Positions 1 to 64,000 of a stretch of DNA of 64,000 bases are shown here, piece by piece (the stretch's first letter is position 1; each line of letters begins with the position of its first letter). The stretch is taken from assembly GCF_025629245.1 (NCBI RefSeq), contig NZ_JANZXN010000022.1, forward strand, positions 72,664-136,663, in the 5' to 3' direction. A program made the translations under genes and the position numbers. The notes under the pieces were generated by a model, which was not told the origin of the DNA, did no database searches, and saw only the letters and a program-made list of their open reading frames with translations. Source of the stretch: Natronobiforma cellulositropha. GTDB taxonomy: Archaea > Halobacteriota > Halobacteria > Halobacteriales > Natrialbaceae.

Positions 1-1860
1 GACGAGCGCGCGCATCTCCTCGAGCGTGCTCGCGAGCCGGCTGTGGGCGTCGTCGACCTCGGCGAAGTGGTCCTCGTCGCCGGTCTCCGAGGCCAGCTCG
101 AGGAAGCCGCGGGCGACGTTCAACTGCGGCTGGAGGTCGCGCTCTGTAAGCGTCGCGAACCCCTCGAGACGCTCGCGTAACGCTCCGAGCGCGCGCTCGG
201 TACGCACCCGTTCGGTGACGTCGGCGAACTGGACGACGCCGTGGCGGATCCGGCCCGCGTCGGTCCGCTCGAGTGCGATGGCGAACAGAACGAACGCCCT
301 GACGCCGTCTCTGGTCTCGCGACGGCAGACGAGGTGGTCGTCGTCTCCCCGCAGGAGCGCCTCGAACTCCGCGGTGGTGCTCCCGTCGGCTGCCAGCGGC
401 GGACCGACGAGCGCCTCGATGGGGTCGCCGACGAGCGCCTCGCCGTCACAGCCGAACAGTGCTTCGAACGCCCGGTTGACCTCGTTCACGACCGCCTCTC
501 CCTCGTGCCACTCGTAGCGGACGAGTGGCTCGGGCCCGTGTTCGAACACCGCCTTCCCGCCGGCAGCGCGCGTCGCGGTCTCGATGGTCTCCCTGTGGGC
601 GAGTGCGTCGCCTGCGACCTGCCCGAGCACCGCGAGCGCCTCGCGGTCGCTCGCCTCGAGCGGGCCGTCTCCCTCGGCGACCACCCCGAGGACGGCGTCG
701 GACCCGACCGGCACACAGAGGTACGATCCGGTGGTCGGTTCGCGCTCGTCGCCCGCCTCGTCCGCTGTTCCGGCCAGGATCGCCTCGCCGCTTCGAAGCG
801 CCCGCCGGGCGAGCTCGAGCGCCCGCTCGTCTTCGGCTCCACCCCCCTCGCTCGCTCGTTCGTCGGGTGTCGACGAGCGGACGCGGAGGTCGTCACCCTC
901 GCGCTCGAAGAGCACGTACCGGTCGCCGTCGACCAGGTCGCTGCTCGTCTCGAGCGCCCGCTCGAGCAGGGCCGCTCGCTGCCAGCCGTCGCGCTCGTCC
1001 TCGATGCTCGGGGCGGTCTCGGTCGCGAACGCGAGCAGTGATCCGAGCCGAGAGCGCTCGTCCTCGTCGGGTGCCGTTCCGACCGCCTCGAGGTCGGCCG
1101 CCGGTCTGACGGTGACGATGGCGTCGTCGCCGCGCGACCCGGCGCGCAGTGTCAGCGGCGTCTCGCCTTCGTCGGTCGCGACCGTCACCGCGAGCGTCGC
1201 GACCTCTGCCCCCTCCTCGAGTACGCGCTCGAGTGCGTCCGAGAGCGCCTCGAAATCCTCCTCGGAGAGCGTTCCACCGGCGCTGAGTGCCGCCAGCGGG
1301 ACGTTCCGGACGTGTGCTGCGTCGACGCCGAGGAGCCGTCCGACCCACTCGTTCGCGTACGTCAGGTGCTGGCGCTCGTCGACGACGAACACGCCTTCGG
1401 GAAGCCAGCCGAAGTCCTCCTCGAGTGGCTCGCCCGTGGCGTCCGCCGTCGTTCCTTCACAGACCCAGATCACCTCGTCGAGCAGGTGCGAGACCGTCCC
1501 CTCACCCTGCCTGACGTAGCCGTCGACGCCGTCGGTCGAGCGGGCCGTTCGCGGCCCGTAGGCGCTATCTGTGTAGAGGACGAGCGGCGTCGACTGGCAG
1601 GCGTCGATCACCTCGAGTAAGTGTGCGCCCGCGGCCGTCGTCGGCGTCTCCGCGAAGACGACGCAGTCGACCGTCGGCGCGCGCTCACGGATCGTCACGA
1701 AGTCGGTCGCCCACTCCACCGTCAGTGATACCGGTCTCGCCCCCGCGATTCCTCCAGCCGTCTCCCCCATCGTGTCCGCCGCTCGCTCGAGCGCGTCCGC
1801 TCCCCGCTGGGCGGTCTCCTCGCTTGCGGCGACGTACAGGATACTCCGTGCATCGGTCAT
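1..1860 (-). CDS. Partial multi-domain sensor histidine kinase-like protein (N-terminal part)
   Basis: The reading frame is open from an ATG at 1858-1860 to the window edge, so the C-terminal ATPase part is not seen. In order it shows: a receiver-like N-terminal domain (residues ~1-135) without a clear phospho-accepting Asp; a PAS domain (~150-245, GVFVVDERQHLTYANEWVGR); a GAF domain (~280-420, including GSYLCVPVGSDAVLGVV); a second PAS (~430-560); and the beginning of a dimerisation helix. That helix reads RDLQPQLNVARGFLELA, where haloarchaeal kinases usually have HDxRNPLNVA, so the phospho-accepting His appears to be Arg. It is divergent from alaS, separated by 285 bp. The family normally autophosphorylates and signals to a receiver partner; with this H-box the protein may not. 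Confidence 0.85.
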   Translation of the reverse strand, partial: MTDARSILYVAASEETAQRGADALERAADTMGETAGGIAGARPVSLTVEWATDFVTIRERAPTVDCVVFAETPTTAAGAHLLEVIDACQSTPLVLYTDSAYGPRTARSTDGVDGYVRQGEGTVSHLLDEVIWVCEGTTADATGEPLEEDFGWLPEGVFVVDERQHLTYANEWVGRLLGVDAAHVRNVPLAALSAGGTLSEEDFEALSDALERVLEEGAEVATLAVTVATDEGETPLTLRAGSRGDDAIVTVRPAADLEAVGTAPDEDERSRLGSLLAFATETAPSIEDERDGWQRAALLERALETSSDLVDGDRYVLFEREGDDLRVRSSTPDERASEGGGAEDERALELARRALRSGEAILAGTADEAGDEREPTTGSYLCVPVGSDAVLGVVAEGDGPLEASDREALAVLGQVAGDALAHRETIETATRAAGGKAVFEHGPEPLVRYEWHEGEAVVNEVNRAFEALFGCDGEALVGDPIEALVGPPLAADGSTTAEFEALLRGDDDHLVCRRETRDGVRAFVLFAIALERTDAGRIRHGVVQFADVTERVRTERALGALRERLEGFATLTERDLQPQLNVARGFLELASETGDEDHFAEVDDAHSRLASTLEEMRALV

Positions 1861-2145
1861 GCGTACCTTCCCCTCGAGGCTCACCCGTCTCCCTGCGTGT
1901 GAATACCATCCTACAGAGTGTGTAGCACCATTAATAATCTGTTGGCAGCGCCGAGCGGAACGCGACTCGACGAACAGGTCGCTCGGTCTCGAGCGCGGTG
2001 TCGCCACCGTTTCGGCCAGCGGGACGGAGCGGGTGGTGGCCGCCGTTCGTTTCACGCACCCGACGGCGAATTCTCCGGGCGGACGGCGTGTCTCTCGGCC
2101 CTTGCGGAACTGTTTTACAGTCTGCACGGCCAACCACACGTACGA

Positions 2146-4920
2146 ATGAGTGAACTGGAGGCAGAGTACCGACTCGAGTACTTCGAGGAGGAGGGCTTCG
2201 AGCGTCTCGAGTGCTCTGAGTGTGGCGCGCACTTCTGGACGCGCGATCACGAGCGCACGACGTGCGGTGAGCCCCCGTGTGCGGAGTACGACTTCATCGA
2301 CAATCCGGGCTTCGACGAGTCGTACACGCTCGAGGAGATGCGCGAGGCGTTTCTCTCGTACTTCGAGTCGAACGACCACACCAGAATCGACCCCTACCCG
2401 GTCGCGGCGAACCGCTGGCGCGACGACGTCCTGTTGACGCAGGCGTCTATCTACGACTTCCAGCCGCTGGTCACCAGCGGCGAGACGCCGCCGCCGGCGA
2501 ACCCGTTGACGATCAGCCAGCCGTGTATCCGGATGCAGGACATCGACAACGTCGGCAAGACGGGCCGCCACACGATGGCCTTCGAGATGATGGCCCACCA
2601 CGCCTTCAACGTCCGGGAGGACGCAGAGGTCGAGTACGCCTACGAGGGCGAGGTCTACTGGAAAGACGACACCGTCCGCTACTGTGACGGCTTCTTCGAG
2701 TCGCTCGGCGTCGACCTCGAGGAAGTGATCTACATCGAAGACCCCTGGGTCGGCGGCGGCAACGCCGGTCCCGCCATCGAGGTCATCTTCAGGGGTGTCG
2801 AACTCGCCACGCTCGTCTTCATGTGTCTCGAGCAGGACCCGGACGGCGAGTTCGAGATGAAAGACGGGAACTCCTACTCCTACATGGACACCTACATCGT
2901 CGACACCGGCTACGGCCTAGAGCGCTGGGCCTGGGTGTCCCAGGGGACGCCGACGGTCTACGAGGCGATCTACCCCGACATGATCGCCTTCCTCGAGGAG
3001 AACGCTGGACTCTCCCACACCGACGAGGAGGAGCGGCTCGTCCACCGCGCGGCCAAACTCGCTGGCAACATGGACATCGACGAGGCCGAGGACATGGCGA
3101 CCGCCCGCACCGAGATCGCCGCCGAACTCGACGTGCCAGTCGAAGAACTCGAGGCGCTCGTCGAACCGCTCGAGGACATCTACGCCATCGCCGACCACTG
3201 CCGGACGCTCGCCTACATGTTCGGCGACGGCATCGTCCCCTCGAACGTCCGCACGGGCTACCTCGCCCGCATGGTGTTGCGCCGCCTCCAGCGCCTCTGT
3301 GACAGCGCAGGCGTCGACGCGCCGCTCGACGAACTCGTCGACATGCAGGCCGAACGCTTAGGCTACGAGAACCGCGACACCATCCGCGACATCGTCCGCA
3401 CCGAAGTCGAGAAGTACCGCGAGACGCTCGAGCGCGGCGGCCGCCGGGTCGAACAGCTCGCCGAGGAGTACGCCGCCCGCGAGGAGACGATTCCGACGCG
3501 CGAACTGATCGAACTCTACGACTCCCACGGCATCCAGCCCGCGATGGTCGAGGAGATCGCCGCAGAGACCGGCGCCGACGTGCAGGTGCCCGACAACTTC
3601 TACAGTCTCGTCGCCGAGCGCCACGACAGCACGGTCGTCACCGAATCCACGGAGGGTGGGACCGACGAGCGTTTCGCCGACCTCCCGGAGACGGAGAAAC
3701 TCTACTACGACGACCAGCAGCGGACCCAGTTCGAGGCGGTCGTCCTCGACGTCTTCGATCGTGAAGACGGCTACGACGTCGTCCTCGACCAGACGATGTT
3801 CTACCCCGAAGGCGGTGGCCAGCCAGCCGACCGGGGGACGCTCTCGAGCGAGGAGACCACCGTCGAGGTGCGCGACGTCCAGATCGAAGACGGCGTCATC
3901 TTACACCGGACCGACGAACGCCCCGGCAAGGGCGAGTTCGTCAACGGCCAGGTCGACGCCCAGCGCCGTCGACAGCTGATGCGCCAGCACACGGCGACCC
4001 ACCTCGTGATCCACGCCGCCCGGCAGGTCCTCGGCGAGCACATCCGCCAGGCGGGTGCCCAGAAGGGCGTCGAGCACTCGCGTATCGACGTACGCCACTA
4101 CGAGCGCATCACCCGTGAGGAGGTCAAACGCATCGAGCACGTCGCGAACGCGTTCGTCATGGACAACCTCTCGGTCACGCAGTCCTGGCCCCACCGCCAC
4201 GAGGCCGAGACCGAACACGGCTTCGACCTCTACCAGGGCGGTATCCCGCCGGGAACGAACATCCGGCTGATCGAGGTCGCAGACGACGTCCAGGCCTGCG
4301 GTGGCACCCACGTCGCCCGGACGGGTGAGATCGGCGCGATCAAACTCCTCTCGACCGAGCGCGTCCAGGACGGCGTCGAGCGCCTCACCTTCGCTGCCGG
4401 CGAGGCGGCCATCTCCGCCGCCCAGCGCACCGAAGACGCGTTACTCGAGGCCGCAGACGTCCTCGCGGTCTCCCCGGAGGAGGTTCCCGACACCGCCGAG
4501 CGCTTCTTCGAGGAGTGGAAAGCCCGCGGCAAAGAGATCGAAGCGCTCAAAGAACAGCTCGCCGAGGCCCGCGCTGGCGGCGGCGGAGGCGGCGAGGCGG
4601 TCGACCTCGGCGAACGGACCGCCATCGTCCAGCGCATCGACGCCGACATGGACGAACTCCGGGCGACCGCCAACGCGCTCGTCGACGACGGCAAGATCGC
4701 CGTCCTCGGCTCCGGCACGAGCGGCGCTCAGTTCGTCGTCGCCACCCCCGACGGCTCCGGGATCAACGCCGGCGAGGTCGTCGGCGAACTCGCCGCGGCC
4801 GTCGGCGGCGGCGGCGGCGGCCCACCCGACTTCGCCCAGGGCGGCGGTCCCGACGAAGACGCGCTCGACGACGCACTCGAGACCGTCCCGGACCTGCTCA
4901 CACAGCTGTTAGACGCCTGA
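2146..4920 (+). CDS. alaS: Alanyl-tRNA synthetase
   Basis: This 924-aa protein charges tRNA-Ala and has the usual archaeal AlaRS length. It opens with the archaeal N-terminal zinc-binding segment ([12 protein letters not shown]), followed by the class II catalytic core. The editing domain carries the metal-binding signature [14 protein letters not shown] and a later CGGTH motif. A glycine-rich C-terminal (DHHA1-like) domain ([10 protein letters not shown] and [10 protein letters not shown]) ends it. I chose the ATG at 2146 because the protein begins [13 protein letters not shown] there, as in haloarchaeal relatives, and a TATA-like TGTTTTACAG (2111-2120) lies about 30 bases upstream. The frame is open further upstream, but that part reads like non-coding sequence. 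It is divergent from the sensor kinase. Confidence 0.97.
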
Positions 4921-5135
4921 TTTCGGTTTCCGACCGCTCGACGTAGCCACTCTCTGGTTCTCTCTCCCGCCTCACACGCTGTGAACGGTCGACAGAATCA
5001 TGTACTGTGGTATCGTATATCACGGCCCCTGTCACTGGGTAGGGGTACACGGCCCACGGCGGGCGACGCCACGTCGTATCGGTGGACTCACTCGAGTCCA
5101 CACCGTTTTCACCGCCGGTTCCTGCTCGTATCCGC

Positions 5136-5222
5136 AAGCGACGCCACCTCGTCCCGTCAACCGAATGCGACGCCATCCTCGTCCCATTACGGAACGCGAC
5201 GCCATCCCGTACCGCGTATCGA
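5136..5222. repeat. Three degenerate 29-bp direct repeats in the alaS-hydrolase gap
   Basis: Three tandem units (5136-5164, 5165-5193, 5194-5222) each contain GCGACGCCA followed by a C/T-rich CTCGTCCC-like stretch. A fourth GCGACGCCA lies further left at 5063. The rest of the 336-bp gap 4921-5256 shows no gene. The repeats end 35 bases before the next start codon, so they could overlap the promoter, but the function is unknown. Confidence 0.5.
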
Positions 5223-5256
5223 AAGCTTCGCCGTCGCCGGTCCCGTCCGCTCGAGC

Positions 5257-6042
5257 ATGCCGACTACCACCGCCGACGGCGTCTCGCTCTACTACCACGC
5301 GGCGGGCGAGGGCGACCCGGTCGTCTTCGTCTCCGAGGCCGGTCTCGGCGGCTGGCTCTGGGGCTGGCAACACGCTGCGCTCTGTGGGCCGTACGAGACC
5401 GTCGTCTGGGACCTCCGGGGGACCGGCCGCTCCGACGCCCCGCCGGGTCCCTACGACCTCGAGACGCTCGCAGCCGATCTCGAGTGCGTCCTCGCCGCCT
5501 GCGGCTGTCGGAACGCCCACGTCGTCGGGCTGGGTCTCGGCGGCGCGGTCGCGCTGACGGCCGCCCGCGACTCGAGTCGGATTCGCTCGCTCGCACTGGT
5601 CGCGAGCGCCGCCCACGGCGAGGCGTTCGACCTCGACGCGCTCTGGGTCCCGCCGGACGACCGCGAGGCGCTCTCTCGCTCGCTCGAGTCCGCCCTCTCC
5701 GCTTCCTTCCTCGCCGACCAGCCAGCGGTTCGCGAGGGCATCGTCGACTGGCGCGCCGAGGGCGACGCCGACGCCGACGGCTGGCGCGCCCAGGTCGCCG
5801 CACTCGAGGGATTCGACGCCCGGCGGTGGCTCGTCGAGGTGACCCAGCCGACGCTCGTCGTCCACGGGAGCGCCGACGCGCTTGTCGACCCCGATGCGGG
5901 GCGCGACCTCGCCCGCGGACTGCCCCGCGGCGAGTTCCTCGCGCTCGAGGGTGCGGGCCACCTCGTCTCGCTCGAGCGCTCGCGCGCGGTCAACGACCGG
6001 CTGTTCACGTTCTTCGAGACCGACGCCCAGGCCGAGTGGTGA
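5257..6042 (+). CDS. Alpha/beta hydrolase-fold protein lacking the nucleophile serine
   Basis: This is a 261-aa protein of the alpha/beta hydrolase fold. An oxyanion-hole region (SEAGLGGWLWGW), the strand preceding the nucleophile elbow, an Asp region (VHGSADALVDPD) and a C-terminal His (GAGHLVSLERS) are all present. The elbow itself reads VVGLGLGGAVAL where active members have GxSxG, so the serine position (residue ~93) is Gly. Active members hydrolyse esters, lactones or related bonds; this protein may be catalytically altered or inactive. The ATG at 5257 gives the standard domain start; the open frame upstream looks non-coding. The next gene starts 48 bp downstream on the same strand. Confidence 0.88.
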   Translation: MPTTTADGVSLYYHAAGEGDPVVFVSEAGLGGWLWGWQHAALCGPYETVVWDLRGTGRSDAPPGPYDLETLAADLECVLAACGCRNAHVVGLGLGGAVALTAARDSSRIRSLALVASAAHGEAFDLDALWVPPDDREALSRSLESALSASFLADQPAVREGIVDWRAEGDADADGWRAQVAALEGFDARRWLVEVTQPTLVVHGSADALVDPDAGRDLARGLPRGEFLALEGAGHLVSLERSRAVNDRLFTFFETDAQAEW

Positions 6043-6090
6043 GCGGGTGAACGCAAGAGCTATTCCGCTCGCCCCGCTCGACTCGCGGTA

Positions 6091-6771
6091 ATGAGGCAGC
6101 TTCGTATCGCGCTGCTCGACGCGACCCACGGCGACGTCCACACCTCGCGGAACTTCCGGCGCGAACTCGACGGCTCGCTCGCGGAGTTCGACGTCACCGC
6201 CGGCGACGTTCCGGAGACGACCGACTACGACGCGGCCGTCGTCACCGGCTCGCGCTCGTCGGTCTACTGGGACGAACCGTGGATCGAGGCGACGAAAACG
6301 TGGGTGCGTGAGGCGGTCGACGACGGCGTCCCCCACCTCGGCATCTGCTGGGGCCACCAGCTCCTCGCGACCGTTCTCGGCGGCACCGTCGAGGACATGG
6401 GCGTCTACGAGGTCGGCTACCACGAGATCGAACACACCGGCGACTCGCGGCTGTTCGACGACATCGACCGACGCTTCGTCTCGTTCACCACCCACAGCGA
6501 CGCCGTCACGACGCTCCCGCCGGGTGCCGAGGCGCTCGCGGCCAACGAGTACTCGAACCACGCCTTCCGCCACGGCGACGTCTTCGGCGTCCAGTTCCAC
6601 CCCGAGTACGACCTGCGGACCGCGCGCGACCTCGTCGCCGAGAAGGATCTCTCGCCCGAGCGCCGAGACACGATCCTCGAGGGACTCACCGAGGACGCCT
6701 ACGCGCGCTCACAGCAGTCGAAACTCGTCTTCGAGAACTTTCTCGCCTCCGTCCGCTCGCCCGAGGCGTAG
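6091..6771 (+). CDS. Type 1 glutamine amidotransferase domain protein (GMP synthase GATase-like)
   Basis: This 226-aa stand-alone class I glutamine amidotransferase has its nucleophile cysteine in GICWGHQ (Cys86) and the catalytic His-Glu pair in VQFHPEYD (His170, Glu172). Such domains release ammonia from glutamine or act as peptidase-like hydrolases. No ATP-pyrophosphatase domain follows, so it is not a full GMP synthase. The length and the absence of a partner fit the widespread stand-alone archaeal family whose substrate is not known from sequence. It lies between the hydrolase-like gene and the acyl-CoA dehydrogenase, all on the plus strand, possibly one transcription unit. Start ATG at 6091. 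Confidence 0.9.
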   Translation: MRQLRIALLDATHGDVHTSRNFRRELDGSLAEFDVTAGDVPETTDYDAAVVTGSRSSVYWDEPWIEATKTWVREAVDDGVPHLGICWGHQLLATVLGGTVEDMGVYEVGYHEIEHTGDSRLFDDIDRRFVSFTTHSDAVTTLPPGAEALAANEYSNHAFRHGDVFGVQFHPEYDLRTARDLVAEKDLSPERRDTILEGLTEDAYARSQQSKLVFENFLASVRSPEA

Positions 6772-6822
6772 CGCCGCCGAGACCACGCGAGCGTTTTTGC
6801 GCTCACGCGTCGACTGTCGGGT

Positions 6823-7986
6823 ATGTTCGACCCGCTCGCACTCGAGACCGACCTCTCCGACGAGGAGCGCCTGATCCGCGACAGCGCCCGCGAGTTCCTC
6901 GCCGACCGCGTCCGCCCCGACATCGGCGCGCACTTCGAAGCCGGGACGTTCCCCACCGAGTTGATCCCCGAGATGGGCGAGATGGGCTTTTACGCGCCAA
7001 ATCTCGAGGGCTACGGCTCGCCGAACGTCTCCGAGACGGCCTACGGGCTGTTGATGATGGAACTCGAGACCTGTGACTCGGGGATTCGCTCGATGGCGTC
7101 GGTACAGGGAGCGCTCGTGATGTACCCAATCCACGCCTTCGGGAGCGAGGCCCAGAAGGAGCGCTGGCTGCCCGCCCTCGGTGCGGGCGAGGCGGTCGGC
7201 TGTTTCGGTCTCACCGAACCCGAACACGGCTCTGACCCCTCGGGGATGGAGACGTACGCCGAACGCGACGGCGACGAGTACGTCCTCACCGGCTCGAAGA
7301 CCTGGATCACGAACTCACCGATCGCCGACCTCGCCCTCGTCTGGGCGCGCGACCGCTCCCTGCCCGACGCCCCCGTCCGCGGCTTCCTCGTCGAGACCGA
7401 CCGCGAGGGCGTCACCACCGACGAGATCGACGGCAAACTCTCGATGCGCGCCTCGAGTACGGGCGAAATTTCGCTCACCGGCGTTCGCATTCCCGTGGAG
7501 AACGTCCTCCCCGGCGTCGAGGGGCTGAAGGGACCGCTCTCCTGTCTCACGCAGGCGCGCTACGGCATCGCCTGGGGGGCGGTCGGCGCGGCCCGCGACT
7601 GTTTCGAGGTCGCCCGCGAGTACGCCGGCGAGCGCGAGCAGTTCGGCGGACCCGTTGCCCGCTTCCAGCTCCAGCAGGAGAAACTCGCCGAGATGGCGAC
7701 CCAGATCTCACTGGCACACCTGCTGGCGCGCCGTCTCGGCGAACTCAAAGACCGCGGTGACCTGACCCCCATCCAGGTCTCGATGGCGAAGCGAAACAAC
7801 GTCCGGATGGCCCGCCAGGTGGCACGCACCGCTCGAGCAATGCTCGGTGGCAACGGTATTACGACGGATTACTCACCGATGCGCCACCTCGCGAATATGG
7901 AAACGGTCTACACCTACGAGGGCACCCACGACATCCACACGCTCGTCATCGGCAAGGAGGTGACGGGGATTGGGGCGTTCGAATAG
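6823..7986 (+). CDS. Acyl-CoA dehydrogenase family protein, glutaryl-CoA dehydrogenase-like
   Basis: This 387-aa flavoprotein has a full acyl-CoA dehydrogenase layout: an N-terminal helical domain, a middle beta domain (CFGLTEPEHGSDPSGMET; KTWITNSPIADL) and a C-terminal helical domain (EREQFGGPVARFQLQQEKLA). Near the end YEGTHDIHTLVIGKEVTG supplies the probable catalytic Glu. The YEGTHDIH form resembles glutaryl-CoA dehydrogenases more than short-chain enzymes, though substrate cannot be settled by eye. The family oxidises acyl-CoA to enoyl-CoA and passes electrons to ETF. The ATG at 6823 follows an upstream GCGTTTTTGCG that may be the TATA element. Its 3' end borders a 72-bp tandem repeat. 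Confidence 0.93.
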   Translation: MFDPLALETDLSDEERLIRDSAREFLADRVRPDIGAHFEAGTFPTELIPEMGEMGFYAPNLEGYGSPNVSETAYGLLMMELETCDSGIRSMASVQGALVMYPIHAFGSEAQKERWLPALGAGEAVGCFGLTEPEHGSDPSGMETYAERDGDEYVLTGSKTWITNSPIADLALVWARDRSLPDAPVRGFLVETDREGVTTDEIDGKLSMRASSTGEISLTGVRIPVENVLPGVEGLKGPLSCLTQARYGIAWGAVGAARDCFEVAREYAGEREQFGGPVARFQLQQEKLAEMATQISLAHLLARRLGELKDRGDLTPIQVSMAKRNNVRMARQVARTARAMLGGNGITTDYSPMRHLANMETVYTYEGTHDIHTLVIGKEVTGIGAFE

Positions 7987-8000
7987 TACGCGGCTCGAGC

Positions 8001-8204
8001 GAGCGCAGCGAGCGAGAGCCGCGATGAGGCGAACGGGGCGATAGCCCCGTGAGCGACGCGACTGACTGAGACGAGCGCAGCGAGCGAGAGCCGCGATGAG
8101 GCGAACGGGGCGATAGCCCCGTGAGCGACGCGACTGACTGAGACGAGCGCAGCGAGCGAGAGCCGCGATGAGGCGAACGGGGCGATAGCCCCGTGAGCGA
8201 CGCA
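8001..8204. repeat. Three-copy 72-bp direct tandem repeat with an internal hairpin
   Basis: Units begin at 8001, 8073 and 8145; the third is cut short at about 8204. The copies are essentially identical, which implies recent duplication or homogenisation. Each unit holds GAGCGCAGCGAGCG, a hairpin-forming GGGGCGATAGCCCC, and GTGAGCGACGCGACTGACTG. The array follows the acyl-CoA dehydrogenase stop codon and precedes the MntA/HepT pair. Because 72 is divisible by three, the opposite strand can be read as a repeated peptide, which I regard as accidental. Confidence 0.9.
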
Positions 8205-8262
8205 CTTTGAGTTCGCGTGTCGGCCCGACGAATCTCTTCAGTGGGGTGCGTAGGGACCCTCG

Positions 8263-8754
8263 ATGGCCGCTTTCACGACAACAGATATACTGGGCCGGTA
8301 CGTACGGCTCTGTATGGATGAGCGGGACGAGTCGTCGGCGTCGATCGAATCGACACTCAGAGCCGTCTGTCGTCGCCATCCCGTTCGGTTTGCGCTCCTC
8401 TTTGGGTCACGCACTCGCGAACCGGCTGTGAGCACCGGTCCCCGTGATGTCGACCTCGCCGTCGAGTTCGAGTCGCTCCGCCCGGCCGATTTCGGCTACA
8501 GCGACGTGTATCTCGCGTTGCTCGACGACCTCGAGTCCCGACTCGGTCCCGCTGTCGACCTCGTCGACGTACACTCGATGCCGCCGCAGTTTGCAGGGTC
8601 GGTCTTCGACCACGGTCGAGTCGTCTATGGGCCGTCTTCGAGAGGCGACGAACTGGCCGCGTTGCTGTCTGGTGACCCGGTCTCGAAGGAACAGGCTCGA
8701 GCGCGAATCGACACGGCCGTCGAACGGCTGTATGCAGATGGTGACTCGAGGTAG
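8263..8754 (+). CDS. mntA: MNT-type minimal nucleotidyltransferase, probable MntA antitoxin
   Basis: This 163-aa protein has the nucleotidyltransferase core: ALLFGSR followed twelve residues later by DVDLAVEF, giving GS-x12-DxD (Gly48-Ser49, Asp62, Asp64). The usual MntA spacing is ten, so a small insertion is present. The family neutralises its HepT partner by adding AMP to it. Three bases separate it from the HEPN gene downstream, the standard operon order. An in-frame ATG at 8314 (residue 18) would shorten the protein and leave the domain whole, so the start is uncertain. Confidence 0.88.
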   Translation: MAAFTTTDILGRYVRLCMDERDESSASIESTLRAVCRRHPVRFALLFGSRTREPAVSTGPRDVDLAVEFESLRPADFGYSDVYLALLDDLESRLGPAVDLVDVHSMPPQFAGSVFDHGRVVYGPSSRGDELAALLSGDPVSKEQARARIDTAVERLYADGDSR

Positions 8755-8757
8755 GTC

Positions 8758-9207
8758 ATGGCTGGTGATCCGCTGTCTGCCGACTCGCTGGTTCGCATTG
8801 CGGATGCGATCGAGAGCATTCAGCGAAATGTCTCTGCACTCCGTGAGAAACAGCACCTCTCGAGGGCAACGTACAAAGCGGACGGTAATCAGGACCTTCG
8901 AGATGCCGTCGAACGAAAGTTCGAGAAGCTCACGGAGGCGGTTCTCGACATCGCAGACCAGATCTGCAAACACGAGCGCGAGCTGTCGACGACGTACCGC
9001 AAAGAGCGGATACGAGTCCTGGAAGATGTCGGTATCATCTCACCGACACTCTCGAAGGCAATCCAGGAAGCAGTCGGATTCCGCGACGTGCTGTCGCACT
9101 CTTACGGGCCGATCGTGAACGACGACCTCGTGTACGACGCGCTGCAACACGGTCTCGAACGGTACGTCGAGTTCGCCGCCGCCATTCGAAGCTACGTCCA
9201 GGAGTAG
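8758..9207 (+). CDS. hepT: HEPN-domain ribonuclease, probable HepT toxin
   Basis: This 149-aa all-helical protein carries the HEPN active-site motif R-x4-H-x-Y intact as RDVLSHSY (Arg109, His114, Tyr116). HepT toxins are metal-independent RNases that cut RNA or tRNA and are silenced when MntA adenylylates the motif tyrosine. The gene starts three bases after mntA and is likely translationally coupled to it. With complete toxin and antitoxin signatures, the pair looks functional. Relatives are common in archaeal accessory regions. Confidence 0.88.
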   Translation: MAGDPLSADSLVRIADAIESIQRNVSALREKQHLSRATYKADGNQDLRDAVERKFEKLTEAVLDIADQICKHERELSTTYRKERIRVLEDVGIISPTLSKAIQEAVGFRDVLSHSYGPIVNDDLVYDALQHGLERYVEFAAAIRSYVQE

Positions 9208-9240
9208 ACGCCACTCCCGGCTCCCGTGACGTGCCTCCGC

Positions 9241-9627
9241 TCACCGACTCTTCCGCGCAGGCGGCTCCCGGCGGGCGACCTTCCCGAGCAGGTCGCGGTT
9301 GTCCGCGAGGGTCCGGTAGAGCGACTCACGGACGCCCGCTCGAGCGGGGAGCAGGCGAAACGCCTCGGCCGGTAGGCGGGCGGGGGTGTCGACGCGGGTG
9401 AGGGCCTCCTCGATCGCTTCGCCACAGGAGTAGACGGCGTCGTCGGTCAGGAGGTGCGCGCAGTCGTCGTAGCCGTCGGGGAGACGTGCGAGCTGGTCGG
9501 GGCTGAGGTCGCTGAAGCCCACGAGGTCGAATTGCCCGCGTACGGCGGCGAATTCGGCACACCAGGTACAGAAGCCACAGTCGTCGTCGAACACCAGCCG
9601 CGGGGGGAAGGTCTCGCGAGGAGCCAT
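9241..9627 (-). CDS. DCC (DUF393) thiol-disulfide oxidoreductase family protein
   Basis: This 128-aa protein begins with the DCC-family signature: a beta strand then FDDDCGFCTWC, with the DxxCxxC cysteine pair near residues 16-19. Members resemble thioredoxin-fold oxidoreductases, but most have no known substrate. I placed the start at the ATG at 9625-9627, giving MAPRETFPPRLVFDDDC; the frame continues upstream but would run through a TATA-like GTTTATATACC (minus strand, ~9725-9735). It is convergent with the HepT gene, 33 bp away. Confidence 0.85.
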   Translation of the reverse strand: MAPRETFPPRLVFDDDCGFCTWCAEFAAVRGQFDLVGFSDLSPDQLARLPDGYDDCAHLLTDDAVYSCGEAIEEALTRVDTPARLPAEAFRLLPARAGVRESLYRTLADNRDLLGKVARREPPARKSR

Positions 9628-9788
9628 AGGGGGACCTACGTGCCCGCGGTGGAAAAGGTCAGCGCCGGGACCGGTTTCGCCCGGCCCGGGTGTCGCGAGC
9701 GCTCGGGCGGCTGGCGCTGCGGTGGTATATAAACTGAACGTCTCCGACCGCTGTCGTGTTCGGTCCACCGCCCTCCCTCCTCCCGATT

Positions 9789-9802
9789 TTAGGCTCGCCT
9801 AA
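9789..9802. promoter_or_regulatory. DtxR/IdeR/SirR-like iron-regulator box
   Basis: The sequence TTAGGCTCGCCTAA is a near-perfect inverted repeat (TTAGGC-TC-GCCTAA) matching the core of DtxR/IdeR-family operators, whose half-site is TTAGGC/T. It sits 76 bases before the ferredoxin start and just upstream of the TATA elements. Its position suggests metal-dependent control of the ferredoxin gene. Confidence 0.7.
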
Positions 9803-9823
9803 CTCTGAACGAACGGGTTCGCG

Positions 9824-10201
<378 letters not shown>

Positions 10202-10317
10202 TACGTCTCTCGTGACTGCGTACCGGTCCGACCGCGCACGTCTCGTGGTCGGATCCGGGAACAGCGTCACGACACACCGTCTGAGACACTCGTCACCGAC
10301 CCCCCGGCCGGTCCCCG

Positions 10318-10482
10318 TTACTCGGCGCGGTCGACGTCGACGCGCTCTTTCAGCGCCTCGAGACCGTCCGCCTCGGCGAGTTCCTGCAACCGCTCCCGGA
10401 AGTGGCTCTCACAGAGGCCGACCTTGACGCCTTCGGATTCGGCGGCGAAAGCTGCCTCCCGGTCGCAGTAGTGGCAGTTCAT
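10318..10482 (-). CDS. 54-aa zinc-finger microprotein
   Basis: The protein starts MNCHYCDREAAF and continues to GLCESHF, giving CxxC plus CxxxH, a probable single zinc site. The rest is a charged helix (RLQELAEADGLEALKERV). Similar small zinc-finger proteins are conserved in haloarchaea and several act as regulators, but no specific function can be assigned. Frame, codon use and the clean ATG support a real gene. Confidence 0.75.
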   Translation of the reverse strand: MNCHYCDREAAFAAESEGVKVGLCESHFRERLQELAEADGLEALKERVDVDRAE

Positions 10483-10541
10483 AGCGGTGCCTACGGACGG
10501 CGTGACATTGAACCCTCCGCTATCGACGCTCCGTTCCGGTA

Positions 10542-11318
10542 CTATTCGAGGAGACCGAGCCGCTGAAATTCCGCTCGGGTGAGCCCTGCCCGCCCGAGTC
10601 GCGTGCCGTGGGCGTCGCTGCCGCCGGTGATCTGGAGACCGTGCCGATCGATAGCACGCTCGAGCGGGGCCGTCTCGACCGTCCGCCCGTAGGGGTAGTG
10701 GTACTCGAGTGCGTCGAGGTCGGCGGTGAGTGCGAGCGCGGCTGCGGGGTCACGGTAGCGAAGCGGGTGGGCGAGTGAGACGAGCGTGCAAGCCCCCTTC
10801 AGGAGGGCGACGCCGCGCTCGAACGACGGAATCTCGCGCGGGACGTAACACGGACAGCCGTCACCGATCAGGTCGTCGAACGCATCCTGATAGTCGAGCG
10901 CCGTCTCGGGGTGGGCGGCGACCGCTCTGGCGACGTGCGGGCGGCCGACGCCGTCTTCGATGGCGAGGTCGAGGTCGATTCCCAGGCGGTCTTCGACGCG
11001 GTCGGCGATCGCCCGGCCGCGCTCGCGACGGTTGCGCTGGATTCGTCCACAGCAGCGCTCGAGTCCGGCCGTCGGGGAGACGCCGTGCCCCAGCAGGTCC
11101 ACCCGGGTGCCGTCGGCCGCCTCGACGCGGAGTTCGATGCCGGAGACGAGCGTCACGCCGTCGCGCTCGACGGTCGGTTCGGAGAAGGGCTGTAGCCGGT
11201 CGTGGTCGGTGATCGCGACGACTCGCACGCCCGCCTCGTGTGCGGCGGCGGGCACCGCCTCGAGGTCGAGCGTCCCGTCCGAGCGCGTAGTGTGGACGTG
11301 GAGGTCGGCGTAGGGCAT
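10542..11318 (-). CDS. PHP-domain metal-dependent phosphoesterase
   Basis: This 258-aa protein starts MPYADLHVHTTRSDGTL, the first PHP metal-binding motif (HxH). It continues with ITDHDRL, SGIELRVEAADGTRVDLLGHG, LAHPLRY and the late GGSDAHG. All the motifs expected for a trinuclear metal site are present. Characterised relatives hydrolyse 5'-nucleoside 3',5'-bisphosphates or short oligoribonucleotides. An AT-rich divergent promoter region of ~145 bp (TATA-like TATAT at ~11371-11377, read leftward) separates it from the next gene. Confidence 0.88.
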   Translation of the reverse strand: MPYADLHVHTTRSDGTLDLEAVPAAAHEAGVRVVAITDHDRLQPFSEPTVERDGVTLVSGIELRVEAADGTRVDLLGHGVSPTAGLERCCGRIQRNRRERGRAIADRVEDRLGIDLDLAIEDGVGRPHVARAVAAHPETALDYQDAFDDLIGDGCPCYVPREIPSFERGVALLKGACTLVSLAHPLRYRDPAAALALTADLDALEYHYPYGRTVETAPLERAIDRHGLQITGGSDAHGTRLGRAGLTRAEFQRLGLLE

Positions 11319-11431
11319 AGGACACTCGAGGCGTCGCTCGCGGAAAACGGTTCTCGAGACACTCTCCGAAATATAATGAATAGTAATGTGTATAATGTGT
11401 TCTGACGTCTGTGAATAGTTAATGGACAATG

Positions 11432-11439
11432 TTTATAAT
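11432..11439 (+). promoter_or_regulatory. TATA box of the DUF5789-like gene
   Basis: TTTATAAT lies 26 bases before the ATG at 11465, so the transcript should be leaderless or nearly so. It stands in an unusually AT-rich 80-bp divergent intergenic stretch. Confidence 0.65.
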
Positions 11440-11464
11440 GGTCTATAACATCCGTTCGGGTGTA

Positions 11465-11752
11465 ATGCAGTTCAAACGTACCGAGGCGCTCATCGAGGCG
11501 CACGAGTATCCAGTGACGACCGCGGAACTGATCGAGGCGTACGGCGACCGCTCGCTCGCCCTCCAGAACGGGACCGAGACGGTCGGCGACGTACTCGGCC
11601 GACTGGCCGGTGAGACGTTCGAATCCCCGGAGGAAGCGCGGTTCGCCCTCTACTCGGCGGTGAGCGACAAGGCGGTCGGCCGCGTCGGCTACAGCGACCG
11701 CGACCCGACGCCGCTCGGTAGTGTCTACGCCCCGGATACGCTCTCGTTCTGA
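11465..11752 (+). CDS. Small haloarchaeal protein (DUF5789/DUF2795-like)
   Basis: The protein has 95 aa, starting MQFKRTEALIEAHEYPVTTA. It resembles small haloarchaeal proteins in which a short helical YP-x-T-x-x-E-L module is followed by a VGDVLGRLAGETFESPEEA segment. No function is known. The ATG at 11465 fits the TATA box 26 bases upstream. The gene is convergent with the cupredoxin gene, with a T-rich terminator between them. Confidence 0.75.
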   Translation: MQFKRTEALIEAHEYPVTTAELIEAYGDRSLALQNGTETVGDVLGRLAGETFESPEEARFALYSAVSDKAVGRVGYSDRDPTPLGSVYAPDTLSF

Positions 11753-11763
11753 GCGTCCATCTG

Positions 11764-11769
11764 GTTTTT
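11764..11769. terminator. Oligo-T tract between convergent genes
   Basis: GGTTTTTTCG follows the DUF5789-like stop by 12 bases. Archaeal RNA polymerase terminates at T-tracts, and this is the only one in the 22-bp convergent gap. Confidence 0.5.
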
Positions 11770-11774
11770 TCGCT

Positions 11775-12677
11775 TCAGAACGGAAGCGCCTTGTTCGCCT
11801 CGTCGATCTCGTCCCAGGAGACGCGTCCCTGCCCGACGATCCGTTCGGGGTCGAGTGCGGGGTCTGCGAGGACGGTCAGCGCCGCCCCGACGGGGGGTCG
11901 CGGCTCCGGCGGGTCGTCAGTTTCGCCGGCATCATCCGCTCGTTCGTCTTCCGTCTCGTCTGTGTGCTCGTGTTCGTCCGTGTGTTCGTCATCGTGCCCG
12001 TGCTCGTCGGGTGTGGCTTCGGGTACCGGTGGCTCCGCCCCCGGCCCGGTCGCCTCACCGACGACGAGTCGGGCGACGTGGCCGAACAGTTCGTGTGGGC
12101 CACAGTGGACGTCGTAGACGCCAGGGGTCTCGAACGTGTAGAGCCAGTAGGCACCGGCGGGGAGTACGGGCGAGGAGAACGGTGGGACGCCGTCGGGGAC
12201 GCGCTGCTGAACGCCCTGGGCGGGGTGGTAGGCCGTCACCGAGTGGTGTGGTGTCGAGAGGGTGACCTGGACGGTCTCTCCGGGTTCGACGAACAGCCCC
12301 GTCGGCTCGAAGAAGAACTCCGGAACCTCCTCGCCCTCTCGCGGGACGGTGTTCGCCTGGATCTCGTGCTCGGGTTCGTCCGGTGGCTCGACCTCCGGTG
12401 AGAGCGCCGAGAAGCCGAAGACTGGGTGGACGTCCCGCCCCGAGCGGTCATCGGCACCGTCCGCCTCCAGCGGGCTATCGTGCTCGTCCCCTCCGTCCAT
12501 CCCGTTTTCGTCGTTCCCCTTCCCGTGTTTCGACTCGTCCCCGCCCGCGAGGACTGTGCCCGTGCCGAACGCGGTCACTACCGCCCCTGCTCCTACTACC
12601 TGTAACAGCCGCCGTCTGTCGACTCGAGCGGTCGGTACCGTCGACTCGCCGTCTGTCTGGATCTGTCGTTCACTCAT
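11775..12677 (-). CDS. Tat-exported cupredoxin (halocyanin/plastocyanin-like blue copper protein)
   Basis: This 300-aa protein has a Tat signal (RVDRRRLLQVVGAGAVV, residues ~19-35). A low-complexity His/Asp/Gly segment follows, then a cupredoxin domain (~105-206) with copper ligands in TPHHSVTAYH (His144 or His145) and HCGPHELFGH (Cys192, His195). The axial position, usually Met in C-x2-H-x4-M, is His200. A His/Asp-rich stretch (DEHGHDDEHTDEHEHTDE) then links to a C-terminal tail that may continue the fold. Such proteins carry electrons outside the cell membrane or take part in copper handling. TATA-like TATATACT and ACATTTATC elements lie upstream around 12704-12726. Confidence 0.87.
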   Translation of the reverse strand: MSERQIQTDGESTVPTARVDRRRLLQVVGAGAVVTAFGTGTVLAGGDESKHGKGNDENGMDGGDEHDSPLEADGADDRSGRDVHPVFGFSALSPEVEPPDEPEHEIQANTVPREGEEVPEFFFEPTGLFVEPGETVQVTLSTPHHSVTAYHPAQGVQQRVPDGVPPFSSPVLPAGAYWLYTFETPGVYDVHCGPHELFGHVARLVVGEATGPGAEPPVPEATPDEHGHDDEHTDEHEHTDETEDERADDAGETDDPPEPRPPVGAALTVLADPALDPERIVGQGRVSWDEIDEANKALPF

Positions 12678-12780
12678 CGCGTCTACTCACACACCTCTCT
12701 CGAGGATAAATGTATCATAGTATATACTTCATGACTGTCAAAATCTCCCGATCGGCTGGGTACCTGTTCAGTCGAACGTC

Positions 12781-13788
12781 TCAGTCGACGAACTCGAGCG
12801 CACTCGAGAGGTCGAGCGGCACCGATCCCTTCCGGTAACCTTCGACGTGGCCATCCGGCCGGGCGCGGTAGACGACGGCCGGGCGGTGGCGAACGTCGGG
12901 TTGTTCGCCGCGGACGGCCGCCCAGGAGTCGTCGGCGAAACTCGAGCAGTCGACGAACAGGACGGCACCGCCGCCGTGTTCTGCGAGCTGGCCGTTGGTC
13001 TTGGTCTCGGCGGTGTCGCGGACGGCGGCGACGGGACCGGCGGCGACGCGGTTCGCCGGTGGCTGGGGGCGGGTGACCTCCACCAGCACGTTCGTCCGCT
13101 CGTCGGTCGCCCGGTAGTCGAGTGAGTGTCCCGTGGTGACTTCGATCTCGGGGACGACGTCGTAGCCCGCCTCGACGAGGATCTTCGCCGCGATGAACTC
13201 TCCCATCGTGGCGCTCATCCGGACGCGGTCGACGTGGTTGCTGGTGCCGAGTTTCCCCGACATGACGTGTCGGTACTCGTCGAGCACGCCGGTAGCGAAG
13301 AACGACTCGAAAAAGCGCGTCGTCTCGCGACGGCCTGCGTCTGGAAAGCCAGCGGCGTGTTCTCTGAAGAAGCGCCGCGTCGAGTCGCGGCCGTCTTTCG
13401 ACATGAACACCGGCAGGAAGTACCACGAGATGTACGGATAGTCGGCGAGCCACGGCTCGCGTTCGTGCAGCGTCGCCAGCAGTTCACGCTGGGCCCAGCG
13501 CGCCACCGGGTAGGGCACCTCACGCCAGCCGAACTTGTCCGTTCGCCAGAGCGCTTGCGGGGTCTCGGTGTTGCCCATCCAGTAGGCCTCACCGTCACCG
13601 CGGGCGAACAGCGCGACGTCGCCGTTGGCCATCTCGAAGCGGTGCGTCTCCCAGGGTCCGGCGTTGGCGTACCACGGCGAGGCCTCTCGAGCGCCGATGT
13701 TGTCCTGTAACGATTTGAGGATCTGTCTGCGAACTCGCTGTTCGCTCCACGACTCGGGCGAGTATCGGAATCGAAGGGGCCGCGCCAC
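12781..13788 (-). CDS. Conserved haloarchaeal protein (DUF5784-like) with a possible nuclease-like core
   Basis: This 335-aa cytoplasmic protein is rich in aromatic residues in its first half (WYFLPVFMSKDG, RFFREHAAGF). Its C-terminal part reads SLDYRATDERTNVLVEVTRP and later AVLFVDCSSF. The D-x(10)-E-V-T pattern followed by a hydrophobic strand looks like a PD-(D/E)xK restriction-fold core in which the Lys is Thr, but this is inference. I recall the family as DUF5784; no function is established. It ends about 100 bp from the cupredoxin start and is divergent from the next gene. Confidence 0.7.
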   Translation of the reverse strand: MARPLRFRYSPESWSEQRVRRQILKSLQDNIGAREASPWYANAGPWETHRFEMANGDVALFARGDGEAYWMGNTETPQALWRTDKFGWREVPYPVARWAQRELLATLHEREPWLADYPYISWYFLPVFMSKDGRDSTRRFFREHAAGFPDAGRRETTRFFESFFATGVLDEYRHVMSGKLGTSNHVDRVRMSATMGEFIAAKILVEAGYDVVPEIEVTTGHSLDYRATDERTNVLVEVTRPQPPANRVAAGPVAAVRDTAETKTNGQLAEHGGGAVLFVDCSSFADDSWAAVRGEQPDVRHRPAVVYRARPDGHVEGYRKGSVPLDLSSALEFVD

Positions 13789-13900
13789 GACCCTCCTAGG
13801 CGCTCGGTGGGCATACGTCTTCGCTTCTCAGCCTCGAGTCGAAGACGTGAACGACCGTTACATTGATATGCGCTAGCTCCCAAGTATGGTTGTACTTACC

Positions 13901-14074
13901 ATGTCAATGGGTGCCTATGACGAAGAAGAGCACGAGCGCCGAGAGCAACAGGCCTCGAAGGTCGACACGGACTTCGACGACGAGCGGACGATCTACGAAG
14001 GAACGATCGAGTACGACTCCGGCGACTCCGCTGAAGCGCTGTTGAACAAATTCGAAGAGATCAAATCGAGCTGA
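13901..14074 (+). CDS. Small haloarchaeal acidic protein (DUF5786-like)
   Basis: A 57-aa highly charged protein, MSMGAYDEEEHERREQQAS at the N-terminus and ending ALLNKFEEIKSS. This pattern is typical of a short conserved haloarchaeal family without known function. The ATG at 13901 is preferred; ATG at 13907 is also possible. It has no membrane segment or cysteine. Confidence 0.75.
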   Translation: MSMGAYDEEEHERREQQASKVDTDFDDERTIYEGTIEYDSGDSAEALLNKFEEIKSS

Positions 14075-14145
14075 CCGACCGATCGTCGTTCTGGTGGTAT
14101 TTACCTTCCAGCCACTGCTCTCCGCCGCGGCTCGTGGTCCACACG

Positions 14146-15045
14146 CTACTCGAGTCCATCCCACCCCGGCGTTGCCGGCGCACCGAGTCGCTCCTCGAGA
14201 GCGCTCGCCGCCACACTCGCCGCACTCGGCGCACGTCCGTCATCGGCCAGCCGCGTCCACCGCCGGAGTGCCCGCCCGGCCCAGGAGTCGCTCTCGAGCG
14301 CCTGCGCCGTCGCCGCCTCGTAGCGCTCGTGGGCGATGTCGAGCGTGCCTGGACTCGAGGCGGCGGCGACGGCGACGAACTCCGCGCGATCCGCACGCGT
14401 CAGCGCTCCCCGTGCGACGCGCTCGACCACTCCCGACAGCGTCTCTGGTCGGGGGTGGGTGAACACCTTCTGGCCGAGCGCCTGCGCGCCGAGTAAGAGT
14501 CCCTCGGTCTCGCCGGGGTCGGCGTCGACCAGCCGCTCGCCGCCGAACGCCGCCTCGACGCGCTCACACTCGGTCTCCTGCTCGAGCGCGAGGTTGTGCG
14601 CGGGATAGCCGCGACACTCGGCCGGATACAGGTCGTCGCCGTGGATCCGACACTGGAGCGTTTCCGGGTCGAGAAAGAGGCAGGTCGGGAGCCACGCGGG
14701 GTCCTCGACACCGACCGGTGCCACCGGCTTCGGCGGCTTTCTGAGACCGACGAAGAACGTGGGCTGCCCGGCGACGGCCGCCAGCCGGTGGCCGTCGACT
14801 TCGACGCTCCGGCCGTCGTCACTGTCGGCGTTCTCGGCGTCCCACAACCGCACCGTCAGCGCGTCACCGTAGCCCGCCTCGAGAAACGCCCGGATCTCCT
14901 CGCGCTCGAGCGCCACGAAGTCGTAGGTGTCGTCGAGCGGGACGTACGGACCACGGCGCTCGTGGCCCACGCGCTCGAGTGCCCCGTCGGCGAGCGCTCG
15001 CCAGTCGACACAGCAGCCAGCACACCCTGCACAGTTCACCTCCAT
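14146..15045 (-). CDS. YkgJ-type cysteine-cluster protein (putative metal chelating)
   Basis: This 299-aa protein opens with a dense cysteine cluster (MEVNCAGCAGCCVDW) and has a second cluster, CLFLDPETLQCRIHGDDLYP followed by AECRGYP. These eight or so cysteines match the YkgJ/UPF0153 family, thought to bind zinc or an iron-sulfur centre. The C-terminal 130 residues are helical and haloarchaeal in character. The start at 15045 puts the cluster at the very N-terminus, as in the family; the open frame further upstream is on the complement of the next gene. Confidence 0.82.
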   Translation of the reverse strand: MEVNCAGCAGCCVDWRALADGALERVGHERRGPYVPLDDTYDFVALEREEIRAFLEAGYGDALTVRLWDAENADSDDGRSVEVDGHRLAAVAGQPTFFVGLRKPPKPVAPVGVEDPAWLPTCLFLDPETLQCRIHGDDLYPAECRGYPAHNLALEQETECERVEAAFGGERLVDADPGETEGLLLGAQALGQKVFTHPRPETLSGVVERVARGALTRADRAEFVAVAAASSPGTLDIAHERYEAATAQALESDSWAGRALRRWTRLADDGRAPSAASVAASALEERLGAPATPGWDGLE

Positions 15046-15124
15046 AGATGGGGTGAGGGCCGCCGAGACCAAAACACTCCTGCCGGACCGAACGCCTTTG
15101 GCGTTCCGGGTCCCACACCAGCGC

Positions 15125-15349
15125 ATGGCATCGGACCCCTGTGACGGCTGTGGCCGCCCTGTGAAGATTCCCGGCGGCATCGCGAACGTCTGGACCTTCG
15201 CCGACCACCGGGGCACCGGCATGACCCTCGAGTTCGAGGACGGCTCGAGTCACCTGCTCTGTTATCCGTGCATCGAGGCGCTCCCGGAGGATCCGACCGA
15301 CGAAGACGTCGCCGCACTCGAAGATCCGGGCGACCGTGAGGAGGAGTGA
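15125..15349 (+). CDS. 74-aa zinc-ribbon-like protein
   Basis: The protein starts MASDPCDGCGRPVKIPGG and has a second pair in LLCYPCIEALP, giving CxxC...CxxC, so one zinc ion is likely bound. The tail is acidic (DPTDEDVAALEDPGDREEE). It is probably a small conserved haloarchaeal protein; no function can be given. It is divergent from the YkgJ-type gene, with 79 bp between starts. Confidence 0.72.
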   Translation: MASDPCDGCGRPVKIPGGIANVWTFADHRGTGMTLEFEDGSSHLLCYPCIEALPEDPTDEDVAALEDPGDREEE

Positions 15350-15425
15350 CGGCGCCTGAGGGTGGACATCGGCGCTGGAGGAGAGGAATCGAACGTGGGG
15401 CGAGGAGGGAACCGCCAGCGTAGAG

Positions 15426-15515
15426 CGGAAGGGGTGGGATTCGAACGCCACGAGGCCGTGTGGCCTCCGCGGTGCCAGAGGCACCCCGGTGCTCTCTCCG
15501 CTGAGCGACCCTTCC
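15426..15515 (-). tRNA. tRNA-like element with long variable arm, isotype undetermined (possible pseudo-tRNA)
   Basis: Read on the minus strand the 90-nt segment has a perfect 7-bp acceptor stem (GGAAGGG/CCCTTCC), a D-arm GCTC-AGCGGAGA-GAGC with the conserved A14, G18G19 and A21, a variable-arm-like hairpin GAGGCC-ACAC-GGCCTC, and a T-loop TTCGAAT. The unpaired 3' base is G, as in tRNA-Ser. Irregular points: the anticodon hairpin reads GGTG-CCTCTGG-CACC with C instead of U33, and the T-stem pairs only if one C is bulged. No CCA is encoded. It lies in the 314-bp gap 15350-15663, which otherwise holds a small hairpin (GCCGCCGTAGGCGGC, ~15562-15576) and no gene. Confidence 0.5.
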
Positions 15516-15663
15516 GTATCTCGTCTGTCGGCCGCACTCGGAATAGTAATCGGGGACCTACCGCCGCCGTAGGCGGCGATTTCACCGGATCGATCGTCAC
15601 AGTCCCTTCGCTCGAGGCGAGACTCCGGTGGCTTTAGGGTCTCCCCGCACACCCTCTCGAACG

Positions 15664-17496
15664 GTGCATCCAGAGCGGATCTTCGAGGCGTTTCCCGCCC
15701 CCAGCTACCGCGGTGCCCAGGAGAAAGCCTTAGGCGACATCCGGGACGCCTTCGCCGCGGGCAACGACGTGGTGCTCGTCCGCGCGCCGACCGGGAGTGG
15801 AAAGTCGCTGCTCGCCCGCGCCATCGCGGGCTGTGCCCGCCGGGCCGACGACGCCGAGCCGAGCCAGCCCGTCGACGCCTACTACACGACGCCACAGGTC
15901 TCGCAGCTCGACGACGTGGCGGGCGATTCCCTCCTCGCTGACCTCTCGATTATTCGCGGGAAGTCGAACTACACCTGCATCCTCCCCGGCGAACTCGACA
16001 CGCCGGTCAACCAGGCCCCCTGCGTCAGAGAGCGCGGCTACGACTGCGCCGTCAAACACCGCTGTCCGTACTTCTCGGATCGGGCGATCGCGTCGAACCG
16101 GCGCATCGCCGCGATGACGCTCGCCTACTTCATGCAGACCGCTGGCAGCGACGTCTTTCGCACGCGCGACGTGGTCGTCATCGACGAGGCCCACGGCCTC
16201 GCCGAGTGGGCCGAGATGTACGCGACCATCCAACTCGGCCCGCGGACCGTCCCCTTCTGGGACGACCTGCGCGTCCCGCAGGTCGACGGGGTCGAACGCG
16301 CCGCCCGCTACGCCGAGAACCTCGCGGGCACCTGCAAGCGCCGCAAGGACGACCTCCTCGCCGAGGACCACCTCTCGGCGAGCGAGGTGCGCGAACGCGA
16401 CCGCCTCCAGGAACTCATCGGCGAACTCGAGTGGTTCGTCTCCGACTACCGCAACCCCGACAGTCCGACGACGTGGCTGGTCGACCAGACGGAGGTGGCC
16501 GAGGCAGACGCCGACGAGGAGACGGGCGGCCCGCTCACGATCAAGCCGATGAACCCCGAGCGCTACCTCCACCACACCGTCTGGGACAGAGGCGAGAAAT
16601 TCGCCCTGCTCTCGGCGACCATCCTCAACAAGGACGCCTTCTGTCGCCACGTCGGTCTCGACCCCTCGCGGGTCGCCCTCGTCGACGTTCCCCACACCTT
16701 CCCCGTCGAGAACCGCCCGCTCTACGACGTGACCCAGGGGAAGATGACCTTCGAGGAGCGAGCGGAGACCCTCCCGAAGGTCGCCCGGACCATCGTCCGC
16801 ATCATGCAACACCACCCCGACGAGAAGGGGCTGGTCCACGCTCACTCCTACGCGATTCAGGAGCGCCTCGCCGACCTGCTGGCCGACTTCGGCGTCGGCG
16901 AGCGCGTCCGCGCCCACACACGCGACGGCCGCGACGCCGACCTCGAGGCGTGGAAAGCCTCCCCGGACCCCGACGTCTTCCTCTCGGTGAAGATGGAGGA
17001 GGCGCTCGACCTCAACGGCGACCTCGCGCGCTGGCAGGTCCTCTGTAAAGCGCCCTTCCTCAACACGAGCGACTCGAGAGTCGCCCACCGACTCGAGGAG
17101 GGCCAGTGGGCGTGGTACTACCGGGCGGCACTGCGCACCGTCATCCAGGCCTGCGGCCGGGTCGTCCGCGCTCCCGACGACTACGGGGCGACCTACATCG
17201 CCGACGCGAGCCTCCTCGACCTCTTCGAGCGCGCGCGCACCGATATGCCCGACTGGTTCGCCGTCCAGGTCGACCGGATGAGCGACCCCGACCTCCCCGC
17301 CTTCCAGCCGCGAGCGGCGCTCGCGACGGGGTCGGCAGGCGGCCCTGGCGTTGCCTCGGGTGCGGACGGGACGGGCCACGGGAGCGAGGGTGGCCGCTCG
17401 AGCGAGGGAGATGGCTACTCGCGGACTCGACGCCGACGCTCGCGGCGCCCCGGCCGCTCGAGTCCGTTGGCGGACGTCTGGGATACAGACGGTTAG
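15664..17496 (+). CDS. XPD/DinG-type superfamily 2 ATP-dependent DNA helicase
   Basis: This 610-aa helicase has Walker A (VRAPTGSGKSLLA), a DEAH box (VVVIDEAHGLAEW), motif III (ALLSATI) and a C-terminal motif VI region (IQACGRVVRAPDD). Four cysteines between motifs Ia and II (YTCILPG, APCVRERGYDCAVKHRCPYF) match the 4Fe-4S domain of XPD/Rad3/DinG helicases. Such enzymes unwind DNA 5' to 3' in repair. The C-terminal 80 residues are a low-complexity Gly/Ser/Arg tail. The GTG at 15664 is chosen because GGCTTTAGGG lies about 25 bases upstream; a GTG at 15628 precedes that element. Its stop overlaps the convergent microprotein gene. Confidence 0.9.
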   Translation: MHPERIFEAFPAPSYRGAQEKALGDIRDAFAAGNDVVLVRAPTGSGKSLLARAIAGCARRADDAEPSQPVDAYYTTPQVSQLDDVAGDSLLADLSIIRGKSNYTCILPGELDTPVNQAPCVRERGYDCAVKHRCPYFSDRAIASNRRIAAMTLAYFMQTAGSDVFRTRDVVVIDEAHGLAEWAEMYATIQLGPRTVPFWDDLRVPQVDGVERAARYAENLAGTCKRRKDDLLAEDHLSASEVRERDRLQELIGELEWFVSDYRNPDSPTTWLVDQTEVAEADADEETGGPLTIKPMNPERYLHHTVWDRGEKFALLSATILNKDAFCRHVGLDPSRVALVDVPHTFPVENRPLYDVTQGKMTFEERAETLPKVARTIVRIMQHHPDEKGLVHAHSYAIQERLADLLADFGVGERVRAHTRDGRDADLEAWKASPDPDVFLSVKMEEALDLNGDLARWQVLCKAPFLNTSDSRVAHRLEEGQWAWYYRAALRTVIQACGRVVRAPDDYGATYIADASLLDLFERARTDMPDWFAVQVDRMSDPDLPAFQPRAALATGSAGGPGVASGADGTGHGSEGGRSSEGDGYSRTRRRRSRRPGRSSPLADVWDTDG

Positions 17497-17579
17497 AAGA
17501 GACTCGCGCCGACCATCGCGACCAGCGAGGTGATCATGAGGATGGTGAACAACAGCGCGAGAATCTGGTTTCGATCCAT
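17493..17579 (-). CDS. 28-aa single-pass membrane microprotein
   Basis: A short ORF reads MDRNQILALLFTILMITSL followed by VAMVGASLF. The charged N-terminus and one hydrophobic span of about 20 residues suggest a membrane-anchored microprotein. Its stop codon overlaps the helicase stop by four bases (convergent). I believe similar peptides are conserved downstream of helicases or alone in haloarchaea, but this needs a tblastn search. Confidence 0.6.
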   Translation of the reverse strand: MDRNQILALLFTILMITSLVAMVGASLF

Positions 17580-17764
17580 TTGCTCACCCGTTGGACCGGC
17601 GGGATAATGAATCTCACGACCGCTCACGGAGAGCGGGTACTCGAGAGTTCGTTTGGCTCGTGGTATTTGTCCCGTCTGACAGACACTCGGTGAGAACCAA
17701 TACTCGTTCTGTAATGTCAGTATGATTCTGAACGGCCCCGGAGCCTACTCACTACTGCCCGATC

Positions 17765-17778
17765 ATATATTATATAAT
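17765..17778 (+). promoter_or_regulatory. TATA element of the AT-rich island operon
   Basis: ATATATTATATAAT lies 35-48 bases before the ATG at 17813, in the most AT-rich stretch of the left half of the window. It probably drives the three-gene island 17813-19231. Confidence 0.55.
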
Positions 17779-17812
17779 CTACAAACTCTAAAAATGTATA
17801 TTAGAAATCACT

Positions 17813-18448
17813 ATGTACTGTCTCCTTTTCGGATGGATTGTGAACAACAAATCAACTAACCAATCGATCCAGGGAGAAGCTGTCGATCAACAAGAGGCTG
17901 AAGCGGTGGATGACGATGCTGGCCCAAGCCGACGGAGGATTATTCAGGGGGTTGGAAGTGGTGCCCTGCTTGGACTCGGTCTCTCCTCTGGAACTGTAGC
18001 GGCAGTCCAGAGCGACCCGATTGATACTGACCAAGAACACATCGAGACGGAATCGCTTACACCACGTGAAAAGGGCCAACTCCGAGGTCAGGTACTTTCC
18101 TCGAGTGCGTTCAAAACAATTCGAAACACTGCCCGTGAGCGAGACTTCAAGCCGCGGCTGGGTGATGTAGAAGCAGTACGAGTGACCAATACGAACACCG
18201 ATACTGAACGGCTGCAACTCAAAGTCCCGTGCGATTACGTTGGAGATGAAGATGACGGCCGAACCAGAGGTGCAGTCCTATTCGGTCACAAGAGCGACGA
18301 AGAAATCTACGCTCGATGTATTTCTCAGTGTGAAGGAGAGTCTATCTACGTCGACGAGTGTGCCACTCCAGTCGACGATAGATCAGGTGCACAGGGAGAA
18401 GAAGACGTGTTCGTCTTTGAAATTCCGACCACTAACGGAGGTGACTGA
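17813..18448 (+). CDS. Tat-exported protein resembling the leader/immunity part of halocin precursors
   Basis: This 211-aa protein has an N-terminal extension, then a Tat signal SRRRIIQGVGSGALLGLG (residues ~40-57). The mature part contains LTPREKGQLRGQVLSSSAF, KTIRNTARERDFKPR and a Cys-containing C-terminal region (ARCISQCEGESIYVDECATP). The LRG-V-L-S-x-F then R-x-R-x-x-P pattern recalls the N-terminal region of halocin-C8-like precursors from memory; this is inference. Codon use is clearly less GC-rich than its neighbours, suggesting transfer. The next gene starts two bases after the stop. The start could also be the GTG at 17840. Confidence 0.7.
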   Translation: MYCLLFGWIVNNKSTNQSIQGEAVDQQEAEAVDDDAGPSRRRIIQGVGSGALLGLGLSSGTVAAVQSDPIDTDQEHIETESLTPREKGQLRGQVLSSSAFKTIRNTARERDFKPRLGDVEAVRVTNTNTDTERLQLKVPCDYVGDEDDGRTRGAVLFGHKSDEEIYARCISQCEGESIYVDECATPVDDRSGAQGEEDVFVFEIPTTNGGD

Positions 18449-18450
18449 GT

Positions 18451-18996
18451 ATGACTGAAGGCCCAGTGTCATATGAATATATTACAACTGTAGACGTCAA
18501 TAGACTTTGCATTGACGTCTTTGGTGATAATAATCGAGTAACTCAATGGCTAGACGATCGTGAGTCTGCTGTTGGAGGGCCCGCCGTTACCTGTGCGTTG
18601 GTTGCTGCAGCTGGTGGTGCGGCCGGCGCTATTGGTGGTCCAGTTACTGTAGTAGCGGGTGCTAAAGTAGCAGGTAAGATCTGTGTAGCGTCCGCTATTG
18701 GATGCGCTGCTGAAACCATGTTTTCAGGAATGACTACATGTAATGGGATACAGATAGACGTATATGGAAGAAGATCAACAGTAGCATCAACTCCCGTTTT
18801 GTTCGTACCAAGATGTGATGGGTATCTCAACACTGATGATGTTGTGAATACAATCGAGAGCTATGCTAATGGTGCAGCAGATACAGCAGGAAGTCATGTA
18901 AGTGATGGAGTTGACACTGCAAGCGATATTGCAGGAGACTTAGCGGATGGTGGGGGCAATCTACTTTCAGAAGGTGCAGATCTCATCGGTTTCTGA
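18451..18996 (+). CDS. Gly/Ala-rich hydrophobic cysteine-containing protein, candidate halocin-like peptide
   Basis: This 181-aa AT-rich gene has no export signal of its own. Residues ~42-100 form Gly/Ala-rich hydrophobic segments (TCALVAAAGGAAGAIGG, KICVASAIGCAAETMFSG), and there are six cysteines (LCIDV, TCALV, KICVA, IGCAAE, TTCNG, PRCDG). The C-terminus is an amphipathic, low-complexity Gly/Asp/Ser stretch (SHVSDGVDTASDIAGDL). The composition is like a pore-forming bacteriocin or halocin, and the operon position after a Tat-leader protein supports that. It could instead be an unrelated surface protein. I recognise no named family. Confidence 0.65.
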   Translation: MTEGPVSYEYITTVDVNRLCIDVFGDNNRVTQWLDDRESAVGGPAVTCALVAAAGGAAGAIGGPVTVVAGAKVAGKICVASAIGCAAETMFSGMTTCNGIQIDVYGRRSTVASTPVLFVPRCDGYLNTDDVVNTIESYANGAADTAGSHVSDGVDTASDIAGDLADGGGNLLSEGADLIGF

Positions 18997-19048
18997 AAGT
19001 TAGTACCCAAAACAAACAATTAGTAGACATACTTCAAATTGAATATTC

Positions 19049-19231
19049 ATGAATAAGATACGCTGGTCAGAACTCTTGCTGATTGTCGGAATGGTCGTAA
19101 TCCTCGCCGCTGGGTTTTCTGATGCCCCTCTCTTCGACCGGAGAGATGGAATTGGCATGGCGATCTTCATCGTAGCCCTGATCGCTCTCGGTCGGTTCCA
19201 CACCTATCTCAAATCTCAGGACGGCGGATAA
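19049..19231 (+). CDS. 60-aa two-helix membrane protein, candidate immunity protein
   Basis: MNKIRWSELLLIVGMVVILA begins the protein; a second hydrophobic helix (GMAIFIVALIALGRF) follows a short loop. Two transmembrane helices and a small size fit bacteriocin immunity proteins or small haloarchaeal membrane proteins. It is 52 bp downstream of the candidate halocin gene and has intermediate GC content. The role is inferred from position only. Confidence 0.6.
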   Translation: MNKIRWSELLLIVGMVVILAAGFSDAPLFDRRDGIGMAIFIVALIALGRFHTYLKSQDGG

Positions 19232-19535
19232 CTCTCCGCTCACGCTCGAGCTCACCGACGCGGCAGGAGTCGTGTTCCCGACGCTTCCGGACGAGGCTAC
19301 CATCGCGTTCGACTTCCACTCTCTCGAGTGGTCCCCACCGCCGTTTATTCGAACCGATACCATCCCACCTCACTGGTACTGGTCTTCACGCACCTCGATC
19401 GAAGCGTCGCTCCCCGTTGCCGTCGCGAGTGACGCACCCTCCGGGGCGTATCGGTACGCGGTTCGGACGTTTCACGAAAGTAACCCGGATTCCGCGTCGA
19501 CCACCAACGACTTCACGATCACCGTCACCGGCTAG
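19232..19535 (+). pseudogene. 5'-truncated remnant of a secreted Ig/beta-sandwich-like protein
   Basis: A GC-rich open frame without a start of its own reads through NSPLTLELTDAAGVVFPTL, VASDAPSGAYRYAVRTFH and TTNDFTITVTG to a stop at 19533-19535. It looks like the C-terminal beta-sandwich of a secreted protein. It begins exactly where the AT-rich island ends. A GTG at 19272 could start an 87-aa product, but loss of the 5' part is more likely. Confidence 0.45.
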
Positions 19536-19564
19536 CACCGCTCGAGTCGCGACTCACGACCGTC

Positions 19565-20740
19565 TCACTCGACTCGAGCGTCCACCACGACGTGCCAGAC
19601 ACCCGCGCTGTGGCTCTTCACGCGGTGTTTCTCGAGGACCTCGAGCGAGCGCCCCGCCTCGTCGACGGCGCGCTCGAGGCGGGCGAGCGGCCGTTCCCAC
19701 AGCCGAGTCTCGGGCGTGGCTTCGTGGTAGTGGAGCACGCCGCCGGACTCGAGTGCGTCGAGGGCATGTGCGAGGAAGTCTGCGGCCTCCTCGCGGCGGG
19801 TGCCGTGGCCCGCCTCGTCGGTCCCGTCGGGGACGCCGTAGTAGCCCATCACGACGCGGTCGGCGCTCACCGAGAGGTCGCGACAGTCGCTGCGGTAGGC
19901 GTCGACGCGCCCTGCGACGTCGTTCAACACCGCGTTCTCGAGCAGGTAGCGAAACGCCGTCGGGTTGATCTCGCTCGCGGTGACCTGTGCGCCGGCGCGG
20001 GCCATCGGGAGGGTGAAGTAGCCGATGCCCGCGAACATGTCGAAGACGCGCTCGCCGTCGGAAACGACGTCGCCCATGCGCGCGCGTTCGGCCTGGTTGC
20101 CCGGCGAGAACATCACCGCTGCGGGGTCGAGTCCGTACCGGGTGCCGTGTTCGGTGTGGACCGTCTCCGTATCACGCGAGCCAGCGAGCAGGCGGGTACG
20201 CGGCTGGCGCGTGGTTCCGGCGGCGGCGTCGGTCGCGATTCCCTCGTCGGCGAGTACCGAGGCGGCTTCACCGTGGCACTCGAGCAGCGCCTCACCGACC
20301 GCGCGCTCGTCGGGACAGCCCTCGGGAACGCGAACAAGCACGACGCTGCCGACGACGGCCCAGGAGGACGGTGCCGACTCGAGGTCGGCCTCGCTCCAGC
20401 CGCGCTCGCGCAGGCGGTCGGCGAGCGTCCGGGTCCGGTAGGCGGGGTCGACCTGGCGGACCACCTCGTGGACGCGGGTCGCGGTCGGTGGCTCCGTGAT
20501 CGGCACCGCGACGAACGCCTCGCGCTCGGCGGCGGGACGGACGCGCCTCGAGTCGTCGTAACAGCCCTCGGCGCGCAGGCTCTCGATGACGGTCTCGGTT
20601 CGCTCCGTCTCGACGACGGCGGCCAGCGGGTGTGCGCCCGTCTCGAGCGGGCCCACCGCGGTTCCCTCTCTGCCCGCATCCGTCTCGTCCGTCCCGTTCG
20701 CCCCGTTCGCCCCATCCACCCCGTCCGCCTCTTCAGGCAT
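19565..20740 (-). CDS. taw2: tRNA wybutosine-pathway transferase Taw2 / Trm5-like SAM-dependent enzyme
   Basis: This 391-aa protein has an N-terminal low-complexity tail, an accessory domain and a class I SAM-binding core: VMFSPGNQAERARM, VFDMFAGIGYFTLPMARAG, then SEINPTAFRYLLENAVLNDV, and HYHEATPE near the end. The SPGNxxER motif is characteristic of Tyw2/Taw2, which transfers an aminocarboxypropyl group from SAM to wyosine-type bases at position 37 of tRNA-Phe, rather than the related Trm5 methylase. Its start overlaps the nmd3 stop by eight bases, so the two are cotranscribed. Confidence 0.85.
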   Translation of the reverse strand: MPEEADGVDGANGANGTDETDAGREGTAVGPLETGAHPLAAVVETERTETVIESLRAEGCYDDSRRVRPAAEREAFVAVPITEPPTATRVHEVVRQVDPAYRTRTLADRLRERGWSEADLESAPSSWAVVGSVVLVRVPEGCPDERAVGEALLECHGEAASVLADEGIATDAAAGTTRQPRTRLLAGSRDTETVHTEHGTRYGLDPAAVMFSPGNQAERARMGDVVSDGERVFDMFAGIGYFTLPMARAGAQVTASEINPTAFRYLLENAVLNDVAGRVDAYRSDCRDLSVSADRVVMGYYGVPDGTDEAGHGTRREEAADFLAHALDALESGGVLHYHEATPETRLWERPLARLERAVDEAGRSLEVLEKHRVKSHSAGVWHVVVDARVE

Positions 20741-21854
20741 CGTCCTCGTCGGGCAGGATGTGGAGTCCGGCGCGGCTCTTGAGAACGGGTACCGTCTCGG
20801 CGTCGGGGTCGAAGTAGTCGGGTCTCGAGACGGTTTTCGCCTGGTAGGTCTCGGGGTCGAGCACCTGGACGGCGTGGTCGTCTTCGACGGTGACGACGGT
20901 CGCCTCGACGGCGTCGTCGGTGTCGCCGAGTTTGCGCGCCTCGGGGGCGTTGCCCTCCTCGTAACTCGCCTCGTAGCGCTCGCCGGTGCGGACGCGGGTG
21001 CCTTTCAGGTTGCCGTGGGCGCTGCGCACCAGGACGGGACCGTCGCCGTCGTCGACGTCGATCACGTCGCCGGGGATGTACGGCGGGAGGCGGACGGCGA
21101 ACGTGACCCGGTAGACGCCGTTGCCGTCTTCGTCCTCGGTGACGAGCGTCTCGGCGTCGTTGACGGTGCCGCCGAACTCCTCGACCATCTTGTTCGAGAT
21201 CTTCTTGCCGATCTTGTTCGTCGAGACCCGCATGTTCAGCCCGTCGGGCGTCTCGCTCGTCTTCGTGATGAAGGCGTTGCGGTCGCCGGTCGCCTCCATG
21301 TCGGCGACGATCCGGTTCGCGATCTCTTTGGCCCGTTCGATCTCCTCGCTCGTCGGCGTCCGCTCCTCCGCGCGGATCTGGACGACGCTCGCGTAGTAGT
21401 CGCCGGAGATCCGGCCACACCGGGTGCAGGTCTGTTTGGCGATCTTGACGGGGACCGTCACCGACTCCTCGACGAGCTGTCCCCGGACCGTCCCGGTGAA
21501 GTAACAGTGCATCCGAACCGTGTTGACGCCGACCTCCTCGGGATCGACCTGCCAGGAGACGTCCTCGACGTCGACGTGGACCGAGATGGCTTCGCTCACC
21601 TCCTCGATGGCGATGTCGGTGTAGTCGTCCGCTCCGACGTCGACCCACCGCCGTCCCCGGTGGACGGCCCCACACTGGGCACAGACCCGGACGTCGATAC
21701 GCTTGGGCGCGTCGACGAACTCGAAGCGTTCGAAGTAACACGCGTCACAGAGGTCGACCGCCGCGTTCGACCGCAACGGATCGGACGCGCCGCTCTCGTC
21801 CCGGTCTGTGACCGGATCACCGCAGCGCGGACAGAACGCACGCGAATCAGTCAT
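20733..21854 (-). CDS. nmd3: Archaeal NMD3-family protein
   Basis: This 373-aa protein begins with repeated CxxC zinc ribbons (FCPRCGDP, DLCDACYFERF, RVCAQCGAVHRG) and another pair (TCTRCGRISGDYY), followed by beta-rich domains. This is the pattern of NMD3, the eukaryotic 60S export adaptor whose archaeal homologues associate with the large ribosomal subunit. The ATG at 21852-21854 gives MTDSRAFCPRCGDP; upstream in-frame sequence is intergenic. The gene is divergent from htpX across the region with two ORB-like sites and overlaps taw2 by eight bases. Confidence 0.9.
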   Translation of the reverse strand: MTDSRAFCPRCGDPVTDRDESGASDPLRSNAAVDLCDACYFERFEFVDAPKRIDVRVCAQCGAVHRGRRWVDVGADDYTDIAIEEVSEAISVHVDVEDVSWQVDPEEVGVNTVRMHCYFTGTVRGQLVEESVTVPVKIAKQTCTRCGRISGDYYASVVQIRAEERTPTSEEIERAKEIANRIVADMEATGDRNAFITKTSETPDGLNMRVSTNKIGKKISNKMVEEFGGTVNDAETLVTEDEDGNGVYRVTFAVRLPPYIPGDVIDVDDGDGPVLVRSAHGNLKGTRVRTGERYEASYEEGNAPEARKLGDTDDAVEATVVTVEDDHAVQVLDPETYQAKTVSRPDYFDPDAETVPVLKSRAGLHILPDEDDA

Positions 21855-21956
21855 GGCCCCTCGTAGCGCCTTCAGCGTGTTAAACGGCCCGCTCGAGTGC
21901 GCCTCTCCGGGCTCCCGGCGTCCCGACGGCAGCCCGATCGTTTTCAGAATCTGAAA

Positions 21957-21980
21957 GTTCCACCCGAAACGAGGGGGTTG
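21957..21980 (+). other. Origin recognition box (ORB)-like sequence 1
   Basis: TTCCACCCGAAACGAGGGGG (21958-21977) matches the archaeal Orc1/Cdc6 binding pattern: TTCCA, variable dinucleotide, GAAACGA and a G-string. It lies in the 427-bp gap 21855-22281 between divergent nmd3 and htpX, which contains no gene. Confidence 0.65.
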
Positions 21981-22204
21981 CCGGCCGGCATCAGTACCGT
22001 TGGTGACGGCCACGTGAATCGTTCGAAACCGCTGTGTGAGCGCTCGATGCTGGTGTTTCCGTTACTATCTCCCTCTTCACTCCTTCTGAGATGTTTCTTC
22101 GATGGTGTGTTTCCGACGGAGATATTGACGACGGGAGACCGGCTGTCAGTCACCTGTCTGACGGGCGCTCGAGAGCGGCTGTCAGACGGGACCACGTCAC
22201 ACGG

Positions 22205-22228
22205 ATTCCACGCGAAACGAGGGGGTTC
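22205..22228 (+). other. Origin recognition box (ORB)-like sequence 2
   Basis: TTCCACGCGAAACGAGGGGG (22206-22225) is a second copy in the same orientation, 248 bases from the first; over 24 bases the two differ at only three. Sequence between them is relatively AT-rich for this genome and has repeated CGGCTGTCAG motifs (~22140 and 22177). No orc1/cdc6 gene is in the window. Confidence 0.65.
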
Positions 22229-22281
22229 ACGCGAGGAGACGGTTCGGTGATACTTATCCCGCCAGGCTGCCTAGAGAGCGT

Positions 22282-23187
22282 ATGGACTGGCAGCCGGACT
22301 GGGGACTGCGGGCACGGATGGCGCTCACGATGTTCATGCTCTTTGCGGTCTACCTCTTCTTCGTCGCCGCGCTCACCATCGGCTTCGGTGGGGGGACCTC
22401 GAGCCTGCTGCTCGTTGCGACGCTGCTGGGGGCGTTCTCGCTCGTCCAGTTCTTCTTCAGCGACCGCCTGACGCTGTGGAGCATGGGCGCGAAAGAGGCC
22501 TCTCCACAGGAGTATCCGGAGCTTCACGCCGCCGTCGAGCGGCTGAGCCAGCAGGCGGACCTGCCGAAGCCGACGGTCGCCGTCGTCGACTCGAAGGTCC
22601 CGAACGCGTTCGCGACGGGCCGCTCGCCGAAGAACGCCGCCGTCGCCGTCACGACCGGACTCCTGGTGACGCTCGACCGCGAGGAACTCGACGGCGTCCT
22701 CGCCCACGAACTCGCCCACGTCAAGAACCGCGACGTCGCCGTGATGACCATCGCCTCGTTCCTCTCGACGATCGCCTTCCTCATCGTGCGCTTCGGCGGC
22801 CAGATGATGTTCTACACCGGCGGCGGCAACCGCGGGGGTGGGAAGGGCGCGGCGGGCATCCTCGTCGCCATCCTCGTCTCGCTGCTCGTCTGGATCATCA
22901 GCTACATTCTGATCCGCGCGCTCTCGCGCTACCGCGAGTTCGCCGCCGACCGCGGCGCTGCGGCGATCACCGGCCAGCCCGCCGCACTCGCCTCCGCCCT
23001 GCTGAAGATCTCCGGCGAGATGGAGAAGGTCCCGAGTGACGACCTCCGCGAGGAAGCCGAGATGAACGCCTTCTTCATCATCCCCATCCGCTCGGGCATC
23101 GTCGGCCGACTGTTCAGCACCCACCCCTCGACCGACCGCCGGATCGAACAGCTCCGTACCCTCGAGCGCGAGATGGAGTCGTTCTGA
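22282..23187 (+). CDS. htpX: HtpX-family membrane zinc metalloprotease
   Basis: This 301-aa M48 peptidase has two N-terminal membrane helices (~12-34, 40-58), the zinc motif HELAH (His142, Glu143, His146) and a further pair of helices (~152-170, 193-213). The third zinc ligand Glu lies in YREFAADRGA. HtpX removes damaged membrane proteins under stress. The pspAB gene follows 68 bp later on the same strand, consistent with a membrane-stress unit. The ATG at 22282 fits the family N-terminus. Confidence 0.94.
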   Translation: MDWQPDWGLRARMALTMFMLFAVYLFFVAALTIGFGGGTSSLLLVATLLGAFSLVQFFFSDRLTLWSMGAKEASPQEYPELHAAVERLSQQADLPKPTVAVVDSKVPNAFATGRSPKNAAVAVTTGLLVTLDREELDGVLAHELAHVKNRDVAVMTIASFLSTIAFLIVRFGGQMMFYTGGGNRGGGKGAAGILVAILVSLLVWIISYILIRALSRYREFAADRGAAAITGQPAALASALLKISGEMEKVPSDDLREEAEMNAFFIIPIRSGIVGRLFSTHPSTDRRIEQLRTLEREMESF

Positions 23188-23255
23188 CGCCGCGAGCCAG
23201 AGACGACGGGCGCGAAGTCACACACTTCTAAGGGGTCGACCGCGATACTCGAGCC

Positions 23256-23861
23256 ATGGGACTACTCGACGGGATCCGCGCCGTCCTCGGCGTGCGCGCG
23301 GAAGCCGACGCCAGACGGGACGCGAGCCCCGACGACCTCTTCGGGATGAGCACCGCCTACCTCACGATGGAGGCCGACCTCGGCTACGAGTCGGCCGACG
23401 CCGGCGCGCTCTGTTTCGCGGGCGTCGACTCGAGCGGCTTTCGCGACGCCGTCGCCGAGGTCGAAGCCATCCTCGAAGCGGGCCGGGAGGAGACGAACAC
23501 TGACTTCGACATCGCCGAAGACGACCACGGCTACCACTGGGTGATCCTCGAGGATACGGACCCCGAAGACCTCATCACGAGTCTCCACTTCGCGTCCGAT
23601 ACGTTCATCGAGCGCGAGTACGGCTCACGCCTGCTCGCCGCGGTCTTCGCCTACCGGAACGAGGACGGCCCGGCCTACTGGATCTACTCGTTCCGTCGCG
23701 GCGCGTTCTACCCGTTCGCCCCCCGTCCGGACCGCGAGCGCGACTCGAGTACGGAGTTCAAACTCGAGTCGGTGCTCGACGGCGAACTGACGATCGAACG
23801 CGAGAAGGAGTACTGGTACCCGCTGTGGCCGAGTGCGAGCGGGCGCCACCCCTGGGAGTGA
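23256..23861 (+). CDS. pspAB: PspA-associated protein PspAB
   Basis: This 201-aa soluble protein starts MGLLDGIRAVLGVRAEADAR and contains TAYLTMEADLGYESADAGAL, HWVILEDTDPEDLITSLHF and AYWIYSFRRGAFYPFAP. I recognise it as the haloarchaeal PspAB family, often beside htpX and linked to PspA-type membrane-stress systems. No enzymatic motif is visible. The position directly after htpX supports the assignment. There is no pspA homologue in the window. Confidence 0.8.
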   Translation: MGLLDGIRAVLGVRAEADARRDASPDDLFGMSTAYLTMEADLGYESADAGALCFAGVDSSGFRDAVAEVEAILEAGREETNTDFDIAEDDHGYHWVILEDTDPEDLITSLHFASDTFIEREYGSRLLAAVFAYRNEDGPAYWIYSFRRGAFYPFAPRPDRERDSSTEFKLESVLDGELTIEREKEYWYPLWPSASGRHPWE

Positions 23862-23937
23862 CGCGAGCGCGATGCAGGCGCTGGTTTCACGTCGCCGTTC
23901 GAGGCTGTTATCCGTGAGACGGGTGTAGCCACGAGTC

Positions 23938-25020
23938 GTGACCGACTGGAACCAGTTTCGCGGCGACCGACGCCACAGCGGCGCTCGGCCCGAACTCACG
24001 GGACCGCCCCGGCCCGAGGAGACCTGGTCGCTCGCGTTCGACGGCGGCGTCACCTCTCCGCCGGTCGTCTCCGCCGGAACCGTCTACCTGGGTGCGGACG
24101 ACCGCCTGTTCGCGCTCGAGGGGCGAACCGGCCGCCGCGAGTGGGTCTCGGACCGCTTCGGCGCGATCACCACCGCCCCGGCCGTCGACGCCGACCGGCT
24201 CTACTGTGCGACCGAAACGAGTCTCGTCGCGTTCGTGACGGCCACCGGGGAGACGGCCTGGACCGTCGACCTCGCGGCCGCACTCGAAGCGGCGTCGACA
24301 CAGCCGTCGTCTTCACGGCTCGCTCTCGCCGACGGAACGCTCGTCGTCGGCGGGGACGCCGGTGTCACCGCGCTCGAGGCGGCGACCGGCGAGGTCCGCT
24401 GGCACCACGGGACGGACGAACCCGCCGCGGGCCACCCCGCGCTGGCCGACGGCCGCGTCTACGCCGGCACCGCCGACGGCACGGTCCTGGCGCTCGAGTC
24501 TGAGACGGGCGAGGAGGTCTGGAGCGCGCCGACCGACGGGGCGCTCGTCGGCGGGCCGACCCTCGTCGGCGACCGGGTCTACACCGCCGACGCGGCGGGG
24601 ACGGTGCTCGCACTCGACGCCGAGACCGGCCAGTCCTGGTTCGCCTACAAGGCGCGTACGTCGTTTACGACCGGCGTCACCGTCGTCGGCGAGAGCGCCT
24701 TCGTCGGCGGCACAGACCGGACGCTCCACGTCATCGATACTACCTTCGGCAAGCGAAAACTCCGCGGCCTGCTGTTCTCGAGAGACGGCGTCTCCCTCGA
24801 CGGCGACGTCCGCGGCGAGCCAACGGTCGTCGGCGACCTCCTCTGTATCGGCGACTCGAGGGGGACGCTCTACGGGATCGGTCTCGCCGAGGACGACTTC
24901 GCCGACTTCCGCTGGCACTACCGGGACGACCCGCTCACGCACGCGCCTGCGGTCGCGCCCGACTCACTCTACGTCGTGGTCGGCGGTGAGCGACTGGTCC
25001 GCCTCACGACGCCCGCGTGA
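23938..25020 (+). CDS. PQQ-like beta-propeller repeat protein
   Basis: This 360-aa protein consists of repeated propeller blades with the outer-strand pattern V-Y-x-G-x-x-D-x-x-x-x-A-L-x-x-x-T-G-x-x-x-W (for example VYLGADDRLFALEGRTGRRE, VYAGTADGTVLALESETGEE, VYTADAAGTVLALDAETGQS). It starts with GTG at 23938 and has no obvious signal peptide. Such propellers are scaffolds; without conserved PQQ ligands or a heme domain no dehydrogenase function is implied. Confidence 0.85.
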   Translation: MTDWNQFRGDRRHSGARPELTGPPRPEETWSLAFDGGVTSPPVVSAGTVYLGADDRLFALEGRTGRREWVSDRFGAITTAPAVDADRLYCATETSLVAFVTATGETAWTVDLAAALEAASTQPSSSRLALADGTLVVGGDAGVTALEAATGEVRWHHGTDEPAAGHPALADGRVYAGTADGTVLALESETGEEVWSAPTDGALVGGPTLVGDRVYTADAAGTVLALDAETGQSWFAYKARTSFTTGVTVVGESAFVGGTDRTLHVIDTTFGKRKLRGLLFSRDGVSLDGDVRGEPTVVGDLLCIGDSRGTLYGIGLAEDDFADFRWHYRDDPLTHAPAVAPDSLYVVVGGERLVRLTTPA

Positions 25021-25065
25021 GTCGTTGCGCCGCGCTCGAGACCGTGAGCGACGATTGTGGGTGCC

Positions 25066-26883
25066 TTAGACTTCTTCCCAGGGACCCCACGGGGTGGCAC
25101 CAGGCTCCTGGCTCTGGGTGTACCACTGAGCCTCCCAGGTCGAACCGTCGTAGGAGACGCGGTCGCCATCGGTGTAGACCTCGCCTGCGTCCCACGCCTG
25201 GGCGTCACCGCCGGAGCCGCCAGTGTCGCCGCCGGAGCCGCCAGTGTCGCCGTCGGAGCCGCCAGTGTCGCCGCCGGAGCCGCCATCGCTCGTCCCGACT
25301 TCCTCCCAGGGACCGTACTCTCTGCCTCCGGGCTGCTCGTTATGGGTCCACCACTGGGCCTCCCAGGTCGAGCCGTCGTAGCTGACGCGGTCGCCCTCGG
25401 TGTAGACCTCGCCCGAATCCCACGCCTGGGCGTCGCCGGTAGTGCCGTCGTCGGTCTGGTCGTCATCACTGGTATCGTCATCACCACCGCTGTCGGAGCC
25501 GTCGTCGCTACCGTCCAGAGAGAACTCGAGGTAGTTGAGGTCCCACCAGCTCTCGTTCATCGAGACGCGGATGACTTGCTGTCCAGCCGACAGCGACACG
25601 CCGGAGGTGGAGACGGTCTCCCAGGTGTCCCAGCCGCCGGTAGCACCGAAGCTGACGTCACCGGAGATGTCCTGTCCGCCGACCTCGAGATTGAAGGCGC
25701 CGCCGTCGGAGTCGGAAGCGACGAGCGCGTCGACGGTGTACTCGCCGGACTGTGTGACGTCGACGGTGTACTCGACCCACTCGCCGGCCTCGATGTGCCC
25801 GATGGAGTATCCCGAGCCGCCGGATCCCGAGGAGATGTCGACGTACTGGTCTGTACGCATGGCACCGCCCTCGTTTTCACTGGTGTTGTCGCTGTAGGCG
25901 ACGTCCGGACCGCCCTCGTCGTACTCCTCGGCCTGGATACGTCCGGGGATCGCGTGTGGAGTGCCGCCGTAGGGTTCCTGGTCGCCGGTTTCCGGCTCCT
26001 CACTGCCGGTGTCGTCACCCGGCTCCTCACCGCCGGGATCGCCGCCGCCGATACCACCCGAACCGCCACCGTCGGATTCACTGATCGTGACGCTGGCGCT
26101 GTTCGAGCCCGAATAGCCCCAGGCCTCGACGGCCATGATCTGGTAGTCGTGGTTGCCCAACGGGAGACCAGCGCTCTCCCAGGCGTCGAAGTGGTTGCCG
26201 ATGCTGATGGTGCCACTGGTTCGGGAGTTCTCCCGGATGCTCCAGTACTGGGTGAACGTCGCCGTCCCCTCGATCGAGGGCTCCTGGATGCGCTCGGAGG
26301 TGGCGAGTTCGTAGGTGCTGCCGTCGCTCTCGTGACTACCGATTTGCTCGTCGCCGGGCCGGTAGGTCCCGTAGTTTTCGATGATGTAGTACTCGACGAG
26401 CGGGTCCGTCGTCCAGCCGTAGAGACACAGGTAGGAGTTGTCCGTCGGATTGTGCGTGGCGTCGTACTCGATGGTCCGGCTACTACCGGGGTTCCAACCC
26501 TTGCCGAGGACGAAGTTGCCCGTGTTGTTCCACTCACAGCTGTAACTGCCGCCGGACTCCAGCGTCATCGAAACCGTATCGGGTGTATCCGTCCAGAACG
26601 AGACGAAGTGGCCGTCGTGTTCGGTCTGGGTGTTCTCGGTGAGCGTCTCCTGGGCGACGGCCGAGGTCGCCATCGCCCCGGCACCGAGACCGGTTGCCGC
26701 CGCCGCACCGACGGTTCGCAGGAACCCGCGACGGCCAACCGAACCCGACTCGGCCGACTCACTCGGCCGCTCGAGGTCGGCCTGGAAGTCGCGCAGACGC
26801 TTCGCTGCTGGGGGGAGTTCGGTACGTTGCTCCGTCGTCTCTTCGACACCGGAGGTCGCTTCGGTATCGCAGTCGTCGATCAT
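25066..26883 (-). CDS. Tat-exported GH11 endo-xylanase with CBM6-like and two chitin/cellulose-binding modules
   Basis: The 605-aa protein has a Tat signal (GRRGFLRTVGAAAATG, Arg51-Arg52). A glycoside hydrolase family 11 domain (~90-270) has the nucleophile in DPLVEYYIIENYGTY (Glu164) and the acid/base in QIMAVEAWGYSGS (Glu253), plus FTQYWSIR. A Gly/Glu linker leads to a CBM6-like domain (~310-455; RIQAEEYDEGG, WWDLNYLEFSL). Two nearly identical CBM5/12-like modules follow (each AWDxGEVYTxGDRVSYDGST then EAQW), separated by a GGSGGDTGG-rich linker. Family members hydrolyse beta-1,4-xylan outside the cell. GH11 is uncommon in archaea, so bacterial origin is plausible. Divergent from radA across a 318-bp gap (26884-27201). 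Confidence 0.93.
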   Translation of the reverse strand: MIDDCDTEATSGVEETTEQRTELPPAAKRLRDFQADLERPSESAESGSVGRRGFLRTVGAAAATGLGAGAMATSAVAQETLTENTQTEHDGHFVSFWTDTPDTVSMTLESGGSYSCEWNNTGNFVLGKGWNPGSSRTIEYDATHNPTDNSYLCLYGWTTDPLVEYYIIENYGTYRPGDEQIGSHESDGSTYELATSERIQEPSIEGTATFTQYWSIRENSRTSGTISIGNHFDAWESAGLPLGNHDYQIMAVEAWGYSGSNSASVTISESDGGGSGGIGGGDPGGEEPGDDTGSEEPETGDQEPYGGTPHAIPGRIQAEEYDEGGPDVAYSDNTSENEGGAMRTDQYVDISSGSGGSGYSIGHIEAGEWVEYTVDVTQSGEYTVDALVASDSDGGAFNLEVGGQDISGDVSFGATGGWDTWETVSTSGVSLSAGQQVIRVSMNESWWDLNYLEFSLDGSDDGSDSGGDDDTSDDDQTDDGTTGDAQAWDSGEVYTEGDRVSYDGSTWEAQWWTHNEQPGGREYGPWEEVGTSDGGSGGDTGGSDGDTGGSGGDTGGSGGDAQAWDAGEVYTDGDRVSYDGSTWEAQWYTQSQEPGATPWGPWEEV

Positions 26884-26941
26884 TATCTTTCGTACCTCAT
26901 CTAAAATTCAAGGCTATTGCTAATAAATCTTGTTCTCCCTG

Positions 26942-26981
26942 CGAGAATCGCATTCCCTAGACGAGAATAGAATTTCCTAGG
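26942..26981. repeat. Tandem 20-bp repeat upstream of the xylanase, possible operator
   Basis: Two adjacent units, CGAGAATCGCATTCCCTAGA (26942-26961) and CGAGAATAGAATTTCCTAGG (26962-26981), agree at 16 of 20 positions. The first contains the inverted repeat GAAT-CGC-ATTC. They lie just upstream of a TATA-like TTTATTAG (minus strand, ~26925-26932), an activator-like position for the xylanase. The rest of the 318-bp gap shows only the radA promoter. Confidence 0.45.
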
Positions 26982-27167
26982 CCCGAACAGGAACGACCCT
27001 GGACTGGCCTGGTTCCGGAACCGTCCGTGGCCCTAGACCGGCCGTCGCCGCTCGACCAGTGGCCACGGCGTCGCCCGTCTCCCCCTTCGCTCGAGCCGCC
27101 ATCGGATCTCACCGGTCGGTTTCCGGTCCCTCCTCGACTCACTTTCACTTTCACTCTCCTGTTAACG

Positions 27168-27174
27168 AGGGTTT
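27168..27174 (+). promoter_or_regulatory. radA TATA box
   Basis: TTTATGG about 28-34 bases before the ATG at 27202 is at the right distance for a leaderless or short-leader transcript. Confidence 0.5.
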
Positions 27175-27201
27175 ATGGTGGCTCCAGCGCAAGCTCAGAT
27201 C

Positions 27202-28233
27202 ATGGCAGACGTAGACCTAGAGACCCTCCCTGGTGTTGGACCGGCGACCGCGGACAAGCTCCTCGATGCGGGCTTCGACTCCTATCAGAGCCTGGCAGTC
27301 GCCTCCCCGGCGGAGCTGTCGAACACGGCCGACGTCGGCGAGTCGACGGCTTCCGACATCGTCCGGGCGGCACGTGACGCAGCGGACATCGGCGGCTTCG
27401 AGACCGGCTCGGCGGTCCTCGAGCGGCGAAATCAGATCGGCAAGCTCAGCTGGCACATCGACGAGGTCGACGACTTACTGGGTGGCGGCGTCGAGACCCA
27501 GTCGATCACCGAAGTCTACGGCGAGTTCGGGGCCGGGAAGTCCCAGGTGACTCACCAGATGTCCGTCAACGTCCAGCTCCCCAAGGAGGTCGGCGGACTC
27601 CACGGAAGCGTCGTCTTCGTCGACTCAGAAGACACCTTCCGTCCCGAGCGTATCGACGACATGGTCCGTGGACTCCCCGAGGAGGCGATCGAAGCCGCCC
27701 TCGAGGACCGCGAGATCGAGGGCAGTCCCGGTGACGAGGCGGCGATGGAGGAACTCGTCGAGTCGATGCTCGAGAAGATTCACGTCGCGAAGGCGTTCAA
27801 CTCGAACCACCAGATGCTGCTCGCCGAGAAGGCCAAGGAACTCGCGAGCGAGTACGAAGACAGCGAGTATCCGGTACGCTTGCTCTGTGTCGACTCGCTC
27901 ACCGCCCACTTCCGCGCGGAGTACGTCGGCCGTGGAAACCTCGCGAACCGCCAGCAGAAACTCAACAAACACCTCCACGACATCGACAAGGTGGGTAACC
28001 TCTACAACGCCGCCATCATCGTGACCAACCAGGTCTCCTCGAACCCCGACGCGTTCTTCGGCGACCCGACGAAGCCCATCGGTGGCAACATCTTGGGTCA
28101 CAAGTCCACGTTCCGCATCTACCTGCGCAAGTCGAAAGGCGACAAACGGATCGTCCGCTTAGTCGACGCGCCGAACCTCGCCGACGGCGAGGCCGTCATG
28201 CGCGTCCAGGGCGCTGGACTGAAACCCGAATAA
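27202..28233 (+). CDS. radA: DNA repair and recombination protein RadA
   Basis: This 343-aa archaeal Rad51/RecA homologue has an N-terminal helix-hairpin-helix domain ([17 protein letters not shown]), Walker A GEFGAGKS (107-114), Walker B region ([17 protein letters not shown]) and the DNA-binding L2 area ([16 protein letters not shown]). It forms filaments on single-stranded DNA and drives strand exchange. The ATG at 27202 ([11 protein letters not shown]) is the family start. It is a single-gene unit. Confidence 0.97.
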
Positions 28234-28413
28234 TCGCCCACTCCCCGGACCGTTTTGCGTCTCACTGTTTAGCGCACGTCGGCGTCGCTCGAGCCAGCGC
28301 GTCTCTCTCGGCGTCGGACGGCGCGCTCGCCGCTCGGCGTCTACCGGGTCGCTCGAGCGTCCGCCAGACTGTCTCGGCCCCCACTCCCCGTGAGTGCCGT
28401 TCGCGCCTGCCGG

Positions 28414-28704
28414 TTACTCGAGACCGTCCGTTTGCTCGAGCGAGACGGCGAGGGTATCGTCTTCGGCGTCCTCGACGGTGATCCAGTAGCCACAGTAGGC
28501 GAACTCGACGCGTCCCGCTCTGACGCCGCCGCTCTTCGTCGGCGCGAAGAGGGTCTCGAGCGCCTCGGGATCGACTGCGTCCCACAGCGGCGGCAACTCG
28601 AGCGGGTCGCGCCCGTCGGCGTCGGCGACGTGTTCGATGATCGTTTCTGTGACGGATGGTCGTGTCTGTTCGTCGTGCGTCCCGTACGCGCTGTCGACAC
28701 TCAT
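28414..28704 (-). CDS. HalOD1 output-domain protein
   Basis: This 96-aa protein contains a HalOD1 domain: an N-terminal TRPSVTETIIEHVADADG, PPLWDAVDPEALETLF, then GRVEFAYCGYWITVED and a final beta strand. These small domains occur in haloarchaeal signalling and are thought to be output modules; the mechanism is unknown. A TATA-like CTATTTATC (minus strand, ~28724-28732) lies about 26 bases before the start. The 180-bp interval before it (28234-28413) shows no gene. Confidence 0.8.
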   Translation of the reverse strand: MSVDSAYGTHDEQTRPSVTETIIEHVADADGRDPLELPPLWDAVDPEALETLFAPTKSGGVRAGRVEFAYCGYWITVEDAEDDTLAVSLEQTDGLE

Positions 28705-28809
28705 CGGTGGTCGTAGGAGGTTGGTTGATAAATAGCTATCTATGGCCATAAATACGTTGAATTATTCGAATATGGGGGGCATAATTTGATAAATCTTTCA
28801 GTCAGGGTT

Positions 28810-29277
28810 CTATGAGTGTTCGTATGCGAATGCCGAGAGTGGCTGGCTTCGCTCGCGTCGGATCAGGTCCTCGGCGTCGATTTGCAGGCCCAACTCGTCG
28901 AGGCTGAGCGCGATGCGCGTGATGTCGTCGTTGTCGTTGCCGCAGGCGACGACGTGGACGTTTCGCTGGCCGGTCATCAGCGTTCTGACCTCGAGAACGC
29001 CGGGGATCTCGAGGACGTCGTCGAGGATCATCTCGCGCTCGGTGACGGTGACGGTACAGATAAACAGAAAGTGGTGCTGGATGTCAGTACGGTTGAAGTC
29101 GACGTTGACACCGTAGCTGTCGATGACGCCGCCCGCTTCCATGCGCTCGATGCGGTTTCTGACGGTATTGTCGGAGACGTTGACGGCGGCTGCGATGTCG
29201 GTGATCGAACGCCGGGCGTTCTCCTGGAGGGCGTAGATGATCCCCTCGTCGACGGCGTCCAGTGTCAGCCGGTCCAT
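28810..29277 (-). CDS. Lrp/AsnC-family transcriptional regulator
   Basis: This 155-aa protein has an N-terminal winged helix-turn-helix (LTLDAVDEGIIYALQENA; NVSDNTVRNRIERMEAGG) and a C-terminal RAM-like ligand domain. The form IDSYGVNVDFNRTDIQHHF resembles the haloarchaeal Lrp group. Such regulators respond to amino acids or other small ligands. It is divergent from sufS with 133 bp between starts, so it could regulate that operon; this is inference. Confidence 0.9.
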   Translation of the reverse strand: MDRLTLDAVDEGIIYALQENARRSITDIAAAVNVSDNTVRNRIERMEAGGVIDSYGVNVDFNRTDIQHHFLFICTVTVTEREMILDDVLEIPGVLEVRTLMTGQRNVHVVACGNDNDDITRIALSLDELGLQIDAEDLIRRERSQPLSAFAYEHS

Positions 29278-29410
29278 ACCTGAACACTCACCGTCGGACC
29301 TCAAAGTGGTGTCGGCGGGCTGGCACGCGCTCGGCTGTCGCTGGCGCTGGTCGCGGACGGATCCGACGCGACCGAAGGAGTGTTTTGTCTCCGGCACCTC
29401 GTAGCCACCA

Positions 29411-30658
29411 ATGAGCCAACAGAACGCCGATGCGCTCGACGTCGAGCGCATCCGGGGGGAGTTCCCCATCCTCGAGCGCGAGTTCGAGGGCCAGCGGCTG
29501 GTCTACCTCGACAACGCGGCGACGACGCAGACGCCGGAGGTGGTCGTCGAGGCGATGAGCGACTACTACCGGGAGACGAACGCGAACGTCCACCGCGGCA
29601 TCCACCAGCTCAGCCAGGAGGCCTCGATCTGCTACGAGGAGGCCCACGACCGCGTCGCCGAGTTCGTCGGCGCGAGTGGTGGCCGCGAGGAACTGATCTT
29701 CACAAAGAACACGACCGAGAGCGAGAACCTCCTCGCGTACGCGTGGGGCCTGCGCGAACTCGGCCCTGGCGACGAGGTCGTCCTCACCGAGATGGAACAC
29801 CACGCCTCGCTCGTCACCTGGCAACAGATCGCCGAGCGGACCGGCGCGACCTGTCGCTACATTCGGATTACCGACGACGGCCGCCTCGACGAAGAGCACG
29901 CCCGCGAGTGTATCACCGACGAGACGGCCATCGTCAGCGTCGTCCACGTCTCGAACACTCTCGGCACCGTCAACCCCGTCGCCGACCTCGCCGCCCTCGC
30001 CCACGACCACGACGCGCTCATCTTCGTCGACGGCGCACAGGCGGTGCCCAACAGACCGGTCGACGTCGAAGCCATCGATGCCGACTTCTACGCCTTCTCC
30101 GGCCACAAGATGGCCGGTCCCACCGGCATCGGCTGTCTCTACGGCAAGAAACACCTGCTCGAGGACCTCGACCCCTTCCTCTACGGCGGCGGCATGATCC
30201 GGAAGGTCACCTTCGAGGAGTCGACCTGGGGCGACCTCCCCTGGAAGTTCGAACCCGGCACGCCACCCATCGCCGAAGCCGTCGGTCTCCACGCTGCCGT
30301 CGACTACCTCGAGGGAATCGGCATGGACCGGATTCGCGAGCACGAGGAGTCCCTCGCCGCCTACGCCTACGAACGCCTCGACGCCGAGGGCGACGTCGAC
30401 CTCTACGGCCCGGAGCCGGGTCCCGACCGCAGCGGTCTCGTCGGCTTCAACCTCGAGAGCGTCCACGCCCACGACCTCGCCTCGATCATGAACGACCACG
30501 CCGTCGCGATCCGCGCCGGCGACCACTGCACCCAGCCACTCCACGACCGGCTGGGCGTCGCCGCCTCCGCCCGCGCCTCCTTCTACATCTACAACACGCG
30601 CGAGGAGGTCGACGCGCTCGTCGAGGCCATCGACAGCGCGCGCCAGCTGTTCGCCTAG
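29411..30658 (+). CDS. sufS: Cysteine desulfurase SufS
   Basis: This 415-aa PLP enzyme takes sulfur from cysteine for Fe-S cluster assembly. The PLP lysine is in FYAFSGHKMAGPTG (Lys233), the active-site cysteine in RAGDHCTQPL (Cys373), and NAATTQTP marks the N-terminal fold. The length and the RAGDHC context identify the group II SufS type. The scaffold gene sufU follows 86 bp later on the same strand, giving the common sufS-sufU pair. Confidence 0.96.
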   Translation: MSQQNADALDVERIRGEFPILEREFEGQRLVYLDNAATTQTPEVVVEAMSDYYRETNANVHRGIHQLSQEASICYEEAHDRVAEFVGASGGREELIFTKNTTESENLLAYAWGLRELGPGDEVVLTEMEHHASLVTWQQIAERTGATCRYIRITDDGRLDEEHARECITDETAIVSVVHVSNTLGTVNPVADLAALAHDHDALIFVDGAQAVPNRPVDVEAIDADFYAFSGHKMAGPTGIGCLYGKKHLLEDLDPFLYGGGMIRKVTFEESTWGDLPWKFEPGTPPIAEAVGLHAAVDYLEGIGMDRIREHEESLAAYAYERLDAEGDVDLYGPEPGPDRSGLVGFNLESVHAHDLASIMNDHAVAIRAGDHCTQPLHDRLGVAASARASFYIYNTREEVDALVEAIDSARQLFA

Positions 30659-30744
30659 GCACCCGGACCCGAGGTGTTCCGTCTTCGCTCGCGTGCCTCG
30701 AGCGGTCGCAACCCTTTTCGGCCGTTCGGCCGTAGAGGTCCGCA

Positions 30745-31164
30745 ATGGCACTCGGCTCGGATATGTACAGACAGCAGATCCTCGACCACTACAAGAACCC
30801 GCGCAACTACGGTGAACTCGAGGATCCGACGTTCAGCCACGTCGGCGAGAACCCCCTCTGTGGCGACGAGATCCGCATGGACGTCCGCCTCGGCGAGGAC
30901 GAGGAGACGATCGAGCGCGTCGCCTTCAGCGGCGACGGCTGTGCGATCAGCCAGGCGAGCGCCAGCCTGCTCTCGGTCGAACTCGAGGGAAAGACCGTCG
31001 ACGAACTGCTCGCGATGGACCGCGACGACATCGTCGACATGCTCGGCGTCGACATCTCGCCGATGCGGATCAAGTGTGCCGTCCTCGCCGAGAAGGTCGC
31101 CCAGGACGGCGCGGAGATCTACCGCGGCGAACTCGAGGCGGAGAAGACGACGACCGAAGACTGA
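30745..31164 (+). CDS. sufU: Fe-S cluster scaffold / sulfur acceptor SufU
   Basis: This 139-aa IscU/SufU-type protein has the three cluster or zinc-binding cysteines in ENPLCGDEI, GDGCAISQASASL and MRIKCAVLAEKV. Its N-terminus MYRQQILDHYKNPRNYGEL is typical. It accepts sulfur from SufS. The SufU-specific spacing and gene order support this name over IscU. Confidence 0.95.
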   Translation: MALGSDMYRQQILDHYKNPRNYGELEDPTFSHVGENPLCGDEIRMDVRLGEDEETIERVAFSGDGCAISQASASLLSVELEGKTVDELLAMDRDDIVDMLGVDISPMRIKCAVLAEKVAQDGAEIYRGELEAEKTTTED

Positions 31165-31230
31165 GACAGTAACCGGCTCGTCTGAACGGTCGGCTCGTCC
31201 GCCGAGACGTGGCCAACAATTCGGTCTCGA

Positions 31231-31836
31231 TTACTCCGCCGCCGCTTCTCGTTCTTTCCGGTTGACTTTGTTGACCTCGATGATGCGTGCGTTACAGTCG
31301 TCACAGAAGATGGCGTACGTCTCGCGGGTCCGACAGCAGGACTCGACGGTCTCCTCGCTCAGTGACAGCTCTCCCTCACAGCTCGGACAGCGCTCGACGA
31401 ACGCGCGCAGGCCGTTGACGATCTGGCTCCGTTGCTCGAGTGAGAGCCCCTCCCAGCCGGGGATCCAGTCGCCGAGGACCTGCTCGCCGGCGACGTCGGC
31501 GAGCGCGGCGGCGTCCGACTCCCAGCGGGCGGCCAGACGGTTGTTCGCCCGGACGAAGACGTAGCCCTCTTCGGTCATCTCGATCGAGATCTCCACGTCG
31601 ACCTCGAGGTCCTCGTCGTCGAAGCCGAAGAACTCGGTGAGCTGCGCCTCGCGGTCGCCTTTGTGCATCGCGTCCATCCGCTCGCGCCAGGCGGCGTCGA
31701 GGTCGTCGGTCACACAGAGGTCGTCGTCCTCGCAGGGTTCGACCGCGCCACACTCGAGGAGGATGGCTTCGGTGTCGATCGGGTCTTCGAGGAGCGGTGC
31801 CAGGTTCGTGTCGTCGGTAGTGGTGTCGGTAGTCAT
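31231..31836 (-). CDS. Conserved haloarchaeal zinc-ribbon protein of unknown function
   Basis: This 201-aa acidic protein has two cysteine pairs near the C-terminus (RCPSCEGELSLS and IFCDDCNARI), a probable zinc ribbon. Its central part (FFGFDDEDLEVDVEISIEM) looks like a beta-rich domain. It starts 12 bases after the membrane-protein gene upstream, so they are likely one operon. I do not recognise a family function. Confidence 0.7.
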   Translation of the reverse strand: MTTDTTTDDTNLAPLLEDPIDTEAILLECGAVEPCEDDDLCVTDDLDAAWRERMDAMHKGDREAQLTEFFGFDDEDLEVDVEISIEMTEEGYVFVRANNRLAARWESDAAALADVAGEQVLGDWIPGWEGLSLEQRSQIVNGLRAFVERCPSCEGELSLSEETVESCCRTRETYAIFCDDCNARIIEVNKVNRKEREAAAE

Positions 31837-31848
31837 GGGTATAGCCGC

Positions 31849-32211
31849 TCAGTTGGTCGCCGTCTCGTCCTCGTCCGAGTTCGCCCCGGACGAGCGCAGT
31901 TCTTCGATGGCGTCGAAGTCGATACCCGCCTCGACCGGCTCCGGCTCTTTGTCGAACTTCGCGAGGAGCCAGTCGGGGAAGTAGCGCTTCGTCAGCGTCG
32001 GCGTGCCGGGTACCAGGTAGCCGCGGACGTAGATCGCCGCCAGCGAGAGGACGAACGCGACGAGTGCAATGGGTCTGTTCCAGAGGGCGATACCGCCAGC
32101 GACGACGAGAGCGATCACGACGTTGACGGACGTGCAGGGAATACAGCGGTTCTCACCCGTGTATTCGGGCTGGTGGACTCGTTCGTATACTCGAGACAGT
32201 CCCGATTGCAT
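31849..32211 (-). CDS. Small membrane protein with an N-terminal CxxC
   Basis: The protein has 120 aa. After NRCIPCTSVNV come two hydrophobic segments (VVIALVVAGGIALW; IALVAFVLSLAAIYVRGYL) and an acidic cytoplasmic tail ending ANSDEDETATN. The start at 32211 gives MQSGLSRVYERVHQPEYTG; upstream in-frame sequence is promoter. It is the first gene of a pair with the zinc-ribbon protein. Function unknown. Confidence 0.75.
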   Translation of the reverse strand: MQSGLSRVYERVHQPEYTGENRCIPCTSVNVVIALVVAGGIALWNRPIALVAFVLSLAAIYVRGYLVPGTPTLTKRYFPDWLLAKFDKEPEPVEAGIDFDAIEELRSSGANSDEDETATN

Positions 32212-32390
32212 GGAGATTCCATCGCTCTGCCCCAGGAAAAAACTTCTGGTGGTCTCACCGTCGTCCACCGCTCGAGTCGGTCTCCCCCGGACACCGTCCG
32301 TAGTGGTGTCTGTCCGCCCGTGTCGACGCCGCTCTCCTCTATTCGTCAAATTCCAGAAAATATTTATACGCTGTACATAAACTTCAGATC

Positions 32391-34325
32391 ATGAACACTA
32401 GAAGGGATGTGCTCCGGAACGGTCTCGCGGCGTCGACGTTCGCCGCGTTCGGTTCTCTCGGACTCACGACCGGTGTCGGTGCGGCCGACTCGCTCGAGGA
32501 CGACGGTGTCTGGTTCGACACGGCCTCGCTCTCGATGTCTCCCGACGAGTTCCAGTTCAACGCACAGTTCCTCCACCACGACGCCCTGTACGGACTCTAC
32601 GCGCCGTTTACCGCCTACCGCGTCGAGAGCGACGAGTTCCACCCCCACTTCGTCGAGGACTGGACGGTCGAAGACGGCTCGATGACACTCCACCTCCGTG
32701 AGGACTTCACGTGGGGTGGCGCAGGTGGCGGTGACCCCATCACCGCCGACGACGTCGTCCTCCACCTCGAGCTCCGGGCGTACGTCGACGACGAGTTCTC
32801 CTGGTTCGTCGACGGGATCGACGCCGTCGACGACCACACCGTCGAACTCACCTTCCCCGCGGGGACGAACCCCGACCTGGTCGTCTACTCGGTCCTCGAC
32901 TACAGCCTGACGCACCCACCGGCGGCCTTCGGTGACGACCACGACGACCTCGTCGCGGGCGACGATCCGTCCTACCCCGGCTCCCTGCAGGAGACGGTCG
33001 TCCCCTCCGGCCCGCTCGAGCTGGTCGAGGAAACGGACGAGTACCACGCCTACGGCGTCCGTGACGGCCACCCGGCCGCCGCCGACATCGACTGGGACGG
33101 CTACCGGATGTGGGCACGCGAGTCGAATACGGACGCACTGGCGTCGCTCGAGGACGGATCACTCGACGGATTCGCGACCCAGTGGTCGAGCGACGATCCG
33201 CTTCCCGAGACCGCCGAACGGGTGAGCGTCTCCGACGGTGTGGGCGTCGCCGTTCAGTTCGTCCACGACAGCGAGCACTTTCGTAGCCGGACGGTTCGCC
33301 GGGCGTTCATGTACGCCCTCGACCGCGAAGCGATCGTCGACGACCTGACGGCGGGGACGGCGATCCACCACGAACGGCCGACGGGTCTCTCCGCACAGAG
33401 CGCACAGCGGTGGCTCGGCGATACGCTCGAGACCTACGACGCCTACGAGCAGGACCACGACCGCGTCACGGAGCTACTCGAGAGCGCGGGCTACGAACTC
33501 GTCGACGGCACGTGGCGGCGCGCTTCCCAGTCGCTCACCGTCGACATCGCCACCGACGGTCAGCCGCGGTGGGCGGAAGTCGCGGCGGAAATCGTCTCAC
33601 AGCTCTCGGAGGCGGGCTTCGACGCGACCCTCGTCGTCGAACCCGACATCGTACACAAACTCGTCGACGGCGACCTCGAGGCTGACGCCGTCGTCTCCGG
33701 CTTCCTGCCGGGAGCCGTCTTCCGCGCCCAGGCACGCCAGCACCACCCCTACTTCGCGTTGTTGCTCACGCTACTGATCAGCCGGTACGCCCCGTTCGAC
33801 TACGGCTATCCGACGACCGTCTCGGTTCCCTCGATGACCGGCACCTGCTCGGAACTGGTCGACATCGAGGACTGCTTCGAGCGCTTCGAGACGGCCACCG
33901 ACCCGGCCGAACAGCGCGACATCGTCGAGACGCTCACCTGGGTGTTCAACCAGGACCTTCCCGCCGCGGTCATCATGGAGCCGACCATCCAGACCGTCGT
34001 CGACCGCAGCCGGTGGACGGTTCCCGACGACTCCCCGTACCTCGAGACGCGCGCGCCGCTGTGGTGGCTGGCGCTCGAGGGTGACCTCCAACCCGCAGGC
34101 GACGGACCCGACCTCGAGATCAACGGCTACACGCCTGCCCCCTACGGCGACGACGGTCTCTACCGCGACATCACTGGCGACGGCCGGGTCGGCTTCAACG
34201 ACGTGGTGACGTTCTTCGAACACCACGACGACGCCACGATCCAGGACCACCCCGACCTGTTCGACTTCGACGGCAGCGGCCGGGTCGGCTTCAACGACGT
34301 GGTCGCACTATTCGAGTCGATTTAG
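32391..34325 (+). CDS. Tat-exported ABC-transporter solute-binding protein (family 5) with dockerin-like C-terminus
   Basis: This 644-aa protein has a Tat signal (NTRRDVLRNGLAASTFAAFG). The SBP_bac_5 family (peptide or nickel-type substrates) domain shows LTPEF-like features such as VEDGSMTLHLREDFTW, ADDVVLHLELRAYVDD and FMYALDREAIVDDL. At the end two EF-hand-like repeats, DITGDGRVGFNDVVTFF and FDFDGSGRVGFNDVVALF, form a dockerin-type module. TATA AATATTTATA (~32357) gives a leaderless start at 32391. No permease genes are adjacent. The substrate cannot be predicted. Confidence 0.88.
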   Translation: MNTRRDVLRNGLAASTFAAFGSLGLTTGVGAADSLEDDGVWFDTASLSMSPDEFQFNAQFLHHDALYGLYAPFTAYRVESDEFHPHFVEDWTVEDGSMTLHLREDFTWGGAGGGDPITADDVVLHLELRAYVDDEFSWFVDGIDAVDDHTVELTFPAGTNPDLVVYSVLDYSLTHPPAAFGDDHDDLVAGDDPSYPGSLQETVVPSGPLELVEETDEYHAYGVRDGHPAAADIDWDGYRMWARESNTDALASLEDGSLDGFATQWSSDDPLPETAERVSVSDGVGVAVQFVHDSEHFRSRTVRRAFMYALDREAIVDDLTAGTAIHHERPTGLSAQSAQRWLGDTLETYDAYEQDHDRVTELLESAGYELVDGTWRRASQSLTVDIATDGQPRWAEVAAEIVSQLSEAGFDATLVVEPDIVHKLVDGDLEADAVVSGFLPGAVFRAQARQHHPYFALLLTLLISRYAPFDYGYPTTVSVPSMTGTCSELVDIEDCFERFETATDPAEQRDIVETLTWVFNQDLPAAVIMEPTIQTVVDRSRWTVPDDSPYLETRAPLWWLALEGDLQPAGDGPDLEINGYTPAPYGDDGLYRDITGDGRVGFNDVVTFFEHHDDATIQDHPDLFDFDGSGRVGFNDVVALFESI

Positions 34326-34365
34326 TACGCCACCGAGCGTCGACTGGTGAGTGAAACCGAATAAC
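34323..34365 (+). repeat. 43-bp element shared with 50709-50751 (copy 1)
   Basis: Beginning at the TAG stop of the solute-binding protein gene, this 43-bp segment matches the segment after the Tat-protein gene at 50709-50751 at about 33 of 43 positions. Both begin TAGTAC and contain AGCGTCG and GAGTGAAAC. Confidence 0.5.
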
Positions 34366-34429
34366 ACCGATCGAGTTTCCCCATCAGTTCAGGCTTGGAA
34401 CGCCACTAGCGACCACCTTTCAACAGGGA

Positions 34430-35830
34430 GGGAGTCCCGCCGTTCACGGCGGGCGGGAATCGTGTCACTGAACGACACAAACCACCGTTCGACAACCGGA
34501 CAACTCCCGGACACTTATCATACTACAAAACCACGTGTGGCATGTGGAATTGAAACGTACCGCCCGCGTCAAACTCTCCATCCCCGACGACCGGCGGGAC
34601 GACCTCAAACGGACGATGCTTACGTTCCGAGAAGTCGCCCAACGGTTCGCAGACCGTGGATGGGAGCGAGACGAGGGCGGCTACGTTATCACATCCAGAA
34701 CACGCCTTCAGTCGCTTGTCTACAAACAGGTTCGCGAGGACACTGGCCTACACTCGGATCTGTGCATCGGCGCGGTGAACCTCGCGGCCGACAGCCTTCG
34801 GAGCGCGGTCGAGCGCATGAAGGCCGGCAAGAACGCCGGCAAACCGACGTTTACCGCTCCGACCGCGACGTACAACACCGGCGCAGTGTCGTACTTCACG
34901 GACGGCGACGGGCCGGGATACTGCACGCTCGCGGCCTACGGTGGTCGGGTCCGTGCGGAGTTCGTCTACCCGCCCGACGAGGACTGTCCGCAACGGCAGT
35001 ATCTCGGTGGCGACGAGTGGAAACCGAAAGGCGCGACGCTGCACTACGAACGAGACGACGGCGAGTACTACCTTCACGTCACGGTAGAACGCGACGAACC
35101 GGAAACGGAGTTGGGAGAGACCGAGAACGGAACGGTTCTCGGCGTAGATGTAGGCGTGAAGAACATCGCCGTCACGAGCACGGGGACGTTCTACTCCGGC
35201 GGGCTGTTCAATCACCGCCGAGACGAGTACGAACGCATCCGTGGATCGTTGCAACAGACCGGCACGGAGTCGGCGCACCGAACCATCGATCAGATGGGGA
35301 ATCGAGAGCGGCGCTGGAACAACGACGTACTGCACCGAATATCGAAGGCTATCGTTCAAGAAGCAATAACGCACGACTGTTCTCACATTGCCTTCGAGGA
35401 CCTGACCGATATTCGGGACCGAATGCCCGGCGCGAAGAAATTTCACGGATGGGCGTTCCGTCAACTGTACGAGTACGTCGAGTACAAGGCCGCCGAGTTC
35501 GGGATCTCGACAACGCAGGTCGACCCGGCGTACACGTCCCAGCGCTGTTCAAAGTGCGGGACGACGCTCCGCGAGAACCGCACGTCACAAGCGGCCTTTC
35601 GCTGTCAGAAGTGTGGCTACGAGGTTCACGCCGACTACAACGCCGCAAAGAACGTTGCAACGAAACGACTCCGGTCGGGGCAGAAGTCTCCGGCCGGAGG
35701 GGCGACCAATCAACTCGCCCTGAAGTCGGGAACGCTGAACGGGAACGGCGATTTCACGCCTGCCTCATCGTAGGCCAGACCGGGAGTTCACCGACAAACG
35801 CCGGCCTTCAGGCCGGGGAAGTTGATAGCG
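34430..35830 (+). mobile_element. IS1341-type (IS200/IS605 superfamily) element carrying only tnpB
   Basis: The left end contains a hairpin CCCGCC-GTTCA-CGGCGGG (34436-34453 region) and the right end has GCCGGCCTTCAGGCCGG followed by GGAAGTTGA (~35799-35824), the form of IS605-group ends that also gives rise to the guide-RNA scaffold. No tnpA lies nearby. The exact boundaries are approximate because these elements make no inverted terminal repeats or target duplications. Confidence 0.8.
34535..35773 (+). CDS. tnpB: TnpB RNA-guided nuclease (transposon OrfB)
   Basis: This 412-aa protein has all three RuvC residues: Asp205 in LGVDVGVKNIAV, Glu288 in IAFEDLTDI and Asp367 in HADYNAAKNVA. The zinc finger is intact (Cys338, Cys341, Cys357, Cys360 in RCSKCGTTL and FRCQKCGY). 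TnpB is guided by RNA from the element's right end and cuts DNA, maintaining the transposon. The start codon is GTG at 34535 or GTG at 34544; upstream is ACTTATCATACTAC, a possible TATA. With catalytic residues and ends present, the element may be active given a TnpA supplied elsewhere. Confidence 0.93.
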   Translation: MWHVELKRTARVKLSIPDDRRDDLKRTMLTFREVAQRFADRGWERDEGGYVITSRTRLQSLVYKQVREDTGLHSDLCIGAVNLAADSLRSAVERMKAGKNAGKPTFTAPTATYNTGAVSYFTDGDGPGYCTLAAYGGRVRAEFVYPPDEDCPQRQYLGGDEWKPKGATLHYERDDGEYYLHVTVERDEPETELGETENGTVLGVDVGVKNIAVTSTGTFYSGGLFNHRRDEYERIRGSLQQTGTESAHRTIDQMGNRERRWNNDVLHRISKAIVQEAITHDCSHIAFEDLTDIRDRMPGAKKFHGWAFRQLYEYVEYKAAEFGISTTQVDPAYTSQRCSKCGTTLRENRTSQAAFRCQKCGYEVHADYNAAKNVATKRLRSGQKSPAGGATNQLALKSGTLNGNGDFTPASS

Positions 35831-36168
35831 ACGTTCTACGGGCCACCCGACCCGTGGTCGGTTTCCGCTCGAGTCACATCCACAACAGCTGTGCGTGTCG
35901 CGTCGGCCCGATCTCGAGGACGTTCGCCTCGTCGACGAACCCGGCCTCGACGGCGACCTCGACGGCGTGTGTGCCGACGATGTTCGCGACGGCGGCGCGC
36001 GCTAAGCTGTCGACGACGGTCTCCTCGTCGGCCTCCTCGCCGCCGTAGAACTCTTCGGTGACGGTGAACGAGATCGCCTCCGTCTCGAACGTCTCGCCGA
36101 GAATGTCGCGGTCACAGACGGCGACGAGCAGTCCCTCTTCGGTCTCGCGCTCGGCGACGAGCAGCCTC

Positions 36169-36573
<405 letters not shown>

Positions 36574-36585
36574 CTTTATTCTGTG

Positions 36586-37353
36586 TCACTCGAACACCCT
36601 CGTCCCGTCGCGCTCTTCGTACTCGTCGACGAGGCGCTCCTCGGCGCGCTCGCGCAGTTCGTTCGCCTGCTCGGCGACTTCTTCGGCCTCGTCGTACTCG
36701 CCGAGTTCCTCGAGGATCCGGGTCTTCTCCTCGAGCACCGCCGCCTCGCGCATGCCGAGACGGATCGCGTTGTCGATGCAGAACAGCGCCTCCTCTGCGA
36801 GGCCGCGTTCCTGGAGGAAGAACGCGCGGTTGTACCACGCCTGCGGGAAGCGCTCGTCGATCTCGACGGCGCGTTCGGCGTGCTCGAGCGCCGCCGACGT
36901 GTCGCCGAACTCCCACAGCGCGTACGCCAAATTGGTCTCGGCGCTGGCGGCGTGTTCGCTCTCGGGGTCGATCGCGATCGCCTCGCGGTGGGCACCGATC
37001 GCCTCGTCGTACTCCTCGAGTTCGGCGTGGGCGACGCCCTTGTTCACCCAGGCCTCCTGGGCGAGGCGGTCGTCGTCGGCGAAGCGCGCGACGCGCTCGA
37101 ACGCCTCGGTCGCCTGCTCGAAGCGGTTGATCTGGACGTAGCCGAGTCCGACCTCGAGGAGGTCCGCGGCGTCGATGTCGTCTCTGTCGACGTTGTGCTC
37201 GTCGAGGAGGTCCGCGAGGACCCGCGAGTCCACCGGGTCGACCTTCGTCGGATCGACCGCCAACTCGGGTGGGTCGAGGTCGAACCCGTCGTACGGCTCC
37301 CCGAAGCCGCCGCCCTCCGAGAAGCGGTGGCGCTCGTCGTCCTGATCGCTCAT
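36586..37353 (-). CDS. Tetratricopeptide (TPR) repeat protein
   Basis: This 255-aa soluble protein has four or more TPR units, e.g. ADLLEVGLGYVQINRFEQAT, AWVNKGVAHAELEEYDEAI, TNLAYALWEFGDTSAALEHA, AWYNRAFFLQERGLAEEAL. TPRs mediate protein binding. The N-terminal 60 residues are acidic and unstructured. The ATG at 37353 begins MSDQDDERHRFSEGG. The stop lies just beyond the TnpB-remnant end. Confidence 0.88.
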   Translation of the reverse strand: MSDQDDERHRFSEGGGFGEPYDGFDLDPPELAVDPTKVDPVDSRVLADLLDEHNVDRDDIDAADLLEVGLGYVQINRFEQATEAFERVARFADDDRLAQEAWVNKGVAHAELEEYDEAIGAHREAIAIDPESEHAASAETNLAYALWEFGDTSAALEHAERAVEIDERFPQAWYNRAFFLQERGLAEEALFCIDNAIRLGMREAAVLEEKTRILEELGEYDEAEEVAEQANELRERAEERLVDEYEERDGTRVFE

Positions 37354-37435
37354 TGGTCCGGATTGGGGGTCGTGCGGGTTAAGAGCTACGCTCGTGTCTC
37401 GAGGCGATGCGTCCGAGTGGCGTCGTCCATTCGTC

Positions 37436-38254
37436 TCACGCCCGCGTCGCCGCGACTCGCTCGAGGCCGACGACGGCCCAGACGAGCGCGAACCCGAGCG
37501 AGAGTCCGACGACGTGTGCGCGCACCGCCCCCGTACCCACCGCGAACAGGTCGACGGCCGCGCCCGCGTAGACACACCAGCCGACGACCGCCAGCGAGAC
37601 GGCCACCTCGCCGCCCGGCTCACGCAGGCTCGCCCGCATCGCCCCGACGGCGTCTCTGAGGGTGGCGAGCGCGGTGGCACCCGCGAACAGGGCGAGCCAG
37701 CCGAGACCGCTCGAGACGGCGACCACCGCCAGCGCCAGCGCGAGCAGGCCGCAACTCCCGACGAACGGCCCACGCGCGCCGACGAGTGCCTCGCGCTGGT
37801 AGGTCGCGATCGAGACGGCGAGCAGGCCGACGAACGCGGCGGTGACGACCGAGAACCCGACGCCCGCACGTCCGGCGGGCGCGTCGATGGCACCGACCTC
37901 GAGCAACAGTGTCCACTGGAGCGCCGTCAGCAGAGGGACGAGAACGAGAATCGTCGCGAAACAGGCGTAGTAGCGCCGCCGTCGGGAGACGCTACTGAGG
38001 AGGGCGAGCGAGAGCGTACTCGAGAGTGCGAGACCGAAGACGTTCCCCAGGAGGTGGCCGAGGGTGGCGTGGCCGAGCAAGGAGGTGTAGCTCTCGAGCA
38101 CGCCGTCCACACCGGGGCGAAACGCCAGCGACTCGTAGTGAACCGGCGAGAGGTAGACTGCCACGAGCAGCGCCGGAATCGCCAGGTGGACGAGCGCGTC
38201 GAGAGGCGTGAGACGCTCGAGGGAGGCGGCGACGGCGACTCGAGGACGGCTCAT
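37436..38254 (-). CDS. Rhomboid-like intramembrane protease
   Basis: This 272-aa membrane protein has about six or seven helices. A rhomboid-type N-terminal signature appears as GHATLGHLLGNVFGL (H-x3-N), a GxS in AGVGFSVVTAAFVG and a late His in GAVRAHVVGLSLGF. These match rhomboid catalytic Ser and His positions, though the divergence leaves the activity uncertain. Rhomboids cut transmembrane helices of substrate proteins. Confidence 0.75.
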   Translation of the reverse strand: MSRPRVAVAASLERLTPLDALVHLAIPALLVAVYLSPVHYESLAFRPGVDGVLESYTSLLGHATLGHLLGNVFGLALSSTLSLALLSSVSRRRRYYACFATILVLVPLLTALQWTLLLEVGAIDAPAGRAGVGFSVVTAAFVGLLAVSIATYQREALVGARGPFVGSCGLLALALAVVAVSSGLGWLALFAGATALATLRDAVGAMRASLREPGGEVAVSLAVVGWCVYAGAAVDLFAVGTGAVRAHVVGLSLGFALVWAVVGLERVAATRA

Positions 38255-38323
38255 CTCTGTACCTCCCTTCGGTGTGCCGCCCCATCCCGGTTTCGTGTCT
38301 CCGTCTCTCTCGCTGATGCCGGA

Positions 38324-39184
38324 TCACCGATCAGTGTCGGCTACATCGGCTTTGTCGACCGACGCGAGGACGAGAAGCCGCTTTCTCGTCCGTGGGAAGG
38401 CTCGCTGGATTTGCCCTTCGAACAGGTTATACACGATTTTCGCCAGATTCCGTTCCAGTTTCGCTCGTCTGAACTTCTCGGGCCACGCAGACAGGTACCG
38501 TTGCCGTTCGATCCCGTATCCCTGTTCCTCTAGCACTTCGACCAGCGTATTCATACTGTAGAGGTAGATGTGATTGTAACTGTTCTCGTCGTCGCCGATG
38601 ACTGGTGCATCGAGAATGTCGCTTCCGAACAGCAGTCGCCGTCGATTCGTCACATTGAGAATGTTCGGTGTCGTGATGAGTAGATAGCCGTCACAGATCG
38701 ACCGCAATTCACCGAGTACTTGGCGGAACACGACGGGTGAGAGGTGCTCGATGACCTCTCCAACGACGATGACGTCGAACGAGTCGTCGATGTCGATACC
38801 CGTCTCGAGGTTCTGTCGGTAGACGGTGACCTCGTTCTCGGCCAGATACGAGTGGAACGGTCCCGACTGGACACGCTCTACGCTCGGATGTTCTATGGCG
38901 GACACCTCCACGTGTTCTCCGAAGTGATCGAGAATCGGTTTCGTAACGTACCCATAGCCGATTCCGACATCGAGCACTCGTATCGGTCTCGAGTCGAACG
39001 GCTGGCTGAATATCTCCCGGACGATTTCTACGATGCGGTACGGATCGTTGCTCGCGAAGATGTGCCGTCTCCACTCTTCGTCGTCCCACGCCGCGAACTT
39101 CGAGTGAATCTCTTTGCAAGAAACGACGCTCTCCATCACCGCTTGCCGTGTTGGCTTTCGCACGGCCTTTTCGCCAGAAACCAT
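38324..39184 (-). CDS. Class I SAM-dependent methyltransferase (UbiG-like)
   Basis: This 286-aa protein contains the SAM motif I VLDVGIGYGYVTKP and post-motif FDVIVVGEVIEHLSP and ITTPNILNVTN. The form is typical of methyltransferases in surface-polysaccharide clusters. Base composition is less GC-rich than neighbours, suggesting acquisition. I start at ATG 39182-39184; a TTG one codon upstream is less likely. A TnpB-type right end lies 45 bases before the start codon. Confidence 0.85.
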   Translation of the reverse strand: MVSGEKAVRKPTRQAVMESVVSCKEIHSKFAAWDDEEWRRHIFASNDPYRIVEIVREIFSQPFDSRPIRVLDVGIGYGYVTKPILDHFGEHVEVSAIEHPSVERVQSGPFHSYLAENEVTVYRQNLETGIDIDDSFDVIVVGEVIEHLSPVVFRQVLGELRSICDGYLLITTPNILNVTNRRRLLFGSDILDAPVIGDDENSYNHIYLYSMNTLVEVLEEQGYGIERQRYLSAWPEKFRRAKLERNLAKIVYNLFEGQIQRAFPRTRKRLLVLASVDKADVADTDR

Positions 39185-39228
39185 CAATCATGATTATTGT
39201 GGCACCTGTCGATAAAGTCGTCGGCCGT

Positions 39229-39300
39229 CTTGATATCCTCCCCGCGCTCGAGCGCGAGGATTCCTCCGTTGGGGGTTCGGCTTCGTAACCGTTCACGAAG
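39229..39300 (-). mobile_element. Solo TnpB-element right-end-like sequence
   Basis: The sequence CTTGATATCCTCCCCGCGCT with GCGCTCGAGCGC palindrome, then TTCCTCCGTTGGGGGTTCGG, closely matches the right end at 36169-36230 (CTTGACATCCTCACCGCGCC...CGTTGGGGGTCTCGG). No tnpB or left end is nearby. It lies between the methyltransferase and thpR genes. Confidence 0.55.
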
Positions 39301-39360
39301 CGTACTGTTGGCTTGGTGGTGAACTACAGCATTCAAGGCCCTCTCGAGCGAACTATCGGT

Positions 39361-39924
39361 ATGCGACTGTTCGTCAGTGTCGACCTTCCGGAGTCGCTCA
39401 CGGAAGCGTTCGCCGCCCTCCAGGCCGAGTTCGACGCCGTCCCGGGACTGCGTGTGGTCGACCCCGAACAGGCCCACCTCACCCTCCAGTTCCTCGGCGA
39501 GGTCGGCCCCGCGCAGGTGGCGACGCTCGAGCGCGAACTCGCCGCCGCAGTCGACGAGAGCGGTGTCTTCCCGTTTACCGCCCGCTTCGCGGGCCTGGGG
39601 GCCTTTCCGAACCGCGACTACATCCGCGTCCTCTGGCTCGGCGTCGAGGACGGGCGCGACCAGTTCAGCCGCCTCCACGACGCCATCGAGGCGCGAACCA
39701 CGGCGCTCGGGTTCGAGGCGGACGGCCACGAGTTCACCCCGCACGTCACCCTCGGGCGGATGACTCACGCCGGCGGCAAGGAGACGCTCCAGCACCTCCT
39801 CAGCACGCACACGCCGACGGTCGGCGAGATGCGCGTCGACGAGGTCCGCCTCACCGAGAGTACACACACCGCCGACGGCCCGCGCTACGAGACGCGCGAG
39901 CGATTCTCACTCGAGGCGGACTGA
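39361..39924 (+). CDS. thpR: RNA 2',3'-cyclic phosphodiesterase ThpR (2H family)
   Basis: This 187-aa protein has two HxT motifs, AHLTLQFLGEV and HVTLGRMTHA, placing it in the 2H phosphoesterase family. ThpR/LigT opens RNA 2',3'-cyclic phosphates and can join tRNA half-molecules in vitro. The ATG at 39361 (MRLFVSVDLPESLTEAF) is the family start. Confidence 0.93.
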   Translation: MRLFVSVDLPESLTEAFAALQAEFDAVPGLRVVDPEQAHLTLQFLGEVGPAQVATLERELAAAVDESGVFPFTARFAGLGAFPNRDYIRVLWLGVEDGRDQFSRLHDAIEARTTALGFEADGHEFTPHVTLGRMTHAGGKETLQHLLSTHTPTVGEMRVDEVRLTESTHTADGPRYETRERFSLEAD

Positions 39925-40222
39925 CTGTCGGGCCGTATAGTCACTCGAACAGGTCACTCGCGAGGCTTGTGTTTAGTGGCTGCCATCAGCCTGCTGTATG
40001 TCCGGCCTACTCTCACGAAAAGTTGGATGTAGAGCGCCTGTAACCCGCGGTATTCCGTGTGTACACCCACTGGTGTAATATCGGATCCTGGTATACGATT
40101 TCTGTGATGACTGTGCTCGACAGGTGGACAGCGACGTGTCACGTCCTGGCGGCCCGTCGGCGGTGGTGGTTGCGTGGCTGGCCGTCGGCCGAGCGGCCAT
40201 CCACTCGGCGGCCGAGACTGCG

Positions 40223-41218
40223 ATGACCGACCCCGGCCGACCCGACAGTGAGGGGGGTGCTCCCTCGAGCGACGCGACTCCCGACCCCGCGATCACGCGG
40301 CGGGCGCTGCTGGGTGGGGCGGGTGCGACGGTGCTCTCGGCGCTGGGAGCGACGACGAGTCTGACGGCCGCCTCCTGGAACCAGGCCGAACCCGCCTCGG
40401 CGACCGTCCACGTGCGCGTCTATCCGGGCCCGATGCCGGTCACCGCACGCCTCGGGGCGGGACGGCCGGACGAGAACGGTCTGTTCTCGGTTCACCGCGA
40501 CGCGCTCGAGGCGGTCGAGGGGGCGCTCGAGGGGGCACTCACCTACGCGGGCGAGCGCGGTGTCGACCTCGACGCCGTCGTCGAACCCGGCGGGCCGGTC
40601 GCCGCCTCGTTCTTCTCGCGTCTCGAGACGGCGGTTCGCGAGCGGCGAAACCCCTCCGCACAGGAGACGGTTCTCGACGCGTTCCGGGACGAACTCCGCG
40701 AACGCGAGGTGCTCTCGGGGACGACCTGTCACCTGCTGTTGTGGTGGAACCCGTTCAACTACGACCTGGGCTACGGCGGCACCCGCTCGCCGAACGGCCA
40801 CGTCACCGCAGTCGACGGCGAGGGCTCTCAGACGGTCGCGAACGTCGGGGCGACCGAGTTCTGGGACTCGCGGGCGGTGACTCGAAACATCGCTATCCAC
40901 GAGACGCTCCACACCTTCCTCTCGCGCGACGTCGTCAGCGAGGTCGTCGGCTCGGGCTGTGACCACGACCTCGGGAGCGCGATTCGGCGGGAGGAGGGCG
41001 ACGAGACGGTGCTCGAAATCTCGCCGATGGCGACGGCCTACGCCGGTCCCGACGAGTTCGGTGGCGGCACCCGCTTTCACGGCACCGGCTGTTACGACCA
41101 CGACAGCTTCTCGCGTCACGACGGCACCGACGACGTCGACCGCTTCGTCTACACCACCGACCTGAGCGAGGCGACGCTCGAGGCGCTCACCCGCTACCTC
41201 GAGCGTCACCTGGGCTAG
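40223..41218 (+). CDS. Tat-exported zincin-like protein
   Basis: This 331-aa protein has a Tat signal (TRRALLGGAGATVLSALGA) and, after ~220 residues, NIAIHETLHTFL with the HExxH zinc motif (His226, Glu227, His230). Six cysteine-containing positions (TTCHL, GSGCDH, GTGCYDH) may form disulfides. The region around AIRREEGDE could supply a third ligand, but no family is certain. It is likely an extracellular metalloprotease-like protein. The start at 40223 (MTDPGRPDSE) puts the signal 25 residues in; an upstream ATG reads as non-coding. Confidence 0.75.
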   Translation: MTDPGRPDSEGGAPSSDATPDPAITRRALLGGAGATVLSALGATTSLTAASWNQAEPASATVHVRVYPGPMPVTARLGAGRPDENGLFSVHRDALEAVEGALEGALTYAGERGVDLDAVVEPGGPVAASFFSRLETAVRERRNPSAQETVLDAFRDELREREVLSGTTCHLLLWWNPFNYDLGYGGTRSPNGHVTAVDGEGSQTVANVGATEFWDSRAVTRNIAIHETLHTFLSRDVVSEVVGSGCDHDLGSAIRREEGDETVLEISPMATAYAGPDEFGGGTRFHGTGCYDHDSFSRHDGTDDVDRFVYTTDLSEATLEALTRYLERHLG

Positions 41219-41289
41219 ACCCGTTTCCGTCTCTGACCCCCGAGACGCGACGAAACGCCTTTGATCGCGGCCACGAATCTCCGTACCTG

Positions 41290-42288
41290 ATGGTCGATCT
41301 GACGCGTCGACAGGTGCTCGCCGCGGGCGGGGGAGTCGCCGCCCTCGGCAGCGGACGGGCCGTCTACAACGTCTTCCTCGGCTACGACCGGTTCACCGGG
41401 ACGAACCTCCGCCGTCAGGACCTCGACCCGCTGGTCGCGAACGGACTGCGTCCCTCCGAGCGCCACGTCGCGACCGTCGACGGCTACCGGATCGAACACC
41501 ACGACTGGACGGTGTCGGTCCGCGAACGCGGGGCGGACGACCCGGTCGCCACCTTCGCCCTCTCGCGCGCCGACCGCGAGCGGGCCGCCGCCGTCGACGC
41601 CGACCTCGGACTCACCGACGGCCCGCTCGAGCAGCTCGTCTCCGACCTCCGCGCGCTCGCCGCCGGTGAGGTACGGTTCGTCTACGACAGCTACCCGGAC
41701 TTCTTCGAGTACGCCCGGTCGGGCGAGACGCGTCCGTACACGGTCGCGGCCGTCCGTGGCTACCGGGAAGCCGACCCCGACCTGATCGCGGCGTTCGCCG
41801 GCGCGGACCCACGCGACCCGGAGGCGCTCGCCGAGGGCTTAGTCGAGGGCTTTCGCGAGCACACGAACTACGACGTCGGCCGCTACGTCGCGGGATCGGT
41901 CGAGGACAACGTCCTCTTCGGTGCCCGCGACCTCCGCGGGCACTTCGAGTCGCCGACCGACTTCGAGGCGCTCCTCGCGGGCGAGGACGGCGGTCTGTTC
42001 TGTTACGAACTCGCGCGCCGGTCGGTCGACGCCTTCCAGGCGGTCTCGGCGCTCGAGCAGTCGCCGCCGGTCGTCGGCGGCTTCGTCCTCGACGAGCGCC
42101 ACAAACACGTCTACACGATTCTCGTCAGCTTCCTCCGCGAGGACGGCGACCTCGTCGTCCCCGTCACCTTCCTCGATTACACCCACTCGACGCTCTACGA
42201 CGACCTCAGACTCCGTCGCGTGCTGGGTGAGGGTCTCGACGCCTACGACACCCGCCACCGGGTGACGGCGGTCGGCTGGTACCAGTGA
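41290..42288 (+). CDS. Tat-signal hypothetical protein
   Basis: This 332-aa protein starts [20 protein letters not shown], a Tat-like signal. The remainder has no motif I recognise; there is one cysteine and a hydrophobic-beta core ([20 protein letters not shown]). It lies between the zincin and the L39e operon. Likely exported, function unknown. Confidence 0.75.
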
Positions 42289-42355
42289 GCCGTCAGCGCG
42301 CTCGCTCTCTCAGATGGACAAGATTTTAACCACGCGTCGGCTACGTGAGCGCACT

Positions 42356-42508
42356 ATGGGTAAGAAATCGAAGGGCAAGAAGAAGCGGCTTGCCAAACTC
42401 GAGAACCAGAACAGCCGCGTTCCGGCCTGGGTCATGCTCAAGACGGACATGAACGTGCGACAGAACCCGAAGCGACGCAACTGGCGGCGCAACAACACCG
42501 ACGAGTAA
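42356..42508 (+). CDS. rpl39e: Ribosomal protein L39e
   Basis: The 50-aa basic protein starts [19 protein letters not shown] and contains [20 protein letters not shown]. It is the first gene of the archaeal translation operon; L31e starts two bases after its stop. TATA-like GATTTTAACC lies about 30 bases upstream. Confidence 0.97.
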
Positions 42509-42509
42509 C

Positions 42510-42788
42510 ATGAGTGCAAGTGATTTCGAAGAGCGCGTCGTAACCGTTCCGCTCCGTGACGTGAAGATCGGCCCGAACCACGCAGCGGCCAACGCCGCGA
42601 TGAAGATCGTTCGCGCCCACCTCGCGAAACAGTTCGCCGTCGACGAAGACGCCGTCAGACTCGACCCCTCGATCAACGAGGCGATCTGGTCGAACGGCCG
42701 CTCGAACCCGCCGCGGAAGCTCCGCGTCCGCGCGGCCCGCTTCGACGACGACGGCGAACAGGTCGTCGAGGCCGAGTTCGCCGAGTAA
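42510..42788 (+). CDS. rpl31e: Ribosomal protein L31e
   Basis: The 92-aa protein has the L31e core [20 protein letters not shown] and [20 protein letters not shown]. It sits near the peptide exit tunnel. One base separates it from the L39e stop codon, and eIF6 follows five bases later. Confidence 0.97.
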
Positions 42789-42793
42789 TCCAC

Positions 42794-43459
42794 GTGCTTC
42801 GCACAGCCTTCGCCGGATCGGCGTACGTCGGTGTCTTCGCGGCCGCGACCGACTCGTGCGTCCTCGTCCGGCCGGACGTGAGCGACGAGCGCGCCGACGA
42901 GATCGAAGCCGAACTCGAGGTTCCCGTCCTCCAGACGACCGTCGGCGGCTCTTCGACCGTCGGCGCGCTCGTCACCGGCAACGAGAACGGCGTCCTCGTC
43001 AGCAGCCGCATTCTCGAGTACGAACGCGAGCGACTCGAGGAGACCATCGACGAACCCATCACCGAGTTGCCCGGCCAGATCAACGCCGCCGGCAACGTCG
43101 TGCTCGCGAACGACTACGGCGCGTACGTCCACGCCGACCTCTCCCGGGAGGCGGTGACCGTCGTCAAAGACGCGCTCGAGGTGCCCGTCGAGCGCGGCGA
43201 CCTCGCACGCGTCCGGACGGTCGGGACGGCCGCCGTCGCGACCAACGCGGGCGTCCTCTGCCACCCGAAGGCGACCGACGGCGAACTCGACGCGCTCGAG
43301 GAGATCCTCGACGTCCGCGCCGACGTCGGAACGATCAACTACGGTGCGCCGCTGGTCGGCTCCGGGCTGATCGCGACCGAGGCGGGCTACATCGTCGGTG
43401 AGAACACGACGGGACCGGAACTCGGCCGCATCGAGGACGCACTCGGCTATCTCGACTGA
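42794..43459 (+). CDS. tif6: Translation initiation factor 6 (aIF6)
   Basis: The 221-aa protein shows the pentameric repeat architecture of eIF6 ([61 protein letters not shown]). aIF6 binds the large subunit and blocks premature joining. The start is GTG at 42794. Confidence 0.96.
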
Positions 43460-43527
43460 TTTTCTGGTGGCGCTCGTCTCCGGGAGGGAAGGGAAGATTC
43501 TTCCGACTGCTTCACGCACGTGGAGAT

Positions 43528-43608
43528 ATGAGTACGCGTAGCGCCAGCCAGCAAGTCACGCGCCGCGACGGACGCTGCCTCGCGCACTCGGAGGTCGATG
43601 TCTCATGA
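43528..43608 (+). CDS. 26-aa ORF translationally overlapping pfdA
   Basis: An ATG-initiated frame (MSTRSASQQVTRRDGRCLAH then SEVDVS) ends with TGA overlapping the pfdA ATG (ATGA). In other haloarchaea this position usually holds rpl18a (LX), which is longer and different. It may be a leader peptide or chance; the base-level overlap is suggestive. Confidence 0.35.
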   Translation: MSTRSASQQVTRRDGRCLAHSEVDVS

Positions 43609-44060
43609 GTCAACAACTGCAAGCACTCTCTCAGGAACTCCAGGAAGTACAGGGCCAGATCGAAGCACTCAACACGACCGTCGAGTCGATCCGCGACCGT
43701 CAGCAGGAGGTCGACGAGGCCATCTCGGCGATCGGCGCCCTCGAGAGCGACTCGGTCGTCCAGGTACCGCTCGGCGGCGGTGCCTACGTCCGCGCGACGG
43801 TCGAGGATATCGACGAAGTGATCGTCGACATCGGTGGCGACTACGCCGCCGAGTTCGAGCGCGAGGGAGCGACCGACGCCCTCGAGAACAAGAAGGACCG
43901 GCTCGACGAGCGCATCTCTGAGGTGACCGACCGCATCACCGAACTCGAGACCGAGAGCGCACAACTCGAACAGCAAGCCCAGCAGATGCAGCAGCAGGCG
44001 ATGCAACAGCAGATGCAGCAGATGCAGGGCCAGGGTCCCGGACCGGACGCAGACCAGTAG
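43605..44060 (+). CDS. pfdA: Prefoldin subunit alpha
   Basis: This 151-aa chaperone subunit has an N-terminal coiled coil, a beta-hairpin core (VVQVPLGGGAYVRATVEDID) and a C-terminal coil ending in a glutamine/methionine-rich tail (QQAQQMQQQAMQQQMQQMQ). Prefoldin holds unfolded proteins for the thermosome. Translational overlap (ATGA) links it to the short ORF upstream; ftsY follows 13 bases later. Confidence 0.96.
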   Translation: MSQQLQALSQELQEVQGQIEALNTTVESIRDRQQEVDEAISAIGALESDSVVQVPLGGGAYVRATVEDIDEVIVDIGGDYAAEFEREGATDALENKKDRLDERISEVTDRITELETESAQLEQQAQQMQQQAMQQQMQQMQGQGPGPDADQ

Positions 44061-44073
44061 ACGACACCCCTCC

Positions 44074-45381
44074 ATGTTCGACAGTTTAAAGAAGAAACTC
44101 GGGAGTTTCCGGAAAGACGTCGAAGAGACCGCCGAGGAGAACGCAGAGCCACTCGAGGAGGACGACCTCGAGGAGCTCGACGGTGCGGGTCTCGACGAGA
44201 CCGGCCCCGGCGCGGACGAGCAGCCGGCGGCCGCAGACGACACCCCGGACGATCCGACGCCGGAGTCGGACCTCGAGTCGCCACCGGAACCCGCCGTCGA
44301 GACCGAACCCGACGCCGACACCGAGACGCCGGCGCCGGATATCGATCCCGAGGTGGAGTCGCCAGCGGCGGTGAGTACCGACGCCGAGGATGAGGACTCC
44401 GCGGCGACCGACGGCGAGACACTCGGTGCGAACGTCGAGATCGTCGACGTGCCGCTCGAGGGCGAGGGAGACGAGACCGAGGACGGCCCGGGCTTCGGCC
44501 AGAAGGCGAAGTCACTCGCCCGCGGGAAGTTCGTCATCGAGACCGAGGACCTGGAGGGTCCCCTCCAGGAACTCGAACTCGCGTTGCTCTCGAGCGACGT
44601 CGAGATGAGCGTCGCCGACGAGATTCTCGAGAACATCCGCGACGAACTCGTCGGCGAGACACGTCGGTTCACCGAGTCGACCGGCTCCGTCGTCGAGGAG
44701 GCGCTCGCCGACGCGATTCGCGACGTAATCAGCGTCGGCCAGTTCGACTTCGACGAGCGCGTCGCACTCGAGGAGAAGCCGCTGGTCATCGTCTTCACCG
44801 GCGTCAACGGTGTCGGCAAGACGACGAGCATCGCGAAGCTGAGCCGCTACTTCGAAGACCGCGGCTACTCCTGCGTGATGGCCAACGGCGACACTTATCG
44901 TGCGGGGGCGAACGAGCAGATCAGAGAGCACGCCGACGCCCTCGACACGAAGCTGATCTCCCACGACCAGGGTGGCGACCCCGCCGCGGTGCTCTACGAC
45001 GCCGTCGAGTACGCCGAGGCCAACGACGTCGACATCGTCCTCGGGGACACGGCGGGCAGGCTCCACACCAACGAGGGCCTGATGGACCAGCTCGAGAAGA
45101 TCGACCGCGTCGTCGGTCCCGACGTGACGCTGTTCGTCGACGAGGCCGTCGCGGGCCAGGACGCCGTCAACCGCGCCCGCGAGTTCAACGAGGTCGCGCC
45201 GTTCGACGGCGCCATCCTGACGAAAGCCGACGCCGACTCCAACGGCGGAGCCGCCATCTCCGTCGCCCACGTCACCGGCCAGCCCATCCTCTTTCTCGGC
45301 GTCGGCCAGGGCTACGACGACATCGAGCGCTTCGACCCCGACCGGATGGTCGCGCGCTTGCTCGAGAGCGACGAGACCTGA
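44074..45381 (+). CDS. ftsY: Signal recognition particle receptor FtsY
   Basis: This 435-aa GTPase has a long acidic N-terminal region (~30-150), then the NG domain with G1 VFTGVNGVGKTTSIAKL, G3 DTAGRLHTNEGLM and G4 TKAD. FtsY receives SRP-bound ribosomes at the membrane; its partner SRP54 is encoded at 61788-63167. Thirteen bases separate it from pfdA. Confidence 0.96.
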   Translation: MFDSLKKKLGSFRKDVEETAEENAEPLEEDDLEELDGAGLDETGPGADEQPAAADDTPDDPTPESDLESPPEPAVETEPDADTETPAPDIDPEVESPAAVSTDAEDEDSAATDGETLGANVEIVDVPLEGEGDETEDGPGFGQKAKSLARGKFVIETEDLEGPLQELELALLSSDVEMSVADEILENIRDELVGETRRFTESTGSVVEEALADAIRDVISVGQFDFDERVALEEKPLVIVFTGVNGVGKTTSIAKLSRYFEDRGYSCVMANGDTYRAGANEQIREHADALDTKLISHDQGGDPAAVLYDAVEYAEANDVDIVLGDTAGRLHTNEGLMDQLEKIDRVVGPDVTLFVDEAVAGQDAVNRAREFNEVAPFDGAILTKADADSNGGAAISVAHVTGQPILFLGVGQGYDDIERFDPDRMVARLLESDET

Positions 45382-45509
45382 CGGCCCGCTTCGGGCGTCT
45401 CACACTCGCGTGTCGGTGCTGGCGCTCGTTTTCTCTCGCTCGAGTCACTGATGCCGCCAGCACACTCCCGTACCAGCTACTTGTGGCTCGCGGTGGTACC
45501 ACCCTCGCT

Positions 45510-46355
45510 ATGTCCGTAGACAGCGTTCTCGTCGTTGGTTCGACCGGCACCCAGGGCGGCGCGGTGGCGCACCACCTCCTCGAGCGCGGGGTCGTGGTGC
45601 TCGCACTCACTCGAGACAACGACAAGCCCGAGGCTCACGATCTCGCCGAGCGCGGCGCGGAGGTCGTCGAGGGCGACATCAGCGAGAAGAACAGTATCGA
45701 GGCGCTGATCGACGACGTCGACGGCGTCTTCTGCGTGACGAACTTCTGGGAACACGGCTACGAGGCGGAGGTCGAACAGGGGACGAACGTCGCCGAACTC
45801 GCGAGCGAGGTCGGTCTCGAGCAGTTCGTCTTCTCGTCGGTCGGCGGCGCAGAGCGCGAGACCGGTATCGCGCACTTCGACTCGAAGTGGGAGATCGAAG
45901 GCCGGATTCGCGACCTCGGACTGCCCGCGACGGTCGTCCGTCCGGTCTTCTTCATGCAGAACCTCGCGGGCTTTCGCGAGTCCATCGAGGAGGGAACGCT
46001 CGCGATGGGGCTCGAGGAACACGTTCCGCTCCAGGTGATCGACGTCGAGACGCTCGGGGCGTTCGTCGCGGCTGCGTTCGCCGACCCCGAGCGCTACGTG
46101 GGCGAGGCGTACGAACTCGCGAGCGACGAACTCACCCTCCGGGCGATGGCGCTGCGACTCGCCGACGTCCTCGAGACCCCGGTTCGCGCCCAGCACCTCT
46201 CGGTCGAGGAGGTCGAGTCCTCACAGGGTGAGGAGTACGCCGTCATGTTCGAGTGGTTCAACGACCACGGCTACGAGTCGCCGATCGACGAACTGCAGGC
46301 GGATCACGACGTCCCCTTCTCGCGGTTCGAGACCTACCTCGAGCGCGAGTGGTGA
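45510..46355 (+). CDS. NmrA-like NAD(P)-binding family protein
   Basis: This 281-aa Rossmann protein starts MSVDSVLVVGSTGTQGGAVA, the glycine-rich NAD(P) motif GxxGxxG of NmrA/HSCARG proteins. It also shows VFSSVGGAERETG and PVFFMQNLAGFRE. These proteins sense redox state or reduce small molecules; the typical Tyr-x3-Lys catalytic pair is not obvious. The ATG at 45510 fits the family start. Confidence 0.85.
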   Translation: MSVDSVLVVGSTGTQGGAVAHHLLERGVVVLALTRDNDKPEAHDLAERGAEVVEGDISEKNSIEALIDDVDGVFCVTNFWEHGYEAEVEQGTNVAELASEVGLEQFVFSSVGGAERETGIAHFDSKWEIEGRIRDLGLPATVVRPVFFMQNLAGFRESIEEGTLAMGLEEHVPLQVIDVETLGAFVAAAFADPERYVGEAYELASDELTLRAMALRLADVLETPVRAQHLSVEEVESSQGEEYAVMFEWFNDHGYESPIDELQADHDVPFSRFETYLEREW

Positions 46356-46500
46356 GCGCTCCCACCTCGAGGCAACACTTTCCTCATCTACCCGCACACA
46401 GCGGTTCGCCCGCGCTCGCGAGCCGACGGAGATGCGCTCGAGCGTCCGGCCGAGGTAAAAAGACCCTGCATATGGCGGTAAAAGCTGCCGGAGTGTCCCA

Positions 46501-46527
46501 GCGGTGTCAGTGTTCGCCTGATACCGC
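46501..46527. other. Stable hairpin upstream of the reductase genes
   Basis: GCGGTGTCAG-TGTTCGC-CTGATACCGC forms a 10-bp stem (one G-T pair) with a 7-base loop, 117 bases before the sulfite reductase start. It may be a terminator-like structure or leader element. Confidence 0.4.
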
Positions 46528-46643
46528 GGTCGTTTAGTCGTGGGGAGAGACTACTGGTATAGTATGTATCCACAGCGTCTCTCGTCGACTCGTGGACTGG
46601 TCTCACGGCCGTCGCTCGAGTCGGCCGGTGGGGGGTGGCTCAG

Positions 46644-48341
46644 ATGAACACGACCGAGCAGCACAAACAGGAGAAACATCCGCTCGACGTCATCGAGGAC
46701 TTACAGAGCTACGCCGAGGAGGGGCTCTCCTTCGAAGAGATCGAAGCCCGTGCCGGTGGCGGCGAGTGGGAGCGTCTGAAGTGGGCCGGAATGTACACCC
46801 AGAAACAGGACGACTTCTTCATGGTGCGGACGAAGGTTCCGGGGGGCTACCTCACGCCCGAGCAGGCCGAAGTGATCGGCCAGGCGGCGACCGACTTCGC
46901 CGTCGCGCCCGAGGAGTTCGGCGGCGAGGAGCAGAACGAACTCTGGGGTGACGCCTACCTCGACATCACGACCCGCCAGGACGTCCAGAAACACTGGATC
47001 CGCGTCGAAGACGTGCCCGAACTCTGGGAGCGCTACGAGGACGTCGGCCTGACGACGATCCAGGGCTGTGGCGACTCGGCTCGCAACGTGCTTGGCTGTC
47101 CCGCCGCCGGTATCGACGAGGAGGAGTGTTTCGACGCCCAGCCAGTGATCGACGCCGTCACGGACTTCTTCACGGGCAACCGCGAGTACGCGAACTTACC
47201 GCGGAAGTTCAAGATGACGATCACCGGCTGTGTCCACGACTGTGGCCAGTCACAGATCAACGACGTCGGTCTCGTCCCCGCCCGCAAGGAACTCGAGGGT
47301 GAACACTACTACGGCTTCCACGCCCGCGTCGGCGGTGGTCTCTCCGACGGCCCGCGCATGGCCTCCGAACTCGACGTGTTCGTCCTCCCCGAACACGCCG
47401 TCGAGTTCTGCCGTGCAGTCGCGCAGGTGTTCAAGGAACTCGGCGACCGCCACAACCGCGGCGTCTGCCGCCTGCGCTATCTCGTCGAGCAGATGGGTCC
47501 CGAGACGTTCGAAGAAGCCGTCCGCGCGCGCTGTACCGTCGACCTCCCCACCGCGGGCGAGGGGCTGACCGTCGGCTACCGCGGCGACCACGTCGGCGTC
47601 CACGACCAGAAACAGCCCGGACTGCAGTACGTCGGCTTCAACGTGATCGCCGGCCGCATGGGCGGCGAGGAGTTCGCCGAGGCCGCCCGCGCCGCGAAGA
47701 AGTACGGCACCGAGGAGACCTCGATCCGGCTGGCGACCGACCAGAACTTCCTCATCACGCACGTTCCCGAGGAGAACGTCGAGGCCCTGCTCGCCGAACC
47801 CTTCGCCCAGGAGTACAGCCCGAACCCCGGTCCCTTCTCGCGCGGTGCCGTCGGCTGTACGGGCAACGAGTTCTGTAACTACGCCATCATCGAGACGAAA
47901 CAACGCACCAAGCGCTGGGCGCGCGAACTCGACGAGCGTATCGACGTCCCCGACGACGTCGAGGTCGTCCGCATGCACATGTCCGGCTGTTCGGCCTCCT
48001 GTGCCCAGCCACAGATCGCCGACATCGGCTTCCGCGGCGAGACCGTCAAACTCATCGGCGACGCCACCGACGGCGAGGGCGACGAACTCGTCGAAGGGAT
48101 GGACGTCGGTCTCGGCGGCAGTCTCGGGACCGACAACGAGTTCATCGACTGGATCGAAACCGCCGTCCCCCACCACGGCGTCATCCCCGCCCTGGAACGC
48201 CTCTTCGAGGTCTTCGCCGAGGAGAAACACGAGGACGAACCGTTCTACGCCTGGTGTCGCCGCGTCGAGAACGACCAGCTCCGGGAGATCATGCAACGCG
48301 CCGACGCCCCGGTCGCTCGAGGTGTTGCCCATGGCGACTGA
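46644..48341 (+). CDS. Siroheme-dependent nitrite/sulfite reductase
   Basis: This 565-aa protein is a two-half NirA/assimilatory sulfite reductase type: two ferredoxin-like halves, each with a siroheme half-domain. The cluster motif in the C-terminal half is VGCTGNEFCNYA and MSGCSASCAQPQ (C-x5-C and C-x3-C). The N-terminal half also has GCGDSARNVLGCP and TGCVHDCG. It reduces sulfite or nitrite by six electrons. The ATG at 46644 (MNTTEQHKQEKH) is preferred over a GTG three codons upstream. Its end overlaps the downstream F420 enzyme gene by 11 bases. Confidence 0.93.
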   Translation: MNTTEQHKQEKHPLDVIEDLQSYAEEGLSFEEIEARAGGGEWERLKWAGMYTQKQDDFFMVRTKVPGGYLTPEQAEVIGQAATDFAVAPEEFGGEEQNELWGDAYLDITTRQDVQKHWIRVEDVPELWERYEDVGLTTIQGCGDSARNVLGCPAAGIDEEECFDAQPVIDAVTDFFTGNREYANLPRKFKMTITGCVHDCGQSQINDVGLVPARKELEGEHYYGFHARVGGGLSDGPRMASELDVFVLPEHAVEFCRAVAQVFKELGDRHNRGVCRLRYLVEQMGPETFEEAVRARCTVDLPTAGEGLTVGYRGDHVGVHDQKQPGLQYVGFNVIAGRMGGEEFAEAARAAKKYGTEETSIRLATDQNFLITHVPEENVEALLAEPFAQEYSPNPGPFSRGAVGCTGNEFCNYAIIETKQRTKRWARELDERIDVPDDVEVVRMHMSGCSASCAQPQIADIGFRGETVKLIGDATDGEGDELVEGMDVGLGGSLGTDNEFIDWIETAVPHHGVIPALERLFEVFAEEKHEDEPFYAWCRRVENDQLREIMQRADAPVARGVAHGD

Positions 48342-49896
48342 GAAGCGCTTCCCGGGCGTCCCCGAGCGCTCAGACGGCGCGAGCGACGACCGGACCGCGA
48401 GCGCTCGCACGGCCTCCACCCACACCGACGCCGAGACCGGTGTCACGGACGACGGCTGCTCGCCCGAGACGTGTACCTGTGGCGGTGGGACCGCTGGCTC
48501 GCAGCCCTCGTCAACCCAGCGAGCGGGCCAGCGCGCCGTGACCGACGGCTCCGGCGTCGCCAACGTCGACGAGACCGGCTCGCTCGGCGACCTCGAGTTC
48601 ACCACGCCCGCCGAGGGCATCAGCCAGGACATCGAAGGGAAAGACCCGTCCGTCCGCGTCGGCGTCCCCGAGGGCGTCGAACTCGAGACGCCGGAGTACT
48701 CGATCCGCTCCGAGATGAACGACGTGCGCGAACTCGACGAGAAGACCTGGTTCATGGAACTCGACGAGGCGGTGATCGACGAGGGGCGGTGTATCCAGTG
48801 TGGAACCTGTGTGGCGGCCTGTCCCTCCGATTCGATCGGCGTCGGCGACGACGACTTACCGGAACTCGTCAAGATGTGTACCGGCTGTTCGCTCTGCTGG
48901 GACTTCTGTCCCCGCGGCGGCCTGCGCTACGAGCGCCAGTGGGTCATCACCGGCGGCGAGGACAACGTGAAAGGGGCGGGCGATCCGATCACGGAGTTCT
49001 CCGCGAAAGTCGAAGAAGAGTGGCGCGAGAACGCCCAGGACGGCGGTGTCGTCACGAGCGTCCTCATCCACCTCCTGGAGGCGGGTGAGATCGACGGCGC
49101 GCTGATCGCCACCGAGAGTGAGGAGGAGTCCTGGAAGGCCGAAGCCTTCCTCGCCACGACGCCCGAGGAACTCATCGCCAACACTGGCACCATCTACAAC
49201 CAGACGATGGCGCTCGGCCACCTCGACCTCTCGAAGTGGGAGGAGAAACTCCCCGACAAACCCTGGGAGGACCTCTCGCTCGCACTCGTCGGCACGCCCT
49301 GTGAGATCGAAGGCATCCGCGCCCTCCAGGACTTCGAGTGGGACTACCAGAAGCAAAACGCCGGTGTGCGCGCCATCGACTACACCATCGCGCTGATGTG
49401 TACGAAGAACTTCAACTACCAGAGCCTCATGGGCGAGATGATCCAGGAACAGCGAGGCATCGACCCCGAGGACATCGGCAAGATGGACGTCCTCCACGGC
49501 AAGCTGATGGTCTGGGATCTCGAGGGCGAGATGATCCTAGAGGAGGACATCGGGAACTTCCACGACGCCGCGCTCAAAGGCTGTGACGAGTGTGCCGACT
49601 TCACCGGCTACTGTGCCGATCTCACGGTTGGCTCCGTCGGCTCGAGCGACGAGTACTCGAGTGTCATCGTCCGCACCGAGCAGGGACTGAAGGCGTGGAA
49701 CCTCACGAAACACGACCTCGACTTCCACGACCTCGAAGACCGCGGCGCGATCGGCGGTCTCCAGAGCTGGGACAAGAAGAAGGCCTTCGAGAGTCTCGAG
49801 CGCCCCTTCGACCCCGACGCACCCCGCTTCATCGACTACACTGACCACGCCGAGTGGTACGGGACGGTGCTCAACCCTCACGACGAGGGCTACTGA
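48331..49896 (+). CDS. FrhB-like coenzyme F420 hydrogenase/dehydrogenase beta-subunit family protein
   Basis: This 521-aa iron-sulfur flavoprotein starts with a 120-residue extension containing CSPETCTCGGG. Two 4Fe-4S motifs (RCIQCGTCVAACPSDSI; MCTGCSLCWDFCPRG) are followed by the F420-binding FrhB domain (LVGTPCEIEGIRAL, CTKNFNYQSLMGEM, GCDECADFTGYCADLTVG). It uses reduced F420 to pass electrons through FAD and Fe-S centres. Its start overlaps the upstream sulfite/nitrite reductase, so it probably supplies electrons to it; the same two modules are fused in methanogen Fsr. Confidence 0.93.
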   Translation: MATEKRFPGVPERSDGASDDRTASARTASTHTDAETGVTDDGCSPETCTCGGGTAGSQPSSTQRAGQRAVTDGSGVANVDETGSLGDLEFTTPAEGISQDIEGKDPSVRVGVPEGVELETPEYSIRSEMNDVRELDEKTWFMELDEAVIDEGRCIQCGTCVAACPSDSIGVGDDDLPELVKMCTGCSLCWDFCPRGGLRYERQWVITGGEDNVKGAGDPITEFSAKVEEEWRENAQDGGVVTSVLIHLLEAGEIDGALIATESEEESWKAEAFLATTPEELIANTGTIYNQTMALGHLDLSKWEEKLPDKPWEDLSLALVGTPCEIEGIRALQDFEWDYQKQNAGVRAIDYTIALMCTKNFNYQSLMGEMIQEQRGIDPEDIGKMDVLHGKLMVWDLEGEMILEEDIGNFHDAALKGCDECADFTGYCADLTVGSVGSSDEYSSVIVRTEQGLKAWNLTKHDLDFHDLEDRGAIGGLQSWDKKKAFESLERPFDPDAPRFIDYTDHAEWYGTVLNPHDEGY

Positions 49897-50087
49897 CGGG
49901 CTGGTCGGTTTCGCTCTACACGCAGCGGTGGTCAAACTGGTCTCCGTTGCTCGTAGCCGTTCTGTTTTCGTTCACGTCTGTGCCGGTGAGTAGCTGTGCC
50001 CTTCGACGGTCTGATCGATTCCGTATATATGTATATATTATTTTTATACAGATAAAGTTTTACATGTTAATATGGGGATGGTATGAT

Positions 50088-50711
50088 ATGCGTCGTAGAC
50101 AACTACTCGCGGGCGCAGGAGCATCAATTGTGGGTATACAGAGTTTGAGTGGGAGTGCGAGTGCATGTGTCGTGTGCAGGTACGATGACCGATATTACAA
50201 AAAAGAAGGTGACTTGGTCTGGGTGGATTGGGATGGAATATATGGTGAACAAGAGTATTTTGCGCCTGCCGAGGTAATCATGGAAGTTCGCGATGCAAAA
50301 GTATACGGTGCGTGGGCTAAAGTGGATAACTTCTTCCCATACGATGACGATTTCACGCTAAAAGTGAAGGCCGCTGGTGAGTGGGTCGGACCGGATCTTC
50401 CAGTGATTCGAATGCCCAGTTCTGAAACTGCAGCGGTCGACTTCGATCCTGACCACGCAGAGTCTAGGGACGATATTCTGGGTATGTCGCTGATGATGAA
50501 ATTCCCTGGTCTCGATATCCGCCCAGTCGAATCGAATAGTATGTGCGGTCCCTCGTATACAGTGGAGGTGGAGGGACATTACGATACGCTCGAACTAGAT
50601 TACTGCGGTGGTGATGGCGAACCGATAGATAGTCTACCCGATTGGACGGATGATGCGACTGATGACGCGACCGAGCACGACGACGATAGCTTGTTACCGT
50701 GGCCGTTCTAG
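50088..50711 (+). CDS. AT-rich Tat-exported hypothetical protein
   Basis: The 207-aa protein begins MRRRQLLAGAGASIVGIQSL, a Tat signal. The mature part has ACVVCRYDDRYYKKEG, an acidic beta-type domain and DWTDDATDDATEHDDD near the end. Codons are much more AT-rich than neighbours. An AT-rich promoter region (TATATATGTATATATT, ~50026-50041; further TATA elements to 50060) precedes it. I recognise no family. Likely exported and horizontally acquired. Confidence 0.75.
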   Translation: MRRRQLLAGAGASIVGIQSLSGSASACVVCRYDDRYYKKEGDLVWVDWDGIYGEQEYFAPAEVIMEVRDAKVYGAWAKVDNFFPYDDDFTLKVKAAGEWVGPDLPVIRMPSSETAAVDFDPDHAESRDDILGMSLMMKFPGLDIRPVESNSMCGPSYTVEVEGHYDTLELDYCGGDGEPIDSLPDWTDDATDDATEHDDDSLLPWPF

Positions 50712-50751
50712 TACTCCGCCAAGCGTCGGCCGACGAGTGAAACGGGATGAC
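50709..50751 (+). repeat. 43-bp element shared with 34323-34365 (copy 2)
   Basis: Starting at the TAG stop of the Tat-protein gene, this segment agrees with the 34323-34365 segment at about 33 of 43 positions. Downstream, the 565-bp gap 50712-51276 holds the M23 pseudogene. Confidence 0.5.
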
Positions 50752-50762
50752 TGCATTCGGGT

Positions 50763-51100
50763 TCACTCATCCGTTAAGCTCGGGTGGTCTTGACAGTGGA
50801 AGTGGGTGTGGAGTTCGGTCGTATTGCTGAGTTGCCACACCGGGCAATCTGTTGGCCGCGTTCGACGCGGTCACCCACTTCGACGGTGACGCTCCCGCGC
50901 TCGAGGAGACGAGGCCGCTGTACTCGTCGCCGTGGTCGATGGTCACATAGTTGCTTCGACTGTCCGCTGGCGTGGATTGACTCCGACGTCGGTGCGGTGG
51001 TCAGTTCGAGTGGTGGCCACGGTACCGTCTGCGTGCGAGGGTCGGTTCGCCGAAGCAGTAGTACGCCTCGTGGCTGCCCGCTCGAGATTCGTCGTTCCCG
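50763..51100 (-). pseudogene. Frameshifted M23-type peptidase remnant
   Basis: On the minus strand, fragments in three frames match an M23 (lysostaphin-type) peptidase domain: EAYYCFGEPTLA, then ADGTVATTRTD, then SNYVTIDHGDEYSGL, then LERGSVTVEVGDRVERGQQI and ARCGNS, and finally TELHTHFHCQDHPSL with the HxH zinc ligand. At least three frameshifts separate them. The conserved order indicates a once-functional gene. It lies beside an AT-rich island. Confidence 0.7.
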
Positions 51101-51276
51101 TTCTCGTTGCCGTTGTCGTCTCGTCCCCTATTCACCTGCCATCTCGAGTGGAGCCACTCGATGTGCCGTGCTGTAGTTTTCGCCCCCGCCGCTGTGGGCC
51201 GTTGGGTGAGCGCAGTCTTCCGGTGGGTATGCCGCCGACACAACGACTTTGACGCTCTCGACCGAAGGATCGACCG

Positions 51277-51546
51277 ATGACCAGTGACTCACTCGAGACC
51301 GCAGCACAGGCACTGTCGGAAGCCAGCGACGAGGCGAGCGGTGAGGCGGCGACCCGCCTCGAGAGCCAGGCCGACCAGTTCGCCTCGCTCGCGACGGACC
51401 CGAGCGGTCTCGACCACGGCAAACTCGCCCGCCACGAACACATCCTGACCTCCATCGCCGACGCGGAAGGCGGTGCGGTAGCTGACCACGTCGAGGAGGC
51501 GCTCGCGTCGATCAAATCCTACCGGTCGACGCTCGAGGGCGTCTGA
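51277..51546 (+). CDS. Small acidic haloarchaeal protein (DUF7553-like)
   Basis: The 89-aa helical protein reads MTSDSLETAAQALSEASDEA at the N-terminus and contains SLATDPSGLDHGKLARHEHI, a conserved pattern in small haloarchaeal proteins. It may form a helical hairpin. Function unknown. It starts at ATG 51277. Confidence 0.75.
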   Translation: MTSDSLETAAQALSEASDEASGEAATRLESQADQFASLATDPSGLDHGKLARHEHILTSIADAEGGAVADHVEEALASIKSYRSTLEGV

Positions 51547-51567
51547 CCCAAACCCGGTCGCCCGCGC

Positions 51568-52341
51568 TCAGACGGCGTTCGCGACGAACCTGAGCCGCCG
51601 GTAGTCCGCCGTCCACGTCCCGTCCTCGTAGTGGGTGTCGCGAAGGCGCTCTTCGACTCCCGCGTAGACCTCCTCGCGCTCGTCGGCGGGGAACGCCTCG
51701 AGCAGGCTATCGCCGAACATCTCGAGCCAGTTTCGCAGGCCGTCTGCGCCGCCTTCGAGCGGTGTCGGCCGGTCGAAGAGCGTCGCGTAGACCACCTCGA
51801 AGCCGTGGGTCTCGAGCAGCGAGGTGTGCTCGCCGATGGTCGGGAAGTACCACGGGTTGTCGACTTCGACCCCTCGCTCCGTTCCCTCGGCGCGCAGGGC
51901 GCCGACGATGCCACCGACGTTTCCAGCGCCGCCGAACTCCGCGACGAACTGGCCGTCGTCTGCGAGCGCGGCGCGAACCGACGCCGCGAGTCGGCCCTGG
52001 TCCGCTCGCGGGACCCAGTGGAGCATGGCGTTCGAGAAGACGGCGTCGAACGGCTCGTCGACGCCCAACTCGCGGGCGTCCCCGTGGACGAACTGCAACT
52101 TGGGGTACGTTTCGCGGGCGGTCTCGAGCATCGCTTCGGACTGATCCATCCCGACGACGCACACCTCGCGGTCGGCGATGGCGGCGGTCAGTTCACCGGT
52201 TCCACAGCCGAGGTCGAGAACGCGCGCGCCGGGGTCGACCTCGAGCAGCTCGAGGACGCCCGACCCGTACTCGAAGACGAAGGCGTGTCCGTCCTGGTAG
52301 CCGTCGGCGTCCCACGCGTTGGTCGGCTCGTCAGTGGTCAT
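51568..52341 (-). CDS. Class I SAM-dependent methyltransferase
   Basis: This 257-aa protein has SAM motif I (VLDLGCGTGELTAAIAD), an acidic loop (GMDQSEAMLE) and motif IV (FDAVFSNAMLHWVP), as in trans-aconitate methyltransferase-like enzymes. The substrate is a small molecule, not identified here. The ATG at 52339-52341 is chosen; a GTG lies one codon upstream. Confidence 0.88.
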   Translation of the reverse strand: MTTDEPTNAWDADGYQDGHAFVFEYGSGVLELLEVDPGARVLDLGCGTGELTAAIADREVCVVGMDQSEAMLETARETYPKLQFVHGDARELGVDEPFDAVFSNAMLHWVPRADQGRLAASVRAALADDGQFVAEFGGAGNVGGIVGALRAEGTERGVEVDNPWYFPTIGEHTSLLETHGFEVVYATLFDRPTPLEGGADGLRNWLEMFGDSLLEAFPADEREEVYAGVEERLRDTHYEDGTWTADYRRLRFVANAV

Positions 52342-52432
52342 CACTCTCGAGGAGTGGTTCCGTGGTCATATCTCTGCCCTCGCCGTGTGACTCGGCCACA
52401 CGCTTCGGACCTGCCTCTCCGCGGCCGGGTGC

Positions 52433-53065
52433 TCAACAGACCGGCTTCGGGTTCGCGCCCATCCCCTCGAGCACCTCGACGTACTCGCCGTAGGCGGCCT
52501 CGATCGCCCCGGTCGCCGCCGCCTCTGCCTGCTCCCAGTCCGCCTCGCTCTCACAGACCGCCTCGAGCGCCTCGAGTGCGCGCTCGAGCTGCCCATCCAG
52601 GTCGTCGCCGAACTCCCGAAAGAGCGCGGCCGTCTGCGGGTCGGCATCGCCGACGAAGAAGCCGACGACCTGCGTCTTCGAGCGGTCGCTCGCCAGCGTG
52701 CGCCCGACGAGACCGCCGAGGCGCTCCGGGGTCCCCTCGAGTTCACGGAGGTACTCGTGGAGCGCTGGCGTCTCGTCGGGGTCGTGCTCGCCGCCGAGTG
52801 TCTCGACGACGACTCCGTAGTGGCCCTCCTCTTCGTCGGCCGTCGCCTCGAACACCGCCCGTGCGACCTCGTCGTCCTCGTCGTCGGCCCACCCGGCGAA
52901 GGTCTGCCAGGCTGCGTACTCCGCGTCTCCGGTCGCCTCGAGCACCGGCTCGGCGTCGATCTCTCCGCCGGTGGCGGCGAACAGCGACTTCGAGGAGCCG
53001 AGTCGCGATAGCGCGGTGCGATTCTCGTCTTCGACGGTCTCGAGGAACGTCTCGGAATCAGTCAT
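52433..53065 (-). CDS. Rubrerythrin-like ferritin-fold protein
   Basis: This 210-aa acidic, helical protein contains the diiron ligand candidates ATGDAEYAAWQTFAGWAD and FEATADEEEGHY, with further Glu-rich helices (ALFREFGDDLDGQLERAL). The pattern fits the haloarchaeal rubrerythrin family without a rubredoxin domain. Relatives detoxify peroxide or store iron. The C-terminal tail ends GMGANPKPVC. Confidence 0.78.
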   Translation of the reverse strand: MTDSETFLETVEDENRTALSRLGSSKSLFAATGGEIDAEPVLEATGDAEYAAWQTFAGWADDEDDEVARAVFEATADEEEGHYGVVVETLGGEHDPDETPALHEYLRELEGTPERLGGLVGRTLASDRSKTQVVGFFVGDADPQTAALFREFGDDLDGQLERALEALEAVCESEADWEQAEAAATGAIEAAYGEYVEVLEGMGANPKPVC

Positions 53066-53366
53066 GCGACGAGGTACGAGCGGTCTCGAGTTAGGTCTGT
53101 CGTGGTCCGTTCACGCGGGATGGTGCGTGCTCGGCTGCGGAGACCGTTCGCTCGAGTCGCATCCGTTGGAGCAGTCACACGACTCGAGGCGACCGAGGCG
53201 TTCGAAGAGCGCCTCACCCGAAAAAGATGGAAAACTCCCAGACGGTATCGACCTGGCCCGGCCACTCGAGGGTTGCGACTCGCTTTCAGTACCTCTTCTT
53301 TCGGCGCACAACTGGTATCCAGGTATCCACGAAAGGCATATACGAACTCTATACTATTGTATAGCC

Positions 53367-53591
53367 ATGGGTACGGACAGAAAATCGATCCCGGTCTCGA
53401 TACCTGAGGGGCTGGCTGAGGAACTCGACCAACTCGTAGAAGAAGGAACGTTCGGTTCGCGCTCTGAGGCGCTCCGATACGGTGCACGGCTGGTCACCCG
53501 TGAAGCACACGAAAAACGTATGCACGAACGAACGTCAGCGGCTGCCGAATCAGACATCGAAGAGCGGTTGGAGCGAAAGCGTATACGTTGA
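53367..53591 (+). CDS. vapB: VapB-type ribbon-helix-helix antitoxin
   Basis: This 74-aa protein has an RHH DNA-binding domain (KSIPVSIPEGLAEELDQLVE then FGSRSEALRYGARLV) and a charged C-terminal tail. It is a probable VapB antitoxin and autorepressor. The ATG at 53367 follows a TATA-like ATACTATTG. Its end overlaps the PIN-domain reading frame. Confidence 0.82.
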   Translation: MGTDRKSIPVSIPEGLAEELDQLVEEGTFGSRSEALRYGARLVTREAHEKRMHERTSAAAESDIEERLERKRIR

Positions 53592-53967
53592 CACTGACGT
53601 CGTACTCGCCGTACTGAAAACCGACGACTGGCTCAGCTCGTCTGTCGATCTCGAAACGATCGCCGATCCGAAAACCTCGGTTGCAACGCGTATCGAAGTG
53701 CAGTACGCGATGGAGGGCGAGTGGGATCGTGAGCAGCGGACGGTGGTCCACGAACGGATCGTGGAGGAAGGAATTTCGCTCGTTCCGTTGCGATTCGAGC
53801 ATATCGCCGCCGGTTCAGCGTTACAACGCGCGTACGACCGGCTGAACCTGTTCGACGCCGTCCACCTCGGTGTGGCTACGGTGCTTGACGAACCAATCGT
53901 CTCGACGGACACGCTGTACCCGACGATTCGAGAAGTCGATCACGTCGATCCCCGCGATCTCGAGTGA
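53581..53967 (+). CDS. vapC: VapC-type PIN-domain toxin, start codon unclear
   Basis: The PIN domain begins VYVDTDVVLAVLKTDDWLSS, with catalytic Asp in YVDTD, mid-domain Glu (TRIEVQYAMEGEW) and the C-terminal acidic group NLFDAVHLGVATVL. VapC toxins are Mg-dependent RNases. No ATG, GTG or TTG lies near 53581; the first codon here is GTA, and upstream starts in frame are GTGs at 53482 and 53500, inside vapB. The interval given is the domain; the true start may be upstream or the gene may be damaged. Confidence 0.75.
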   Translation, partial: VYVDTDVVLAVLKTDDWLSSSVDLETIADPKTSVATRIEVQYAMEGEWDREQRTVVHERIVEEGISLVPLRFEHIAAGSALQRAYDRLNLFDAVHLGVATVLDEPIVSTDTLYPTIREVDHVDPRDLE

Positions 53968-54219
53968 ACGCCCGTTTCCGACTCGAGGGCTCGTTCCCTT
54001 CGGTCGCTCGCGGTTCCACCGCTCGCGTGGCCGCGGTTCTCACGGCTTCGCCGCTCCGAACCGCGTGTTCACTCGCCCTCGCCTGCCTCCACGGGTCGCT
54101 TACGCTCCCCGTTCCGATTCGAGGCTTCCGCCTTCGCTTCGCTCAGTCGTCAGCCTCGCCTTGCTCGCGGTTCCCTCCGGTCACCGCTCGCTTTCTCGAG
54201 GGCGACTTCTTCACTTCGT

Positions 54220-55089
54220 TCAGTCGCCGCCCTCGCCCGTCTCCACCGGCACACCGACGAGGTTCCCCCACTCGGTCCAGGAGCCGTCGTAGTTGACGGC
54301 GTCCTCGTAGCCGAGCAGTTCGTGGAGGGCGAACCAGGCGACCGAGGAGCGCTCGCCGATGCGGCAGTAGGCGACTGTGGTTCCCGTTCCGTCGATGCCC
54401 TCGTCGGCGTAGAGTTCCTCGAGTTCGTCGCGGGTCTTGAAGGTCCCGTCGTCGTTGGTGACGGCGGCCCACGAGATGTTCTTCGCGCCGGGGACGTGGC
54501 CGCCGCGCTGGGCGGTCTCTTGCAGTCCCGGCGGGGCGAGCACTTCGCCGGTGAACTCCTCGGGAGAGCGCACGTCGACGAGCGGGAGCCCGCGTTCGAT
54601 GGCGTTCTCGACGTCCTCGCGGTAGGCGCGGATGGACTCGCGTGGACCCGAGGCGGTGTACTCGACGGCGGAGAACTCGGGGACCTCGTCGGTGGTCGGA
54701 TAGTCGTTCTCGAGCCAGTACTCGCGGCCGCCATCGAGCAGTTTGACGTCGTCGTGGCCGTAGTACTTCAGCTGCCAGTAGGTGTAGGCGGCGAACCAGT
54801 TCGAGTTGTCGCCGTAGAGGACCACGGTGGAGTCCTCGGTGATGCCGTGGCTACCCAGAAGCTCCTCGAAGTCCGCCTTCGTGAGCACGTCGCGGGTGGT
54901 CTGGTCCTGGAGCTGGGTCTCCCAGTTGAAGCCGACCGCGCCGGGGGCGTGGGCCTCCTCGTAGGCCTCGGTGTCTACGTCGACCTCCACGAGGCGGTAG
55001 TCGGGGCCGTCACTCTCGAAGCGCTCGAGGTTGTCCGCGACCCAGTCGGCCGAGACCAGTACGTCGTTGGCGTAGTCGTCTTCTGCCAT
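54220..55089 (-). CDS. tssA: Thiosulfate/mercaptopyruvate sulfurtransferase (tandem rhodanese)
   Basis: This 289-aa protein has two rhodanese domains. The N-terminal half lacks the active cysteine (LVEVDVDTEAYEEAHAPGAV), and the C-terminal half has the loop AYCRIGERSS with Cys242. This layout is that of classical sulfurtransferases. It transfers sulfane sulfur to thiols or cyanide. It is divergent from the next rhodanese gene, with 282 bp between starts. The 252 bp before its stop (53968-54219) are GC-rich with hairpin-forming repeats and no gene. Confidence 0.93.
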   Translation of the reverse strand: MAEDDYANDVLVSADWVADNLERFESDGPDYRLVEVDVDTEAYEEAHAPGAVGFNWETQLQDQTTRDVLTKADFEELLGSHGITEDSTVVLYGDNSNWFAAYTYWQLKYYGHDDVKLLDGGREYWLENDYPTTDEVPEFSAVEYTASGPRESIRAYREDVENAIERGLPLVDVRSPEEFTGEVLAPPGLQETAQRGGHVPGAKNISWAAVTNDDGTFKTRDELEELYADEGIDGTGTTVAYCRIGERSSVAWFALHELLGYEDAVNYDGSWTEWGNLVGVPVETGEGGD

Positions 55090-55371
55090 AGCTCACTCTA
55101 CACCGCCGCCCGTCATAGGGACTCGTCAACCGGCCAATACAGTCGTCACTTTATCTTACCGGTCAGGCTTGCCTCTGGCTCGGATGCCCGTCGCGCCCGC
55201 CATCCGAACACCATCGGCTGACCTCGCTTCAGTCGGGCGAACGGCCGGGACCGGGGCCGCTCGAGCGCCGTCGGCCGTCCGCCGTTCCGACAATACTTGC
55301 CACGACCTCGGAACCGCTGCCAGCGGTGCCGGGACCGACGCGTTATGGGGCCGCCGCCACGTAGGCGAGCC

Positions 55372-56181
55372 ATGGACGAGTCCGTCGTCGTCTCGCCGGA
55401 GTGGCTCAGCGAGCGCCTCGAAGACACCGAATCGGAGCCTCCGGCTCGCGTCGTCGACGTCAGAGAGCCGTGGGAGTATCAGGGAATCGGCCACCTCCCG
55501 GGTGCGGTGAACGTCCCGTTCGACAGCTTTCGCGACGAGAGCGACGTCGACCGCGGGATGCTCCCCGGTGCGGAGGCGTTCGCCGCGCTCTGTGGCGAGG
55601 CAGGCATCGAACCCGGAGACACCGTCGTCGCCTACGACGACACCCACGGCGTCTTCGCCGCCCGCTTCGTCCTCACCGCCCACCTCTACGGCCACGCCGA
55701 CGTCCGTCTGCTCGAGGGTGACTACAGCGCCTGGAACCGCCGCTACGAGACCGCGCGCGAGGCTCCCGTTGTCGAACCGACGACCTACGAGGCCGCGCCG
55801 CTCTCACCCGCCGAGAGTCCGCTGATCGACCTGCCCGAGGTGGAGGCGGCCATCGAGCGCGGCGCGCTGCTGGTCGACACGCGCGAGCAACAGGAGTTCG
55901 AGGAGGCTCGCCTGCCGAACGCCGTCCGCTTCGACTGGGTGACCGTCGTCGACGAGGAGGCCCGCGGGCTGAAACCGCGCGCCGAGATCGAAGCGCTGCT
56001 CGAGCACCGAGGGATCACCCGCGAGCGCGAACTCGTCCTCTACTGTAACACCGCCCGGCGGATCAGCCACACCTACGTGGTCTTGCGCCACCTCGGTTAC
56101 GAGACCGTCTCCTTCTACGAGGGCAGTCTCACCGAGTGGCTCGCCGCCGACGGCGAGGTCGAGACGGGCGCACTCGAGTGA
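55372..56181 (+). CDS. tssB: Second tandem-rhodanese sulfurtransferase
   Basis: This 269-aa protein has two rhodanese domains, with the active-site cysteine in LVLYCNTARRIS (Cys225) in the second. The first domain carries RVVDVREPWEYQGIGHLPGA. Together with the divergent tssA it forms a sulfurtransferase pair that may share the intergenic promoter region. ATG at 55372 fits the family. Confidence 0.92.
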   Translation: MDESVVVSPEWLSERLEDTESEPPARVVDVREPWEYQGIGHLPGAVNVPFDSFRDESDVDRGMLPGAEAFAALCGEAGIEPGDTVVAYDDTHGVFAARFVLTAHLYGHADVRLLEGDYSAWNRRYETAREAPVVEPTTYEAAPLSPAESPLIDLPEVEAAIERGALLVDTREQQEFEEARLPNAVRFDWVTVVDEEARGLKPRAEIEALLEHRGITRERELVLYCNTARRISHTYVVLRHLGYETVSFYEGSLTEWLAADGEVETGALE

Positions 56182-56238
56182 GTGCTCACGTCCCGAACCG
56201 TCTCTCGCGTCTCGAGACGTGTGGTGATTCTCTTTCGC

Positions 56239-56889
56239 CTACGAACGCGCTTCGTCGACCGCCTCGGCGAACCTGGCGGCGTGGTCGGTGACCGCCTCCA
56301 TGTCGTCGCGAGCGATTGCGTCGTAGTCGATCATCGCCGAGCCAGCGCCGACGGCGGTGACGCCAGCCTCGAAGAACTCGTGGACGTTGTCGGGGCTGAC
56401 GCCGCCGGTGGCGACGATCGGGAGCTGTCCGAGCGGTCCCTGAATCGATTTGATGTAGCTCGTGCCGAGGGCGGCGGCGGGGAACACCTTCAGCATGTCC
56501 GCGCCCGCTTCGGCCGCGGTGACGGCTTCCGTCGGCGTCGCGACGCCCGGAATCGCCACCTTTCCGTAGCGGTTACACGCGGTGACCATGCCCTCGTCGA
56601 AGTGCGGTGCCAGAATGTAGTCCGCACCGGCTTCGATCACGTTGACGGCCATCGGCTCGTCGAGGACCGTCCCCGCGCCGATGAGGGCGTCGGTGTCGGC
56701 GAGTGCACGGCTCACCTCCGAGATCATCGCGCTCGCGTCGGTCGCGTCCGCCGTGATCTCGAGTGCGCGCACGCCGCCCTCGTAGAGCGCCTCCGAGACG
56801 GGAACGATCTGTTCGCGCTCGATTCCGCGCATGACGGCTACGACGCCCGCGTCGACGATTCCCTGGTAGGTCTCGAGTTTTCCGGTCAT
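56239..56889 (-). CDS. kdgA: 2-dehydro-3-deoxy-6-phosphogluconate (KDPG) aldolase
   Basis: This 216-aa class I aldolase has the Schiff-base lysine in ADMLKVFPAAALG (Lys134) and Glu44 in RALEIT, and glycine-rich phosphate-binding loops (GAGTVLDEPM, VATGGVSPDN). It splits KDPG or its non-phosphorylated form into pyruvate and glyceraldehyde (3-phosphate) in the Entner-Doudoroff pathway. The start at 56889 (MTGKLETYQGIVDAGVV) is chosen over an upstream ATG. Confidence 0.93.
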   Translation of the reverse strand: MTGKLETYQGIVDAGVVAVMRGIEREQIVPVSEALYEGGVRALEITADATDASAMISEVSRALADTDALIGAGTVLDEPMAVNVIEAGADYILAPHFDEGMVTACNRYGKVAIPGVATPTEAVTAAEAGADMLKVFPAAALGTSYIKSIQGPLGQLPIVATGGVSPDNVHEFFEAGVTAVGAGSAMIDYDAIARDDMEAVTDHAARFAEAVDEARS

Positions 56890-56924
56890 ACCGTTCGCTC
56901 GATGTGGAGGCACAATAAACGCTG

Positions 56925-58457
56925 TCACATCCCCTCGCGCAGGCCGCGCCAGTCGGGTGCCGTCGAGTGCGGTCGGCCCGCCGCCTCGTCGAACGCCACG
57001 AGCAGGACCTCGCTCAGCGCCGGGTGGACGTGGACCACGTCAGCGAGCGCCTCGAGCGTCCCTGGCCCGGTCTCCATCGCGACGACCACCTCGTGGATCA
57101 GCGTCGACGCCTGCGGACCGACGACGTGACAGCCGAGCACCTCGCCGTCGGGACTCGCGAGCACCTTCACGAACGCCGCCTCGTCGAGGTCGAGGAGCAT
57201 CCCCAGCGGGGCCACGTCGTAGGGAACCGTCGTCGCCTCGTAGGCGCGTCCCGCCTCCTCGAGTGCGTCCTCGGTCTGGCCCACGCTCGCGACCTGTGGG
57301 TGCGTGAACACCGCGTGGGCCACCGTGTCGTACTCGACGGTGACCGGGCCGTCGGTCTCGCCTCGCTCGTCGGTCTCACCTCGATCCTCTCGCTCGCCCC
57401 TGCCGAGCGCCCGCTCGAGCAGGTTTCTCGTCACCACTCGCGCCTCGTAGTCGGCGGCGTGTTTGTACGGGTGGGCGGCGAGAACGTCACCGAGCGCCCA
57501 GACGTTCTCGCTCGTCGTCTCGAGGCACTCGTCGACGGCCACGTGGCCGCGCTCGTCGGTCTCGACGCCCGCCCGCTCGAGACCGAGCGCGTCGGTGTTC
57601 GGTTCACGGCCGGTCGCGACGAGCAGCTCGTCGCCGTCGAGGTCGACCGTCTCACCGTCGCCCGATTCGGCCGTGACGCGAACCCCTCCGTTTCGACTCG
57701 AGACGGCGGTCACCTCGTGGCCGGTGTAGCAGTCGGTGCGTGCCGCGAGGGCCTCCGTGACAGCTTCGCTCACGTCGGCGTCCGCGTCCGGGAGCAGGGA
57801 CTCGCTTCGCCCGACGAGCGTGACGTCGGTGCCGACGGCGGCGAAGACGTGACACAGCTCGACGCCGATGTAGCCGCCACCGACGATCACGAGGGTTTCG
57901 GGTCGCTCCTCGAGAAACAGCGCGTCGTCGCTCGTCAGGTACGGCACGTCCTCGAGACCGTCGATCGGTGGGACCACCGGCCGCCCGCCGACGGCGATGA
58001 CGACGTGGTCGCCGCGGATCCGGCCGGGGGCGTCGTTGCGGTCGGTGCTGTCGTGGCCGCTACTCTCACCCTCGTCTCGCTCGAGTGCGATCGTCCGCTC
58101 GTCGACGAACCGCCCCACCGCCTCGTACAGCGTGAGCCCGGCCGTCCCCTCGAGCGTCCCGCGCTGGCGGTCGGCCTTCTCGTAGACGGTCGACTCGATA
58201 GTCTCGGTGATCGCGCCGAAGTCGATTCCTTCGACCGTGGCGTCGATACCGAAGCGCCCGGCCCGGCGAATCTCCTCGAGTAGGTCGGCGCGCTGGACTA
58301 GCGCCTTCGAGGGAACGCAGCCTCTCGTGATACACGCCCCGCCGAGGGGTCCCGGCTCGAGGACGGCCGCCTCGAGTCCCTCGGCGGCGGCCGCGCTCGC
58401 GATCTGTGAGCCGGAACCGCCACCGAGGACGACGACGTCGAACTCGTTCGTGGTCAT
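56925..58457 (-). CDS. FAD-dependent pyridine nucleotide-disulfide oxidoreductase (dihydrolipoyl dehydrogenase-like)
   Basis: This 510-aa flavoprotein has an FAD motif (VVVLGGGSGSQIASAA), the redox-active disulfide in GGACITRGCVPSKAL (Cys-x4-Cys), an NAD motif (LVIVGGGYIGVELCHVF), a second FAD region (VWALGDV) and the dimerisation end with HVHPALSEVLL. This fits dihydrolipoamide dehydrogenase or a mercuric-reductase-like relative; the redox-active loop is divergent from the usual CVNVGC. An Asp/Glu/Ser insertion is present in the middle. Two low-complexity insertions are haloarchaeal features. Confidence 0.9.
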   Translation of the reverse strand: MTTNEFDVVVLGGGSGSQIASAAAAEGLEAAVLEPGPLGGACITRGCVPSKALVQRADLLEEIRRAGRFGIDATVEGIDFGAITETIESTVYEKADRQRGTLEGTAGLTLYEAVGRFVDERTIALERDEGESSGHDSTDRNDAPGRIRGDHVVIAVGGRPVVPPIDGLEDVPYLTSDDALFLEERPETLVIVGGGYIGVELCHVFAAVGTDVTLVGRSESLLPDADADVSEAVTEALAARTDCYTGHEVTAVSSRNGGVRVTAESGDGETVDLDGDELLVATGREPNTDALGLERAGVETDERGHVAVDECLETTSENVWALGDVLAAHPYKHAADYEARVVTRNLLERALGRGEREDRGETDERGETDGPVTVEYDTVAHAVFTHPQVASVGQTEDALEEAGRAYEATTVPYDVAPLGMLLDLDEAAFVKVLASPDGEVLGCHVVGPQASTLIHEVVVAMETGPGTLEALADVVHVHPALSEVLLVAFDEAAGRPHSTAPDWRGLREGM

Positions 58458-58532
58458 GGTGGGTCTCGAACATCCACCACGGACGGACGGATAAAGGCGC
58501 TCGCCACGCGCGGCGAGTCGGTGGCTCGAGCG

Positions 58533-59441
58533 CTAGCTCACGAGCGCGATGATGACGATCAGCGTGAGAATCGAGACCACCGTCGTCGCGAAGACGTTGC
58601 GCGAGGCGAACGCCTCGTCGCCGCCGAGTTCGCTCGCGAAGACGAACGTCGAGACGGCCGTCGGCGTTCCGAGCATGACGACGGCGGCGGCGAACGTCGC
58701 CGAATCGACCGCGAGCAGCGAGAAGACGGCCCACGCCAGGACCGGCATCGAGAGGACGTTCAGCGCGACGACGCTCCCGGTCGCGCCGAGATCGGCCGCG
58801 GGGAGCTCGAGTCTGAGCGAGGCGCCGACACACAGTAGCGCGAGCGGGAGCGCCAGCGCGCCGACGGTCTCGAGTCCGGCCGTCGCTGGTCCGGGAACCG
58901 TCAGCCCGACCGAGCCGACGGTGAGTCCCGCCACGAGCGCGAGCAGGACGGGATTTCTCGCCAGCCGCCCGAGTTCGTGACGTAGCGACACGTCCGCGCC
59001 GTTGATCGTCGAGAGGAAGAGGATCGTCGTCGGCAACTGGACGAAGGAGACGACGCCGAGGATGACGCTCGCGATGGCGGTCACCTCGGCGTCGAACGTC
59101 GCGGCGATCAGCGGGACGCCGAGGTAGCCCAGGTTCGAGTGGTACGACTGGACGATGGCGACGCTCCGTCTGGCCGGGTTCGCCTGCTTGCGGTGGACGA
59201 CCCAGGCGAGGGCGACCGTCGTGGTGAAGACGACGAGCAGTCCGGCGAGCAGTGTCGGGGTGAGTAAGTCGCCGACGGCCTGGCCGGCCGTCGAGACGAA
59301 GATGAGCGCGGGCAGCGCGACGAAGTAGGCGACGGCGTTGAGCCGGGCGGTCCGGGTCTGGCCGAGGTGGCCGCTCGCGCGCAGCCCGACGCCGACGGCG
59401 ACGAGGACGAGCAAGAAGACCAGCCGGCCGACGACTTCCAT
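58533..59441 (-). CDS. AEC-family transporter
   Basis: This 302-aa protein has about ten transmembrane helices, including LVFLLVLVAVGVGL, AVAYFVALPALIFVSTAG and the central QSYHSNLGYLGVPLIAATF, in the auxin-efflux-carrier (AEC) fold. Substrates in prokaryotes are organic anions. It lies alone on the minus strand between the disulfide reductase and GMC genes. Confidence 0.88.
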   Translation of the reverse strand: MEVVGRLVFLLVLVAVGVGLRASGHLGQTRTARLNAVAYFVALPALIFVSTAGQAVGDLLTPTLLAGLLVVFTTTVALAWVVHRKQANPARRSVAIVQSYHSNLGYLGVPLIAATFDAEVTAIASVILGVVSFVQLPTTILFLSTINGADVSLRHELGRLARNPVLLALVAGLTVGSVGLTVPGPATAGLETVGALALPLALLCVGASLRLELPAADLGATGSVVALNVLSMPVLAWAVFSLLAVDSATFAAAVVMLGTPTAVSTFVFASELGGDEAFASRNVFATTVVSILTLIVIIALVS

Positions 59442-59514
59442 ACCCGCTCGCAGACGACTCCGGTGCTTGAGGCTTCGGTTCGCGGAAAGCCACCGCTGGC
59501 TCGCTGGACGGGAG

Positions 59515-61104
59515 TCAGAGCCGTCCGTCGACGTGGTCCGCGACCTTCAGCGCGAGCGCGGCGATGGTCAGCGTCGGGTTGACCGCGCCGCCGGTGACGA
59601 ACGTACTCGCAGAGGAGATGTAGAGGTTCTCGAGGTCGTGGGCGCGCAACTCCGGGGAGACGACGCTCTCGTCGGGGTCGGTCCCCATCCGCGTCGTCCC
59701 CATGTGGTGGGCACCCATGCCGACTGTCTCGGGATCGCTCTGCCAGACGACCTCGCCGTCGATAGCCGTCAGGATGTCCGCCGCGACCTCCTGGGCGAAC
59801 GCGGCGGTCTCGAGTTCGCGCTCGCCGAGGTGCCAGTCGACCATCGGAATCGGCCGCCCGTGGTTGTCGGTGCGCGAACCAGCGAGGGTGACGCGGTTGT
59901 CGGGGTCGGGTAGCTGTTCGACCGCGGTGACGATCGATCCCACCTGGCCGTAATGTGTATCGAACGGCTCGAACAGGTCGTCGCCCCACTCTTCGGTGAA
60001 CGAGACGATCTCCATCGGCGCGTACTCCGCGACGTTGCTGAACTCGAACTGGAAACTGGTGGGTACCTCCTCGTGGTCGTAGAACTCGTGGCTGATGCTC
60101 GTCGTGAACCCGATCTCGTTCTGTCTGGTTCGTTCCTCGAGCGCCGCCACCGTGGTGACGTAGGGGTGCCCCATCAGGTTCCGCCCGACCTGCCCGCTCG
60201 AGTTCGCGAGACCGTCGGGGTGTGCGTCGGACGCAGAGAGCAACAGCAGCCGTGGCGTCTCGATCGCGCCGCAGGCGACGACGAAGGCGTCCGCCGCCTG
60301 TTCGTACTCGGTGCCGTCGGGGGTGGTGTAGTGGGCGCGCTCGAGCGTCTCGCCGGTCGAGTCGTGTTCGAGGCGGTGGACCTGTGCGCGGTCGATCACC
60401 CGCGCGCCGTCGGCTTCGGCCTTCCGGACGTGGACGTCGGCGCTGTACTTCGCGCCGGAGGGACAGACCGGAATGCAGGTGCCGTAGCCCTGACACGGCG
60501 AGCGGCCGTCGTACGGCTCGCTCGCGATGGCGTGCGGTGCGGTGTGCATCCTGACACCGACGTCCTCACAGCCGCGGGCGTAGACCGAGTCGGCCTGGCT
60601 CGCCGGAAACCCCTCCATCGGGTACGGCTCCGATCGAGGTGGGGCGAAGGGGTTGTCTTCGTCGCCCGAGACGCCGAGTTCGCGCTCTGCGGCGGCGTAG
60701 TACGGTCGGAGGTCGTCGTACTCGAGCGGCCAGTCGCGCGCGAGTCCGTACCGCGTCTCCATCTCGAAATCCTCCTCGTGGAGCCGTGGCGTGACCGCAC
60801 CCCAGTGGAGCGTCGTCCCGCCGACGCCCTTGACGCGCTCTGTGTTCAGTGGGACGTCGTACTCGAGGGTCAGGTACTCGTCGCGCTCGCCACCCATCTC
60901 CCAGACCTCGAGTCCGTCGTAGCCGTTTCGGAGCGCCAGCTCCATCTGGACGTGGCGCTCGTCGGGGTCGAACCAGCGCCCCGCCTCGAGGATCACGACC
61001 GAGTAGCCGCGCGCGGCGAGGTCGGCGGCGACGAGCGCGCCACCGGGACCCGATCCGATCACGCAGACGTCCGCGTCGTCTTCTGGCGTCCGTTCCGCGC
61101 TCAT
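59515..61104 (-). CDS. GMC-family oxidoreductase
   Basis: This 529-aa FAD enzyme has the N-terminal FAD motif (VIGSGPGGALVAADLAARG), GGTTLHWGAVTPR, the Cys-rich CQGYGTCIPVCPSGAKYSA and the C-terminal GMC signatures HHMGTTRMGTDPDESVV and GGAVNPTLTIAALALKVADH. The catalytic His-Asn type pair is suggested by these final motifs. GMC enzymes oxidise sugars or alcohols. Its start overlaps the stop of the lipoprotein gene by four bases (ATGA), so the two form one unit. Confidence 0.93.
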   Translation of the reverse strand: MSAERTPEDDADVCVIGSGPGGALVAADLAARGYSVVILEAGRWFDPDERHVQMELALRNGYDGLEVWEMGGERDEYLTLEYDVPLNTERVKGVGGTTLHWGAVTPRLHEEDFEMETRYGLARDWPLEYDDLRPYYAAAERELGVSGDEDNPFAPPRSEPYPMEGFPASQADSVYARGCEDVGVRMHTAPHAIASEPYDGRSPCQGYGTCIPVCPSGAKYSADVHVRKAEADGARVIDRAQVHRLEHDSTGETLERAHYTTPDGTEYEQAADAFVVACGAIETPRLLLLSASDAHPDGLANSSGQVGRNLMGHPYVTTVAALEERTRQNEIGFTTSISHEFYDHEEVPTSFQFEFSNVAEYAPMEIVSFTEEWGDDLFEPFDTHYGQVGSIVTAVEQLPDPDNRVTLAGSRTDNHGRPIPMVDWHLGERELETAAFAQEVAADILTAIDGEVVWQSDPETVGMGAHHMGTTRMGTDPDESVVSPELRAHDLENLYISSASTFVTGGAVNPTLTIAALALKVADHVDGRL

Positions 61105-61658
61105 TCGCCGATCGCCTCCCGGTAGGTTTCGGTCCCACCCGGCCGCCCCGGCGGGTTCAGGTGGTCGTACACCGCCGCTGGCTCCGCCGAGACGAAGAAG
61201 GCGTACAGCAACTCCTCGAAGAGGTAGAACCGGACGTGCTCCGACCCGCCCCCGTCCGGGTTCGGCGTCGCCGTCCCGACTCCCAGGTCCTCGAGTACCT
61301 CGTCGCGCTCTGCCCCCGTCAGCTCCACGAACGGCTCGCCCGACACCTCGTGTGCGTGCTCGTCGACGGTCGCGTACGCCCGGGCGATCTCCACGAGATA
61401 CGCCTCGTCGACGATCGCGCGGCCGTGGACGTAGGTCTCGACGAACTCGGCTGTCACCTCGACCGAGGAGGGATAGAGGGTCTCGGCCGTCGCCACGAGT
61501 CCGTCGACCGGCGGCTCGTCTCCCGGTGTGGTGTGGCCTGGCTCGTCGATGTCGCCGCCTGCACTGTCGTCACCGACCGGTGCCGTACAGCCTGCGACGC
61601 TCACGCTCACCCCCATCGCTGTGAGGGCGGTGACGGCATTCCGCCGCGTTAGCTTCAT
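61101..61658 (-). CDS. Tat lipoprotein, gluconate 2-dehydrogenase subunit 3-like
   Basis: This 185-aa protein has a Tat signal (LTRRNAVTALTAMGVSVSV) and a lipobox VAGC (Cys23). The mature part, with ETLYPSSVEVTAEFVETYVH and RFYLFEELLYAFFVSAEP, matches the small subunit of gluconate dehydrogenases that accompanies GMC subunits. It probably anchors the GMC enzyme outside the membrane. The ATGA overlap with the GMC gene supports coexpression. Confidence 0.88.
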   Translation of the reverse strand: MKLTRRNAVTALTAMGVSVSVAGCTAPVGDDSAGGDIDEPGHTTPGDEPPVDGLVATAETLYPSSVEVTAEFVETYVHGRAIVDEAYLVEIARAYATVDEHAHEVSGEPFVELTGAERDEVLEDLGVGTATPNPDGGGSEHVRFYLFEELLYAFFVSAEPAAVYDHLNPPGRPGGTETYREAIGE

Positions 61659-61787
61659 GCTTTTGTGTTCGGATCATAGACACAAATTCCTTCCGGTGGT
61701 CTCGGCCGACCATCCGCCGCCGTGGTCTCCGCCCCGAGACGCGGCCGAGAAAAAGCCTTTAACGCGGTCGCCCCGTACGCAGAGCAA

Positions 61788-63167
61788 ATGGTACTCGACG
61801 ATCTCGGTAGTTCTCTCCGAGGGACGCTCGACAAACTCCGCGGGAAGTCTCGCCTCTCCGAGGAGGACGTCGAGGACATCGTCAAAGAGATCCAGCGCTC
61901 GCTGCTCTCGGCCGACGTCGACGTCTCGCTCGTGATGGACCTCTCCGACTCGATCAAGACGCGCGCACTCGAGGAGGAGCCACCCGCCGGCACTCCCGCT
62001 CGCGACTTCGTCCTCCGCATCGTCTACGAGGAACTCGTGGGTCTGATCGGCGACTCGACCGACCTGCCGCTCGAAGAACAGACGATCTTGCTGGCGGGTC
62101 TCCAGGGGTCGGGGAAGACCACCTCCTCCGCGAAGATGGCGTGGTGGTTCTCGACGAAGGGGCTTCGCCCCGCCGTGATCCAGACCGACACCTTCCGCCC
62201 CGGTGCGTACGACCAGGCGAAACAGATGTGCGCCCGCGCGGAGGTCGACTTCTACGGCGACCCCGACAACGACGACCCCGTCGACATCGCCCGGAAGGGA
62301 CTCGAGGCGACGAGCGAGGCCGACGTGCACATCGTCGACACCGCCGGCCGTCACGCACTCGAGGACGACCTGATCGACGAGATCGAACAGATCGAGGCGC
62401 TGGTCGACCCCGACACCTCCCTGCTGGTACTCGACGCGGCGATCGGTCAGGGGGCGAAAGACCAGGCGGCGCAGTTCGACGAGTCGATCGGTATCGACGG
62501 CGTCGTCATCACGAAACTCGACGGGACGGCGAAAGGTGGGGGTGCCCTGACGGCGGTCGACCAGACCGACTCCTCGATCGCCTTCCTCGGCACCGGTGAG
62601 GAGGTCGAAGACGTCGAGCGCTTCGAACCCAACGGCTTCATCTCCCGGCTGCTAGGGATGGGCGACCTCGCCCAGCTCGCCGAGCGCGTCGAGCGCGCGA
62701 TGGACCAGACGGGTGCCGAAGACGACGACTGGAACCCCGAGGACATGCTCTCGGGACAGTTCACGCTCGTCGACATGCAAAAGCAGATGGAGGCGATGAA
62801 CAACATGGGACCGCTCGATCAGGTGCTGGACATGATCCCTGGCTTCGGCGGCGGCATCAAAGACCAGCTGCCCGACGACGCGATGGACGTCACCCAGGAG
62901 CGCATGCGCACCTTCGAGTTCATCATGGACTCGATGACCGACACCGAGAAGGAGTACCCCCGCGCCATCGGCGCGAGTCAGATCGAACGCATCGCCCGCG
63001 GCTCGGGCACCAGCGAGGAGGCCGTCCGCGAACTCCTCCAGCAGTACAAGATGATGGAGCGCACGATCAAACAGTTCCAGGGCATGGGTTCGGAGAAGGA
63101 GATGCAGCGGATGATGAAACAGATGCAACAGGGCGGCGGCGGTGGCGGCATGGGTCCGTTCGGCTAG
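61788..63167 (+). CDS. srp54: Signal recognition particle protein SRP54
   Basis: The 459-aa GTPase has an N domain, G1 [19 protein letters not shown]3 [14 protein letters not shown]4 [16 protein letters not shown] and a Met-rich M domain ([27 protein letters not shown]). It binds signal peptides and 7S RNA. Starting at ATG 61788 after a TATA-like CTTTAACG. Its receptor FtsY is at 44074-45381. Confidence 0.97.
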
Positions 63168-63317
63168 TCACGCCGTCTCCGTCGTCGCGGGGAGGGTAAC
63201 TCCTCGGGAGCGCTGGCTCTCACCGCGGGTGGCTGACCGGCGTTCTTCGCCACCTCGAATACGGCCTGGGGCCGAAACGGCCCGAACGTTCAAGCGCTCG
63301 AACTCACACATGGTCGT

Positions 63318-64000
63318 ATGCATCGCCGGTGGTATCTCACGCACGCCGGAACAGCCCTCACTCTCGCCGTCCTCGCGGGGTGTCTCGAGCGACTCGAGGA
63401 TACCACCGGCTCGGACGACGAGACGGACGGCGGTGCCACCGACCGCACCGCGACCCGCGAGATCAGCCGCGGCGTCGGCCAGTTGAACCGCGCGGCCATC
63501 TCACTCGAGGAACTCGAGTCCGGTCTCTCCGACCCCGAGTCGGTCTCGTTCGACGCCGCCGAGCCACGCGCCGCCATCGACACCGGACGCGCGCACTTAC
63601 TCGAGGCGACCGACCACGCGGACGACACCCAGCGCGAGGACATCGACGAACTCTGGCGCTACGCCGACGTCCTCGAGGCGCTCGTCGACGCGCTCGCGGC
63701 CGTCACCGACGAGACGCTCGAAGCCGAACGCGAGGCCATCACCGAGGCACTGGCAGACGAGCGCTTCGCCGACGCCCGCGACTCGATTTCCACACAGCGT
63801 GCGCAGGTCGAGGACGCCCGCGGGGGCCTCGACGACGCGCTGGCACTCCTCGACGCCCTCGAGCACGACCGCCTCGAGGAGTACGACACGATCCCTCCCA
63901 CCGACCTCGAAGACGGCGCCCGCGCACTCGAGCCAGTGATCGACACACTCGAGGCGCTGGCCGGGGGCACCGAGTCACTCGTCACCGGCTACGAGTACCT
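63318..64000 (+). CDS. Partial lipoprotein with helical acidic domain
   Basis: The frame is open from ATG 63318 to the window edge. It begins MHRRWYLTHAGTALTLAVLA and has lipobox LAGC (Cys22), a membrane-anchored lipoprotein. The mature part is long, helical and rich in Asp, Glu and Ala, with heptad-like patterns (ALVDALAAVTDETLEAEREA). The function cannot be known from this fragment. Confidence 0.7.
   Translation, partial: MHRRWYLTHAGTALTLAVLAGCLERLEDTTGSDDETDGGATDRTATREISRGVGQLNRAAISLEELESGLSDPESVSFDAAEPRAAIDTGRAHLLEATDHADDTQREDIDELWRYADVLEALVDALAAVTDETLEAEREAITEALADERFADARDSISTQRAQVEDARGGLDDALALLDALEHDRLEEYDTIPPTDLEDGARALEPVIDTLEALAGGTESLVTGYEY

Follow-up and report, generated by a model that had tools for sequence, protein, structure and literature searches.

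A conserved ORB-containing composite element between nmd3 and htpX of Natrialbaceae as a candidate satellite control locus of the oriC1 initiator Cdc6A

The window analyzed here, a 64,000-nucleotide stretch of Natronobiforma cellulositropha DNA, corresponds to bases 72664–136663 of a 141-kb contig. It contains nmd3 (20733–21854, minus strand, start at 21854; Pfam NMD3, E = 1.8e-57) and, divergently oriented, htpX (22282–23187, plus strand), which encodes an M48 metalloprotease (Pfam Peptidase_M48, E = 1.3e-38). Two sequences of the origin recognition box (ORB) type lie inside the 428-bp gap between these genes, both on the plus strand and 248 bp apart: ORB1, TTCCACCCGAAACGAGGGGG, is the nmd3-proximal copy at 21958–21977, and ORB2, TTCCACGCGAAACGAGGGGG, is the main htpX-proximal copy at 22206–22225, embedded in a composite element. 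A preliminary description of this DNA had reported two ORB-like boxes in the same orientation and at this spacing, in a gene-free stretch between divergent nmd3 and htpX, with a repeated CGGCTGTCAG motif between them. All of this was confirmed: both 20-mers were found in place, Pfam supported both gene assignments, and the motif is present twice, at 22140–22149 and 22176–22185, where it forms part of the conserved composite. A TATA-like sequence, ATACTTAT, at 22250–22257 (plus strand), approximately 28 bp before the htpX start and downstream of ORB2, is a putative promoter of a leaderless htpX; the ACTTAT before htpX is kept in most relatives. An N-terminal extension of NMD3 across ORB1 was rejected: alignments with homologues begin at the 21854 ATG, and the region ahead of it is of variable length. 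An Rfam search for structured RNA gave no match up to E = 1, and a scan for sigma-70 promoters and terminators, a type of scan not apt for archaea, returned nothing. Elsewhere in the window, positions 25066–26883 (minus strand) encode a multi-domain GH11 xylanase with CBM6/35 and CBM5/12 modules, which is unusual in a haloarchaeon.

Both boxes of the gap match 18 of 18 constrained ORB bases, including the G-string. No other match to either 20-mer was found in the window at up to three mismatches, and 100 dinucleotide shuffles yielded none. A scan of the 3.76-Mb genome for the 19-mer pattern found exact matches nowhere but in the nmd3–htpX gap, where there are two, against a first-order Markov expectation of ~5e-5 copies per genome and ~6e-9 in the gap; the reversed pattern, used as a control over the whole genome, gave no match. 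A chance origin of ORB1 and ORB2 was rejected on the shuffles, the genome scan and the Markov estimate. Most genome matches with one or two mismatches belong to oriC1, which is on this contig too. Copies scattered genome-wide with no relation to orc genes had been named in the preliminary description as an argument against an Orc site; the high-quality copies are not scattered and cluster around cdc6A and oriC1.

The main ORB, whose family consensus is YTCCATGCGAAACGARGGGGTT, lies in 70 loci within a fixed composite of ~85 bp, in which GTCAGAC boxes at −61, −50 and −25 are followed by CGTC. The composite can be written as ..GTCAGAC-N4-GTCAGAC-N18-GTCAGACGt..cc.CGTC.cg.GGT-YTCCATGCGAAACGARGGGG-TT, and over the 70 loci conservation drops to background on both sides of it. 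In the window, the box at −25 from ORB2 occupies 22181–22187 (plus strand), a position that is exactly −25 in 68 of the 70 composite loci. A GTCAG(TC) box at −61 (22145–22151, plus strand) corresponds to GTCAGAC at −60 to −62 in 31 relatives, and a reverse GTCAGAC box at −50 (22156–22162, minus strand) to boxes at −50/−51 in 36 relatives, where they are mostly on the plus strand. Between the −25 box and ORB2 lies a partial dyad, GACG....CACGTC (22185–22198), whose CGTC at −11 to −8 (22195–22198) is conserved, with column frequencies of 0.69, 0.97, 0.94 and 0.87 over the composite loci. The distal, nmd3-side ORBs of relatives have a GTCAGAC partner in 1 of 62 cases; their spacer is variable and their ORB core is kept. 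A search for the composite pattern gave one copy in this genome and one in each other carrier, apart from a tandem pair in one relative (G033), and none in 44 genomes of other families. The two tandem composites of G033 (L408:3066-3251) stand next to an upp-like gene, at a locus unrelated to nmd3–htpX and 158 kb from the oriC1 of G033; Natrinema-like genomes have a lone ORB in this upp-like-gene neighbourhood.

Conservation was followed across 121 Natrialbaceae genomes, 117 of which yielded an nmd3 gene; upstream regions were read in 110 of these and displaced htpX genes separately, counting as an ORB any sequence with at most one mismatch to YTCCANNNGAAAYGARGGGG. At least one ORB is present at the nmd3/htpX locus in 96 of the 110 genomes, which bears out the conservation in related species that the preliminary description had proposed to look for. 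Carriers include Natronorubrum bangense, Natrialba taiwanensis, Natronococcus amylolyticus, Halopiger goleimassiliensis, Halobiforma nitratireducens and Natrinema pallidum. Each locus holds one to three ORBs, spaced 20 to ~250 bp apart, and all 121 sites at the nmd3 loci of the family lie on the strand that points at htpX, with no match to the reversed pattern. The orientation of the site with respect to oriC1 or to fork movement is not conserved, the ORBs pointing away from oriC1 here and toward it in another genome (G046). No ORB was found at 30 htpX loci of other haloarchaeal families (Halorubrum, Haloferax, Halogeometricum, Natronomonas, Halostella and others), and nothing comparable at ~60 named outgroup loci. 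In several other families, nmd3 and htpX are likewise divergent neighbours, in some cases with only ~100–200 bp between them, so the element seems to have been gained in the Natrialbaceae lineage.

The composite does not depend on its neighbours. It lies mostly ~116 bp before htpX and within 60–150 bp of it in 42 of 57 loci; yet it survives where htpX is not nearby. In Natrinema-like genomes, a convergent creatininase-like gene lies between the composite and htpX, and the composite remains by nmd3. It is likewise kept by nmd3 in two genomes in which htpX is 10–17 kb off (G117, G118); with G095 and G028, these form a group that retains the composite although htpX is 0.3–17 kb away or elsewhere. 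In other genera, an insertion of ~1.5 kb separates the composite from nmd3, and the composite remains by htpX. A natural experiment is provided by two rearranged genomes, G035 and G110, in which cdc6A is separated from the oriC1 ORB pair, itself intact ~160 kb away, and the intact composite sits 0.5 kb upstream of cdc6A, far from both nmd3 and htpX. Judged from its distribution, the composite is an autonomous DNA element independent of neighbouring genes, because it survives displacement of htpX, nmd3 or both.

The canonical oriC1 is located near 33.6–36 kb of the same contig, outside the window, with cdc6A after its ORBs. The ORB consensus described for haloarchaeal oriC1, G-string included (PMC3528665), is identical to the nmd3–htpX boxes. 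The arrangement differs. At oriC1, the ORBs form an inverted pair, at 33592 (minus) and 33902 (plus), flanking a stretch of 51% AT; at nmd3–htpX, they are direct repeats around a weaker AT stretch of 42%, compared with a contig mean of 34%, and are accompanied by additional GTCAGAC boxes. The 50-bp AT maximum of the gap (22062–22111) reaches 58%, the 99th percentile of the contig, and the oriC1 peak 66%. Except in rearranged G035 and G110, cdc6A is not adjacent to the site. A genome search with PF09079 found no orc1/cdc6 gene in the window, which agrees with the earlier view of an orphan site; the nearest one is cdc6A, which lies upstream, with oriC1, at a distance of 60 kb. The genome has four cdc6 genes, three of them on contigs other than that of cdc6A. 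This ORB type is absent from the neighbourhoods of those three, so the boxes at nmd3–htpX belong to the cdc6A/oriC1 system. The preliminary description had proposed an origin or an origin-like Orc binding site: the ORB-type sequences stand, and the origin is not supported, with ORBs as direct repeats, no cdc6 nearby and the real oriC1 60 kb away.

The nmd3–htpX site is one of several ORB-like sites around oriC1. Positional statistics were obtained from pattern searches of selected genomes with complete or near-complete hit lists. Among 145 ORB-like sites in 14 relatives, 72 lie within 8 kb of cdc6A and 21 at nmd3/htpX; of the remaining 52, 44 fall within 300 kb of cdc6A, where a uniform distribution would place 8.2, a clustering whose p-values are overstated, as related genomes are non-independent and part of the clustering is inherited synteny. 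In other families, oriC1 is likewise surrounded by ORB-like sites. In nearly all of 27 genomes, an ORB precedes the cdc6A start codon by ~34 bp in the same orientation (contig position 34389–34408 in this genome), and another lies ~600–800 bp inside cdc6A. The fixed position of the former suggests that Cdc6A may also regulate its own gene. Many relatives carry an inverted ORB pair, 53–58 bp apart, at 3–5 kb from cdc6A, as at 30664 (minus) and 30722 (plus) of the present contig, near G-rich tandem repeats, or at 3520250 and 3520306 in G084. Several genomes have a single ORB ~60–100 bp upstream of a rhodanese-like lipoprotein gene, 30–38 kb from cdc6A. A further ORB is found inside the hef coding sequence, ~50–60 kb from oriC1 where measured, in a linker where it encodes S(S/T)GNEG adjoining a PIP-like QPGLQEF motif. 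On another contig of this genome, a weaker inverted ORB-like pair, at 10571 (minus) and 11383 (plus), flanks a UPF0029-family gene with no cdc6 nearby.

In the layout of its boxes, the nmd3–htpX site resembles a regulatory site and not an origin; the origin reading fails on inverted ORBs and an adjacent cdc6, both of which were looked for and are absent. We consider it probable that the boxes are genuine Cdc6A sites and do not form an origin. The more specific reading that we favour, that of a satellite non-origin control locus for the oriC1 initiator Orc1/Cdc6A, has about an even chance of being right, and sequestration or activity control as its main role is a serious proposal to which we give slightly less than even weight. 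In molecular terms, Cdc6A would bind both ORBs, the GTCAGAC boxes would be occupied by another protein, probably one that bends DNA or belongs to the nucleoid, and the two together would sequester or modulate Cdc6A. At a few tens to ~400 kb from oriC1, the locus would be replicated shortly after initiation there, and its two copies would then draw the initiator away from oriC1, a logic shared with E. coli datA and the H. hispanica oriC2D region. The most likely role of the site, on this proposal, is to help control the timing of the start of chromosome replication. One finding that counts against this control-locus reading is the composite's prevailing distance from htpX, which is the classic position of an activator.

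The main rival is that Orc1/Cdc6A or a paralogue regulates transcription of htpX, nmd3 or both, which would tie membrane proteolysis or the expression of a ribosome export factor to the state of replication. Besides the spacing upstream of the conserved TATA-like ACTTAT, it is favoured by ORBs that always point at htpX, by the second conserved satellite ORB in the same orientation upstream of the rhodanese-like lipoprotein gene, by the ORB at −34 of cdc6A, and by a precedent in Sulfolobus, in which Orc1-2 is a transcription regulator with a DNA-damage regulon (PMC9738581). The precedent is alike in placing an Orc1 family protein at non-origin sites; Orc1-2 is, however, a non-initiator paralogue, unlike the oriC1 initiator Cdc6A. 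Lineages that lack htpX at the site keep the element, which weakens a pure htpX operator, and the element also persists where inserts separate it from nmd3 and, in G035 and G110, where both genes are missing. A simple htpX/nmd3 operator fails to explain this persistence, which points back to an independent DNA element, and we regard the transcriptional reading as rather unlikely.

That Cdc6A, acting in trans, fires a minor, dormant or backup origin here is improbable. The gap is somewhat AT-rich in its mean and best 50 bp, the predicted oriC10 of Natrinema J7 replicates a plasmid without a cdc6 gene (PMC5350488), and dormant origins have been reported in H. mediterranei (PMC4595724). The ORBs, however, are direct and never inverted in every relative, at spacings that vary widely, and the site has neither a cdc6 gene nor a skew inflection, no GC-skew turning point being seen at 22 kb. 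Moreover, the J7 predicted oriC3, ~35 kb from oriC1 and without a cdc6, gave fewer than 10 transformants (PMC5350488); its distance is suggestive of one of the satellites, although its primers matched unconvincingly. Equally improbable is that the boxes serve some transcription or nucleoid factor not related to Orc1/Cdc6 and resemble ORBs by coincidence: the site-specific spacer bases (ATGC) do differ from those of the oriC1 ORBs, and the latter lack GTCAGAC boxes in this genome, but the ORB match is complete, G-string included, distal copies hold the core while their spacer varies, and the same motif clusters around cdc6A and oriC1.

The archaeal block on origin refiring within a cycle is poorly understood, and the only haloarchaeal precedent found for the favoured control-locus reading is oriC2D of Haloarcula hispanica, an ORB-rich non-origin region downstream of oriC2-cdc6E that holds 11 ORBs (PMC3936714). 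It shows no ARS activity, can be deleted only together with oriC2, and lowers oriC2 activity, an effect interpreted as titration of Cdc6E (PMC3936714). Both are archaeal Orc1/Cdc6-box loci without origin structure, and oriC2D is thought to restrain its origin by binding the initiator. The oriC2D boxes lie directly beside cdc6E, whereas the present site has two ORBs 60 kb from cdc6A, together with GTCAGAC boxes, in the oriC1/cdc6A system. With only one to three ORBs per locus, simple titration capacity would be small, which favours an activity-control or nucleoprotein role over sponging. The element is conserved, small and open to deletion, has a well-defined second motif and lies 60 kb from an oriC1 of the standard type, so that such a role can be tested directly at this site. 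It also cautions users of origin-prediction tools that an ORB with no cdc6 beside it does not necessarily mark an origin.

In E. coli, datA and DARS are DnaA-box loci with accessory sites. The nmd3–htpX locus resembles them as an autonomous intergenic initiator-box locus distant from the origin, with an apparent accessory site at fixed spacing; its initiator and boxes are non-homologous to theirs. Of the features that datA and oriC2D would lead one to expect, boxes outside an origin structure are present, many boxes or a high capacity are absent, and autonomy from flanking genes is found together with a positional link to the origin that synteny partly explains. Tentatively, and by analogy, Natrialbaceae may carry a dedicated counterpart of datA/DARS, at which Cdc6A and a second protein bound to the phased GTCAGAC boxes would inactivate or release the initiator, and which would act as one of the satellite ORBs of oriC1, alongside the autoregulatory ORB of cdc6A.
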